In this document: positions 1 through 64,000 of the stretch, in pieces | How the letters are laid out: each line of letters opens with the position of its first letter | How positions within the stretch are numbered: the stretch's first letter is position 1 | Source of the DNA: Pezicula radicicola | Taxonomy: Eukaryota > Ascomycota > Leotiomycetes > Helotiales > Dermateaceae | Direction: 5' to 3' | NCBI GenBank assembly: GCA_003008705.1 | Contig: PDUO01000048.1 | Coordinates: forward strand, 314,611 to 378,610 | Length of the DNA: 64,000 nucleotides | Notes under the pieces: model-generated | The model's database searches: none | What the model was told of the DNA's origin: nothing | Seen by the model: only the letters and a program-made list of their open reading frames with translations | Translations under genes and position numbers: made by a program

Positions 1-2918
1 GAGCCGGTGAAGGCGGCTCCTCGTCTGAAAGGAAAGGCTCGGAAGCTCGCAAAAGCAACTGAAAAGGCAGCTGGAGGTGCGGGCCCTTCTACTAATAAGT
101 GAGTTTTTCTCTTGGCTTTCGGGTTGAGCTTTTGGCCACAGCCATGGCGCACTTGGGCCGATATCTATTTCAATTGTCCAAAACGGAGACGGAGTCAACG
201 ATGACGAGCAAAAGACTAACTTCACGCAGCACGAATAGTGGACCACACCTTGTACAAGCCTCGGAACTTCTGCCTCTTGCTAGAGCTATTGTGGCTTCTG
301 AAAATATCGAAATTCCTAGCAACATCATTCAAGCTGGGCTTCGAGCCATATCTGCCAGAAAAAGTTGCACCGAACGTATGTATCCGTTGAATTGTTTCTC
401 ATTTCTTACCCAAGGCAGAAGCCTACTTTACGTGCTATGGACTCATCAGTTGGTCAGCTTGATATCTCAATCAGGCCCCACTGAATCATTAGCATAGTTT
501 TATAACACATGGGTGGTCGGCGAGTTTTGGACCTCTCACTTTGCGAATTAGCGCACACAATGCTGACAGAGAGCTAGGTTTTATGAAAACTACTCCTGCC
601 GACGATTCAAAACAATCCCTGGATAACGAAAAACATTTCCATTTCACGAGCCTAATGGAAAATGTGCTGATGACTCTCCAACCTCGTTTCTCAACCTCGG
701 CTGGGTCCGTTTCCAAAGATGCAATGGCGTCTGTTGTCAGTATCGAAACTTTTATCAACCGATTCGAAGTGCTGGAAGTTGAGGAGCCTTCTGAATACCT
801 CGCAGAAGTTGCTGATGAGCCACTACATACCTCAACTGACGGCTCGACATATGAAGTAGCAATCGGGAAATCAAAGAACGAACTAGAGGAGGAGAAGCTT
901 TTTGCTATCTACTCGCTCTTCGATGACCTTTTCAACATACGAACGTTCTTGATGAGGACCTGGGTCGCTTATGCTATGGAAGAAATAGATTTAGTTACCG
1001 CCTCTATCACTACAAACATGGCATTTCAGCTAGCGATACGAACACAAGAAGAAACACTAGCAGCCTTCCCAGAATGCAGGACTTACGACACAATGTTACC
1101 TGTCTTTATGGGTGCAGTTGTAAATGCTACGGCACAAACTGAGGAGATCGAAATCGACGACAAGCTTGCGAATTGGATATGTGCCCCAGCCCATTCCATT
1201 CTAGACACATTTGTCGATGATGTTTTAATACCAGGAAAAGGTACTGTCCCAAGGATGAAGCGAGGCCACTTTGGAGTTTATAACCCGCTGCGGCCGAGGG
1301 CAAAGATGCACGGTGCTGAAAAACAACAAGAAGATATAATTGTTCTCATGGAATTGTTACCGGAGTTCTGTTTTCTCTCTAAGTCAAAGGTGTTGCCAAA
1401 GCTCTTAGCAGTGGATGAGCTTACAAAAGGACTCTGCAAGATGTTTGAGACCAAAGAGATTCCTGTTTGGCTTACCTTTGCAGTCTCAGTTCTTTTGGAT
1501 ATTCATCACGTCTGGCGACAACGGATTGAACGAGCTTTTCACGACATGCAAAGGGTCGGAAATTTGGCACAGCAAAGGTACGCATATCATGATAGTTTCT
1601 ACATTGTACCCAAAGCAAGTGTGTCGCCCGTTTGTCTACGGAGGGAGATATTTAAGCCAATTCAATGACTGATATATCCTCCTTTCCTGTAAAGTTGGTG
1701 CAAGTATCACCATCTAAGTATCAAAAGCATATTCTACCGAAAAGTTCATCAGACGCTTAATGCATAGACGCGTTCCTGGATCCATGAATTTAAACGATTC
1801 ATGAACTTATTACCACAACATTCGCAAAATCTTCTATATATTGCTTCTGATACAATAATACTAACCATTTATTTAGTTTAAAAAATTACTTTGAAGTCGC
1901 AGGAGGGCTTCCTGCTTTTGATAACTGGCCGAATCAAAACGAATATGCGGTAAAAGTGCTAGAGAATGGCATCCAGGAATCGGTATTGAAAGACGTACTT
2001 TGGAAAATCAAGAATACACAAGACTCCATTAGAACCTATGGCCCTCTAGGAGAGGAAGACCGCTGGTATCTCTATAAGCGACATCCCGTCTTATGTGGCA
2101 TTCTTGCCTCTGAGGTAATTCTGAGGATGCATCAGCTTGGCAGCATTCTCGTCAACGCTTGGGGAACGGTTGTATATCCTGCTCAGCTGTATAACATGCT
2201 ACGCCTTGGAGCAGGTGGAAATCAGCCAGTCAAGGCTTGGCGTCTTATGGAGCAAGCAATCACTATCCACGGCGGAAATCAAATCTTTGTTGGTGCACCG
2301 CCTACAACTTTAGAAGACTCGTTCAAGCAAGCTTGCCTGATGCTCGGCGTATCAGCTACATCATTTTCTAAAAAGCAGAGACGGCCTGGACTGAAGCATT
2401 CGACCAACGGACCGAGGGGACTGAAAGAGTCTTCGACTATTGCCGAGATCTTAATGGAAGGGGAGGGGGAAGATTCATCGTCCTCGATCACAATGCACAG
2501 AGTTGAGCAGCTCCTCGGACAGCAAGCTGAAAGTCAGACAGCAACCAATGCAAGTCGCTCCTTCCGACGAAAATGGAAAGCTACACGCAAACTGAGCTCC
2601 CTCGAATTTCTTGAAGCACTAAAAACATCTCTTAGCCTTGAAATGCCAAAACTGAAGTTCGATTACTTTGAACTCCATCGACAGAGCATTGCTTTTCTAC
2701 GAGATCTGCGTATCGCTTGTGATGCTGAGTTTCGGAAGTTTATGGGTAGTCCTCAGTACATTGACGATGAGAGTCAGTTGCCGTATTTAGCAATTTATTG
2801 CATTCAGATTACTTGTGGTTCTAAGAAGGCGGGAGAAGCGTTGGGATTTAAGGAGGGACAGGTACAGAGTAGAATCCTTTTGAAGGCAGCTGAGGAGTTG
2901 GAAAAAGTTGTGGTTTGA
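1..2918 (+). CDS. DUF6604 domain protein, 5' end outside the window
   Basis: Function unknown; the match is to the fungus-specific DUF6604 family, whose members carry this N-terminal domain. Inferred exons are 1-98, 230-375, 578-1577 and 1877-2918, giving 761 residues plus stop; all phases fit. Introns start GTGAGT, GTATGT and GTACGC, and CTAAC branch sites precede the first and third acceptors. Recognised blocks are the basic RLKGKARKLAK stretch at the left edge, LVQASELLPLARAI, the ARKSC segment, and RTYGPLGEEDRWYLYKRHPV followed by LRMHQLG and NAWG. These match family members in order and spacing. The true start lies left of the window. The second and third introns (202 and 299 nt) are long for this locus, so their borders are less certain. 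No stops or frameshifts interrupt the model. Confidence 0.82.
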
Positions 2919-4201
2919 TTCTAGCATTTGTTATTTCTTATCTGATGTCTCCCTTCTATCCTATTTTTTATGACATAAAAAGATAAAGGAGATCAAAAAG
3001 TATTGTTAAATGAAATGAAAGAGGTCACATTCTATTACTGTTCATGTTCCACAAAAAGATAAGATACGTCATGACTTTGACATGCCGCTCAGCTAAAAGC
3101 TAAAAGCTTCACCTTACAGAGGTACGGTAGCTTATCCTGGTTTTGAGAGAAAGAAAGCTCAAGCTACATTCGAGCTAACGTTGTATATCGCGTTCTAAAG
3201 GCAAATTTTCCCGTTAAAAAATAAATAAGACAAGATTACATTAGCTGCAACAATTCGAGTTACCAGAATGATTTGGGTTGCTAGATTGATGCGAATCACT
3301 AAAATAATTTAGATTAGTAAAGATAAGACAATTAGTTAACAATTAGATAGACTAACTTACTAATTATTGAGTGATTTAGGTTATTATGCAATTTTTACTT
3401 CTTTGGTTGTTCCTCTTAGGTGCAACACGCAGAAAAAGACAACAAAATCTTAAAACTTAAGCGAGCGCCACACATAGGGGGTTTTAGGTGGTATCTAATA
3501 CTCTTATACGCACTATTTATTTTTGATAAGGAAATTATGAAGAGGTTTTGCTTTTTACGTATCTGTTTATATTCTATATCCTATGCTACTCTATAATTAA
3601 CCTTGCTATTTCTGGTATTCTACAGCCTCGGAGACTTCTATGTTCTTATTTATTATCCGCGCCACAACTGTCAGCTCCATCCAGTCGTTAAGGTTAATCA
3701 CTAGTTGCAGATCTTTAGAACGGGATTCAGGGTATCCGAGAAACGCCTCTTTTCAAATCGCTGTTACTGGTTCGTGGTCAAACTTTAATAAATACTGTAG
3801 AACAAGTTCCTCAAATCAATTCTTTTCTCTCTCTCCCTTCCTCTGTCCTCTTTGAATGTTTTCTTTTCTTCGAACTGTGAATAAATTCATCGTCCTCGAG
3901 TACTTGAAGTTCTAGAAGAGATTTTTTTTTAGCGCTCGGTAGTTTTCTATCAAGGTTTCAACTAGAAACATTCCTTACTGAAACCATCTCGAAACGCGCG
4001 ACGACGTCAGGGAGGGGGTTTGAGACTCCACTTTCCCAATTGTTTTGTGCTGCATTCAGACGAACTACTCACTCGAGCTCTAGAGCTTATTTCTTCGACC
4101 TCATATTCAATTACTTCATCTCCCATTATTCCCGTACATATGACAACCTGCGCAGAGCGTCGCCAAATCTTGTTACCTCAATCTCTGTACATTGCGACAG
4201 G
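2919..4201. other. Intergenic, promoter-like tract before the ABCC fragment
   Basis: No gene is supportable here. The left part is AT-rich with short direct and inverted words (around 3240-3380). From about 3800 the plus strand becomes pyrimidine-rich (CT runs near 3820-3850 and 4370-4440), as is common upstream of fungal transcription starts. Short ORFs at 3640-3855 and 4020-4205 lack coding character. Confidence 0.5.
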
Positions 4202-4975
4202 ATGAAGCTCTGCAGTAATAGACCAGAAGGCTTCGTATGTTCCTCCTCTACTCTCCACTCCAGTCGCGATAAACAGCGAGAACAGCAGCTAACAAACATC
4301 ACAACAGGGGCCTCACTCCTCACTCTCCTCACCTCTCCCAACATCCTGCTTCACCGATACAATACTCCTCCCCCTCCCAACCTGGCTCGCCCTCGCCACC
4401 CTCCCACCCCTCATCCTCCTCTCCCTCCACCACCGCAAAACCAACTTCAACCCCTCCACAAAACACCTCCGCACACAATTCTTATCTTCCCAAAAACGAT
4501 TCTCTCCATTCCGCCTCACAAAATCATTATATTACATCTTCATCATCTGTAACATCCTAATGCAAACCCTAGAAATAGTACGACTAGAATTACTACGTTT
4601 CGGAATCGGGTTACTGCCATTTTGTTACGTGGGATTATTATTAGGTGGATTATTACATGTTACTTTTGGATTTGGGGAGAAGGTTAGTGGGTGGAGGGTT
4701 GTGAATTTGTTGGTTTGGATTGGTGGGGTGGTTATGTGTGTTATGCAGTGTTTGGGGTTGAGTAAAGAGGAGAGTGAATCTATTGATATGAGAAAAGGGG
4801 GTAAGTATCCGGTTGGGGATCAGGTTCTTGATGTTGTGGTTATGGCGGGTGTTTATGCTGTTGTTGCGGGGTTGGAGATTGGATTGGGGGNGATGAGGAT
4901 ACGCTGGTTGATGGTAGTAGTGATCGGGTTGCTAGTCGGGAGGAGGGTGCTGGTGAGGAGTTTGTTATGAAGTAG
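4202..4975 (+). CDS. Orphan N-terminal TMD0 module of an ABCC (Ycf1/MRP-like) transporter
   Basis: ABCC transporters begin with a five-helix TMD0 ahead of the ABC core. Exon 1 (4202-4234) gives MKLCSNRPEGF; a 73-nt GTATGT...CAG intron (4235-4307, branch GCTAAC) leads to exon 2 from 4308. The joined N-terminus has the family signature: Cys, then PEGFGP, then CFTDTILLPLP. Five hydrophobic segments follow: ILLPLPTWLALATL; LYYIFIICNILM; GIGLLPFCYVGLLLGGLL; VVNLLVWIGGVVM; and LDVVVMAGVYAVVAGLEI. No linker, ABC transmembrane core or Walker motifs follow, so most of a usual ABCC protein (roughly 1,500 residues) is absent. An ambiguous base at 4891 in a G run hides a likely frameshift: the called frame ends at 4970, while a shift gives an acidic tail starting DEDTLVDGSS and ending at TAG 4973-4975. 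It could be a truncated gene or a small free-standing TMD0 protein. Confidence 0.65.
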
Positions 4976-5095
4976 TTGGGGTATAGTACGTAATTAATCC
5001 AATTGTAATATTTACTTTTCACTCTATATCGCCCTTCCTGTAGATCTGAAGTTGCTGGCAAAGCTTTCTTATAGAAATCAAAATATTTTTTGTAC

Positions 5096-5285
5096 AATGT
5101 AGTTCCTGTCGTGTGACTGTATAGTATATTTGCGAGTCTAAATAATAGTCACGTAGAAGAATAACGTCTCTTATTTAGGTAACTTACCTGATTTAAATAA
5201 CACAGTTGATTCAAGAAACCGATTTAATTTAAGTATCTAACTAATTTAGCTAGAGCACAACACTTAATCCTAAACTAAAGCTTAA
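5096..5285 (+). repeat. Dispersed repeat with GTGACTGTATAG core, copy 1
   Basis: This stretch aligns with 8265-8455 and, over its first part, with 19994-20066. Shared words include GTGACTGTATAG, GAGTCTAA.TAATAGT and, near the right end, a TTAAGTA.CTAACT block before AAAGCTT. Identity is only moderate (by eye about 70% in the best part). It starts about 120 bp after the ABCC fragment. No terminal repeats or coding potential are evident. Confidence 0.45.
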
Positions 5286-5816
5286 GGAATGAAGTGTTCT
5301 TTGGTACTCTTGCGTTAAAACTTTGTTTACGAAATTTACCTCATTTTCTAGCTCAACTTCATTCTCGGGAACGAATGAGAACTTCTTCTGTTTTAGTTGT
5401 ATTGTACCTTTAGCACCCCTCAATAAATGTTGAAGGCTTAATAGGTATGTATAGTACCTACATAAAGATTCACACATGTAGTACCCACAAAAGCTGGGTT
5501 GTATAATTTAAACAACATAACCTCACAAGTATAAGAACTCCTCTCTGAATATATCGAGCTGTACTGCCCGTAATGCAATACCAATTAACTACCATTAGCG
5601 ATGCCAAAATGTTATGGACGGTGGAGATCCTCGATTGCACCTAAATAACCAATGGAGTTGCAGAGGGTTTTGAAGAGCTTTAGATTCTATAAAGAAAGGA
5701 TAGCAATAAACCCACATCTCCACCAGAACAAAATGAAATACAGATACCACAACAGCTGATAGATATATTATAGATGAAATTGAAGGATATTTGTTGATAG
5801 GAGATCTGGTTGAAGT

Positions 5817-6443
5817 TTAAGTGAATTTGATATTTGCAGATTTCAGTATATTCTCGTCTGAATACCCTCCGTCCCCAGCCGAATCAGACATATATTCCCT
5901 ATTCTAATGATGACTAGATATGCTATAGTCCTCACCCTCATTGCCATCGACCGAGCCAAAGTCATCCTCCAGATCATCACCAGATCCGGGGTCATCAGGT
6001 GAAAATTGAGATCCTTCATATCCTTCCAGCATGAAACGCTTGAAAAAGAATGGGTGTCCGTAAGTTGAAAGTGGCTTTCGTGTCGCTGGCTTTCCACTAG
6101 TAAAACAGTCGAACTTATAGCCTACTATATCTAAGTCAAAACTGTCGAGAAATCCTGAGCGTACAATAGGATATTATTTTCTGTTTCTGTTTCCGTTGCG
6201 TAGCAAAGTGCTCCCAAATGGTCCACTCGGCATATTTTCTTCGTCCCATATTATAGGAGCCACCTCTAAAGTATTTCTTAAAACATGTAGCTTGTGCATA
6301 AACTTGTCTGATTCTTCTTTTCTGAGAACTCTATCAAAGCTAACGTCTAAATCGATTCGAAGATGTTGCATTTCAGAAGTAATAAAGTCGTTAATAAGGA
6401 AATGGACGAGTCGTTTCCCGGTCTTGAATCGTCCCTTAGGGGG
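5817..6443 (-). pseudogene. Decayed gene of unknown family (acidic C-terminus)
   Basis: One minus-strand frame stays coding-like from 6443 down to TAA at 5819-5817, broken only by TAA at 6174-6176 and TAG at 5904-5906. Both stops could arise from CAA/CAG by C-to-T change, the RIP pattern. The segments look like one protein: HFLINDFITSEMQHLRIDLD, then MHKLHVLRNTLEVAPIIWDE, then GHPFFFKRFMLEGYEGSQF, and an acidic, Gly/Asp/Ser-rich tail (SGDDLEDDFGSVDGNEGEDY). I do not recognise the family. No start or upstream exon is visible; an in-frame TGA sits at 6444-6446. Only a 3' remnant survives. Confidence 0.5.
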
Positions 6444-6446
6444 TCA

Positions 6447-7582
6447 TAGTATCGGAGAAGAAAGTAGAACAGTGTTGTTTGCGGGTCGAAAATGCCTAAA
6501 CTTGGCTGTAAACTTCTTACTAACCACGGTTTAGCTTTATACCAGAGTAGTGTCTGCTAACTCCTTGTAGGTTCCTTGTTCTTCGTATTCAGTGGGCCTT
6601 CCTTGTTCTAGTGCCATTGCCTTACTCGTCCGTTTTGTTAGGCGGCGAGTATTGCGTTTAAAATGGGATAGTATGTTTTTCTTGAAACTTGGTGATATAG
6701 TTCTTAGTCCTTAGGTGGCAGTGCAAATGCAACAGAAGAGTTGTATTTGGAAAGAAGATATTGGCTCCGCAGCAGAGTAGTATTATGATAAAGAGTAACA
6801 AATAGGCAAAGAATGGATTGAATAGCGGAAGGAGAAAATTTGCATACAATGTTGGTCACTAAAGTAGCGTCTCCTAGTCCTAAGTGCCAGGAGGACCTAA
6901 GTCGGACTAAGTAACGGCAACGTACACAAAGTAGGTGAGTGAAAACTAAAAATCCATTGAGATTACATGAGGTATCGGAATACATTGTAGACTAGACGGA
7001 ATCGGTAAAATAAAAATAAACCAGTTGTCAGAGGCTGTCTTACCTCTTTATGCCAACGGTACAACCAAGCTTCGAGAACTGTTGCAGGGCCTTAATAGAT
7101 TTATGTTTTAAATATTCTTGCTGCGATATTGAATGGTTGTTTCCTAGCTACTATATTAAGGTGTCAAAAAAATTGAGTTACTCAAACCAAGTAGATTACC
7201 TAAATTATATACTTTACGTAAGGTACATACCTCAAAGGAAGACCTGATGTATATATATTACTGTTATTTTAGACTCTTGGATGTGTCATAAAGTCATATA
7301 GCAGTGACTGGATTATACGAAATGAGTTTAGTTCCTATAAGAAAACTTCGTTCCTATGGTCTGGAAGGGAGCAGAGGGAGGTGTAAAATTGACTGTAGGC
7401 GTATATGAAATGTTTTCCGCTTTCCGTACCTCAAGCTAGTAATTTAGTCACTTTAGCGAGAACCAAGCTAAAAGGTAGGCCCCCTCCCGGCTATCTAACA
7501 TAATCCTAAATTAACACTTCCACTTCAACAAACAACACAAACACTCTGATACTTCATCACCAAGTGTATTCAACACTTCTCA
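6447..7582. other. Intergenic between decayed gene and tRNA-Asp
   Basis: Nothing supportable was found. Short ORFs at 6658-6849, 6704-6985 (minus) and 7050-7247 (plus) have no domain, no splice continuation and biased composition. The stretch from 7480 to 7582 directly precedes the tRNA gene and is AC-rich. Confidence 0.4.
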
Positions 7583-7731
7583 TCTTTGATGGTCTAACGG
7601 TCATGATTTCCGCTTGTCATTCTTCAAAGAATCTCAAGCGCGGGAGATCGGGTACGCTTCCTTCCTTCATGTAATAAATGAAGCGTCTTTACTAACAGTT
7701 CACTTATAGGGTTCGACTCCCCGTCAGAGAG
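7583..7731 (+). tRNA. tRNA-Asp(GTC) interrupted by two introns
   Basis: Acceptor stem TCTTTGA (7583-7589) pairs with TCAGAGA (7724-7730); the discriminator is G7731. The D-arm contains A-box TGGTCTAACGG. Anticodon stem TCCGC (7609-7613) pairs with GCGGG (7640-7644); the loop reads TTGTCA, intron, C, so the anticodon is GTC at 7616-7618. The 19-nt intron 7620-7638 lies at the canonical 37/38 position, and its CAAG end can pair with the anticodon-loop TTG. A 4-nt variable loop AGAT follows. The T-stem CGGGG is split: CGG (7649-7651) and GG (7710-7711) surround a 58-nt insert. Rejoined, CGGGG-TTCGACT-CCCCG forms a perfect T-arm with an intact B box. The mature length without both inserts is 72 nt before CCA, the size of yeast tRNA-Asp. 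It is either a working gene needing two splicing systems or a pseudogene. Confidence 0.85.
7652..7709 (+). other. mRNA-type intron-like insert in the tRNA T-stem
   Basis: The 58-nt insert begins GTACGC, the same donor as the third DUF6604 intron at 1578. It contains an exact TACTAAC branch site at 7690-7696, and ends in TTATAG with the branch A 14 nt from the end. Its ends coincide with the break that restores a perfect T-stem. It sits immediately upstream of the B box, so the internal Pol III promoter is preserved. Assigning it to the spliceosome is inference from these signals. Confidence 0.65.
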
Positions 7732-7737
7732 AATATC

Positions 7738-7746
7738 TTTTTTTTT
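7738..7746 (+). terminator. Pol III terminator of tRNA-Asp
   Basis: A run of nine T on the non-template strand starts seven bases after the discriminator base, the usual position and form of a Pol III terminator. Confidence 0.8.
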
Positions 7747-7813
7747 CCCTCTCAGATTTGAATATGAGAGCCAAATTTCACGCTCGGACCATGTCGACTT
7801 ACTATAAACTTCC

Positions 7814-7833
7814 TGTCAGAGAGATATCTTTTT
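7814..7833 (+). repeat. Partial duplicate of the tRNA-Asp 3' end and trailer
   Basis: GTCAGAGAGATATCTTTTT here repeats the acceptor 3' strand, discriminator, trailer and T run of the tRNA-Asp gene (7723 onward) with one A missing. It is preceded by GTCGACTT, which resembles the T-loop. No other tRNA part is present. Confidence 0.5.
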
Positions 7834-8264
7834 GGGCGTTATTATATCTATTTCTTTGGATATGTCAGTGGAGATGTGGTTTTTTCCCCATTTTCCCGCT
7901 TGGCAAATATACATCCGCTTTTTTTAATAGATAGGCACTTCAATTTATTCAATAATGAATGTACTGGGAACCGCGACTTCTACTTACTCTTTTCCTTTTG
8001 TTTTGGCTTCTAGTTCTTGAGCTTTTGCTAAGTGTGTGTGTTGTGGGTCTGGTCCTGCTAAAAGAATTAAGCGAGCGAACTTAGTCTAGCGAGGTGGACA
8101 GGTGCTGTACGAAAGTACAAGGTGATTATGTTGTAGGGGCACTAGAAAATTGTAATTAATAAAGTAAAGTGATTAAACTGGTTTTTGAAGGATATAACTA
8201 GAGAATTAGTTGAATCGGATGTGATCATTTTCATAGATATTGTAGGTAAATTTACTTTCTTCCA
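7834..8264. other. Intergenic spacer
   Basis: No gene, RNA or clear repeat was recognised. The sequence is AT-rich with short T runs. Confidence 0.4.
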
Positions 8265-8455
8265 TAAAATCTAGTCACTGCCACGTGACTGTATAGAATT
8301 TTCTGAGAGTCTAAGTAATAGTTATTTGGTAACATAATATTTTTCAGGAACTGACTTAATATAGGCAGCCTATTAGATTTGTTCTTAATAATTGTCTTAC
8401 TAACGTGGAGTTAAGTACCTAACTTATATGATTCTGGTACTCAAGCTGAAGCTTG
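8265..8455 (+). repeat. Dispersed repeat with CACGTG core, copy 2
   Basis: It carries TAGTCACTGCCACGTGACTG at its left end, identical over GTAGTCACTGCCACGTGACT-like sequence with the copy at 19994 and similar to 5096. GAGTCTAAGTAATAGT and the right-hand TTAAGTACCTAACTT block also match copy 1. It lies 3' of the NLR gene. The core GTCACTGCCACGTGAC is an imperfect palindrome containing the E-box CACGTG. Confidence 0.5.
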
Positions 8456-8786
8456 TATTAAGCATACTGCAACTGAACGGTTTATGTATGACAAAGGCAA
8501 GACTTGAAATAAAACCAATAGCTCTTAGAAGTACTAAGTATCGTCTTGGAATTATAATAACTGCCGTTGCTTGATCCACTGGTTTTCACAGGTACTGGCT
8601 CAATGCAGATATGCCAGTGGCTGAAGCTGATCAACAAAATTGGTACATAGGGATTGCGAAGGAAAATAATAAGCGAGTTGAAACTAGCTCAATCATTGAA
8701 CCCATTTGACTTTGACGCGCTCTATGAACCGGATAACACTATTTCCCATATCCTTGCCAGAATTTCCGAATTTGGTTTATCTATAG

Positions 8787-11700
8787 TCATGTAGGAGACT
8801 TTGCGCCAGCACTTAGCAGTACCTCTATAACTTTCGTCCAGCTTTTTCCCTTTGCTATTTGTAAGGCAGTTCCACTTTCCCCACCTTGAGCATTGACATC
8901 AGCTCCAGCCGCTAAGAGCATCTGCACTACTAATAGTGCCTTTGCCTCGTTCTTTGAATAATGGTGTGATGATGCTGCCACCAAAGTGTTTCCATACTCC
9001 CCCCCTTGTGCGTTAACATCAGCCCCAGCTTGTAAGAGCAGCTTTACTACCTCTGGGTCAATCTCATTTCTTGCTACTGCTGCTTGCAAAGCATTCCCAT
9101 CTGCTCCCCCTTGTGCATTTAAATTGGCTCCAGCTTCTAAGAGAAGCTTTACTACCTCTAGAGTATTCTCTGCTGCTGCTCCTTGTAAGGCATTCCCATG
9201 ATGTCCACCTTGCGCATTTACATTAGCCCCAGCTTCTAAGAGGAGCTTTACTGCCTCTAGAGTATTCTCAACTGCTGCTGCTTGCAAGGCATTCCCATAA
9301 CACCCACCTTGCGCATTTACATCAGCCCCAGCTTGTAAGAGCAGCTTTACTACCTCTGGGTCATGCTCATTTTTTGCTACTGCTGCTTGCAAAGCACTCC
9401 CATCTATTCCCCCTTGTGCATTTACATTGGCTCCAGCCTGTAAGAGTAGTTGTATTACTTGTATTACTGGAGCTGACATATTCTTGTTCGCTGTTGCTGC
9501 TTGCAAGGCGTTTCCATATATTCCCCCTTGCGCGTTGACGTGAGCGCCCATCTGAATAAGTAGACGGACAACTGAGGCTTTGCCAGCGAGGGCAGCAGAT
9601 TGAAGAGCATTCCCAGAATCTCCTGTTTGTGTGTTTATGTCTTCACCCAGATCCAAGAGTAATTTGACAACCGATTCGTGCCCGGCTCCAGCCGCCCTGC
9701 TTAAAGGGGTCTCTTCCTTCACATTTTTTGGGCTAGCAAATGCACCTGCGTTGAGTAGGATCCTTATAATAGATTTGCAGCCCCAACGAGCAGCGTAGTG
9801 CATTGCCGTATTGCCTCCCTCATCTGTTTCTTCGATATTCACGTCACTCCTAAGAAGCTCTGTTACAAGGCTGTTAAGATTCCAGATCGAGGCAACGTGC
9901 AAGAAAGTCGATCCACGGCCAGGATACCCCTCAGTGCTTAGTCTCAAGCACGAATAGGTCTTACGCCATATTCTGAAACAAATATGTAATGGCCATTCAA
10001 ATTGTATGACCAGACCTGTCTGTAACACACCACAGCTCTCCGCATTCTCAGCGTGAGAAAAGCAAAACTCGATAGCGTATTCGCAGAACGGTACTTGCTC
10101 CAACTCGTAACGCTTCATTGTTTCCCACTGAACCCCTTCTATCTTTAGATAGTTGATACAGGACCGTGCAAGGCGATCATGACCTAGTCCAATAGTGTCT
10201 ACCCGGGGATCAGGCTGAAGACATTTGAATTTGTCTTTGAAAAGGAAGTCATTCACCGATTGGTGAATAAACTGCACGGTGCTGTTCCGTTTGCCGTATT
10301 CCTCAGAGTGTGGCTTGACTTCTGCCAGTCCTCCAGTAAGACTGTTAATCAGTGTCTTCATGCGCCCATCACTTTCAATGAAGGACTTGGAGTTCAGATA
10401 TGTATCAATTCCCGGAACTAAGGATGTATCGTCCAAGGCAATAGCAAACCGTAATTCCGTTACTGAAAGTGGCCTTTCGGCGAGCAATATCCATTGCATC
10501 AAATGTAGAGACTGAGGAAGCTTCGAGCGGTTAACAACATTACTGAGAATATGCCGATATATTTCGTCGAGGTTAGATGGTATAGAGCGGAGCGTCTGTT
10601 GTATTTCTCTTAAAGATCCCCCAGAATTCCATTCTTCTGCGATTAAAGGGACAACTAGAGAAACCCATAGGAAAACACCTAGCGCACTTTCTAGGACCTG
10701 AGATTGTAAGGTTTCCAAAACAATCTCTTCTTCGTCAGGTCTTTCTTCGAAGTCCAGTCTCTGCTTGAGTTCGGAAGAGAGATATGTAGAGATATCTTTC
10801 TGGTTATGGTCCTCAACATAGACTTCGATTCCCTCTTTGACATGAATAACTGGAAAATGTCGACAGGAAAAGCAAATGCTAACATGGGCATGGGACTGAA
10901 GAAGCTTCTTGTTGATGTCGCGGAAGTACAATACGACTTCCTGGGCAACTTCGCTGCCCCCTTCGTCAAGGGCATCGACAAAGATCCTCAGCTTCCGATT
11001 CTTTGAAGCTAGCAATAGCGCTGTAGAAAGAGCCTGACGTACTTCTTCTATACGCCATTGCCAATCTGTTCCGGGGTTTCCTTGGAATTTTTTTTTCTCC
11101 TCGACCAGTTTCCACTAGATGAACAATGAGTTAGTATTTGTCTTATCTGGTAGAATTTGGAACTGAGCACGCTGCTTAGAGAAGAATTTAAATAGATATG
11201 ATAAAAGTTATTAGTATCACTGCTGGACCAGCTTGGTCTCAGTTACTAAGGGTTTAACTTAGTGTTTGGCTCTAGGAGTAGCGAGAATATGAAGAACTTG
11301 TTCTCCTTACAAATTCGGTACCTGCGGATGGAATCTCTCTTAGCAGTTGATAGAGTAAAGTTCGATACATGCCAATTTGTGAATGCTGAATAGCAGCACC
11401 TCGACGATGATAGAAGAATGCAAGCTGTACATAACTTCTATCGTTGGAGCTCAACAAGTGGAAGATCCTTTTCATTAGTGTAGACTTCCCAGAACCGGGC
11501 TTCCCTCTCACACCTAGGATCCCATTTCCTCTCTTGATCCATTCGATATAAGATGGGTGGTTTGTTATCCAGGTAGCAGAATCCGCATGCGCTTCTCGGA
11601 TTTCTTGCTCGCGGTAATTCATCTCCTGGAATGCCAAGGTATTAAGGTAAGCTATATACCTTGTCAGAATGATCGAGCCACAAAGTTGAATAAAATCCAA

Positions 11701-13005
11701 ATGCTCCACTTACTATTTTGCGACGAAGAAATCTCTGGTCTACCACGTATATAAGCAATGGCGTGCCTTTTCAAATTGTCCAGTGTTTTAAGAAGCTCGA
11801 CGTGTATATATTCTCTAAACTGTTCCTGCGAATATTGGCTTTTGAGTGGCAGTCCTTCGACGCAAGTCTCATAATACGACTCGAATTGGCTGACTTGTTG
11901 GTATCTGTCTTCATAAATTCTACGCAGAATGTTGAAAAACAATTTGTGTAAAGTTTGGCAAGGATGGACCATTTTCTGATATGCCTGAACTTTGAGCCAA
12001 ACTGGCTCGCCTTTGTCGAAGTATGGCAAGGATCTGATACCGTCTCCATTGAACACAATGGGGATTATACTATGACAGGGTTTTTCTTCCGAAGATCGAA
12101 TGTCTAAGAAGGCCAACTCTGTTATTACATGATGAAACCCATCCCTGTCACGATATTCTTTCACAACTTGCCGAATCTCGTTCTTTATGACTTCCGGTTC
12201 CTGTGGCTCTCTCTCTGTACGATAATAAACCTTTTTAATATCTTGCGTATATGGTTTCATCCGGTCGTCCTCGTGATAACTTTGGAGTACCTCTGAGCAG
12301 CATAGGAGCACTTTATCAACACTAGTGATTTTATCGACATGGCTGGCCTGTCCTCTTATGGGTAGTAAGCAAAACTGATTCGATAATATATCGTGGGCGG
12401 CAGCATTGCCTTCCTCGCGGGTATAGCAGATGTCAAAAACTGGTGATCGATCGGATAGAACCTTAGCTCGGATTTCCACCAGCCATTCTACCAGTTGTTT
12501 GGCAGTAGCGCTGTTGGCTTCACCAACTCGAGGATTATTGTGTGCGTAGACCAGGAAAATGCTGGGAGATGTTTCGCTTGCAAACCAGTCCATGTCAGCA
12601 AGGGCTTTCAGTATTTCGTCAAAGATGATTTTCAGCCCTGTGATTATTTGTTAGAAAGTCTTTCAACCATCTTGTTCCATCTGCAAACGCCTTTAAGAGA
12701 TATCTAGATTTAGATCAAGAGTCGATAACAGGGGAGGGGAGGAGGGGAGGAGGCAATCTATACATTCTTCAGTTCCGAGCTGGCTCGTTGTGTCAAAGTT
12801 GCCTATCAATCTTAGCATAGCGCAATAGGCTCAAGTGGTTGTGTATAAAAATCTGTGGTTTGAGATAGAACTTAAACTACTCACCTTGTGCGGATTTTTC
12901 ACGGTTTTCACCTGCTGAGATCTGTATTCGTGATGGGCTTGGCTCGTTGGATTCAAGATCTGAAGGTCTCGACCTCTTTCTCTTCCGACTAGTACGCTCC
13001 TCCAT
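8787..13005 (-). CDS. NLR-type receptor: N-terminal effector-like domain, NACHT, ankyrin repeats
   Basis: The proposed exons are 13005-12885, 12637-11714, 11651-11311 and 11114-8787, in phase throughout, giving 1237 residues. A start at 12593 (MDWFASETSP) would drop the first exon, whose 247-nt intron is the weakest join. Residues about 60-300 begin SPSIFLVYAHNNPRVGEA and carry LLPIRGQ and KVLLCCSEVL; this resembles the N-terminal domain of fungal NLRs and may be TIR/SEFIR-like (inference). NACHT follows: LAFQEMNYREQEI, P-loop GKPGSGKST (about 398-406), Walker B RIFVDALDE (about 505-513). From about 864 to the end there are eleven ankyrin units; the last eight share a DVNAQGG.YGNALQAA consensus. 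The third intron has an exact TACTAAC branch site. Such proteins act in the cytoplasm as STAND switches in non-self recognition. There are no breaks in the frame. Confidence 0.85.
12731..12753 (+). repeat. G-rich/purine tract in NLR first intron
   Basis: Three GGGG runs plus AGGAGG lie on the plus strand, so the NLR transcript has a long pyrimidine tract here. It could affect splicing of the unusually long first intron or mark an upstream regulatory tract if translation starts at 12593. Confidence 0.5.
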
Positions 13006-13772
13006 TATTCTAACTAGAAGTGGAGATTTGCTGAAGAGAATCTGGAAGAGACCAAGGTCGCAAGAGACATGAAAACGGGAGAAATTAAGATAGGAAAGGC
13101 TGTGGAACTGGATGACAGCAGACGGCGAAAATTTTCTTATCACGAGATTTTGAACAAGGCTGTGTGTGATACAACAGCTGGCAAATTTTATGGCCGTACA
13201 GCAACGCGCAGCCCTAGTATTCTATTGGCGAAAATTTCATAGGTATTCAAGTAGGCCAACTCAGCTCAGCCACAATTCCAGCCAATGAATAGCTTTAGGA
13301 GTGGTAACGCTCGCCCTGTAAATATCATCTAAATAAGCGCCAGATTATTATCATCTGCTGCCTGCTAGAAATTCTAGAATGTTGACTTTCTAATTGAATA
13401 TCCTTTTCAATCCTTGATGAAGGTAACTCTAAAGTGTCCTCCGATCCAGTACCGTCGAAATAGGACCAATCTTTTTGTGTAGGATTTAACGACCACAGCC
13501 AGAAGTATCCAAAAAATACTTCGTACCGCCTCAAAACCAACCCTTAAACTTATCATTATAAGTGGGCGGTTAATCGTATTTGTGGCCCAAGGAGTCGAAA
13601 CAGGCCCCTAGCCGACTGACCTACTCACCATTTCACAGCCTCACTCTACTCAACCCGCCGGTTAAAGCAGCCTTGCCTATCTTTCCAGAAGAAGAAAAGG
13701 AAAGGGGGAAACAAGGATTTCACTCAATTTAGGATCCAGGCGTAATAAACAGCTGTAGTAATAGCATATTAC
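13006..13772. other. Intergenic between NLR 5' end and FAD oxidase 3' end
   Basis: This holds the NLR promoter region. I see no gene; the minus-strand ORF 13325-13540 has no recognisable content. Confidence 0.4.
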
Positions 13773-15411
13773 TTACGGCTTCCAATCTTTGAAAAGTTTG
13801 AAGCCACCAGGAACACACGCCTGGAAAAGTAAATTTGGATCATACATCTTTGAAGCGCTATGCATCTGGGCCATACTGTCAGGTCCATAGCCCCCAAGCA
13901 CTTCCTGAGACGGATGTGCATAATTCAGATACTTGAAGGGATGGAAGAGCCCAGCAGCTTTAGCCTCCTCGTCAATCTTGTTGAATAAGTCTGTGCTGAA
14001 TTTTGCAATCCTATCATCGTCGGCTTCTACAGAGTTGACAGTCGTGAGTAAGCAGAGTACTAGTGGTCCTTCAGAGCCATCCATTCCGAAAAGGTTGAGT
14101 TTGCCATCTTTAGCGACCGATTTTGAGTTCAATACGGCAGGTATTGGCTGGAAAGTAAACGATGTTTCAAGGCCTGGTATATCGGTAATTGTTGGTAGGG
14201 TGGAGTTGAAGAGATGAACGATTTTATGGAGGAACGCTCTGTCGTTTTTGAAGGTAGTTGTGATCCAGTAGTGTCTACGAAACATAAGTTAGCATGGAGT
14301 CTTGAATAAGTTGTAAGCGCATACCGTCTTCCACGCGGATTGAAGTTGCTCATTTCCAAAGCAATATCACTGAGGTTGGTAGTGCGTAAGGAGTTGTGAA
14401 ATTTCGGTTCCATTTCGATCCAGGGCCTGAAAACTTCGGGGTCTTCCTTCTCTATGGTATATTCCAGAGATAAACCGAGCATCAAGCCGTAGGAGCTGAA
14501 ACTCACGCTGTGAATGAGGGCTGCATTCTCGTCGTAGTTGGAAGAACCTGCAAACTCTGCGAATGCATCAAGCGATTTAGGTACGAGCTCACTCGGCGTA
14601 ATAACAAAACCTCCCCACATCTTTCCATGCTTAAAAGTTTTCAAATCGAAACGGGTTACAATGCCAAAGTTATTAGAACCCCCTTTGAGCGCTGCCCAAA
14701 GGATAGGATTCTCATCTTTGCTGGCATTGACGATTTCACCACTAGCGAGGACGACTTCATAGTTCTCAACATTATCACATCCCCACCCAAATTGAGGGCT
14801 GAAAAAAGACATGCCACCTAGAATCAAATTAGCTTCGTGTGTGATATTGAAGAACAGCTAAAATTACCTCCAGTCATAAGGCCCCCAACCCCCACATCAA
14901 AAACGCGACCTCCGACGACACCGAGCTCCATCGCACCAAGCTTCGTATACACATCGCCCCATCTGGCTCCAGAACCAATAGTAGTAACAGTCTTCTCCTC
15001 ATTCACTACAATTTGATTCAACAACTTCAAGTCAAGAACCACTCCCTGGTGAATGTTCGCAGCTCCCGCGGCTGAGGTATGGCCTCCGCTCCTAATCGCA
15101 AACTGGCATTGATTGAGACTCCATTTCTTCCAGAAAGCTAACGTCTTCACGGCAGTAGCAACATCAGAGCTGCTTTCAGGTGTGACGATACAGCTTGGTT
15201 GGAGAGACCCCCCTTGGACTGAGAAGTATGATGTTAAGGAGTTAGCGTAGATGGCGTTTCCGGGGTAAGAGACCTTATTTCCTAAGAATAGAGTGAGGGT
15301 GGTGCAAGCAGGAGACCGGAGATCAAATTCTGGAATGGTGTTTCGGAAGATGAAGAAGGAGGTGATTAGTGGGAGGATTGCAATCAAATAGAAGCTGATG
15401 GACACAGCCAT
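13773..15411 (-). CDS. Secreted BBE-like FAD-linked oxidoreductase
   Basis: This is a berberine-bridge-type flavoenzyme, oxidising small molecules (often sugars or secondary metabolites) with FAD; the substrate is unknown. Exons 15411-14868, 14817-14325 and 14274-13773 join in phase to 512 residues, the family's usual size; both introns are 50 nt. A hydrophobic N-terminus (about residues 5-22) suggests secretion. The FAD_binding_4 region holds RSGGH (107-111), whose His is the usual 8-alpha FAD attachment site, then GVVLDL and GVGGLMTGGGMSFFSPQFGW. The second covalent Cys of bicovalent enzymes is not seen at the expected place, where LMTGGG continues without Cys. The C-terminal BBE motif reads YLNYAHPSQE ... 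GGYGPD ... YDPNLLFQ. A CCGGACA/TGTCCGG inverted repeat lies about 70 bp upstream. No biosynthetic core gene is adjacent, so the pathway cannot be named. Confidence 0.9.
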
Positions 15412-15476
15412 CTTGATGGATATTTGAAGATGGCGATGGTATGGAAATTAGAATAGAAAACTGGCGGATGTTGAGG

Positions 15477-15501
15477 CCGGACAACTTATTTTTATGTCCG
15501 G
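15477..15501. promoter_or_regulatory. Inverted repeat CCGGACA-N11-TGTCCGG upstream of FAD oxidase
   Basis: Perfect 7-bp arms CCGGACA (15477-15483) and TGTCCGG (15495-15501) flank 11 bases, ending 66 bp upstream of the oxidase start. Inverted CGG/CCG triplets are the classical target form of Zn2Cys6 factors; assigning a factor is not possible. Confidence 0.45.
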
Positions 15502-16019
15502 TGAATAATTGATAGCAAAGGGTTGTCCTGGCCTCGCTATTGGACCTTTATCCAATTGTAGGTTGTAGTCCGAGCTGCCCAATGGTATATTACAGGCTCC
15601 GCAACATTAGCGCCTTCTGGTCTGTGCCTTTTGGGTTCTCACGTCAGCATTGCTTTCTAAATTACCAGAGGATAAAGAACAAAGTAGCACGTTTGAAACA
15701 TAACGTTTTCAAGAACAAAAGGTAAAATCAATGCTACGTCACTTTTAGTAATAATCATAGTATGTAATATTCTATAGACAAGATGTGTTAAACGTACTTT
15801 ATTTGGTGAATGTATGCTTTAGTTGTCGTCTGGCATGTAATGGGCTCAAAGAATTATCACCAATTGCTCGTATATCCCCCTTGAGAGATGCTAATATTGT
15901 GGTTCCCCCTCTGGGTGGATAAATCTTACGTGAGCGTTGCCTATTTAGGCCACCTCCGTTCCTTATTCTATACAATTCCTCATAAACTATTTAATAGGTA
16001 CAAGCTATTTTAATTGTAT
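15502..16019. other. Intergenic
   Basis: No gene is supportable; a short ORF at 15540-15725 is not convincing. Confidence 0.35.
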
Positions 16020-16382
16020 TTAAAGGTCGGCAACCCCTAAAGTAAGAATAAATACATAATACCAATTGTCGATCGCTAGAAGGTACCCATAGATTTCAAC
16101 AAGACTTTTAACCTTGAACCTCTTCCACATATCCTTTTTGGCCTCCTCCACGTCGTATTCATCATCCTCCTCAATCTCTTCTAACCCCTCCTCGTCCTCG
16201 TCTACACCTTCTAGCCTCTTCTCCTGAGCTAGCCTCTCCTCTTCCCTCAATATAACAGTCTCCACGCTCGCCAACGTGAAAAGTTTCCCTCCTTTCTCCC
16301 TGCCTCCGCATCGTCGACCACACTCTCCAAGGTGTCCTCGTCCCCATAGATGATGAAGAAATACCGTGGCTAGGTAACTCAC
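16020..16382 (-). pseudogene. Acidic ORF fragment without start codon
   Basis: An open frame of about 120 codons has no ATG at its 5' end. The middle is rich in Glu/Asp (DEDEEGLEEIEEDDEYDVEE), and it ends in a plausible hydrophobic C-terminus (SLVEIYGYLLAIDNWYYVFI). In an overlapping frame the upstream part reads IYGDEDTLESVVDDAEAG, which also looks coding, so a frameshift between two halves of an old gene is possible. I do not recognise the family. It lies between the FAD oxidase promoter and the 3' end of the Ulp1-like gene. Confidence 0.25.
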
Positions 16383-16695
16383 TTCTTAGTGTACTTAGCT
16401 TGAGTAACCTAACTAGTTAACTTAAATAATACATTGTATTTGTATCTGTAGGGGAATCATGAAATATTTTTGCCGACACAGTGTACTTCAGTTTTGCCAT
16501 TGCCTTTCTTATTCTTTGAAAATTCTCCAGCTACAAATCCATAGTTAAAGATGACGTAGAGGTGATACTCTACTTTATTGAGCTTGAAGAGAGTATTAAT
16601 CTAGCTTTTGAGGGAAAAGACTTGCAATGATGTGCCCAATAATCAAAAGCAAGCAAAGACTTTGCGAAATGAAACTAACTAAGAGCATCTTTAGC

Positions 16696-18534
16696 TCAAG
16701 AGTGACGCTTTCGCTTCTGCTGTTTCTCCTCCATAGATTCTCCATTCTTCTTCCGCTTTCTGTTTTCATTGCCAAAGTCCTCCTCTAGTCTCTCGTCATA
16801 AATCCAATCACCCAGTCGTTCCACCCACCAGAGATCTAGTAGGGAATTCCATGGTTTTCGCTTAATAGACCCGGCATTCTTCTTGTGCTTTATATTATCG
16901 ATCTCTAATTTCTCCTTTAATCCCTCATCGTAAATCCATAAGGCCCAATTAATTACACTCTGGACTTTAATAAGAGGTTTCTTACTTCCATAGGTCTTGA
17001 ACATTCTCCGAATTCGGTCTTCTTCAGATTCTCCGTTGTGTCTGAAGACACGTTTGTAGAAACATTTATATATTGAACTTTTCCAAGCTGCAGGTGGAAC
17101 AAGCCAAAGAGCATCATCCACATCTCTCCATATCGCTATATCCTCTTCTGTGATGGGGCTCTTTTCACCTCCTTTGCGATTCTCAGTAGCTGCAGTTTCG
17201 GTCTTAGCAATCCGTCCCGCCATCTCATTCTCCATCCACCTTCGAAAAACTTCAACGTGTTGTGTAGACCACCAATACCATCCAACAAGCTTGTTTGTAC
17301 GACATTGGGTAATTAGATGGTCTTTGTTTAAATATTTAAATAGAGGTTTCTTGATGGGGAAGAGAAATAGTTCTAATTGAAAGTACTCTTTGGAGAACTG
17401 TGAGGGGAAATCAGTGTACTTGACTTTTACAAGCTGTTCGGTCTTGGTTGAGCTGTCTATAGGCCTAGATTTCCTCTGCTTGCCACTGGTATTAGTGCCC
17501 ATCAAAGATATAGTACTTTTTCCACGGACTACTTGAGCTACTTTCATGGTATAATCAGGAGGCGAATCTTTTTCAACAACAAATGGTACTGAAATCTCGT
17601 CTAGTGAAGGTGGTGGTCGTACAACAATGTCGGTTGGGATGTCAAGGAGTTGATAATTGAACGGATCCTTGAAACCACCAGTGATTAACTCAGCAGCCAT
17701 TCTTGGTCGCTTTTTTGGAGTCAGATCGCCCTCAGTGTAACAATTTGCCGGGTAGCCGAAAGCCAAATTCATTGAATTTGTGCAGGCAAATACGCCACAG
17801 TTAAACTCGTCATATTGTCGCGGACACATCTTCGTGTAATCGTCTGAATCGATCCATCTTAATCCCGCATGATAGCCACATATATCCATTGGTGCTTTCG
17901 GGTCTGAATAAATATGCTGGACAAACCCTTTGAAGACTAAGTAATCGGGATACAAATAGTTCCTCTCGGCATGAAGCGGATCTAAGAAGAATGCGTAGTT
18001 TTGTTTGGGCGCGAGACCGAGTAGCATCCAGTGACTTTTGTTTTTCCCATATAATGGAATGAATAGGTAGTCTACAAGGTCTAGAATAGCGATATTAAAT
18101 CTGCTTTTACTAAGTATAGTATTGACCTCTCGCCAGTTATTTGTCTCCATTGCTCTAGCAACAGGGCCATCCTTAAATAGGAATTCAAAGTGGTTGACAA
18201 CAACAATCTTAGGAACCGCACTTCCTCCTTCCTTTTCGATATGGGAAATGTTGACATACTCGGCGACACATCTCATGTAGGTATGGACGATTGGAGTTGT
18301 CACTTCAAACATCCCCACCTCATGATCTGTGCCAGTGTTATCCGCGTCGTCATACAGACGGACAAATGCCTCCGGGTCATTTACCAAAAGTGACTCTAGA
18401 TCTGTTTTAGTGAGACCAAGTGGAAGGTTTCCATTGGCAAGATGATCTTCAAAAATCCCTTCCCATTTCTCCTCAAGTGGAGCGAGCTGTAGCTGTGCGA
18501 TGTCTTCCTTTTCGTCAGAGGTGAGGGATTCCAT
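16696..18534 (-). CDS. Ulp1-like (C48) cysteine protease domain protein
   Basis: It has the fold and catalytic set of SUMO/Ubl-specific proteases: His168 in KSHWML, Asp185 in FFLDPL, Gln240 in PRQYDEF and nucleophile Cys246 in NCGVFA, in the correct order and spacing. Single exon, 612 residues. It is not the housekeeping Ulp1: the domain sits at residues about 100-270 rather than at the C-terminus, and the rest is unfamiliar. The C-terminal 130 residues are basic and contain a duplicated module, WALWIYDEGLKEKLE and DWIYDERLEEDFG, each followed by a Lys-rich KKN..S segment; the end (QQKRKRHS) looks nuclear. Substrates are unknown. Transposons can carry Ulp1 domains, but no terminal repeats were seen. 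The start is divergent from the GNAT gene, with a 495-bp shared upstream region. Confidence 0.75.
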   Translation of the reverse strand: MESLTSDEKEDIAQLQLAPLEEKWEGIFEDHLANGNLPLGLTKTDLESLLVNDPEAFVRLYDDADNTGTDHEVGMFEVTTPIVHTYMRCVAEYVNISHIEKEGGSAVPKIVVVNHFEFLFKDGPVARAMETNNWREVNTILSKSRFNIAILDLVDYLFIPLYGKNKSHWMLLGLAPKQNYAFFLDPLHAERNYLYPDYLVFKGFVQHIYSDPKAPMDICGYHAGLRWIDSDDYTKMCPRQYDEFNCGVFACTNSMNLAFGYPANCYTEGDLTPKKRPRMAAELITGGFKDPFNYQLLDIPTDIVVRPPPSLDEISVPFVVEKDSPPDYTMKVAQVVRGKSTISLMGTNTSGKQRKSRPIDSSTKTEQLVKVKYTDFPSQFSKEYFQLELFLFPIKKPLFKYLNKDHLITQCRTNKLVGWYWWSTQHVEVFRRWMENEMAGRIAKTETAATENRKGGEKSPITEEDIAIWRDVDDALWLVPPAAWKSSIYKCFYKRVFRHNGESEEDRIRRMFKTYGSKKPLIKVQSVINWALWIYDEGLKEKLEIDNIKHKKNAGSIKRKPWNSLLDLWWVERLGDWIYDERLEEDFGNENRKRKKNGESMEEKQQKRKRHS

Positions 18535-18894
18535 CGTAAATAGTGCTAGTGATTAGAGGTAGACATTTATGGTACACTGAATTAAATCTTTGAAATCAAG
18601 GAAAATTCTTATTTATGCTGAGTTTTCTCTGTCAACAATGGTAGCTCCGCGATAAAGAAATGGCAATAGTTCCAATCCGGATTCCAGAACATTAAAACAA
18701 AGGGTTTGGCTACTTCGAACAAAGAAACATTTTGGGTGACTAGACGCATGTAGAGCCTATTTCTCAATATTATAAATACTAGCCTACATTATGATACTAA
18801 TTCAAGCCCTTGTCCTGTCTTGATGCTATGGTGAGAGCAGATTAAGGGTCGTGGTGGAGCGAGCCTCCCCCCCTTTTGGACACCGCGTATGTAA

Positions 18895-18904
18895 ATCACG
18901 TGAT
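18895..18904. promoter_or_regulatory. E-box palindrome ATCACGTGAT between divergent genes
   Basis: A perfect 10-bp palindrome with a CACGTG core lies 126 bp upstream of the acetyltransferase start and 361 bp upstream of the protease start. bHLH factors bind such sites; whether it is used here is unknown. Confidence 0.4.
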
Positions 18905-19029
18905 ACTAGATATAGCAACTTTACATTTATCCCACTTTCGACAAGGCTATTTAGACTTGATGACTCACCGAAAGGCGTAAATATATTTCATACTGCAGAG
19001 ATGGAGATATATTTCAAAACCCTTAGACC

Positions 19030-19882
19030 ATGCCGTCAAAAACTGACATCCCCATTGCTGGCACAAAGCCAAGCTCGGCAATGGTGACATTAATACCTTG
19101 GGATCCGGAGTCCCCAGAACAGGTGGAGAGGATGTTCCATCAACGAGTAGCATGCGGGTGGGCTGAAGACATGATTGAAGAATGGGGTGAAAAGCAGAAG
19201 CAGGGAGAAAAAGCATTTCATTGGGTGGTGAGTTGGCAGTACTGATCACATGACTAATTCTGAAACCTCTCTCACTTTCTCACTAGGTCCTTTCAGACGC
19301 AGATCCAGAAAAAGAAGCAAAGTTACTCCAGCATATAACAGCATATCCGAATGAAAAATCGGCAATTTTCGATACAGCCAAGTCGTTGGGCGGGAAATCG
19401 AGGATACCTTCAGGACTTCAGTTTACTCCTGTTGGACATATCACTTTGGATTCACACAACCCAAACGCCAGCCTCGCAGATGCAACACAGGGGATTTATC
19501 ACATAGCAGGTTTCTATATCTCTGGAGCTTTGCAAAGCGTGGGTTTGGGAAGAGCAACCATGGATGTTCTTGAGAAGATGGCTACCGAGGAGCCTTTGTG
19601 TGCAAAGGTACTTACGCTGAGGACAATGGCTAAGCAATCTGCGTTCGATCCATTCAGACTAAAAGCCCTGGGGAAAAAACCGCCAAAGGTGAGATTTATT
19701 GATATGAATTTTTGATGAGAAATGGACTTTGAGGCTGATCTGAATAGATTGTGAATGAGGAGTGGTATCAGAGGCGTGGATATGATATTTACGAGACGGT
19801 CGAGCGGACATGGATCCAGAAAGATAAAGAGGGCAAGGAGTGGTCCGCTGCTGCAGTTTTGATGAGGAAAACCATTGTTTAA
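19030..19882 (+). CDS. GNAT-family N-acetyltransferase
   Basis: It transfers an acetyl group from acetyl-CoA to an unknown amine substrate, probably in the cytosol (no signal peptide or membrane segment). Exons 19030-19227, 19287-19688 and 19748-19882, all phase 0, give 244 residues; the introns are 59 nt (GTGAGT...CTAG) and 59 nt (GTGAGA...ATAG). The acetyl-CoA signature Q/RxxGxG/A appears as LQSVGLGRATM after strand GFYISG. A following LTLRTMAKQ strand and a closing NEEWYQRRGYDIYE helix-strand are typical of the fold. The ORF reading through the second donor stops at once, supporting that intron. It ends 515 bp from the convergent GH74 gene. Confidence 0.85.
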
Positions 19883-19993
19883 GCCAGTAAAATGGGGAGT
19901 AATCGTATTGCCCACTAGTGTAGTCCCCACTTGTTCTATAGACTAAATTATTTCTACACTATTTTCCTTCAAATATATAGATACTAAGACGTA

Positions 19994-20066
19994 GAATGTA
20001 GTCACTGCCACGTGACTATATATAAGAGGATAATAAATATGAATGACCATAATAACTGACTTAGTG
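19994..20066 (+). repeat. Dispersed repeat with CACGTG core, copy 3 (partial)
   Basis: The left end ATGTAGTCACTGCCACGTGA matches copy 2 at 8270 almost exactly, then diverges; AACTGACTTA further on also recurs in copy 2. It lies between the convergent 3' ends of the GNAT and GH74 genes. Confidence 0.45.
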
Positions 20067-20396
20067 AGTAAATGACTTGATTTGAGTAGATAACTTAAAG
20101 TTCGTCATCGATAAAATCTTTCCGAAAGAAAAAGTGCCAGGAGGAAGCCTCTTCCAAATCCAAGGGTAATCTTAATTGCACTGATTAAATATCATAGGTT
20201 AAATTAACGTTTTCGTTGTGGTAGCATATGATATATTATATGCCATAGCATTGAAGCTGTGTATGACTATAACAAGTTTCATTTTAAATGTTCGGTGTTT
20301 TGGTGCACATTCCCAGAGATTTTCCTTAACATTCTTCCAAAATGATTTCAAAACAAAACCTCACCAGCCACTTGACTGCCCTTAACCAAAATAAAG

Positions 20397-23300
20397 TCAC
20401 TGCACACCTATAAAAATATTAGCGAAGAAATCACACAAGAAAGTTGAACCCGGAGACTTACATTGTGAATAGAAAGCGTTAGAGTAGGTGCAGGTCCATC
20501 CCGTTGGACAGAGAGTCGGGCCAGTGTAACCTGTTCCGCCGCCTTATTCGAATGTGAGCTGCAGTCACTAAAAGGGCAAAGGAAGACTTACATTGGCCAT
20601 ACGCAGCCGCGGTACTTGTCGCTCCAGATGATGTCCTTGGTCCCGTCAGTATTCCCTTTCACATGGTATACGTTGTGTAACAAAGACCTACGAGGTACTT
20701 GTCGAAGAAACTTTGGAGGTTGTTGTTGTGGAGCCTATACTCGTGCTGCTTGTTGAAGTGGTTGAAGTCTGGACTGTCGTAGATGTTGTCGTCACTTTGG
20801 TGGATGTAGTTAGTGTCGTAGCAGTCGTGGAACTCTTTACCGATGTGCTTCCGCTTGCTGTCGCAGTAGCAGCAGGAAGACTGCCGGATGGAGAGCCATA
20901 GAAAATTCCTCGACCGTTGGTACCAACGTAAACCCTATATACTTTAGTCGCCATCGTTCATTATAATAATAAAACTATTGGGAACTGACCTTCCATAAAT
21001 GCTCATGTCTGCACCTACACAATTGGCTGATGCTGCTCCGAAACCGTGTGCTGCGTCGCTTATCATTTGCCAATTAACCCCACTATCTTCAGTCTTGAAA
21101 AGGGCGGTAACACTGTCAACGGTGAAGAATCCATAGATGACAGGGTAATTCGTCGAGGTGGAACCTGCACCAAGGGCAAAGCCATATCCAGCAGTGCACC
21201 CACTTCCAATTTGGGTGAATGTCTGCCCATAATCTGTGGAATGGAACAAGCCAACATCAGTACTGGCCCATACATCTCCAGCAACTGTTGGATGAACACG
21301 GATTTTATTGACTGTGGTGGCAGAACCCAATGTTGCTGTTTTGGCAAAGGTGACCCCAATGTCAGATGAAACGTAAAAACTAAGACTGAAATTAGTATGT
21401 ACGTTTTGGTGAGTTACTAGAAGATTTAATCTCACCTGCTGCCAGAACCACCATAGAACACGGAAGCATTACGCTTATCAGATGCTATAGCTGCACCAGA
21501 AGGAAGAGTGGGAACCGCACTGAAAGTACTTGTATATCTCGAGACAAGTGGACTACTCGAGTTTGATTGCAGAAGTACAGTCTGACCATCGGCTGAAATT
21601 GCTACTTTTCCAGGGCCAGTCGTAAGCGAGGCACCATAATCTGGAGACCAAGAAATCCCATAATCGGATGAGAGGGCAATTCCGATGGCCGTTGAACTAA
21701 CCCCAGTACGTACAAGGGTTGCAGGGACGTTTCCAGCATAATCGAGGTCATAAGTCGACCCATATGTAGGATTGTGGAAAGACTGTGCCGGAGCTGTGTC
21801 TAGACTAGAGTGGTAAAATCCACCGATATCTCCAACTGCGGACAAAAGAGGAGGGCCACCGGGGGGCACTATGAGTGAATTTACTGCTGTTTCTTCAAGT
21901 CCAGTTGCAAGAGATTTCAACGTCACGTTATGCACTGTATCCCAATTCAGCAGATCGTGACCGCCGTATATCGTTGCACCAGTACCATAAAGCCTGTATA
22001 GAGTGTAGTGTCAGAGATTACCTGCTGAAATTGAGCGACAGTTCTTACTAACCAATGGTTTGAATCGAATGGATCAATTGACAAGGCTTCCACCATCCAG
22101 CCTACTCTGACTGGTGGCGAGGTCGTCGATGTATTGTCTTGCAACCATGGCGCCGCGGAAATGTCATAGGAATAGTAACTATCAAAACTTAGCACCGCAA
22201 TATGCTGTGGAAATAATTATTTTGACTTACTCATTTATTGTTGGGTAACTCGCCCAGGCCCTGCGATAAATTAGTCCAAAGCCACCTGGGATAAGATAAG
22301 GTTATACCATATGGGAGACCAAGTGGCGCCGGAATCGGTACTTCGAAAAATTAATTCATCTGGCCACCAACAATTGAGTGCTGCTGCCATAATAGTTCCT
22401 GGCTTTTGCAAGTCAACCGATAAGCCTCCGTAACCGTAGTATGTGGAAGCGAGAGAAGTTGGACTTATATCAGTCCAAACTCCAGTGCTTATATTATATT
22501 TGTGAACAGTCCCATTTGTACCGTCATACGGACCGGCTCCATTTGCATAGGAGATATAAAGGGTCTTCTCAGCTGGTGAAAGAACACCTTTGTGGGGAAG
22601 GAATCCATATTGTGGCTCTCCAGATACCCAGGCCCCTGAAGACGTCAAGACGTGCTCAAATTTCTCGTACAGGGTAGGTCAATCAAAATGACTTACAAGT
22701 GACACCACCATCCTCAGACTTGAATACTGACTCGCCAACGTCAGCCACTCCTAGTTTAATTAGCATATTGAGCTTGTAGTGGTACACTAGTATTATTTAC
22801 CAACGAAAATACGAGGTGTAGCAGCTCCTGAAGCGCCGGAAGTTGAATCAAAGGTCACCCAAGCAATTCCGACTGGATCAGACGTGTATGTAGAACTAGA
22901 ATCTTGGAAATAAGTTCCTAAAAAAGGTCAGAAATATGTCAATTAAGCGACGAATAAAGTTACCTGTCCACTGGAAAGCAGTTACGTTTGACCATGTAAC
23001 ACCGTAATCAGTGCTCTTCCATAAACCATGCCCACTTCTTGCTCCGAAATAAAGAATGTTGTTACTATTGGGATCGACAGCCAGACGCTACAAACTCTCA
23101 GTACACCAGTCATGGTAAATGCTCAATGAAAACTTACTTCACCCATGCCACGACCTGGCATATTTCCTCCCACTTTAAATGGCAGCTTAGTCTCAGACCA
23201 AGTGTTCCCTTGGTCTGTTGATCGCAAAATAGAGCCGACGTTTGGATCCCACTCGTTTGTGTACATTCCAACCGCGAGATAAAGTCGGTTGGTATCGACA

Positions 23301-23832
23301 GGATCAGTTGCAAGAGCGTCAACACCCAAATCATGCCTAAGTAATAAGTAAGCAGTGATTTTATTGTGCCGTAAAAATTAGTTTATAAGAGATCAGTTCG
23401 ATTAGAAGAGAGTCGCCCAAGTGAAGTGAGCTACTCAAGTCCATCTCTTATGACCTAATATATGGCTATTCAAAATGACCACTTATTTATAAACCAATTC
23501 GTACGCTATTTAGTCGACTCACCAAGAAGTATTGTTCGCAAAGTCCGTCAAGGGTGTCCATGTGTCGTCTGAATTTAAGCGATAAGCACCACCAATATCG
23601 GCTCGAGCATACGCTACTCCTTTCGCTGAAGGATTGAAAATGATTCCGGGAATGAAGCCACCGCCGCCTTCACCGAGTGTTAGAATTATTATGTAACAGA
23701 GTTATGTGACTTAGAGAACTAGCCCCTACCTCCAATTCGAACATTTTTCCAAGTGAAAGTCTGAGAGGCTGCCGCATTAACACCAGCAGCAATAAGGCAC
23801 GTCGCAAGTGCCAAAACGGAAGGGAAATGCAT
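20397..23832 (-). CDS. Secreted GH74 xyloglucanase with C-terminal CBM1
   Basis: This enzyme cleaves the beta-1,4-glucan backbone of xyloglucan outside the cell. The start at 23832 gives a signal peptide (residues about 1-20, then AASQTFTWKNV). Many short introns split the gene; exons were tracked by protein continuity, and single borders may be off. The catalytic domain carries both hallmark DIGG segments, YARADIGGAYR and SAVGDIGGFYH, which hold the two catalytic Asp of the family, plus repeated beta-propeller motifs such as WKSTDYGVTW, FRSTDSGATW, FHSTDYGQTF and FKTEDSGVNW. A Ser/Thr-rich linker (about 20688-20890) follows, then CBM1: YGQCGGTGYTGPTLCPTGW and CTYSNAFYSQC with its four Cys. 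The last exon encodes only the end of the Cys codon, VQ and stop. A CGG-N6-CCG site lies 111 bp upstream, and the MFS sugar porter is next on the same strand. Confidence 0.93.
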
Positions 23833-23942
23833 GACTGATGTTTTCTGCCTTTGAACTTGACTTTCAGAGTCCTTGAATACGTTGCAGATTTACATCATTT
23901 TGTAGCTAGGAAATTGTGCCTCGGAGCTCTCGAACATTGCAT

Positions 23943-23954
23943 CGGATGCTCCCG
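23943..23954. promoter_or_regulatory. CGG-N6-CCG site upstream of GH74
   Basis: Inverted triplets with six-base spacing, the form bound by some Zn2Cys6 factors, lie 111 bp upstream of the GH74 start. A GCGGGG word (SYGGRG, the CreA/Cre1 consensus) lies further upstream near 24069. Both are short and could occur by chance. Confidence 0.3.
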
Positions 23955-24732
23955 TGCTTAAGGTTGCATGCACATGGCTTTCATCTACATGCTCCTGTTA
24001 ATTTAAATTCTGGAGATGAAAACAATTTATCAGACGATTAACCATGCTACTCTGTGCAAGTTACCTTCGCGGGGTAAATATAATGAAAATAATTTCTCCC
24101 CTATTGGCTCCATGATTCGGCTGGAAAACTCTAAAATCATCTCTAGTATTCAACGGGAGCAGATACCGAGAGATATTGGCCGTGTGATCAGAATTCTAAG
24201 GACAGATTTTGCCGGTAACAGGGACCGAATAACCTTCCATATTACCCGCCGGAAGTGAAATCCCTTGCATGCCTTTGCGATAAGCGAGCAACCAAGTAAT
24301 TTTTTACAACACCAAACTAGTGGAAATATAATTCTCCAAATTACCATGATAAAGAAAGACAATCTAAACAATAATTGTACAATATTCTCTGAGAAGTTCG
24401 CCATAGAAGCGCAAGGCAGCACTAAAAGTTAAATTGCTAGAGAGAGAGAACAATAGCTAGCTTGGCTTTATATCATTACATGTGTAATAGCCATAAACAT
24501 AAATAATTGCAACTCAATATAACGTGCGCTTTATTATCGCACAGCATTTACTAGCTAAAAACTTAGCTCGACACACTGAACCAGCACATCTTACTTGCTC
24601 TTAGATATTTACGGGAGATGAATTTAGTAGAATTCTGAACTGGCCATCTAAATTTGTACAGAAGTCTCAGGGGCTAATTCTATTGAAGTTACTTCGCTGA
24701 GTTGCCATGATACCCCAGAGGGTAGAAAAGCA

Positions 24733-26585
24733 TTAGTCCTTTCTTCCAACCTCGATTTCTGTTGGACGAGTGACATCCTCGTCATCAATATCCCCTAAAT
24801 AGAGAACCTTTCCGCGAGTGATAGCCTCTAGGTCAGGTACATCACTGTGCTTCTCACCATCAAAAAGCGCATCAATTTCTTCGAGCGTTTTACCTCTCGT
24901 TTCAACCCAATACGCGATAATATAGATCAGTTCAAAACAGTCCCACGTTCCGTTAAGCATATAGACTTTCCATCCCAAGCTATCAACTGCGAAGGGAAAT
25001 GCAAAGGTGGTGATGAATCTGCGTATTAACAGAGTTAATAATTGTGGTTTGTAGCTGGAAAATATCTTTTTCAAAATGAGCAAGAATTGAACGTACCCAA
25101 AGGCATTCCATGAAAATGTAGAAACAGACATGCCGGCCGAGCGAATTGAGTAATTCAGCACTTCAGCTGGGTACAAGTATGTAAGTGTTGTCCAGCCAAA
25201 GCTGTAAGAGCCTTGAAAGAGGAAAATAAATGCCACTGTTCCATAAATTCCAGCTTTATTCGTGCTTTCACCGAAGACTAGAGCATCTGCTATTAGCTTT
25301 TTCCTCATGGCTCTAAAATTGTATTGTACGTACGTTTTGTCATCATGCCAATCATGAATATGAAGACCATGGGTAGAGCCGTGCTAACCGATGCAAGTAG
25401 TCTGCGGCTGATTTGTGGTGCAGCCCATGTTCCAATGAGACTGATTACAAAGCACCATAAATTGAGAAAGATATTTATTTCAAGCTGGGTTGTCGTATTT
25501 GTTATTCCGGCGTTATCAAGCATTGTGCCAAGATAGTAGCTGATAATGGCATTACTATGACCCTGTTAGGAACTAACTTTTTTTTTAAAGTGGCCTGGAT
25601 CTAGCATACCCAGTGAAGCAAGTCATCACTTCGACAGACATCATAAGCATCATCCGCTTCCGGCTTGAAGGGGTCTTCATAGTCTGAATGAAGCCGAGTT
25701 TCTGCTCGCTCTCCTTCTCATATGTAATAGTATCTACCATTTCCTTGTACTGGGCGAGAACAATGGGACTTGTTTTGTCGCCATCTGAGTGGGTTATAGC
25801 CACGACTTCCAGTGCTTCAGGGCATCTATTCTGATATACAAGCCATCTTGGCGATTCTGGAATGAAAGGTAGAATCAGAAGAGTGATGATGCTGAACATA
25901 GCTTGGATAGCTGAAGGACAACGCCATGCCCAGGTGGAATTCATGTTCGCAGTTCCATATGTTATTCCCGAGCTAATAAGTCCACCTAATATCTATTATT
26001 AGCTCAAGCTTTATCAGAACCAGGAGTCCACCTCACCAATATACCAACAGTCATTATACGCTCCCATTGTGTAATCTCGGTAGTTATAAGGAGTCGTCTC
26101 GGCTAGATAGACAGCAACGGCTGTACCCTCAATTCCAACGCCCAAGCCAGTTAAGATTCGGGCAACCACAAACATTGCCGTATTTTGAGCTGCAGTTTGC
26201 AAGATAACAGCCACAATTGTTAGAACTGTTCCATAAAGAATTGCTTGTTTACGACCGAATCTGTCAGCGATATAGCCGGAGACAAACCCCGCCAAAGCTC
26301 CTCCAATGTTTAGTGCACAGGTGTTAAGTGCGAGTGTTGCGGTACTAAGTACAAAGTAATCTGTATAAGACGGCAAAATATTTAATGCATTCCTTAACCC
26401 AATCTGTCAGCTGCGATATGTTTATAAGGTATGTATTTGAATACTCACATCATCGACGAATCAAACCCCAGAGTGGCGGAAGCAACCATTGAGCTGAAAA
26501 TCAAAAGCATCATGATGACTTTGGAGGACTTGGGCACTCTGGCTAAGCCAGGATGTCCCATGCCGACTGCACCGGAATCTACCAT
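24733..26585 (-). CDS. MFS sugar porter
   Basis: Plasma-membrane uptake of a sugar is the likely role; the substrate is not readable from sequence. The start is set at 26585 (MVDSGAVGMGHPGLARVP); the open frame further upstream has no ATG. Several short introns were resolved by phase, for example after GFDSSM, where the next exon restores MMNALNILPSYTDYF, and a 44-nt intron after MMTK that bypasses an in-frame stop and leads to DALVFGESTNKAGIYG. Family signatures are intact: DRFGRKQA, RILTGLGVGIEGTAVAVYLAE, PESPRWL, FLFQGSYSFGWTTLTYLYPAE, and VETRGKTLEEIDALFDG. The cytoplasmic tail is acidic. It is divergent from the dioxygenase gene (640 bp) and next to GH74, suggesting uptake of its products. 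Confidence 0.9.
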
Positions 26586-27224
26586 TGTGATATCAAAATA
26601 TTCGGACGCCTGTTTAGAACGGGGACTTTTGGCAAAAGAAAGGTGTATTCGGTTAATCAAGCTTTTTTTACTCAGAGGCGGATTTTAAGCTTGTTTTAAC
26701 ATGATGCCGTTCCGTAGAGCTTGGTATGCAATCTATTAGTTCCATTTCCCTGCAATTAGTAGTTGCAGCCCCAAGATATGAGCGGATGAACCGACAATTG
26801 CGTATCGGATTGCTCTTCTTTTGTAGATGATAAACCAAAGCTAAACTCGAAGATGTAACGGATTGCCTGCAGCCAATATTCATCTTATCTTCTTGATATC
26901 CCACTTCTGAATAGAAGACCCGGACAACTTCCGACGAATCTGATTCGCTTGTGCCCCCTATTCATAAGCGAGCCCCCATTATCGAGATATGGTTCATGGT
27001 CACTAGCCAAAAGGAATCCTGTACTGTTGAAAGTGGCCAGCGGCAGATAAGAAACCATGCAGCTTGCTTATTGCTGTTGAGTTCGGAGCCGAAATACTTA
27101 TCATGTCGGGGAATCCGAACAACATTTATGTAGGAAACACAGCAACACAAAGCACTGCTTGAGTAGCATCGTACACAAAGTCTGTATCAAGCGTACGTGT
27201 TGATAAATAACAAACGACATTGCC
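26586..27224. promoter_or_regulatory. Shared divergent promoter of MFS porter and dioxygenase
   Basis: The 639 bp hold no gene. CCGGACAACTT at 26920-26930 repeats an 11-mer found in the FAD oxidase promoter (15477-15487) and is followed by CCGACG. The two genes start back to back, so joint control is possible. Confidence 0.4.
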
Positions 27225-28271
27225 ATGGCGATAAGCACTACTATTCCTGACGAATTTTCCAGTCTACTATCGTAAAGCCCCTTGCAACATCAGAAATGCA
27301 GTTGTGCCGGATGATTGACGGAATGTAGGTCAAATACAAAGTTCAATGACTGGCGAGACGATCTGAAAGAAAACGGATATGTCGTGATTAAAGGTGCTAT
27401 ACCGGCGGATAGAGCAACTGATTATCAGCAACAAGCTTTCAAATGGATATCAACATTCAGCGACTCCTTCAACATCGACAATGCATCCACATGGACCAAG
27501 GAGAACCTCCCTGTCCAAAGCCCTACGAACATGATCCGAGGGTACGTCATTGCTCACGAGAAATTTATGTGGGATGCACGGATGGAACCTGGAGTAGTAG
27601 GTAGCTTCGAGAAATTATGGGGAACAGAAAAGCTCCTCGTGAGTTTCGATCACTTAAACATCACGTTCCCGAATCGCAAGGATAAGCCGGATCTTGGTGC
27701 ATGGCAACATGTTGATCAAAGCCCTATGAGAAGAGGACTACATTGTGTTCAGGGGCTTATTAATCTTTCCGAAGCTGGTCCCAATGATGGAGGACTACTC
27801 GTCTATCCTGGATCACACAAACTCGTAGAAGAGTTCTTCGACACGCAACTTGACAAAGCTTTATGGACTACCACTGACTTTTTTATGTACTCCGCCTCGC
27901 AGCTAGAATGGTTTCTCAGCCGTGGAATCAAACCGCATAAAGTGTGTGCTGAACCCGGCGACCTAGTGCTTTGGGATAGCAGGACAATTCACCAAGGCTG
28001 TGAACCAAATGCCTCAAGTGAAACAATTCGTACTGTCATTTATGTGACATATACACCAGCTAAGCTTGCAAAACCGGAAGCACTTGAGATGAGAGCGAAA
28101 ATATTCAACGCTTGGGGAGGCACTACTCATTGGCCGCACGATAATCTCGTCATCAAGGATAAGGCTGTGTTGGACGATGGCACGAGAGATCCTCGAGATA
28201 GAACTGAGCCACTTGAAAAACCGGTTTTGAGCAGTCGATTGTTGAAATTTGCGGGTGTTGAGGTTTATTAG
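27225..28271 (+). CDS. PhyH-family Fe(II)/2-oxoglutarate dioxygenase
   Basis: It is an oxygenase that hydroxylates an unidentified small molecule using Fe(II) and 2-oxoglutarate. Exon 1 (27225-27271) encodes MAISTTIPDEFSSLL and two bases of the next codon; a 57-nt intron (27272-27328, ending GTAG, with a TTGAC branch-like word) joins to exon 2 in phase, giving 329 residues. The long open frame alone has no ATG start, which supports this exon. The metal triad is visible: His143 and Asp145 in WQHVDQSP and His237 in RTIHQG; Arg250 in ETIRTV fits the 2-oxoglutarate anchor. Other conserved pieces are NGYVVIKGAIP and GGLLVYPGSH. No signal peptide. Fungal members act in secondary metabolism or in small-molecule breakdown, and nothing nearby decides between these. 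Confidence 0.88.
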
Positions 28272-28838
28272 GTGTGAGCAATATGTCAAGATCAAGTCTC
28301 CAATGATTTTGTCGGCGTTTTTGTGACCCGAAAACTCTTCTGCTGTTGGATATGGAAATTATCATCATGAACCTGTACCAATTTGGCCCAATTGCGAATT
28401 CGGGTCTTCGGCTGATGCGATTCATCAGGACAAAAATCCTATTCTTTTTCCTGGCCACATCAATGAGTAACTCATCAACCGTGGGCTTTGTGGCGTTAGT
28501 GACGTCTTGAGGCCGTTATGTGTATCTGCATGCGTACTAGCAAAGCTCTCCAGAGAAAGTAAGCTTATGTCAGCTAAAGGCTGTCTACTCACACAGAAGC
28601 TGTCTCACGGTTGCTGGCGTTAGTTTTGAACCTCCAAGAGTTGGAGCAGACAGTTTTATTGGCTTCTTACATTCTCCGCACCTGTCACTGTGATCTATTG
28701 CCGAGCCTTAGGTTATTCCCGGGCTTTAGTGTTAGAGCATAGGGTCCCGAAGCCCCGAAAAGACGATTTCCAAAAGTAGCCTCTCGCTTAAACAAGCTTA
28801 TGCTCTCAACACAGGACTTGCCCTCAAACTGCTTATAC
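28272..28838. other. Intergenic
   Basis: No gene or RNA is recognised between the dioxygenase stop and the transposon target site. Confidence 0.4.
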
Positions 28839-28840
28839 TA

Positions 28841-31466
28841 CTCGTTTTCCCTAGTCAATGCACGACCCCACTTAATGCACACCCACAAAACCACATTCCA
28901 CGATAATTCAAGGTAGCTTTAAAATTAATTATCTTAATCAATATGGATCCAAATTGGACGTCTAAAGATCGAATAGAAAGAGCTCTCGAAGAGCTTTCTT
29001 CCTAGAGTTCTTATAATTATACAGAAACTACTAGGCGTTGGGAAATCGATCGCACAACCCTTTCTCGTCGCTATAGAGGGGTTACTACCTCGAAGAAAAT
29101 AGCAACCTCTGAAACTAAGAAAAACCTCACCGACGCCTAAGAAGCTATTCTAATTAGTTGTATTAAGAAATATACAACTCGTGGGATCCCTCTAACTAGC
29201 TAGATGGTCTATAATTTCACAGAGGAAATCAAGGGTAGCTATATTAGAAAAAACTAGGTTTCATGATTTATAAAGCGATACCTAAATGATCTTCGAAGTA
29301 GCTACCTACGCAACATTGAGTATAATCGTACAAAGGCCGATTACGTACCAAACTTTGTACTATTCTTCTTCCTTGTAAGTTGCCCTAGTATACTCTATAG
29401 TCTTGTCTAGTCTATAATATTGGTTTGGGCTGGGTTGACTTAGTGTCTTATTAGCTTACCTCGGCCATAGATAAATTCTATATTACAATGGAAAACATAT
29501 ATAATTAGGATGAGAAGGGGTTTATGATTAGAATTGCAAGGTCTATGAAACGAATAATGTCGAAAGAAGAATATAAATTGGGCAAGATGAAGTAGGCTAG
29601 CTAGGATGGGAGCAGAGAGTTTATATCTCTTCTTGCTTGTATATACGTAGATGGTACTGTACTTCCACCATCATTGATATACAAAGGAGCTTCGCACGAT
29701 ATGAATGATAATTAGGTAGAAGCTATTGATCTAAATGCAAAGGTATTCTTTAGTTCTTCATTTAATGGATAGAGTAGTAATGAGTTTAGGCTTGAATGGT
29801 TATAAATAGTCTTTGAACCCTGTACTAAGGATAAAACCCGAGGCCGCAGACTTCTTATAGTAGATGGCTATTTAAGTTATATTAATATAGCCTTTCTAGA
29901 TTGGGCAGAAGCCTATAGGATTATTATTCTTATATTACTACCTTATTTAACCTATAGACTCTAGCCACTTAATATTGGGATGTTTAGGCTACTTACTTAG
30001 GCTTATTCTATTGAATTAACGAATTTCTTCTAAGGTAGAGAAGGAATGGTAGTAATATCTAAATTATTATTTTAGCCTTTATTTCTACCTACTTAGGAAG
30101 CCTCTTTTACTTTAGAAAATATCGAATCCTCATTTCTTAATAGTAGGATATAGCCTTTAAATACAGATATAGTAATTAGTATTATTCGAACTAGACCTTG
30201 AACTCTAACTATAATCACTAATCCTGATAACTTTCTTAAGACACTAAAATTAATTAAAGTAATTCGGAAGTTTCAGAAGTTATATCAGAATAAGCCAACT
30301 ATTCCTAAAATAGAGAAGCTCTTTAAAGTAAATAAAGCTCTTTCTATAGAGCTTATAATTACTAAGTACCGAATATAAGGTCTAATTAAGGCTTTTAAAC
30401 TTAGGAAGGCTAATCGACGTAGTATAAAGCTTGGGCTTACTAGAGAAGAACTAGATAGAAATCGTGTTAGGTTATATACTCTAGAGTATATAGCTAAAGC
30501 CCGTGAGTTTCAGAACTAGAAGAAACTAGAGGCTTAAGAAGAGAAAGATAAGAAGGAAGAAGAAAAGGAAACTAAACGAATTGAAAAAGAAAGAGATATT
30601 AGACTTGCTCTTAAAGCTAAGATTCAAAAGCAACTAACTAAGGAAGAAAATCAACGTCTAGCGGCTGAATTAAAGGAGTAGAAGAAACTTAATCGGGCTA
30701 CTCTTATAGCTATAAATCGGGCTACTAAAGAGGTACAAAAGCAACTAGTAAAAGCCGCCAAAGAAGAGGCAAAGCAGGCCAAACAATAGGCCAAAGTTCC
30801 TGTTGCTCGGCGGAAGCTAGTAGCGAAAGTTGTGGTTATTGATAAGCTAGAGCTAGAGGTAGTTACTACACTAGTGCTAAGTAATACTCGAGGGTGTACT
30901 ACAAGGCTTCTACAACGATTTAGGACTTAAAGATAGTTTATATATATCTTCTAGAGCCTTGATTTTATATCCTTGATTTTTATTTGAATTTATATATCGT
31001 TGTTGTTGGCTTATTCGAAGATTTAGGCTCTGCCTTAGTAGTATAATCTACCCCCATTTTCCCACTAAAATTCATCTATATCTAGAACCATCCTAAGCTC
31101 TCTAATAGTTATAATTCTAATTTGATTCTATCGTACCTAACCTATAAATACCCTATCGCCTATAATTAAAGCTATCCCAAGTACACTATTAGTATTACTA
31201 ATGCGTTGTTACAATATGAAGGTGTCATAGATGGTGGGAGGGCGTTGGGCATTAGGGAAGTTATTTAGGCAGACTAAAGCCTAGTAATTAGCTTCATTTT
31301 AGAGGATCATAAACTTCATATACTAACAGATATAATTGATGATTTTAACCATATTTGGAGCCTATATAGTGGAGTTATTTCGATTCGAATTAAGTTAGTA
31401 GTCTTGGGCTATGATGATTTTTGGGCGTGCATTGAGTGGGGTCGTGTATTGACCAGGGAAAACGAG
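28841..31466 (+). mobile_element. Pogo/Fot1-like DNA transposon with intact ends
   Basis: The left end CTCGTTTTCCCTAGTCAATG (28841 on) and the inverted right end (31466 downward) match over about 45 bp with four differences, all C/T or G/A transitions. TA dinucleotides at 28839-28840 and 31467-31468 are the target duplication expected for Tc1/mariner/pogo elements. Length is 2626 bp. The single gene inside is a decayed transposase on the plus strand. Composition is far less AT-rich than the 39-64 kb block, so this copy is either younger or less mutated. Confidence 0.85.
28943..30930 (+). pseudogene. Transposase of the pogo/Fot1-like element (DDE_1), inactivated
   Basis: Translation from ATG 28943 gives MDPNWTSKDRIERALEELSS, then a stop where a Gln codon is expected. 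The helix-turn-helix part reads ETTRRWEIDRTTLSRRYRG, and the catalytic core includes DEKGFMI, IYVDGTVLPPSLIYKG, RRLLIVDGYLSY and FLDWAEAYRIIILILLPYLT, which match Fot1/pogo transposases in order. The C-terminus is a long Lys/Glu-rich coiled stretch. Numerous TAG/TAA stops arise where CAG, CAA or TGG would be expected, and the frame changes once between about 29370 and 29490, either at an intron (GTAAGT at 29375) or by an indel. Confidence 0.8.
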
Positions 31467-31468
31467 TA

Positions 31469-31892
31469 TGCGCTAGGTTTTGCAGCTGTGCACTAAATTA
31501 TTTTTGTCTTAGACGGAATGATTTCTATTGCAACGTTGTTACTTTTCCTTTGGAGACTCCGAGGCTAGTGGTGAAGTATACATAAGCCGATACATTAGCG
31601 GTAAGTAAACCCTGTTCTGTTTGCGATATTCTCGTATCAATGTCAATTCCAGATTGCGAATTTTGAGCAATATTTTTCCATCTACGATTGTAGAGCACTA
31701 CTACTCGCAGCATTAAATGAAGACATCCAGGTTGACATGCACCTTGAATTGTGAGATATAAGGCTCTGGAAAGATTCTCTTGAACAGTCCTCCATCCCCA
31801 GTTCCACAATTCTCCAGTGTTCTCCCTATACCTCTGTTTCTATTTTCAGCAGGTCAAGTTCTTCTTGGGAGATCATTCTCTTCTCCTTCAAT
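31469..31892. other. Spacer between transposon and decayed secreted-protein gene
   Basis: An open minus frame (about 31525-31840) has no ATG and begins NTGELWNWGWRTVQENLSRA; it may be the trace of an exon but cannot be assigned. The rest is the presumed promoter of the following gene. Confidence 0.3.
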
Positions 31893-33358
31893 ATGTTGAA
31901 CACAAATGTCGCCGTTGCCCTCTTAGCCCTCACTTCGATCAACCATGTCAATGCCTGACAGGAAAACCAGCTTCAGGACCGCCGAAGCTTGCTTTTGTCC
32001 TTGTTTAATTGATGTAGCCGTAATCCCAGCTGTGGTTAATACGCTATCCACCGACGTCCGAACCGCGCTACTTGCATACCTTAACGGCCTTGCAACTCCA
32101 AGGGCCAGCGTATCGACCGGTGTAGCGACAAAAGGCACTCAATCTCTAGTACCTCGATACAGCCGACTTCCCCCTCTGGTGTCTTACCCACTATCCCTAG
32201 CATATCAAACAATGTGCCGGCAGTTTCAGCGCCAACACTACCAGGTGGTCAGCTTCAAAGCATTTCTTTGCCAACACTTCCAGTAATCTCTGTGCCACTG
32301 CCAGTGATTTGTACCAAAACCGGTTATTTCAGTACCTACAGTACCAGTTATTGCTGTGCCAACACCAGTCATCTCTGTACCTACAGTGCCAGTCATTTCT
32401 GTACCTACACCCAGTTATTTCTGGGCCAACGTCAGTTATTTGTGTTCCAATATTGCCAGTGATTTCTGTGCCTACACTGCCAATTATCTCTGTACCTACA
32501 CGACCAGCTGTCTCTGCACAGACGCTGCAAACAGTGCTAGTTATCTCTCTACCTACGCTGCCCAGAATTTCGGTACCTACACTGCCGTCAATCTCAATCT
32601 CGATCTCGATCCCGGTACTGCCTCCTCTGTCTCTGTCATTACCAATTCTACTACTCGTTCAGACACCAACACTACCAGTTATCTCGATCCCTACTTTGTC
32701 GGCTACCTCCGTACCTACCCTACCTGCTGTATCCGTACCTACAGTGCCAGTTGTCTCCGTGCCGACATTGCCATCACTTTCAATCTCGATCCCAAAACTG
32801 CCAAATCTATCTCTATCTCTGAAAAACCCACGAATTACAACATCATCCCTACCATCAGTTGTTATCCCCATCCTAACTCTCCCTTCAATCTCGATCTCGG
32901 TACTAACAAAACTCCCAACTATTTCAATACCATCAATAGTTATACCATCACTTACAACTATCCAACGTTATCCCAACAGCATCAGCTCCTAGTGTCGGAG
33001 GTACCGGAGGAGTCATTACACCATTCACCCAGACATTGACTTCAATACTAGCCAGTATTCAATTCAACCTTTGGGCAAACGGAGTCATCGGTTATACCTA
33101 CACATCAGTTGTCACACTCTCAGCAATCTTGTCCGGCAACACATCACCCACTTCCGGTACATTGAATGTTGTAGCTGGAACTTTTACCAAAATGATGACT
33201 AATGGTGATATACTTTCAGTTAGTAAGAACAGAGTATGTCTTGGTATATCGTGTGTATCTCTTCCAACGTACTCCGTGAACGCTTTGCCTAGTAGTATTG
33301 TTCTGCCGGCTACCAAAGCAAAGAGAAAGAAGAGAATTGCTCGGGAGTTCCAGGCATA
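31893..33358 (+). pseudogene. Decayed secreted protein with VPTLPVIS-type repeats
   Basis: ATG 31893 opens a clear signal peptide (MLNTNVAVALLALTSINHVN) that runs into TGA after the Ala codon. The ancestral frame then appears alternately in all three frames: SAPTLPGGQLQSISLPTLPV near 32220, VIAVPTPVISVPTVPVISVP near 32340-32400, then a long stretch of SVPTLPAVSVPTVPVVSVPT type at 32410-32960, and finally SVGGTGGVITPFTQTLTSIL to TAA at 33357-33359. At least four frame changes are needed. The repeat unit alternates Pro/Thr/Ser with Val/Ile, as in fungal wall or surface proteins. The C-terminal domain (ILSGNTSPTSGTLNVVAGTF) is not recognised. Indels in a repeat array could also be assembly errors, so resequencing would decide. 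Confidence 0.5.
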
Positions 33359-33423
33359 AAGGGAATATAGCCATCACCGTGATGTTTGGGCCGTGCGAAA
33401 TGAAGTGGTACTGGTTTGACATG

Positions 33424-34676
33424 ATTATTTACGGTATTTGGAAGGACAGCATCTGACGATGAGGCGACCAAGAAAAAGGTCGGCGACCCTGATGATGCCG
33501 TCTCTCGCATCTGAGACATCAGGAACTGGCACCAGAGCAAGAAGAAGAAGAAGAAGGGACGGCGGTTGATAACCCCGTTAATGTGGAATGTGAGAAATTC
33601 CCAGGCAACTGTGGCCCATGACAAGGTTTACAGTATTCTGGCTATGATGCCACTGGAGGAGGCCAACTTCTTGCGGTCTGACTACAAGGAGCCCGTCAAC
33701 GAGACTTTTGCCAAAGCGACGTACGCTGCCATCCACGCAGATAAAACACTTGACATTCTGGGCTGGATACTATTCAGAGACGCGCCAGGAAGCAAACAAA
33801 AAGCCAATGCTAGCTCCACGGAACCCAACGTGGGAAGGAAGCTGGAAATCTAGCGGAACCTAGAGTTGCCTTCTTGGGTTGTCGACTTCATGAACGTGAA
33901 GTACTCTCTGTTCGACATCCCGGCCCACACCCTGCTGCAAAACGTCTGGGACGACGCCGAGTCAGACGCTAGCTACGTGAAGTATCTCGGAAACAGGAAA
34001 CTAGCACTCAAAGGCTGTTTGATTGGCAACATTGATTCAGGTGTTCAGCTACAAGAGACGGGCAGCTCACCGTCATCTAGCAATGAAGAAATATTGTGCG
34101 ACCTCGCACGGGCATCTGACTTAGCTGCCGAGCAAGATCCAATGGACGTCTTTCGGCTAAAAGACAAGAGAGATAGCGGAGATAGAGACAAGACGAAGTA
34201 CTCAGGCTCCAATGGCTGGTATAAGCGTGAGCTGGAAAAGAAGAACAAGAAAGGCCACTCATTAGATTAACTAGCCTATGGCCTGATTCGCCGGGAAGAG
34301 ACGGTTGGCTTCCCTCCTACTTTCCCAACGGCTATGACAACTCGTTTGGGCTCGCACTGGGCAGACATGACTGGTATGGACATCTTGAGCTCTACAGCAT
34401 GGCGACTGTCGGTAACGCGGAGATGTTCTTCACTGAGATGGGCTTAGTCGGCGTAGCGCCAGCTGGTATCTGGGAGGGCGACGTCGTTGTCATTCTTGAT
34501 GGTGCTAGGTTGCCTATCGTGCTGTCTTCACGTGGAGATAGGGACGAGGGAAAGTTCTTTTGCCGAGGCTATGCGTATGTGCATGATTGCAAAGAACGAG
34601 GGTATCAGAACTGGCATTTGCACGAGCTGCACCGCAAGGAGAGGAATAAATGGAGGCAGAAGTTTGTTATCTGTTA
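33424..34676 (+). pseudogene. HET-domain protein remnant
   Basis: The segment AHDKVYSILAMMPLEEANFL, with DYKEPVNETFAKATYAAI and LPSWVVDF, matches the middle of fungal HET (heterokaryon incompatibility) proteins; MFFTEMGLVGVAPAGIWEGD with DGARLPIVLSS and CRGYAYVHD matches their C-terminal region. The N-terminal HET core is missing. Breaks: a TGA about 33509, TAG at 33851-33853, TAA at 34268-34270 with a frame change before the C-terminal part. A Lys run (33541-33555) and an Arg/Lys/Asp-rich insert (about 34130-34260) are unusual. HET proteins trigger cell death in vegetative incompatibility, so this is a dead copy. Confidence 0.65.
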
Positions 34677-35197
34677 ACTGGTATAGATATAAGACTTCGC
34701 AATGGTAGATCTCGCTGTCGAATAAATATAAGTGCCTTCCTTAGCTTTATCCTCGGCAGTCTGCATTCGGGCTAGAAGATTGATTCTACTATAACTCTAG
34801 TGTTCCTTGGTGCTTATTTTATTATCCTTGGTTTTATAGTAATTCGCTAATAGGTATTACAACATACTAGAACATTATTATCACTATTATTATCGTCATC
34901 TAAGTATTTTTTTTAAAAAAAATTAATACAGGCTTTAGATATTAATCATCCGTAGGACCTTTCATAGAACTACAACAGAATGACTTAAAGACCCCTACAA
35001 AAATCTACTAATAAACATTTAGAGACGTCGGACGCCGACGATGGATCTCGCTTCTTCAAAAAAGGGGCGGCAGAAAATAAGGCGGTCACTCGGCCAAGAA
35101 AGAATTGCCGAGCCACACAAGACCAAAAAAAACCAATTAATTAAAGAGAGAAATCCAATCTGGATAAAGACCAAATTAGTAAAAGAAATCATTCAAT
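34677..35197. other. Intergenic
   Basis: AT-rich spacer with mononucleotide runs near 34908-34920; no gene seen. Confidence 0.4.
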
Positions 35198-35248
35198 GAG
35201 CCTAATCCGGAATCGAAAGAAAGAATTCTACCACTGAATGATCAGGTC
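35198..35248 (-). pseudogene. tRNA-Pro relic lacking the anticodon arm
   Basis: GAGCCTAATCCGGAATCGAA followed by AGAAAGAATTCTACCACTGA and ATGATCAGGTC reproduces the T-arm, acceptor and D-arm of the tRNA-Pro gene at 38883-38968, but the anticodon stem, its intron and the variable loop are deleted and several bases are changed. Confidence 0.65.
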
Positions 35249-35421
35249 TTCTCTTGTTCAATTCCTTATTTGGCGTCCTGGTTCTGTGGTTTTAGTTTGA
35301 ATGAAATCCAGATAGCATCTTTGCGCAGTTGTCCAGATATAAATTTTAATGATGCCAAAAAATGGTGAAGTTATTAGTTTTACCGATTTACCGTTTTCAA
35401 AAAACGGTGCTTACCTACTAC

Positions 35422-35507
35422 CTACTCGTACTAGGGATGAATAAACGTTAATTATTAGGTGACGAGCGACGTTAAATTTAACGTTTATTCATCCTTGGTA
35501 CGAGTAG
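35422..35507. repeat. Foldback element copy A
   Basis: An 86-bp near-palindrome: CTACTCGTACTAGGGATGAA at the left pairs with the inverted right end (30-bp arms, two mismatches), both continuing to AACGTTAA. A second copy lies at 38384-38457. It is non-coding, with the shape of a small MITE. Confidence 0.75.
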
Positions 35508-35509
35508 AG

Positions 35510-36384
35510 ATGCCAAGTGATCTAGTGTGTATTGAGAAACCCAATAAGAACGTCGCAGCCTACTTACAAGCAGTTTTGCCGCCCAGCTTGCATACACGAG
35601 GCTAGGTGCCGAATTAGCCCAGGAACGCGTGCATTGCTCTTACACACCAATGCAGGATAGATAGGGTAAAGTGGTGTGAGCTACCTTCCTTACTGGTCAT
35701 GTTATATACTAGTTCACGTGAGAGGACCATTTGAACAATGGGCAGCATCATATTAAAAGGACTTACGACCTCGGGGTGTGAAATGTTGTAGACCTCGCGT
35801 AAGTGGTTTTAGCTAATCAACAAGCCTTCACGTGGAGGGGGGCTCGCCAGATGGCTTATTACCTACGCAGGTACAGAACATATAATCGTTGGGCAGAGCA
35901 CTAGGAGTTACCTTGAATTAATAGGTAATAATGAAGTTCTTCTGCTACTTGGAGCACCAAGAGAACCATCCCCTCTAAAATCCTTTCCGAGCTCTTCATG
36001 CCTCCTAACAGTAGCGTTTCCTTATCTACTATGTTTTCATCCACCGAGTAGTCGACCCCTAGGATATATTAATATCTACTTCTCACGATCGAGCTACAGG
36101 TCTGGAAGGTCTGAGTTCGCATTTATAGGCAAAACTAATTCGAAGTCCGAGGATCCATCTGCGTTCGTAGTGACGAGCGGAATTACTACTGTAATATACT
36201 TTTATCTTTAGAGTATAAGCTTATAAAAGTCACTTAGAAATTATATGGAACTTACATTAGTGTCTATTTTGTCGCCTACCTCCTTACTTACATTAAGGTA
36301 GATTTTTATTATAATATACAATAGCCCCTTGCCTTGTTAGGTGATCTCTAGATACCAATCCACCAGCAACGGACTCGAGCCCCC
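35510..36384. other. Intergenic
   Basis: No gene seen. A short inverted pair, ACTTACGAC (35761) and CGCGTAAGT (about 35797), and a TTCACGTGAG word near 35712 were noted. Confidence 0.4.
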
Positions 36385-37886
36385 TCATTCCAGCTCTACA
36401 GGCTCACGAGGGGGTACATACATCTCCGTCGGCTTATCCGTCGCACTAAGCTCCTGCAATTCTCTCTTCGGGCGATCGCCAGGCATTTCCTTAGAGAGAT
36501 CCACGCCTGCGAGTTCCCGCCGCTGAGTACTTGCGTCGAGTTCTTTCGAAGCTGCGTCGGTGCCTGGGTCGTGCTGTGTTGCGTTTTTTCTTGATTTCCG
36601 GCGCTTGAGCAAGTAGAGGATCAGACTGACGAGCGCGGCTATGAAGACGAGCGGGATGGCCACACTGACGCCTACGATGGTTCCGGTTGAGGGGCTTTTG
36701 TGCGAGGGTGCTGAGGTGCTGTTTATGACTTGGGGCGGTATGGTGGTGTTGAATCTGTCGAGGATACTGTTTCGTTTTCTATTAGCCTGGTTGTGGACAC
36801 GTGGGACGGAACTAAGGAATTATACCTATCGATAACATGAATGACTCCGTTTACAACGAAGTAATCAGGGTCAAGAACTTTCGCCGAGTTGACGTAGATG
36901 TCCGAGCCCTGGGTCGTAATCGTTATATCGGTGCCTTGTGTAGTCGTCAACACCGTCCCATTCGTCAGATTCGTACTGTATCCAACGTAGTCTGGGACAA
37001 TATGGTAGTTGAAGAGAGCTGTGAGATTTTCTGCTGAGAGTCCTGTGGAGATGTTCGTAAATTGGGAGAGGGCTTGAGCGGTGTTCGGGACGAAGAAGGT
37101 CATGTTTGGTGTAAAAGAGGCGTAATTGACGAAATCGATGAGACCTGATTCATTCACAGTAAGGAACTTTCAAAAGTTAGTACTCTCAAGCAATGCAAAG
37201 TAGCGAGGCTCCTTCCAACACCCCCAGCCAGATCCATCTCTCTCTAGATAGAAATGAGGGCTCACATTTGCTCTATTGAGGATAGCAATAAAGTATGACA
37301 TATGGGCTTGGGCGGTTAGAAGCACTATGCTGGTTGGTATGGCGAGGATGGAATTGACAACCTGGATTAGCCCATTGAGACAAACGATATCCTATGCATG
37401 ATCAATATCAGAACATCGCAATGGCATTCTAGCACCTACCCTGGTCGAAGCAATAGTTGCCACAGATTTATTGCTTGATATAATCTCGGGAGATCCGCTC
37501 GAGTCTGTCACGAGCTCCACCCGTTGGCCGGGCGGAGCTACGGTGACATTGTTATAGCTCTGGTTAGTGAGGCTCGTGGCCACGAACTTGGACGTGGTAG
37601 TGAAGTCAACTGTGGGGTAACTGCCATTCAGGAGATGGTAGGACAGAGTAGCCTCGACAAGATCAATGCTTGGGGTGCTGTTCAAGCCGGAAATCCAGGC
37701 GGAGAAGGCATCGTTCGTGGGGGCTAGGAAAGTGAAAGTGTCGGCTGTGTTCAGTAAATTGTACAGCTTCGTTGAACTGTTAATGTAGGAATTGAGGGTG
37801 GTGAGTGTGCTGAATTCAGGGTCGTTCGCCAGAGTCGGGATGATTGATGAAGGGAGGACATCGCGGTCCTGCAGTACCAAAGCCAT
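36385..37886 (-). CDS. Fasciclin (FAS1) two-domain membrane protein
   Basis: FAS1 domains mediate adhesion at the cell surface. Exons 37886-37440, 37391-37266, 37166-36826 and 36778-36385 join in phase to 435 residues; the introns are 48, 99 and 47 nt. The first FAS1 holds FLAPTNDAFSAW and closes with the VCLNGLIQVVNSILAIP strand; the second holds FFVPNTAQALSQF and GVIHVID. Many N-x-S/T sites fit an extracellular part. A Ser/Pro-rich stalk precedes a single membrane helix (about 338-361: VGVSVAIPLVFIAALVSLIL), followed by the basic stop-transfer KRRKSRKN and a charged cytoplasmic tail ending EPVELE. The model starts MALVLQDRDV, without a signal peptide, so a short upstream exon is probably missed. 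The final intron is inferred because the open frame otherwise ends early and the tail lies in another frame. Confidence 0.85.
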
Positions 37887-38383
37887 TTATTGTCGAGGCT
37901 TTATATATGACTTCACGACGTCGAAGTTTTGCGAGTGGAGGGGCGCCGCAGAATATCAACAATCCAAGCGTGCCAGGGCTGAGGGTTCGGCACGCACAGT
38001 TCAGCGGCTCTGATTGCCATGTTGCCTACTGCATTGAGACTACTGCAGATAAGATGCAAGAGATTGAAAAGAGGATCCCTTTGTGGATGCACGAATAGAA
38101 TTGCCGGGCCCTGCACAAGAGAAAAAAACAGACCACCAATTGACACGGGCCAACACCAAATCTATGCCTCTAATACTTTGTGGTTGGCTCTCCTACTTTC
38201 CTAAAATTTCAAGAACTTTTGTGCAACTATTATACTTCTACCAAATCTTACGTTTTTCTATTTTATTAGTATATAACATAAGTGCAGACAATGTGTAAAT
38301 AATGTCAACTTTTGGTGTTACGACTTTTGCCAATTCAGCCCCGTTTTTTTCTCATGTAGAGAGGGCGGGGAAAGTAAGCTGAT
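37887..38383. other. Upstream region of the fasciclin gene
   Basis: It may contain the missing signal-peptide exon on the minus strand, but no candidate with a good hydrophobic core and splice site stood out. No other gene. Confidence 0.35.
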
Positions 38384-38457
38384 GTACTAGGGATGGATAA
38401 ACGTTAATTGTTGGATGACGATCCACGTTAAATTTAACGTTTATTCGTCCTTAGTAC
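38384..38457. repeat. Foldback element copy B
   Basis: GTACTAGGGATGGATAAACG pairs with the inverted right end TTTATTCGTCCTTAGTAC; the inner part matches copy A (35422-35507). The outermost ACTC/GAGT of the left arm is lost. Confidence 0.7.
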
Positions 38458-38460
38458 GAG

Positions 38461-38628
38461 TACGGAGGTACATGGGGAAAGTATTGTTCCCTACCAAGTC
38501 AGTACTAGATTATGCGCGCTATTTATCCTAGAAGTACAGATTGTTATTGGCCATTGTTGGTCGTTTATGCTCAACACAGATTCTCACAGACGTTGCAAGG
38601 TACAATACTTAACCCATGTACTTCCGTA
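38461..38628. repeat. MITE-like element with 27-bp inverted ends
   Basis: ACGGAGGTACATGGGGAAAG (from 38462) and the inverted copy ending at 38627 match over 26 bp with three mismatches. The 168-bp element directly abuts foldback copy B. It has no coding capacity, and no clear target duplication was found. Confidence 0.6.
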
Positions 38629-38868
38629 GGGTCCTAATATGTACACCGCGCTGTAATTTCCAGGTTATAGCTGCTACAGGCTGGGTTTAGCTTTTCGCTT
38701 CTACGGCAAATTTACGGAGATATAATAACCGCTTACCTCTAATAACCGACTACGGTGACCGTGTAGCGCGATAGACCTCAAAGTCCAAGACAAAAATAGA
38801 GAACAAGAAAATAGTAATCCAAAATAATCAGGATTTCTAGCTAGAGTAGCAAAGAAAGAATAAAACCG

Positions 38869-38875
38869 AAAAAAA
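38869..38875 (-). terminator. Pol III terminator of tRNA-Pro
   Basis: Seven T on the minus strand, eight bases downstream of the tRNA-Pro 3' end. Confidence 0.75.
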
Positions 38876-38882
38876 TTAATCA

Positions 38883-38968
38883 GGGCCTAATCCGGGATCG
38901 AACCGGAGACCTCTTACATTTTGAATCAAAGACCCAAAGCAAGAATTCTACCACTGAACTATCAGGCC
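38883..38968 (-). tRNA. tRNA-Pro(TGG) with a 14-nt intron
   Basis: Acceptor GGCCTGA (38968-38962) pairs with TTAGGCC (38890-38884), discriminator C. Anticodon stem CTTGC (38943-38939) pairs with GTAAG (38917-38913); the anticodon TGG lies at 38936-38934. The intron 38932-38919 occupies the canonical 37/38 position. The T-arm is TCCGG-TTCGATC-CCGGA, a perfect stem with intact B box. Mature length is 72 nt. It stands at the very edge of the AT-rich block, with its 5' end facing the Copia element 82 bp away. Confidence 0.92.
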
Positions 38969-39049
38969 ATGACACTGCTTTCGCTTATTGCTTTCTGTTT
39001 GTTTAGAATTGAGTTTATTAACATTTAAATAATGGTACCATAAAATTTA

Positions 39050-39332
39050 TATTAGAACGTTAATATTTAGTATTTCATTCATTGACTATTTCATATATTA
39101 ACGTTGTTACTATAGCTAATCAGAAGCTATAGAAACGACGGACTAGGTCTAATTAGGATTAGTCTAATTAGTATAACTCTTATTAAAATAATTACTTTTA
39201 TATAATAATTATAATATAAAATCTAATATTATTATATTTATAAAATATATTAAATAAGAACTACTAGTTTATCTTATAAGTAAATAATAAAATATATATT
39301 AAATATATATTAATATAAATATTATACTAATA
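39050..39332 (+). repeat. Copia 5' LTR
   Basis: It starts TATTAGAACGTTAATATTTA and ends ACTAATA, matching 50516-50796 with transition differences; target duplication ATTTA is immediately left. Confidence 0.85.
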
Positions 39333-39813
39333 CTAATTAATAGATATATAAATCAAGAGATTATATAACCTTTTAAAAGATTATAATAATCTTAAATATA
39401 TTAAATTATTATTATTTTAATTTAATTCTATAATAGTAAATAAAATTAATAAATAAAAAAAGAGGGTTAAGTATTAGAAATATAAAATTAATCTTAATAG
39501 TAAAGATATAATAGATAAGGATATTTAAGAGTATATAATTATAAAAGTCTACTCTTATAAGATTAATAATAAAGTTAATTATAACTTATAAAAGATATTC
39601 TATAAAGACTTTAAAGGATAGATAAAGGTTATATTTATTAATACTAAGCTTAGGTCTTTTATTTAAGCTCTAAAAAAGTAATTAAGAGTTAGAGAAGTCT
39701 ATATACTAAATAATAAGAAGAATACTATAATTATAGATATCCTTATTATTATATTATAAAAAGAGAGTTTATATAAATAAATAAATAAAGAGATTAAGGA
39801 TATTTATAATAAT

Positions 39814-40029
39814 TATAATAATTCTAATAATATATCTATTTCTTAAAGTAGTCTAATTAAATAGAAGATTATTATTCTAAGCTAAAAGTTATTAAGAATT
39901 ATTATATAATATTACTTCTTATATATAGATAAAGCTTCTCTTAAGCTCTCTCCTCTCCTTAGTTTAGAATTCTATATATTTTCTACCTTTATAACTTATA
40001 TAACTATAACCTAAGTATAGGTTATTATA
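39814..40029 (+). repeat. Gypsy 5' LTR
   Basis: It begins TATAATAATTCTAATAATAT and ends GGTTATTATA; 216 bp, a near-copy of 45595-45810. Confidence 0.88.
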
Positions 40030-41359
40030 TTATTCTAGACTTATTAAACTACTCCTAGGAAGGAAATATAATATCCTAAATAAATAAACTAGAACTTGAA
40101 CTAGAACTAGAACTACCTCGATATATAAGTATAGAATAGAACCCTAGAACTAGAACTAAAGCTCTGAATTACTTTATAAAAGAACTAGAAGTCTAGAAAA
40201 CTAGAACTAGAACCTTAGACTCCTAAAAGACCTAGATATCCATTTAACCCTAAAAGAAAAGAACNCTAAAACTATAACCTAGTAGACCTATATAGCTAAA
40301 ACTATAGCTCTACCCTGGAAAGGAAAGGAAGCTACTAGTACTATAGCTAAGTCCTCTAGATTATCTACTTCCCGGACTACTCTAGTAGGAGACCTAGAAC
40401 CTAATATAGAACTAGATATAGAAATTAAATAGTTATATCAAGAGAACTCAGAACTAACCTAGCTATTACTTGAAGCTAAGGTAGAGACTCGAGCCCGGGG
40501 GAGGGCTTAACCTTTACTAGAACTAAATAACTAGAATAGTTTTATTACTAAGCTAGTTAAAGTACTAACTATAACCCGTTAAGGAAATACTAGTAGTATT
40601 ATCCTATCTATAGAAAGAGAGCCCTATTAGTCTAAGTTAAAAGTCCTTTATAAGGTTATTAAACTTAATAATAGTATTACTCCTACCTTTGAATTATAGA
40701 AGATCTAAGTTAAAGGAAGGCTTAATAGGAATAGTAACTACTACTCTACTAAAAAGACCTATATACTCTTTATATTTAGAAGTACTATTAGAAAAGCTTA
40801 GAGCTACTTAATAGCTTACTTTAGATTAAGAGTAGCCGAGAGCTATTACTTTTAAACTACTAAAGAAATAATTAATTATCTTACTAGTATCTATAAGAAT
40901 AATAATAAGGTTAGTAATACTTATAATAAGTTTAACTCCCTCTATATAAAAAAAGATAAGGTATTCTCTAATTTCTATTTAGAGTTCTTATACCTTACTA
41001 ATCTTAGTTAGATTTATACTAGTAAGTTAAAATTAACCCTTAAATAATAGATTACTCTAGAACTACTTTATCTTACCTTATCTATATACTCCTAGAGTAA
41101 GGACTATAAAAGCTTTACTTATAAATATATATTCCTAGATAAATCCTTAAGGATTCTAAAGACTTATAAATCCTACTACTAGACTAAGCTAAAGAAAGTA
41201 AAGAATACTAGTAGTTAGTAGAAGTCTATTATAAAAAAGATAATAACTCTTAGTAGTACTAGAGAGACTACTACCCTAGACTATAAGAGAAGTACTAGTA
41301 CCCGTCTATACTCTATCTATAAGGATATTAAGAAATAGAAACTCTTGAATAAAGGTAGG

Positions 41360-41401
41360 TACTTTATCTATAAGGAAACTAGATATATAGTTAGAGCTTA
41401 T
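41360..41401 (+). pseudogene. RIP-converted zinc knuckle of Gypsy gag
   Basis: The codon pattern has the CX2CX4HX4C spacing, but all three Cys positions and the His position now read Tyr, and the Gly before His reads Arg; the stretch translates YFIYKETRYIVRAY. Confidence 0.6.
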
Positions 41402-44400
41402 CTATATAAGAAAGCTAGCCTAAATAAGGTTAATAAATTAGGAAACGAGGAGTCCTAGAGAAAGTCTCCCCTCTAGGATATAAAGTATTATATAAAATTA
41501 ACTTAAGATAATTAATAGAAGGATAGACTTTTACTATTCCTTATATATTAGCTTATAATAGAATTACTTTCTCAATCAATATTCTCTATAATACTAGAGT
41601 AAATAGGTTTCTTTTTATTAATTCCTAGTACCTTAAAAAACTATAATAATTCTATAAAATTAAGATAGAAGAACTACCTTCCCTTTACTAAGTAAGAGGG
41701 TATAATAGAAAACTTAGAAAACCTATTATATACTTTATATAACTAGTCTTATATATAGATAAAAGAAGACTAATAAGTATACCTTTCTATATACTTAACC
41801 TTAGAAAATAGAAAGTAATACTTAGAAGAAAATAGTTATTATACTTTAGAATCAATCTCTAGATAACTAAGAGAGCCCTAAGCTAGCCTATAGATATACT
41901 ACTAATACTACTCTTCTCCTAAGAAATTTTAATTAATTAATAATAGATTAATAATAAGAAATATTAACTAGACCTACTCTTCTAGAAGGACGTAAACTAG
42001 AGAGAGAAGCTCTTTATAATTAAAGATACCCGAAGGAAGACTAGATATACTAGTCTCCGACCCTAGAAGATACTAATATATAAAGAACTATTTAACCTAG
42101 CTACTAGGGAAAATTAAGAAGAGCTACTACTAACTACTAAGAGAAAGAAAACCTACTAGATACTAATACTTAGAAGAAGAACCTATAAATAGAATATTTA
42201 TAATAACCTAAGAACTATAGAATATAATCTCTATAAGATACTTAACCTAGAAGAAATAGAGGAACTAGATAGTAATAAAGAGCTAGAGAAGGCTTATAAG
42301 TTAGTCTCTATTAATATCACTGAAATTAGTACCCTAGTATATACCCTCTATACTTAAAGAAAAAAGGACTCCTTGTTTATTACTAGTATATATAAAATCA
42401 ACTACTATCTCAAGGACTATATAACTAAAGAAGACCTTAAGGAAGATGAATATCTAGTAAAGAAGAACCTCCTAGATAAATATAAGAGGTATAAAGATAT
42501 CTTCTCTAAGACTACTTTAGATATACTCCTATTATATTATAATATTAACTTTAAGATTAAACTTAAATTAGAAAATACCCTTAGATTTAGTCTATTATAT
42601 AATATAACTACTACTAAACTTAAGGCTATAAAGACTTATCTAGAAGAGAACCTAGTAAAAGACTTTATTACTCTAAGCTAGACCCTTTTTATATCTCTTA
42701 TACTTTTCGTTTATAAACTAAGTAGTAGACTTTATTTCTATATTAACTTTTAAAAATTAAATATAATAACTTAGAAAGACTAGTACCTATTACTATTAAT
42801 AAATAAGACCTTAGTCTAGATTAATAAAGCTAAGATCTTTACTAAGCTTAATATTTAATAAGTATTCTACTAAATTTAAATTCACTCTAACTCTAAAGAG
42901 CTAATTATATTCTATATATATTATAAAGTCTTTAAGTATAAAGTACTCCCCTTTGGATTAATTAATAAACCTACTATATATTAGTATTATATAAATAATA
43001 TTTTATTTAAGTATCTAGATAACTTTTATACTACCTACTTAGATAATATCTTAATCTACTTAGAAGACTCTCTTGAATATATAGAATATATATATAAAGT
43101 ACTTAAAAGACTATATAAAGTAGGTCTCTAAGCTAATATTAAGAAATATAAGTTTAATATTACTAGGATAAAATACCTAAGGTTTATTATTAGTACTACT
43201 AGTATTAAAGTTAACCCTAAAAAAGTAAAAGTTATAAAAGACTAGAGAGTACCTAGAACTATATAAGTTATATAATCCTTCCTTAGATTTTATAACTTCT
43301 ACTAGAGGTTTATTAAAGACTATAGCCTAGTTACTAAACTATTAACTAGGTTAACTAGAAAAGTAGTACCTTTTAATTTTAACTAGAACTATAAGACTAC
43401 CTTTTAAAGACTAAAAGATATACTAATAAATACCTTTATATTATACTATTATAGCTTAGAACTAGAAACTATAATTAAAATAAATACTTCTAATAGAGTT
43501 ATAATAGGAATACTATTATAAAAATAATTAAATAGTGATTAGTACCTAGTAGTCTACTTTTTAAAAACAATAGCTCTAGTAGAACTAAACTACTAGATAT
43601 ATAATAAGGAAATACTAGCTATTATTAAGTTTCTCTCTTACTAGAGAGCGGAAACTATAGGATCCTTATATTAAATCTAAATTATTACTAACTATAAGGC
43701 CCTAGAATACTTTATATCAATGAAATAATTAAACTTATATTAAGCTTAATAGATTGAATTCTTATCTAAATTCTTTTTTATAATTATATACTAACCTAGT
43801 AAGAAAAATAAATATACTAATACCCTTATATATAGGGAATAAGATATTAGACTCTAAGAGATTACTAAAAGTAAATACTAAACCTAGATATTACTAACTC
43901 TAGATTAACTTAACCTATAGATACTAAGTAATATAACCTTATATAAATTTAAAGAAATTAAAGACCTTACCTCTATAGAATCCCCTATTAATATTATAGA
44001 TTAAATCTTATCTATAAATAAAGATAGTTTAACCCTTACTAATAAAAGAAAAAAGACTAAGAGAGGTAACTAAGATTAGACTATAGATAATAGATTATTA
44101 TCTTAGAGAAAGTATCTAGTAGTACTAGATAAACTATTTTCTCTACCTAGTAGGTTAAACTAGTATTTTACCTTAAGAATATACTTAATCTAGGAAGCCT
44201 ATAATTAGGTATCAATAGTATACCTAAGTCTAAAGAAGATAATATCCCTACTAGCTATATAGTACTACTAGAAAGGAATAGTCTTAGATATAAAAATATA
44301 TATTAATAATTACTATATATATAGGAGATCCTATAACCTCTGAGATAAGACCCCTAGTTATCTAAATCTACTATCTATTCTAGAAAGACTATAGTAATAT

Positions 44401-45594
44401 ATTATAATAGACTTTAAGTCCTTCCTAAAAGATAAGTATANATTTAATAATATCCTTATAGTAATAGACTACTTTAGTAAATAAGTTATATTAGTCCCNT
44501 ATAATAAGACTATAAATATAAAAGAGCTAACCTAGTTATATATTTTAAATATATACTATTATAAAGGTACCCTAATATTAATTATCTTAGACTATAGACC
44601 TTAATTTATATTAGACTTTTAGAATAAATTCTATAGAATCTTAGATATAAAAATTAAACTTTTAATAGTTTACTATACCTAGATAGATAACTAGACTAAA
44701 ATTATAAACTAGTATATTAACTAATAACTCTAACCCTATATAAGCTATTACTAAGATAATTAGTTAGACTTACTTCTAATTATAAATTATATCTAATTAG
44801 TTTTATTATATAAGAGTCTTAGAATATCTCCCTTTAAACTATTAAATAGATATCTATCTAGAACCTCTTTTAATTAGAATTAATCTAAAGAGCTAATGTT
44901 AGTGAAGGAATATCTAAACGTCTAGGAAGCCTAAAATATAGCTAGAAGAATATATAATACCTAGGAAAAGATAAAAGAGATTCTATAGACCTTATAAGAA
45001 AAGAAATAATATAATATAAACTAATACTAATAAGTAATAGACTAGAAAGTAAAGGATAAAGTATAAATTATAATATAGAACTAGAAGATATAGAGACCTA
45101 GTTAAAAGTTAAACTACTAAATAGCTAGTCTATACCTAGTACTAGCCTAGAAAGGAAATAACTATAGAATCAACCTACTATAATCAATGAATATCTACCT
45201 TATATTCTCGTTGGATAAGTTTAAGAAGATTACTAATAATCTATTATCTAGTTAGGAAGTAGAAGAATTATCTAGTATTATTATTATAAATAATAATAAA
45301 TAAGAAGTTGAAAAGATCCTTATAGTTAAGAAAATATATAATAGTCTACTCTACTATATCTAATAGACTAGTTTTAATAAAGATCCTAAATAGTACCCTA
45401 TATCTAACTTGAAATATAGTCCTTATATACTCTAAAAGTTCTACTTTAATAACCCTAACCTCCCTAGACCTCTATAACAACTCCTTAAATAGATATAATA
45501 CTATAATAATAGTATCAATAATTATAATAAATTAGATAATAATAGATCTATAGAAATATACTTAAGAGTAAGCTTTTTTAAAAGAGAGGGGTAA

Positions 45595-45810
45595 TATAAT
45601 AATTCTAATAATATATCTATTTCTTAGAGTAGTCTAACTAAATAGAAGATTATTATCCTAAGCCGGAAGTTACTAAGAATCGTTATATAATATTATTTCT
45701 TATATATAGATAAAGCTTCTCTTAAGCTCTCTCCTCTCCTTAGTTTAGAATTCTATATATTTTCTACCCTTATAACTTATATAGCTATAGTCTAAGTATA
45801 GGTTATTATA
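45595..45810 (+). repeat. Gypsy 3' LTR
   Basis: Same ends and length as the 5' LTR, preceded by the polypurine tract and followed by the ATAAT target duplication. Confidence 0.88.
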
Positions 45811-48800
45811 ATAATAGAGCTAAAATAAGGATATAAAGATTAAGATAATAAGTATATCTAGAGTATCTCTATAAGAAGTACTACTTATAAACTAATAGAG
45901 ACCTCTATAGATCTCTAAAGTCTAAAAGTACTAAAACTAATCTATTAATACCTATTAAGATAAGGTTAATACTAATTCTATTACTAATACTACTATACCT
46001 AAGCTATATAGTAGTACTAGTACTAGTCTAGGTCTAACTATTAACCTTCTAAGACTACTAGAATAAGAGAAGCTTATCTATTATTTTTTAAACGTTTATA
46101 AGAGAGTTAGAAACTATTATAAAGATATATATAGATAATAATAAGTATAATAATAATAATAGAAGTTTTAACTATAAACTTAGAATCTTCTATAATATAT
46201 ATATAAGAGTTAGTTTATTATAAGAGGTCTATAAGTTAACTTTTCCTATTATATTAATAGGTTTAGTCTAGACTAATTATTTTAATTATTAACTTAGTAA
46301 GAAATCTCTAGATACTATTTATAACTATTATTATAAGTTTTTTAAAAACCTTATTTATAATTAATAAAACCTTAATATATAGAACTCTATTATACTCTAA
46401 ACTATTATTTAAAAGAACCTTAGAAAACTAACTACTAAGGTAGTCTAATTACTCTTTATTAAACTTTAGAACCTCTAGTATAGTCTACTCTAGTTTATAT
46501 AAGAAGATAATATTCTTTATAATAAGTTTATAATAGCTTACTAGAGGATATCTACTTATTAAACTACTATTACTAATTTATTACTAAACCTTAGAGACCT
46601 ATTTAATAAACTCTAATTATCTATTACTATTTATAAAAAGGAGTAGGAACTAATAAATAATACCTTCTTTATAGACTAGTAATACTTCTAAAAAGATAAT
46701 TATAATAATAATTAAGTCTATTATAAAGAGAGTAGATATAGATAATAATTTAAGTAAAAGTATAAGTACTAGATCTATAGTAAGGAAGGATACCTCTTAA
46801 CTAGATATATACCTAAAGAATAAACTAAGTTTATAACTAGTTAGAAATAAAATAAAATATAAAATTAAAACTAAACCCTTTAATAATATATAGTTAAGTA
46901 TAAGGGGGAAATAGAGAATATTAATAATAAAGATAAATAAGAGTAAAGGTACTAAACTAGAGAGAAAGACTTTAATATTAAAATAGAAATTAAAGAGACT
47001 AGTAGAGTTATTAAACAAGGTACCTAGCTTATAATAATATACTATATATTAATTAATAATATTAAACTAGAGGAAGTAGTAATAACTATTACTACTCTAG
47101 TAAATAAGGTCTTTATTTATTCTACTAAGTTTAATAAGAACTATAAAGTATAGAACCCTAAGGAGATATATAACCTATCTATATATAATACTATTACTTT
47201 TAGATATATATTATTAATCTTTAAGGGTATTATAGTTAATATAAGAGCTATTAGATACTTAATAAATAAATATAAATAATTCTATATATTATAAAGACTT
47301 AATAAAACTATTAAACTAGATACCTCTATAGGAGGCTAAGTTAATATATAATTTAGAATTAGAACTATATTATTACTTAGTTTAATATAGTTAATATTAT
47401 TATTTAATAAGGTAGAGTTTTATATTATTAAAGTAAATATATTATTCCTCTTCTACCTAGTAGATATAAATAGATTAAAGGTTTATTATAATAATTTAAA
47501 TAATCTTCTAGTTAATAAGAAAGTATTAATACTAGTAATAAGGTATTATAGATACCTATTTTTACTATAGAGATCTACTTTAGATATACTAGTATTTATA
47601 ATAAAATCCTTTAACTAGAATCTATATTATTTAATAAATATTAAACTAAAATAACTCTACTATAGATTTAGATATCTAGCTATTAATAGACTCTATAGAC
47701 TATTAGAATAAACTAAGTATAATATTAAGAAGAGAGTTATTAAGTAACTAATCTAGTTCTACTACTATTACTAGAAATATAGAAAACTACTAGATAGATT
47801 CTAGTTTACTCTCTAAGATAATATTAATTTTAATTATTTAATTATTATAGATATTATATATATTAGTAGAAATCTAATATTATATATTATTAATAAAAGA
47901 ATATATTTTTAAGCTAGTAAATAATTATAAAGTATTAGTATAAAATATACCTAGAATACCTTAAGGAGCTACTAGATTAATATCTACCTTAGATTACTAA
48001 GTCTTATTATCTATAATACTAGTAAGAACTTTATAAGCTAGGAATTTAAGTAATATATAATTATAATAAGGGTAGATATAAAGAGAATACTAGTAGAAGT
48101 ATATAATTTAATTAGTATAATTAAGAGATATTATAACCTAATTAGATATACTTACTAAATTATTAGTTTTAAACTATTTAACCTTAATAAAGATATAACT
48201 CTATAGATAGTATTTAAAGTAATTAATAATACTATAGGCCTTAATAGACTTATTCCTATACTCCTTATTTTTAGTATATATCTATAAATATTAGAAAGTA
48301 ATATACCTTCCTCTTTTATAGTCTAGTAAATAGTAGTACTTAAGAAAGCTATAAGTAAGATCTAAAAGCTCTAGATAGAGAAATAAGTAGTAGATATACT
48401 AAATATATATAATAGACCCTAGATAACTACTATTTATAACCTCCTATTGAACTTATCTATTATAGTATAGAGAGAGAGAAATATAAACTAGACTAGGAGC
48501 TAGTAAGGTTTATTTATATTATTAATACTTAAGGGGGAAATATATATTATTTAAATACCTTATAGATCTATAGTATTCTAATCTATATTAATTAAACTAT
48601 ATTATAAGAGAGAAGATAATAAAGAAGTTATAAAGGAAATAATAAATAAAATTATAAATAAAATTATAGATAAAATTATTATAGATATATAACTAACTAA
48701 CCTAGACTAGGAATAATTTAATTTATCTAGTAGAGGAAATTAAGAACTACTTTAACAAGGCTATAGTTATTTATAGAAGTATCTATTACTAATAGTTACT

Positions 48801-50515
48801 ATATATCTTTCTATCTTTATTTAAGAGGGTTAATTTATAAGTTTATATTAAAAGGAAATTAATAGACTTCTAGAAAAGGGAGTCTTTAAGATTACTTATA
48901 TTAATAATATACTACTAGGTATATATATCTTTAACTTATATTTTATAAATAATATTAAAAACTAAGGAATTACCTAGGCTTTTAAGAAGTCTAGGCTTAT
49001 TATTTAAGCTTATAATAATATAAAAAAGTAGTTTATTTTAATATAATCCTTAATTATTTAATATATAAATTAATAGATCCTCTTATACCTTATAATTATA
49101 ATAAGTAATAATAATATCTATCTTTACTTATATAATATCTTATAAATATATATATAATTAATAATAGATCTAAACTATAAGTTCTATATAAAGTTATCTA
49201 TTAAGCTCTATTAAGAACTTAGTATAAGTTAAGATTATATTCTATAAGTTATTAGACTATTATATAAAGTTCTAGAAGTTAGAAACTACTAGTTTAGAAT
49301 CTACTATTCTTATTATATTATTAAATTAGATATAGAATAGTTATTATTTAATTTATATTTACTCTATACTAATACTATCTTACTATTTAGAATTATTAGA
49401 CTCTAAACTAATAATATACTATTCTTTAGAGATAATAAATTTATTACTTTAGAAGAGAGAGAACTATATAAGGCTAGACTCCTTACTAAGGATTAAAAGT
49501 AACTAATACTTAAAAAACTATTTAAATTCAATAGTATTACTATCTAATTAATATTAAATAGAATTACCCTTACTTAATAATACTAGTACTAGAATCTTTA
49601 AACTATTAAAATAACTATACTACTTATACTAGCTAACTTAAAGGGTATTATATAAAAGGTACTTATATCTAAGGATTAATATATAACTTAATAGACTAGA
49701 GGAGTCTATATTATATCTATTTACTAGTTTAAAGCTATCTTTAATTTATTATTTATTATTTAAATAATTAACCCTAAGGAAACTAATATAAAGGTCTTAA
49801 ATTAATAATTAAAATAGTAAATTAATAATCTAATCTAAGACCTTAAATTTATAAAACTTAATATAGTAACCCTCTAATTAATTATATTTATAAATACTTT
49901 ATTTACTAATAATACTAATTTATTATTATAGATAGATTATATAATTATACTTATTAATAATACTAGTAAGACTAATATTATCTATTAGTTATTAATTAAA
50001 TATAAAAGAGTTATAAGAAGTATACTAGTAATAGAGTTATATAGAATAACTTATAATTTTAATATAACCTTAGTAATTAAATTAATACTTAATAAGATAC
50101 TATTAATAGTAATTCTATTAATAGTTTATATAAACTTAAAATTATTATTTAATTATCTAGTTTAACTTAGATCTATATAAGAGAAGTACCTTATAATTAA
50201 TATTATATATTTATATTAGATATATAAATAAAGAGAAATTATAAAAGTTAAATAGATCTATAATAATACTAACTCTACTAATATTATAATAGAATTAAAA
50301 ACTTATTTAATCCTTTAATAACTTATTAATACTAATTATATTAATTTAAAAGAGATAAAATAAATAGAAAGAGATATATAATAGATAGATAAATAGAGTT
50401 ATAAAGATAAAGGGTATAAGGAATAATTAAGAATTAGTAAATTAAATATTAATATTAATTATAACTTATAACTAGAAATAAACTATTAATTTCAATAGTT
50501 CTAAAGTTACTCTAG

Positions 50516-50796
50516 TATTAGAATATTAATATTTAATATTTTATTTATTAATTATTTTATATATTAATATTATTATCTTAATCTAAAAAGTATAAAAAAG
50601 AAAAAAAGAGAATATTCTCTTTTAATATAATTTACTCTTAAAACTAATATTATTANTACTTTTATATAATAATTATAATATAAAATCTAATATTATTATA
50701 TTTATAAAGTATATTAAATAAGAATTATTAGTTTATCTTATAAGTAAATAATAGAGTATATATTAAATATATATTAGTATAGATATTATACTAATA
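50516..50796 (+). repeat. Copia 3' LTR
   Basis: It starts TATTAGAATATTAATATTTA and ends ACTAATA, followed by the target duplication ATTTA. It contains one ambiguous base at 50646. Confidence 0.85.
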
Positions 50797-51003
50797 ATTT
50801 ATCTTTAGTCTCTCTCTTCTAGTTATTACTCCTTTAATTATAATTTATTCTATAATAGTTTTTTATTTTTATTATATAATTTTCTTATAGTAGAATTTAA
50901 TAGACTAGGAGTAAAATCGAAATTAGATAATAAATTTAAATTAATAGTTTATAATTTTTTATAAAATAGTATTCCTTATTTTATATTTTTATTTCCTTGA
51001 TGT

Positions 51004-51142
51004 AGCCAGTAAGTCTTACCATTATTATTTTCTTGTACAGCTCTTGATGGTAATTCTTTTACTATTTTAAAAAATTAACTTTCAAACTATAGCTAATATA
51101 TTTAAACGTACACCCCGTCCCGAATGTAATGGCTTACTGGCT
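51004..51142. repeat. Inverted repeat at the start of a GC-normal island
   Basis: AGCCAGTAAG (51004-51013) and CTTACTGGCT (51133-51142) are perfect inverted arms, extended imperfectly outward to TTAC/GTAA. They sit just after the last AT-rich retrotransposon sequence and about 160 bp upstream of the DUF3435 start codon. Confidence 0.45.
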
Positions 51143-51302
51143 TATAGAAATCATGTCACAGCAGGGATTGTAGAAACATAGCATCAGCAAGCAGCAACAG
51201 CCACTACTACTTGAGAGCCAGCCGCGGTCCGTAGTTCATAAAACCTAAAGTATAAATGGTTCTACTTCCTCTCTTGTAGGAATATAAACTTCAGATTCCA
51301 TC

Positions 51303-53470
51303 ATGATTGACCTCGATGCTGAACTTATAAATCTTGTGGCTGCAGAAGCTGCTTCTACTCTTACTCCTTCGAAGAAGATTAAACCACCGAGTCAGCGTCA
51401 GCGTGATTTAATCTAGTCATCATGGACGATATTCAAGACTAAGTACAAAGATAGTCTATTATTCAAAGGTACCTCTGATAACTTCCCAACCATTGTCAGA
51501 ATGAAGGCATTCTTCCTTTGGTATAGGGATCGTTACTCAAGGGTCTCTTTTAACTCCTTAATGTATTATATTTAGATCTTCAAAGAGGCCAACAATACTT
51601 ATTCTATACACCAGATTTCACGAGTAGATACAGATATAGTGAGAGAGGTACGTATACAACACTAAACATGAGGATATATTTAACCTATATATAGTATATC
51701 GAATAAGTTATTAAGGGAAAGCTTGGCCTTAAAGAATACGTTCGAGAAAAGCGACTCACTACTATAGATGACCTTCGTCGTCTTCTATCTTACTTATAGG
51801 AAACTAATGATTATATATACCCTTACAAAAGATATCGGCTATAACTATCTTTCTATATGAAGCTATTACTTTATACTACTAATCGTCCAGGAGTAGTCAC
51901 TATATTAGAAGGTTATCGAGATTTAAATGAAGCTCTTTTATATAAAGTAAGTCACAAGCCTCTTTACCCTTCTATAAGACTAAAGTATTATAGGACTACT
52001 ACCTTATGATTCTTCGAGATTTGGAATTAAGCGAGGACAATCCAAGGCTACTACTTACCCTAACGATCAGGTTCAACCTTATAAAAGGTAGAAGAGATAT
52101 CAAAGGGTAATTATAGGTCTTTGTCTTCATTCCTTGGGATACTTACTAACTACTACTAGTATTAAGTTAACTATTCGAGAATAAAAAAATTATCCTCTAC
52201 TATACCCTATTATCGATTTTCTTATACTTACCAACGTAGACAACGTATTGAAATACTTCGATTCATCAGAAGCCCTATATATATATTACCTTAGACCTGG
52301 AATAGATAGTCTAGAAGTACTATTTAAGGATACAATACTAAAGACTCCTCTACTAAGAATAGTAGAGTCTAACGTAAGTAATAAGATCTTAGATACACTT
52401 ACTTAGACAACTTCTTTAGTAGTATATTATATATCTACATTAAGTATTCGTACTAGGTTTAAATTCCTTGTTACTCTATATAATTTTTGAAGGGGCTTAG
52501 TAAATATACTCTATAGTAAGTCCTTCAACTTTAATTTAATATATAAAGAGCCTAACCTCTATTAGTGATTACTATAGAGGTAGAACTTATAAAACAACTC
52601 GGATATAATAGAAGTACAACCTTCTAGAAGTATATCAGCTCGTATATAGGGATTGACTTACAAGGTATACTTATCGATAGGGTAGTAAAGAAAGACTATA
52701 TTAGTCGACTATGAAGTATAGGACTTTCTATAAGGCCTAGTATACCAATGTTCTTACCTATACCAGAGTATATAAAACTATACGATATTCCTGAATATAT
52801 CCAGCTTCGTAAATAAAGAGTAGAATATAAGAAAGAGTTAGAAAAATTGATAGAAGAGGCTAGTATTTCATTATACTTTAATATCAAGACTTTCTATAGG
52901 AAGAAGGGAACTATTAAGTTTATCAACACTATTCGTACTATACTTCCAGACTTTAAAAGACTCACCGAGATTGAGTTAGCTATCAAAACCTTACAGAGAT
53001 ACTATCAAGTAGTCCAAAATTACAACGATAGATAGAGAAGACAAAGGCTAAAAAAATTCCGTATAACGTAGTTCACGGATAGCGTCAAAGAAGACTCGGC
53101 CTACAGAGAATACTCTTCCCACTCATCCTCATCTCCTTCCTCAACATCGTCAGCGTCCACTACCTTAGCTTCTACTACATCTCCCCCAGGCTCCAAGACT
53201 ACACAGACAATATCAGGGGTTGTATAGTACCAACCAATTATCAAGTTACTTAACTCACCATCGATCTTATCTAGAGGACTTAGTAACTTATAGATAAGAG
53301 AGTTAGTATAACATCTTACTAATATTTACCTTAATAATCCGGTATACTATACTACGGAATCACGAAAGAGGTGTTCGGACCAAGCTTATACAGGGCTAAT
53401 AAAGTAACTACTTATCTCCTGTATTCAAAGGTTAAAACCAGTAGAGTCTATATATTAGATATAAAACGAG
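51303..53470 (+). pseudogene. DUF3435 tyrosine recombinase (Starship-captain family), RIP-inactivated
   Basis: ATG 51303 begins MIDLDAELINLVAAEAASTL, with near-normal base composition up to about 51450. Further on, YKRYRL, LSFYMKLLLYTTNRPGVVTI (51840-51900) carries the conserved Arg of recombinase box I; YYLMILRDLELSEDNPRLLL, FNLIKGRRDIKG and VFVFIPWDTY follow in the order of DUF3435. The second Arg block is cut by a TGA (52480-52505, YNF then RGLVN), and the nucleophile region reads F, stop, KYIS with Tyr at 52631-52633, followed by YIGIDLQGI. The C-terminal helical part (RVEYKKELEKLIEEA; KRLTEIELAIKTLQRYYQVV) is typical. A probable intron starts GTAAGTCACAAG near 51949. Stops fit CAG/CAA/CGA/TGG origins. 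It is oriented rightward, so any element it led would extend to the right. Confidence 0.75.
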
Positions 53471-53590
53471 ACTCGACTATAGAATGAAGTAAAGGTAGGT
53501 AGGTAGTACGGAGAGAGTGTCGACCCAATTATATTTATATTAGAGTTTGAAATAAGACTCGATTATAGAATAAAGTAAGGTCTAGAGGTA
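53455..53590 (+). repeat. Diverged direct repeat
   Basis: Two units contain GACTCGACTATAGAATGAAG (about 53470) and GACTCGATTATAGAATAAAG (about 53552), about 82 bp apart; differences are C/T or G/A. Confidence 0.55.
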
Positions 53591-53599
53591 GTATATAGG

Positions 53600-54700
53600 G
53601 GATAGAGTATTTCCTATTATAGTAATAACTCGGAGTAGCTTATTTTAGTACTAGATTTAGTAAAAATTTAGTAATACTATATAGCTAGTAAGGATTTAGC
53701 TTATCTTTATAAGTTTCTACTTAAAATATAAAGCTATATATACTTTCAAGTCTTTACCGAGAAGGTAAACTTTCTACCGAGGTAAACAAGGTAAATATAG
53801 TTAAGTACTCTTAGGTAGGTGATGTTTTTACTAGTACGTAATAACAGTATAACTAATACTCCTAAATCATCTTATAACTAGGACTTCCAGCCTTAGGTAC
53901 AGAGGTATATAACATTACCTAAAAACTATACTAGTTTCCTTGTTTAGAATATAATTATATTAACCTATTAGTAACCAGGAAATGGCTACTTAAATATAAA
54001 ATTAAAAAAAACTTTTTAGATATCTAGAAATAATAAAGCTTGAACTAGAAATTCAGATATAGGTTCTGGAATATAATTAGCTATATCTTAGAAGTGAAAG
54101 TTAAAAATAGAAGGACCCTATCCCCTAACTAGCTACTAGTTATAAAGCGAGGATATACTAATTTTCTATCTATTAACTTCCAACTAGGAGTAAACTTTAT
54201 AAATTACCTAGGTTGAATATTTATATATTTAGTATATTCTAAGTTCGTTAGTATAGAGAACTATAAAAGGGATAGCTAGTTTTAGTTAGTCAAGTATATA
54301 CAGGATCTTACTCTTAGTATTAGTCTTCGGAACCTACTTTATAAAATAATAAATCAATAACAACTCTCCTTCGCTTTCGTTAACTATCTTTCTGATTCCC
54401 TCTCTATATACCCCTTTCCTGGTATAGGATTACCGATTACCTTAGTAAAAGTATTAAGGTATTTACGTAGTTAACCTCTCGATTAGCTTGTTTTCTTAGA
54501 ACTTCAAATCCGAATCTCCAGATACTGAAATCCTAGTATCAGGTTCTAGATTATATAGAGATCGAAACACGAGTATCGAGGATCGCCGTCGTAAATAGGA
54601 GCCTGTTTAATCCTATCGCAATCCTACTCACTCCTGGAGGAATCAGTCTACCAACATTCATTTCAGTGATAAGTAGACACTAGTTTCCGACCAGGGAATT
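53600..54700. other. Moderately AT-rich repeat debris
   Basis: No supportable gene. A stretch from about 53823 (TGATGTTTTTAC) to 54426 (CCTTTCCTGGTATA) has the ends and 3' pyrimidine-rich look of an LTR, followed by a partly coding-like frame (TEILVSGSRLYRDRNTSIED), but no second copy is in the window. Confidence 0.3.
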
Positions 54701-54737
54701 ATATCGTACTTATTGTATAGTAGGTAAAGGTTCAATC

Positions 54738-54935
54738 CGCATATATATACATTTTAGCTCCGAGTACACTAGCTTCCAATTTAGAGTCATATTATATATA
54801 TATACCAACTTACTTGTACCAATGGATAAGGAGTAGAAGTAAGGCGAGGCGATGCGAAGTACAAAGTTAGTATATATATACATATATTTCAGGGCCGAGT
54901 AGACACCTTCCAATTATAAAATCATTATACTAATA
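54738..54935 (+). repeat. Direct repeat, two diverged copies
   Basis: A unit running from ATATATATACAT through CCGAGTA.AC and CTTCCAATT to TCAT.ATA occurs at about 54738-54793 and 54872-54935. Confidence 0.5.
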
Positions 54936-57900
54936 GGTAACTTAGCCTTACTTGTTTTATATAGCCCTTTATGTCTACCACGCGTACTAGTGGATGATTT
55001 CACGCTTATAGGATATTTTACCTTATAATCTTATAAGTATAAATACCCAAAGCTATACTATAATAGTCTAAATCATAAGTATATAAAGTATTCATTTATT
55101 ATTACTAGATACAGGATTATAAGGTAAAAGAGGAGAATTAACCCTAAACCTCTCGCTCTACATCGTATATATATTTAATATACTATACCCAGGTCTCTGG
55201 CTTGGAAATGAGTGTAAATACAATATCTATACTTACCAGAATAATATCCTCCCCCTTAGGTTAGTATAGATATTGATCGAAGAGATCGTCGTTGGTAGTA
55301 ATATATATTTCTGAGATTATAGGAAATAGGTAAATATATAATATATTCTGAATAGTAGCTTGATGTTTAGCTTAGTATATTCTATCTAGGGTTCTATTTA
55401 ATATATTTTCCTGATACTAATCAAAGGGATAGAATAGAGTTATATATTATAGAACTTCATCAGTGGTATCAGAGATATAGTTTATAACCGAATAATATAG
55501 AGTTAATTCAATATCGACCCTTTTAGATATAGATAGAGACTTACTGAAGATAAGATTTATAAGGGAGTTGAGATTAGTAGATACAAGGTCGATATTGATT
55601 CCTAGTAAAAGCTTAATAAAGGCTTTATATAAACTTTTTGAAAGATTTACCTTTCTATAAGAGTAATTAACTTACAAGGCAGAGCTTCTACTTTAAAATT
55701 TTCATCTCTTTATCCTATTATCGATAATATATACTATATTCCCGTACCTTAACCTTTCTTCCTTCTTTGGCTGTATCCTTGTTCATTACCTGTATATATC
55801 AGTATAGTCCCTGTGGTATAATATAATGGGTAGCTCACTAGCTTCTTGCTAGCTTTCTTCTTCGAAGTCTGGTCGGCTTCAGACAATAGACTAAGCGAGG
55901 AGGAGTTTATGGCGTAGTTGAATATTTCTCTTTAGTTAGGAAGTAATATACTCTAAAGTAAAATAATCAAAGGAATAATAGATTTTATATATACTAAATA
56001 ATAGTAACCTATATATATAATCTCTATTGCTTCGTACAACTACTTTATATAGCCTTGTATAACTTGACTTATATAGCTGTATAGTATCAGTAGCTATATA
56101 CCCGGGAGACGACCCTGGTACTATTGTTTTAAAGTATTGTTACTATTACTTTTAGAATAGCTAAAAAACCCCTAAAGAAGGTTTATTTTAGATCGAATTT
56201 CAGGATTAGATTTAATGACTTATAATAAAACAACTAAGGTAGAGTTTATAAAAGAGCTCCGGAGATCAGAATACTATAATAATATATCTTATTACAATAG
56301 GGTTCAAGAAATCAGTAAAGGATTTCTATAAGAAGGAGTAGAATAGAAGGTTTTCTCTAAGAATGAGAAATTGATACTTATAAGACTAGTATGATTAGTT
56401 AATCTCTACCCTAGGAGTATACTACAATATATCCAATATCCTATAAATAAAATCTAATATCCTGGCTTATCTCATTCTCTACTCCCTCTAATTATATTAT
56501 CTAGCATTAGGTATCACCAATTCTATATATACCCTTTATCTTATCCGCGGATCCAACTCGGTCTATCTCAAGACCCATCTCCCTGTACTACTCTATAACA
56601 ACAACGTCAAAGGATCCTATTATACCTAGCCTCCGCTTAATAAATATTATTTATAGGAATACTATATATACCCAATCTACTATTATAAAATTTATTAATA
56701 CTATTATATAATATAACTCTAATAATGTTTTAACTAAGCTATATATCATCTATACTACCTTAATCCACCGCCTATCTTATCCCCTCCGTAAACTAATTAT
56801 TTATAGGAAATCCCCCCAAAGGTTCTTTATACTATAATACTCCTCTACGCTACTGTACCTAAACTTATAACCTTCTCTCTGATATAAATAGCTAACCACT
56901 AGCTTAGTATTACTCGTATTCCGAATGTTTACTTCTAGTTCTATACTACTAAATTATCTACGTAATAGTATATCAAGGATTACCTATCCTATTATAACTA
57001 CTCCTGTATACTATAAAACTTCCCTAAACTCTCTATTATTCTTAACGTACCTCCTAAGTACCTTCCTAGGTGTCTATACCTCCCTAACAACCTTATATAC
57101 TACTTATACATCTCCCTTACTCGTATTACACTATAAATATCTAAGTATTACAGGACTCCCCTACGAAAATTATAACTTATATTGAATAAATCAACTAAAT
57201 TCATTGTAAACTACTCAGGCTTATATAGTAGAAGCTAGCTTTAATAGTATTAAAGATAGTCTCTTCCTTATATTTATACCTACTAATACCCTCCAAACCT
57301 TCTAGTATCGATTTATTCCTAAGGTATTCCTACTTAACTTATAACTAGTATAAGAGGATAAAGTAAATCCTATCCTAATCTCACCAAAAAGACCAAGGTC
57401 TTAGCTTAGGAAATTTAGTATATTTACTGATAATTAGAACAAGGAACGGCCCTGTATATTCCCTTTGTATAGTCCTCTCTTGTAGTGGTCTAGTAGTCTA
57501 CCTTTAAACATGGACTAGCTAAGTCGTCAGCCTTTGATCGAGGACTCTTCTATAATTCTTTATAGAAATCTAGGAGTCCCTTTATAGTTTAACGAGAGTT
57601 ACAGAGGACTCAGGTGACTAGTTAAGGTAGTGAGCTAGTCTGGAATATTCCAGGAGACTATATAGAATTATAGATTCTATATTATATTTTATACTATACT
57701 ATTTAAGACTATATTTACATTATATAATTCTATACTTGAGTCTATCTATAAAGATATACTATTTTCTTAGTACTCGAGTGGATAGCTACCCTATCGCTAC
57801 TACTCTAGGACCCCGGCATCCTATCTACTCCACTACTATCACGACTCTACTATTCTATAGAGTATATAGACATGAAATATTTAAGACTAAATTATATAGT

Positions 57901-60309
57901 ACTAAATTACCATTTTCAACTATATATAGCTACCTATCCTCTCTGTCTCTGTATTCGTCCCATTCCAGTAAATAGTCTTTATTTATTATCCTACCTTAGT
58001 ACTTCCTCCCGTCTATATACTATACTACCTTCTATACCTACCCTTCCGTTTCTACTTCAAGCAACGCCTCCTCCTTCCCTCTATTATTCTATCTATCCTT
58101 ATTTATCTTTATCTCTAAATTATCTACTATCTTCTATAGTTCTACTATCAATGAGTCCAACTAGTACCGGATAGTTGTTACTTCTTCTCTGCCCAACTTA
58201 TCTAATAACTTGAATACAGAGCTATAGCGTCTTCTCACCGACTTTATCTTCTTCTCCTATACTACCTCATTAAACTCTCCTCTCTCTCTCTCCTCTCTCG
58301 CCTTTTGTATATATACCTCTACTATTAATGTATACCACTATACTGTATCTATATATACTAACTATAACTAAGACCTTTGTCTATAGTTTCCTAAATATTA
58401 ATATAAACCTCTACCTCGGGGAGTCTAGTTTCTTCTTTACTTACTTAACTACTATAACTTTTACTCTTCCTTGTAATTCTCTGTTACTAGGTGTCTGTTT
58501 TATACTTACTTCCTAAGTAATATTACTTCAAGTATATCTATTATCTCTATCTCTAAGAATTAGGTAATAAACTAAAAAAAACTCTCTAAAATATTAATAT
58601 AGTTATAACCCTATCTTACCTTAACTTAAACTATAGGTACTACTCTTCTTATCTTTCCCTTATAATTACCTTACTCTCTTATTTATTATTATCTATATAT
58701 ATATTAAAAAACTAGTTTAAGTATATATAGATCTTTATCTAATATAGACTAGCGGGCTATAATTATAATTATAACTATAGAAGGATAAATAATAGAAAGA
58801 AGGAATAGAGTAGTAGAATAGTATATAGTAAGTAGATAAGGAAACTAACTAATAATAATCTTATCTATCTATTACTTTATAATTCCCTTATAGTAGATAG
58901 TCTATATTTTCCCTAGTAAGAAAGTATACCTTTCCCCTCTATATTAAACCTATTATAGTAGTAGTATCTAACTTATTAGATTAGAATTCTACTACTAATA
59001 TAATTAGTAATTATTCTAAAACTAGTAAAGACCTTTAGTATCCTTACTAGATACTATATAGATAATAGATTAGAACTTCTACTTATACTATTTTACTAAT
59101 ATCTAGTATTATATACTAGTATCTAGTACTTTATATTAATAATTAAAATTTAATTTAAAAAGTTTTTATAAGAGTTTATACTACTAGGAATAGTTTACTT
59201 TATTTAATAAAGTATATCTTAATATTTAGAAGTAGTTATAAAATATAACTTATATTTAAAATATTTAAAATATTAATATATTATAAAGTTAAAATACTCT
59301 AAAGTTAAGATATCTATTATTTTTTTTAGTATATAAGGTTTTTTAATATATAGAGATAAATATTAAAATAATAATTATACTAGTCTAATATAACTTCTAG
59401 AGAGATATAATAAACTATTAACTATTATAACCTTAATCTTAAATATAACTTAATTCTAGTTCTAGTCTAGATCTTATCTAAGTATATTCTCTAAAATATA
59501 ATAAATATACTCCTTTATTATCTTCTATATAATAATAATTAATTTATTATATTTATATCTCTAATCTCTCTTATTAAGAGTTATAATATTAAATAATATA
59601 TCTTTAAATTTCTAAAGTAGTTTTAGAAGTATTATAATCTTATTATATCTAAGATTAATAGATATATTAAATAATTCTATTAAATATAATTATCTTAGTA
59701 GAAGTTTTTAAATAATATCTATTAAATAGTCTTAGTAGTTTCTTATTATAAAGGAGAATACTATATAATAAACTTTATTAAGATTATTTTAAAACTCCTA
59801 AAGAAAGAATTAAAGTTTCTTTTAGTTATTTTAATTATCTAGTAAAAATAAGAGTATATTAATAGATAGATTAAAGTATATAAATCTTAAATAAGAGGTA
59901 CTCTATTAACTAATATTAGAATAAACTATAGATTAAGATTCCTAATATACTTTAAGAAGACTACTAATATAATATATAGTTAGATACTAAGAACTTAGTA
60001 TATAATATACTCTATTCTAATAGTACTAGATATAATAAATATTAAGAACTTATAGTATTATTATTACTAAAGTTTAAATTATAAGATAAATTTTAATTAA
60101 TAGTTTTTAAAAGAGTATAAAGATTATTATTATATACTAATTTTATTAAAAAGAAATAAAATATAAACTAGTATAAATAAATTTAAAGATTTATTTTTAT
60201 ACTTAGAAGATTTATAGCTTTAAGATTATAGTTAAAGAAGTTATAAGTATATTTATTTATATATAGTTTATAGTTTATCTAAGACTATAATAGGAAACTT
60301 ACTCTAGAT
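54936..60309. other. AT-rich block without supportable genes
   Basis: Short ORFs (56925-57185, 57736-57975, 57872-58174, 58328-58516) are low-complexity Leu/Ser/Thr/Tyr-rich translations with no domain. C-poor plus-strand and G-poor stretches alternate, as expected from RIP acting on old repeats in both orientations. No LTR pair or terminal repeat could be delimited by eye. Confidence 0.5.
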
Positions 60310-60338
60310 AACTTTTTTAAAAAAAAAAAAAAAAAACC
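60310..60338 (+). repeat. Poly(A) tract
   Basis: A long uninterrupted A run follows six T. It could be the 3' tail of a non-LTR retrotransposon, but no upstream LINE coding sequence was recognised. Confidence 0.4.
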
Positions 60339-60649
60339 TCTCTAATATAATACTTAAATAAGTATTTAATTATAACTAAGTTATTAAAGTTTAATTAATA
60401 TTTTTTAAAATCTTATTTAAATAATATATTAGAATATTTTAATAATTAAAATAATTCTATATAAGAAGTTATTAATTTTAGATTTTAGTTTTTAATAGTA
60501 ACTACTTTAAGTTCTTTAAATAAGGTTTTATCCTAGATCTAATTAAATTATTAATATTTTAAACTATTAAGTATAAGGAAATAAAGATATATTATTTATT
60601 ATTCCTAGACTATTATACTAATATATATTACTAGTATAAAGATAGTCTT

Positions 60650-60810
60650 CTTATCCTTTATATTACTTTATATTATATTATATAACTTTATATTATATTA
60701 TATCCTTTTATATTACTTTAACTTTATATTACTTTATATTACTTTATATATTTATCTCTTATCTCCCTTTATATCCCTTTATCTCTCTTTATATCCCCTT
60801 TATATAATTT
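60650..60810 (+). repeat. Imperfect TTTATATTAC / CTTTATATC microsatellite-like array
   Basis: CTTTATATTA-type words repeat about a dozen times, grading into TATCTCTCTTTATATCCC units. Confidence 0.7.
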
Positions 60811-63800
60811 ATTATTTTCTATCTACTCTTTTATTAAATTATAGTATCTTTAAAAGTTCCTTATATCTAGTTAATACTATAATTATTTATAGATTACCTC
60901 GAGACTTAATAGATAATATTCACTAAGAGAATACTACTACTTATCTATCTATAATAATAAGCTCTAGTATAGACTAATATTATACTTTAATAGAATCCTA
61001 ACTCTATAAAGTAAAATACTAATTATAAATAAGTATATATAATCTTTAGAGATATAAAAAATTATACTAGTAAACTATATCTTCTATATATATTAGTCTT
61101 ATTAGCTTTTAAGTTAGAGGGTATTATAACTTTCTTTAAAGATTACCTTCTAGTAATTAAGTATTAGTAGATTAAATTAAATTATCTAGTTAATCTAAGC
61201 CTTATATTTAATTATTACTAGTAAGAGAATTAAAGTAAGATCCTAGATTAGGTATTTTTATTTATCTCTATATCTTATTATAGTATTAGTAGATCTAATT
61301 TTATTAACTACCTTATAAGATAATAAAGATTTAATACTAAATCTTAAATTAGATATAAGAAGTAACTTTAATCTAGATATAACTATTAACTTTTCTAGAC
61401 TTAAGACTTAAGTATTATAGAATTTTAAAGTATTTAGATTATAAATCTCTATTTAAAGAATATTTAACTAAAGTAGTATCTAAAGTTTTTAATCTATAAA
61501 TAATAAACTTTTATAAATTATTAGAGGAATATAATAGAGATTATAAGCTACTAATAATATATATATTTCCTAAGGACCTAGATAAATTACTAATAATTCC
61601 TTTATCTTTTAAAGGATCTTTTATAATAGATACCTAGATAGTTATAAGAAGATATATTACTTAAGACTTAATTAACTTTATTATTAATTATAGCTAGTTA
61701 ATTTTAAACTTTAATTCTTAGTTTTTTAAGGTTAAATATATAATACTATTAAATAATTATAAATTATATATCTTTAACTAGATATAATCTCTTCTTTAAT
61801 AATACTAGTTTCTTTAGGACTAGTCTTAATAATAATATTATTATAATCTATATTTATAATTTCTATAAACCCTACTCTACTTCTCTTATTAATAATAACT
61901 ATATATATATCTAGTATCTTTTTAAATTTAAAAGCTTCTAGAGTAGAATTTTATCTTATTATTTCTTTAGAATTAAGTTTAATATCTTAATTAATTACTT
62001 AGATAATATTTAGTATTATAAAACTAATACTAAGGTAAGATAACTTACTAACTCTATTATTTAATTATAGAAATATCTTTTATTCTTCTTACTCCTTTAT
62101 ATATTAACTATTTATCTATAGTTTATACTATTAGAATATATTATAGATTCTAAAGGTTATTTATTCTAAATATTATTATTATATAATTAGAGAGAGGTAG
62201 ATTAATTAGAACTATATCTTAATAATAAAGATAACCTTATAATAAATATTATAATACTCTCTTTTAAATTATAATAAAGATAATAATATAAAACCCTTCT
62301 CTCTTTATATAGTAGTTCTTTAGGTAGTTATAATATAGTAATTAAGTAGTATCTAAGGTACTTAATTATAAGATTATTATTAGAATAAAAAAATTAACTA
62401 AAATTAATATAAACTCTAATATAAATCTATCTATATATCTAATACTTTATTATTTACTCTTTTACTCTTTTAAAAGTATATAAAATATTTTTATAGGAAC
62501 TACTATATAGATAAATTATCCTCTAGTAAAATCTATATAGTTTATATATAATAAAATAATTTCTTAGTATTATAGGTTTATAATTCTAGTATATAAAGAT
62601 ATAGATATATATCTATATAAATAATAAAGTTAGTTTTATATCTTATTATCTTTATAGTAGTATTTAAATATATTCTTCTTACTATTAGGAATTATAAACT
62701 AGAATTATAAAAGATATAATAAATTTTATTTATAATTTCTTAAATAATATAAATTTTAAGATACTATAAGATAAGCTAGATTAATTAAAACTAAAACTTA
62801 TTTAAGTATAATACTTATTTTCTCTTAATAATTAATAGAAGGTTTAAATAAGTACTTAAGTATCTATACTAATACTATATACTCTTATATTATTTCTAGA
62901 GTTATCTTTTATAAAGAACTATAGAATAGAATAATAAATAGATAAATACTAAAATTCTTTAGTTATTAAAGTAGTTAGAGAAGTTTATATATACTAAAAT
63001 AATAAATTCTTATAATTACTAAATATACTAAGTAAGTTTCCTATATATAGTTAATAGTAAATAATAATATATTACTATAGATTATATCTTTTATTAACTC
63101 TCCCTAAGGTAGAGCTTTTAGATTTATACTTTACTACTCTATAATAATTATATATAAGAGGCTTTTCTATTATCTAAGTCTTTAAAGCCTCTTATCTTTC
63201 CTCTTATAACTTACTAATAAGCTATTCTATAGTTCTAGTCTTTAGAGTTATATCTTACTATACTTCTCCTTCTTTTAGAAACTCACTAAGATAGATTTCT
63301 ATAGTTTAAGCTATTATACCTATCTTCTACTATACTTTTTCTACCTCTTAAAGTTTATTAAATAGATAACTAAATTTAACCTTCTAGTAATATATATCTT
63401 ATATATTTCTCTATAGGTAATAAATATTATATTCTTTATAAGTATTTTACTAGTATTTAACCTTATATTTATAGTAAAGAATATTAAAGATAATTTTATA
63501 TTAATTCTTAACCTTTAATCTCTTTAATAAGAGTTTAGTATTTATCTAAAGCTATACTAAACTATTAATATTTATAAAGAAATCTATATAGTATTCCTTA
63601 TATAACTTTTCTATCTTCTCTTATAGAGTATTTTATTAGAACTAGATATTATAATATAGAATTAAGTATCTTACTTTAATTTACTAGTAGTTACTATTAA
63701 TAATATCTATTTAATAAGTTTCCTTTTTTATATAGTTATAAAGGTCTTTAAATAACTAATATAATATCTCTATTCTTTAGATCTAGTATTTAGTATCTAT

Positions 63801-64000
63801 ATATAGATATAGTATTAATTTATATAAGATAATAGAATATTAGAGAGATACTTAACCTTTAGTTTAGAGAAGTAGTACTATTATATAAAGATTTAGAGTA
63901 TCTTTAGATATAGATATAATACTTTATAGTAATAAATACTACTAGAGAGACTTAGTTATATATTATAGATATATTTAGAAAATAATAAAATTATAGATAT
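60811..64000. other. AT-rich RIP-saturated block to window end
   Basis: Almost no C or G clusters, and dense stops in all frames. Old transposon sequence is likely, but I could not assign a class. Confidence 0.5.

Follow-up and report, generated by a model that had tools for sequence, protein, structure and literature searches.

Background

Spliceosomal splicing is classically confined to the RNAs of polymerase II, with U6, U3 and some rRNAs as exceptions, and tRNA introns are classically removed by the tRNA endonuclease. Among the described systems that come closest to the genes reported here, the U6 snRNA of fission yeast carries an mRNA-type intron (Tani and Ohshima, cited in PMC10484740), the precedent of a Pol III RNA with such introns that a preliminary description of our locus had named. 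In addition, spliceosomal introns have been described in the rDNA of lichen fungi (Bhattacharya et al. 2000, cited in PMC8527467) and in fungal U3 snoRNA genes (PMC5832005). Non-canonical tRNA introns are known from Cyanidioschyzon merolae, nucleomorphs and archaea (PMC4090602, PMC9602550), and a pre-tRNA with a T-arm intron is left unmodified by the C. merolae enzyme Pus4 (PMC9602550). In the review on non-canonical eukaryotic tRNA introns, which deals with the red alga and nucleomorphs, the word stem 'spliceosom' does not occur (PMC4090602). A search of the open-access literature turned up no paper describing tRNA genes with spliceosomal introns and, within these same bounds, no counterpart of the T-arm case, for which the preliminary description likewise knew of none.

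Results

The window tRNA-Asp gene and its two introns

The window, i.e., the whole 64,000-nt stretch analysed, comes from contig PDUO01000048.1 of Pezicula radicicola (GCA_003008705.1, a 61 Mb assembly in 152 contigs). Among the best 120 of 529 matches of a protein search, the leading named hits were from Penicillium and Mollisia at 62%, which puts the genome no more narrowly than within the filamentous ascomycetes. On its plus strand, an interrupted tRNA-Asp(GTC) gene of 149 nt occupies positions 7583..7731, of which 72 nt remain in the mature form without both introns. Exon 1 (7583..7619) comprises tRNA positions 1-37 with the anticodon GTC, as called by ARAGORN on the spliced gene. It is followed by a canonical 37/38 intron of 19 nt (7620..7638, ARAGORN), of the tRNA-endonuclease type by its position, and by exon 2 (7639..7651), which runs from position 38 to 51 and whose last three bases open the T-stem. 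A second, mRNA-type intron of 58 nt (7652..7709; GTACGC...TATAG) then splits the T-stem between 51 and 52, as judged from sequence reading, excision and five paralogs. Its branch site TACTAAC lies at 7690..7696, with the branch A at 7695 and 14 nt from there to the intron end. Exon 3 (7710..7731) leads from T-stem position 52 to the discriminator base G73; the limits of exons 2 and 3 were set by sequence reading together with ARAGORN.

The preliminary description had reported this GT/TACTAAC/AG insert, its place immediately 5' of the B box, the 37/38 intron, and an intact A box, B box and nine-T terminator, and each of these proved accurate, the insert to the very base. The A box TGGTCTAACGG (7590..7600) and the B box GGTTCGACTCC (7710..7720), read from the sequence and taken to be such from their consensus, are both uninterrupted, the latter being contained in exon 3 from its first base on. 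The T9 run at 7738..7746 reads as a Pol III terminator, and the TCAACA upstream of the gene (7570..7575) may be a Pol III start-site motif. Further downstream, at 7812..7833, lies the decayed 3' end of an uninterrupted tRNA-Asp copy. The window also holds another tRNA gene on the minus strand (38883-38968), which ARAGORN calls Lys(CTT); by eye it reads as tRNA-Pro(TGG), interrupted at 37/38 by a short intron.

Unspliced, the window gene is missed both by ARAGORN and by Rfam at the gathering threshold, and it is recognised by ARAGORN as a cloverleaf with an Asp anticodon once the T-stem insert is excised. As the preliminary description had stated, GT-to-AG removal restores a 5-bp T-stem (CGG being joined to GG to give CGGGG/CCCCG) and a 72-nt tRNA-Asp(gtc). 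Three excisions are equivalent by shift at this insert, and just one of them has GT..AG ends. Note that the minimum-energy fold of the spliced 72-mer is not the cloverleaf, and folding is therefore not discriminating.

An excision control was run over 13 B-box-like sites of the window with 294 excisions each (3,822 sequences), and tRNA calls spanning the excision occurred at the Asp site only. There were 162 such calls, with many different boundaries, so that the control demonstrates tRNA-likeness at this site without singling out GT-AG. Random 58-nt segments of the window, set into the Asp site, would read as GT..AG with a probability of 0.011, which falls to 0.0005 when a CTRAY branch site is also demanded. 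Two other kinds of intron were rejected. A bulge-helix-bulge (BHB) intron would show more than the 1 of 4 central pairs seen here, and a Rfam scan of the window at the gathering threshold listed no group I or group II intron; a length of 50-60 nt is moreover too short for the catalytic core of these introns.

A family of interrupted tRNA genes in the same genome

The window gene is not alone, since at least 18 interrupted tRNA genes, from 8 isotypes and with six insert positions, were identified in the same genome: six for Asp, three for Tyr, two each for Val(TAC), Ser(TGA) and Lys(TTT), and one each for Glu(CTC), Arg(TCT) and Thr(TGT). According to our own cloverleaf reading, from which the position numbers were assigned, the inserts lie in the acceptor stem at 4/5 (Thr), in the D-arm at 9/10 (Lys) and 10/11 (Arg), in the variable region at 47/48 (Val), and in the T-stem at 49/50 (Ser) and 51/52 (Asp, Tyr and Glu).

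Besides the window gene itself, six members were found by similarity, six by pattern only and five by an Rfam scan. A DNA search of the assembly with the window gene returned six Asp genes with both introns (the window gene and the five paralogs that share its architecture), together with L007, in which the T-stem is uninterrupted. The similarity-found genes (five Asp through the window gene and Lys_L130 through Lys_L065) are not independent observations. The pattern search combined a branch site, AG and a B box, and thus requires CTAAY..AG; it gave 31 places (30 taken as loci), 13 of which are interrupted tRNA genes by reading, namely six Asp, three Tyr(GTA), two Ser(TGA), one Glu(CTC) and one Val(TAC). 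Those found in this way only are the three Tyr, the two Ser and the Glu genes. The raw count is no evidence by itself, because the reversed control pattern gave 33 places versus 31, i.e., no enrichment.

The Rfam tRNA scan of the genome, for its part, is blind to splice signals. It returned 57 matches and revealed five interrupted genes of four isotypes: the two Val(TAC) genes (one of them also in the pattern set), Lys_L065, the Arg(TCT) gene and the Thr(TGT) gene. The GT..AG ends of these five genes were therefore not selected for. As this search scored 63 of 2,516 candidates, 18 is a lower bound.

ARAGORN found none of the 18 genes unspliced and all 18 after GT..AG removal, and in 16 of the 18 it placed a second, 37/38 intron in the same gene. 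It names the interrupted Glu gene Ser(cga), the anticodon being CTC by eye. A custom tRNA model applied to 43 chosen loci matched all interrupted genes with 16-58 bits, several of these matches being partial or split. Unusually long 37/38-type introns of 78 and 82 nt were called by ARAGORN at the loci L039 and L042.

Signals of the inserts

All 18 inserts start with GTA[ACT]G, end with AG and measure 50-60 nt. In 17 of them there is a CTAAY motif whose branch A is followed by 10-16 nt, the exception being Val_L040, which has ATTAAT instead. Five of the six interrupted Asp genes have the branch site TACTAAC, the sixth TACTAAT. The chance that a random window stretch placed at the insert sites reads GT..AG is 0.0075-0.011 per site, and 0.02-0.06% when a branch site is added. 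The window's own candidate mRNA introns display the same signals and similar lengths: among nine in-frame candidates, picked by a GTRNG/CTRAY/AG pattern in protein-like frames without transcripts, seven measure 50-62 nt and two 72-73 nt.

Runs of T are scarce in the inserts. Runs of four or more occur in 1 of 18 versus 6.5 expected (0.2% of shuffles), and runs of five or more in none versus 2.2 expected (8%); with one intron taken per class, the former become 1 of 10 versus 3.7 expected (5% of shuffles). In contrast, they are not scarce in the mRNA-type introns of the window (2 of 9 versus 2.0 expected). When the exon-intron junctions were examined for a BHB, 17 of the 18 genes formed 1-2 of the 4 central pairs, and Thr_L062 gave a mixed result, with all 4 central pairs and with flanking pairs numbering 2 in the exon and 1 in the intron.

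Uninterrupted paralogs, copy numbers and conservation

Six of the eight isotypes also have uninterrupted copies: Asp, Glu, Ser, Arg and Thr, together with Tyr, whose intact genes are of another isodecoder. Several of these paralogs match the spliced genes exactly. The spliced Asp gene and L007, and likewise the spliced Ser gene and L126, are identical from 16 nt 5' of the junction to the 3' end, and the spliced Glu exons are identical to all six uninterrupted Glu genes. Leaving aside the 37/38 intron, spliced Arg_L064 is identical to L018 and L019, over their first 40 and 44 letters and their last 38 and 36 letters, respectively. Thr_L062 differs from the uninterrupted L021 at positions 6 and 67 only, the two changes amounting to an A-U to U-A exchange. 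In the Tyr genes, double changes are found at the anticodon-stem pairs 29-41 and 31-39, and the anticodon stem of L083 is copy-specific.

Mature parts and inserts also differ in how well they are conserved. For Asp, the mean pairwise identity (gaps counted) is 0.995 in the mature part, 0.754 in the T-stem intron, 0.658 in the 37/38 intron, 0.654 upstream and 0.483 downstream. A T in the D-loop is private to the interrupted copy L002. The same contrast between mature part and insert was observed for Tyr (0.964 versus 0.707), Val (1.000 versus 0.559) and Ser (1.000 versus 0.690), and the two Lys introns, which share one site, have by eye little in common beyond the splice signals.

Copy numbers were taken from the best candidates listed, so that additional, more divergent genes may have escaped for any isotype. 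Among these candidates there are six interrupted Asp genes (the window gene included) and one intact gene, L007, which gives the number of tRNA-Asp(GTC) genes that the preliminary description had proposed to count. For Val(TAC), both of the two genes listed are interrupted and no intact gene was found. One of seven Glu(CTC), two of three Ser(TGA) and three of five Tyr genes listed are interrupted, the two intact Tyr genes representing the other isodecoder. For the interrupted type of Lys(TTT), two interrupted, no intact and two decayed genes are among the candidates, and a different, intact Lys(TTT) gene is present (L009). The intact Arg genes number at least two and the intact Thr genes at least one, neither figure coming from a dedicated search.

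Decayed copies complete the picture. In a relic of a Tyr 3' half (L115, G000:C129:46772-46824), branch site and acceptor are both gone. As for the two decayed Lys copies, L129 retains the 3' end of the intron and L131 has a D-arm junction without an insert.

Locus history and other RNA genes

The intact Asp gene L007 (G000:C76:615926-616020) is by eye a mosaic, with a 5' flank resembling that of L005, a 37/38 intron resembling that of L006 and a trailer resembling that of the half-gene 3' of L002. Its 3' trailer GAGAGATAT is similar to those of the uninterrupted 3' half after L002 and of the decayed one in the window, and unlike the trailer GAGAGAATAT of the interrupted Asp genes. With this trailer and the L006-like intron, L007 looks by eye like the outcome of an insert deletion by recombination rather than like an ancestral gene. 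The Glu insert, which interrupts one of seven copies, looks by eye like a recent gain.

Uninterrupted Asp 3' halves also lie 3' of L002, L003, L005 and L006, where they are clearer than the one at 7812-7833 of the window. They have no recognised 5' half, as if a tandem pair had once existed at each locus, and the B boxes of these gene/half-gene pairs are 93-232 nt apart.

Other RNA genes were also considered. In 5S rRNA, another Pol III RNA, all 47 scored matches are without an insert, these being the best of 2,522 candidates and thus a biased sample. One U6 snRNA gene (L133, G000:C3:394362-394523, minus strand) contains by reading two mRNA-type introns, the first (GTGAGT..GATAG) near the 5' stem and including an A-box-like TGGTCTAGTGG, the second (GTGGGT..CTTAG) after AGCATG and set off as inserted sequence when aligned to the Rfam family. 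Another U6-like gene, L132, has no interruption. A search with 5.8S rRNA gave three matches and did not reach intact rDNA, and the flank of the best one (L134; match at G000:C78:235929-236079) has no Rfam match at the gathering threshold.

Discussion

The architecture of these genes, their exact uninterrupted paralogs and their pattern of conservation are established from the DNA. The mRNA-type reading advanced in the preliminary description gains support from 18 genes in 8 isotypes with exact uninterrupted paralogs, as well as from splice signals kept in otherwise drifting introns and from compensatory stem changes. We therefore consider, with a probability of about 86%, that the T-stem insert of the window is a spliceosomal, U2-type intron in a functional nuclear tRNA-Asp gene that is one of at least 18 such genes.

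In the corresponding model, Pol III would transcribe through both introns (A box, B box and terminator being intact in the window gene), and the spliceosome would recognise GTA[ACT]G, CTAAY and AG and excise the T-stem intron. With CGG rejoined to GG, the T-stem CGGGG/CCCCG could form, and the 37/38 intron would be removed by the tRNA endonuclease and a ligase. We infer Pol III transcription and spliceosomal excision as well as the order of these steps and the need for the spliceosome. The weakest link of the Pol III model is that, for the 5' introns (Lys, Arg and Thr), the start site is uncoupled from the A box. In these genes the A box is split, or its distance from the 5' end is increased by ~50-56 nt. 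Under the usual placement, transcription could then start inside the 5' intron, and the genes would need either a TATA element upstream or Pol II.

This displacement is also what speaks for the view that the spliceosome does act, on Pol II transcripts that would supply tRNA in a regulated fashion or in minor amounts. We regard this as unlikely, given that the B boxes, the downstream T runs and the few T>=4 runs within the introns fit Pol III, and that A and B boxes are both intact in the genes with T-arm introns. More improbable still is that the interrupted genes are dead copies, in which an insert entered a redundant tRNA gene and is not spliced out at all, as with the random pseudogene relic that the preliminary description had set against its own reading. 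The existence of uninterrupted paralogs for six of eight isotypes and of decayed interrupted copies (L115 and L129) would be in keeping with it, and insertions in the D- and T-arms of eukaryotic tRNA genes have mostly been supposed to mark pseudogenes (PMC4090602). However, the mature parts are 96-100% identical where introns and flanks drift, the splice signals persist, stem changes are compensatory, the relic L115 lacks its branch site and acceptor, and Val(TAC) is interrupted in both genes found. Gene conversion could mimic some of the exon identity, but neither the kept splice signals nor the compensatory pairs.

Endonuclease-type introns in D- and T-arms are known from C. merolae and archaea (PMC4090602, PMC9602550), and the inserts might accordingly be non-canonical tRNA introns cut at a BHB, as in that alga and some archaea; the four central pairs of Thr_L062 would agree with this. 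We judge it very improbable, since the other 17 genes form only 1-2 central pairs and the flanking helices of the Thr gene are weak, and since such cutting would leave unexplained both the GTA[ACT]G, CTAAY and AG kept within drifting sequence and the lengths matching those of the window's candidate mRNA introns. An artefact of assembly or contamination, which the reliance on a single assembly might suggest, is scarcely credible when the genes are spread over 14 contigs (C1, C3, C61, C62, C63, C69, C79, C80, C81, C95, C98, C112, C113 and C131) and the insert sequences differ from place to place.

If the inserts are spliceosomal introns, production of these tRNAs probably requires the spliceosome on top of the normal tRNA-splicing enzyme. 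The isotypes with intact paralogs (Asp, Glu, Ser, Arg, Thr and Tyr) need not depend on the spliceosome. As an example, the Asp supply need not rest wholly on splicing, because the intact L007 has the same mature sequence. Val-UAC differs in this respect: if it is truly supplied by interrupted genes only, translation would depend on spliceosomal processing of Pol III precursors. More broadly, it appears likely that we are dealing with a class of nuclear tRNA genes with spliceosomal introns, gained repeatedly and in any arm, that would be the sole source of at least one isoacceptor, Val-UAC, thereby making translation in this fungus spliceosome-dependent, and that would be invisible to the tRNA finders applied here and maybe common in unsampled fungi.

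Machinery and intron type are both known, and it is the class of tRNA genes that is new within the literature searched; we call it new because it departs from a boundary held to be general, by which the introns of tRNAs are the domain of the tRNA endonuclease. The occurrence of both kinds of intron in a single tRNA gene, and in many genes, would break the textbook separation. It also offers natural tests of the requirement for Pol II and cap binding in splicing, of the effect that an intron breaking the T- or acceptor stem has on tRNA modification and end processing, and of how introns are gained. In addition, tRNA genes are missing from the annotation of such genomes, as ARAGORN missed every one of the 18 genes unless the insert was removed.

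Compared with the non-canonical tRNA introns of C. merolae, nucleomorphs and archaea, our inserts similarly lie outside 37/38, in D- and T-arms (with position 3/4 also used there), and several introns can share one gene. They differ in that those of archaea and C. merolae are of the BHB type and tied to the endonuclease and those of nucleomorphs measure 3-24 nt (PMC4090602, PMC9602550), whereas the present ones carry GT, branch and AG signals, with the BHB absent in 17 of 18 genes. Fungal U3 genes likewise encode a non-coding RNA and carry canonical pre-mRNA splice sites; in contrast, U3 is a single RNA with almost a single intron position, and not a tRNA. The rDNA introns of lichen fungi are likewise spliceosomal, in odd places and in an abundant structural RNA that does not come from Pol II, but they reside in Pol I rRNA and the present ones in tRNA. 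Another parallel is fungal U6, where short GT-AG introns with a branch site also interrupt a Pol III RNA gene; unlike U6, the genes described here belong to the tRNA class, are numerous, span 8 isotypes and six insert positions, and in 16 of 18 cases combine the mRNA-type intron with a 37/38 intron.
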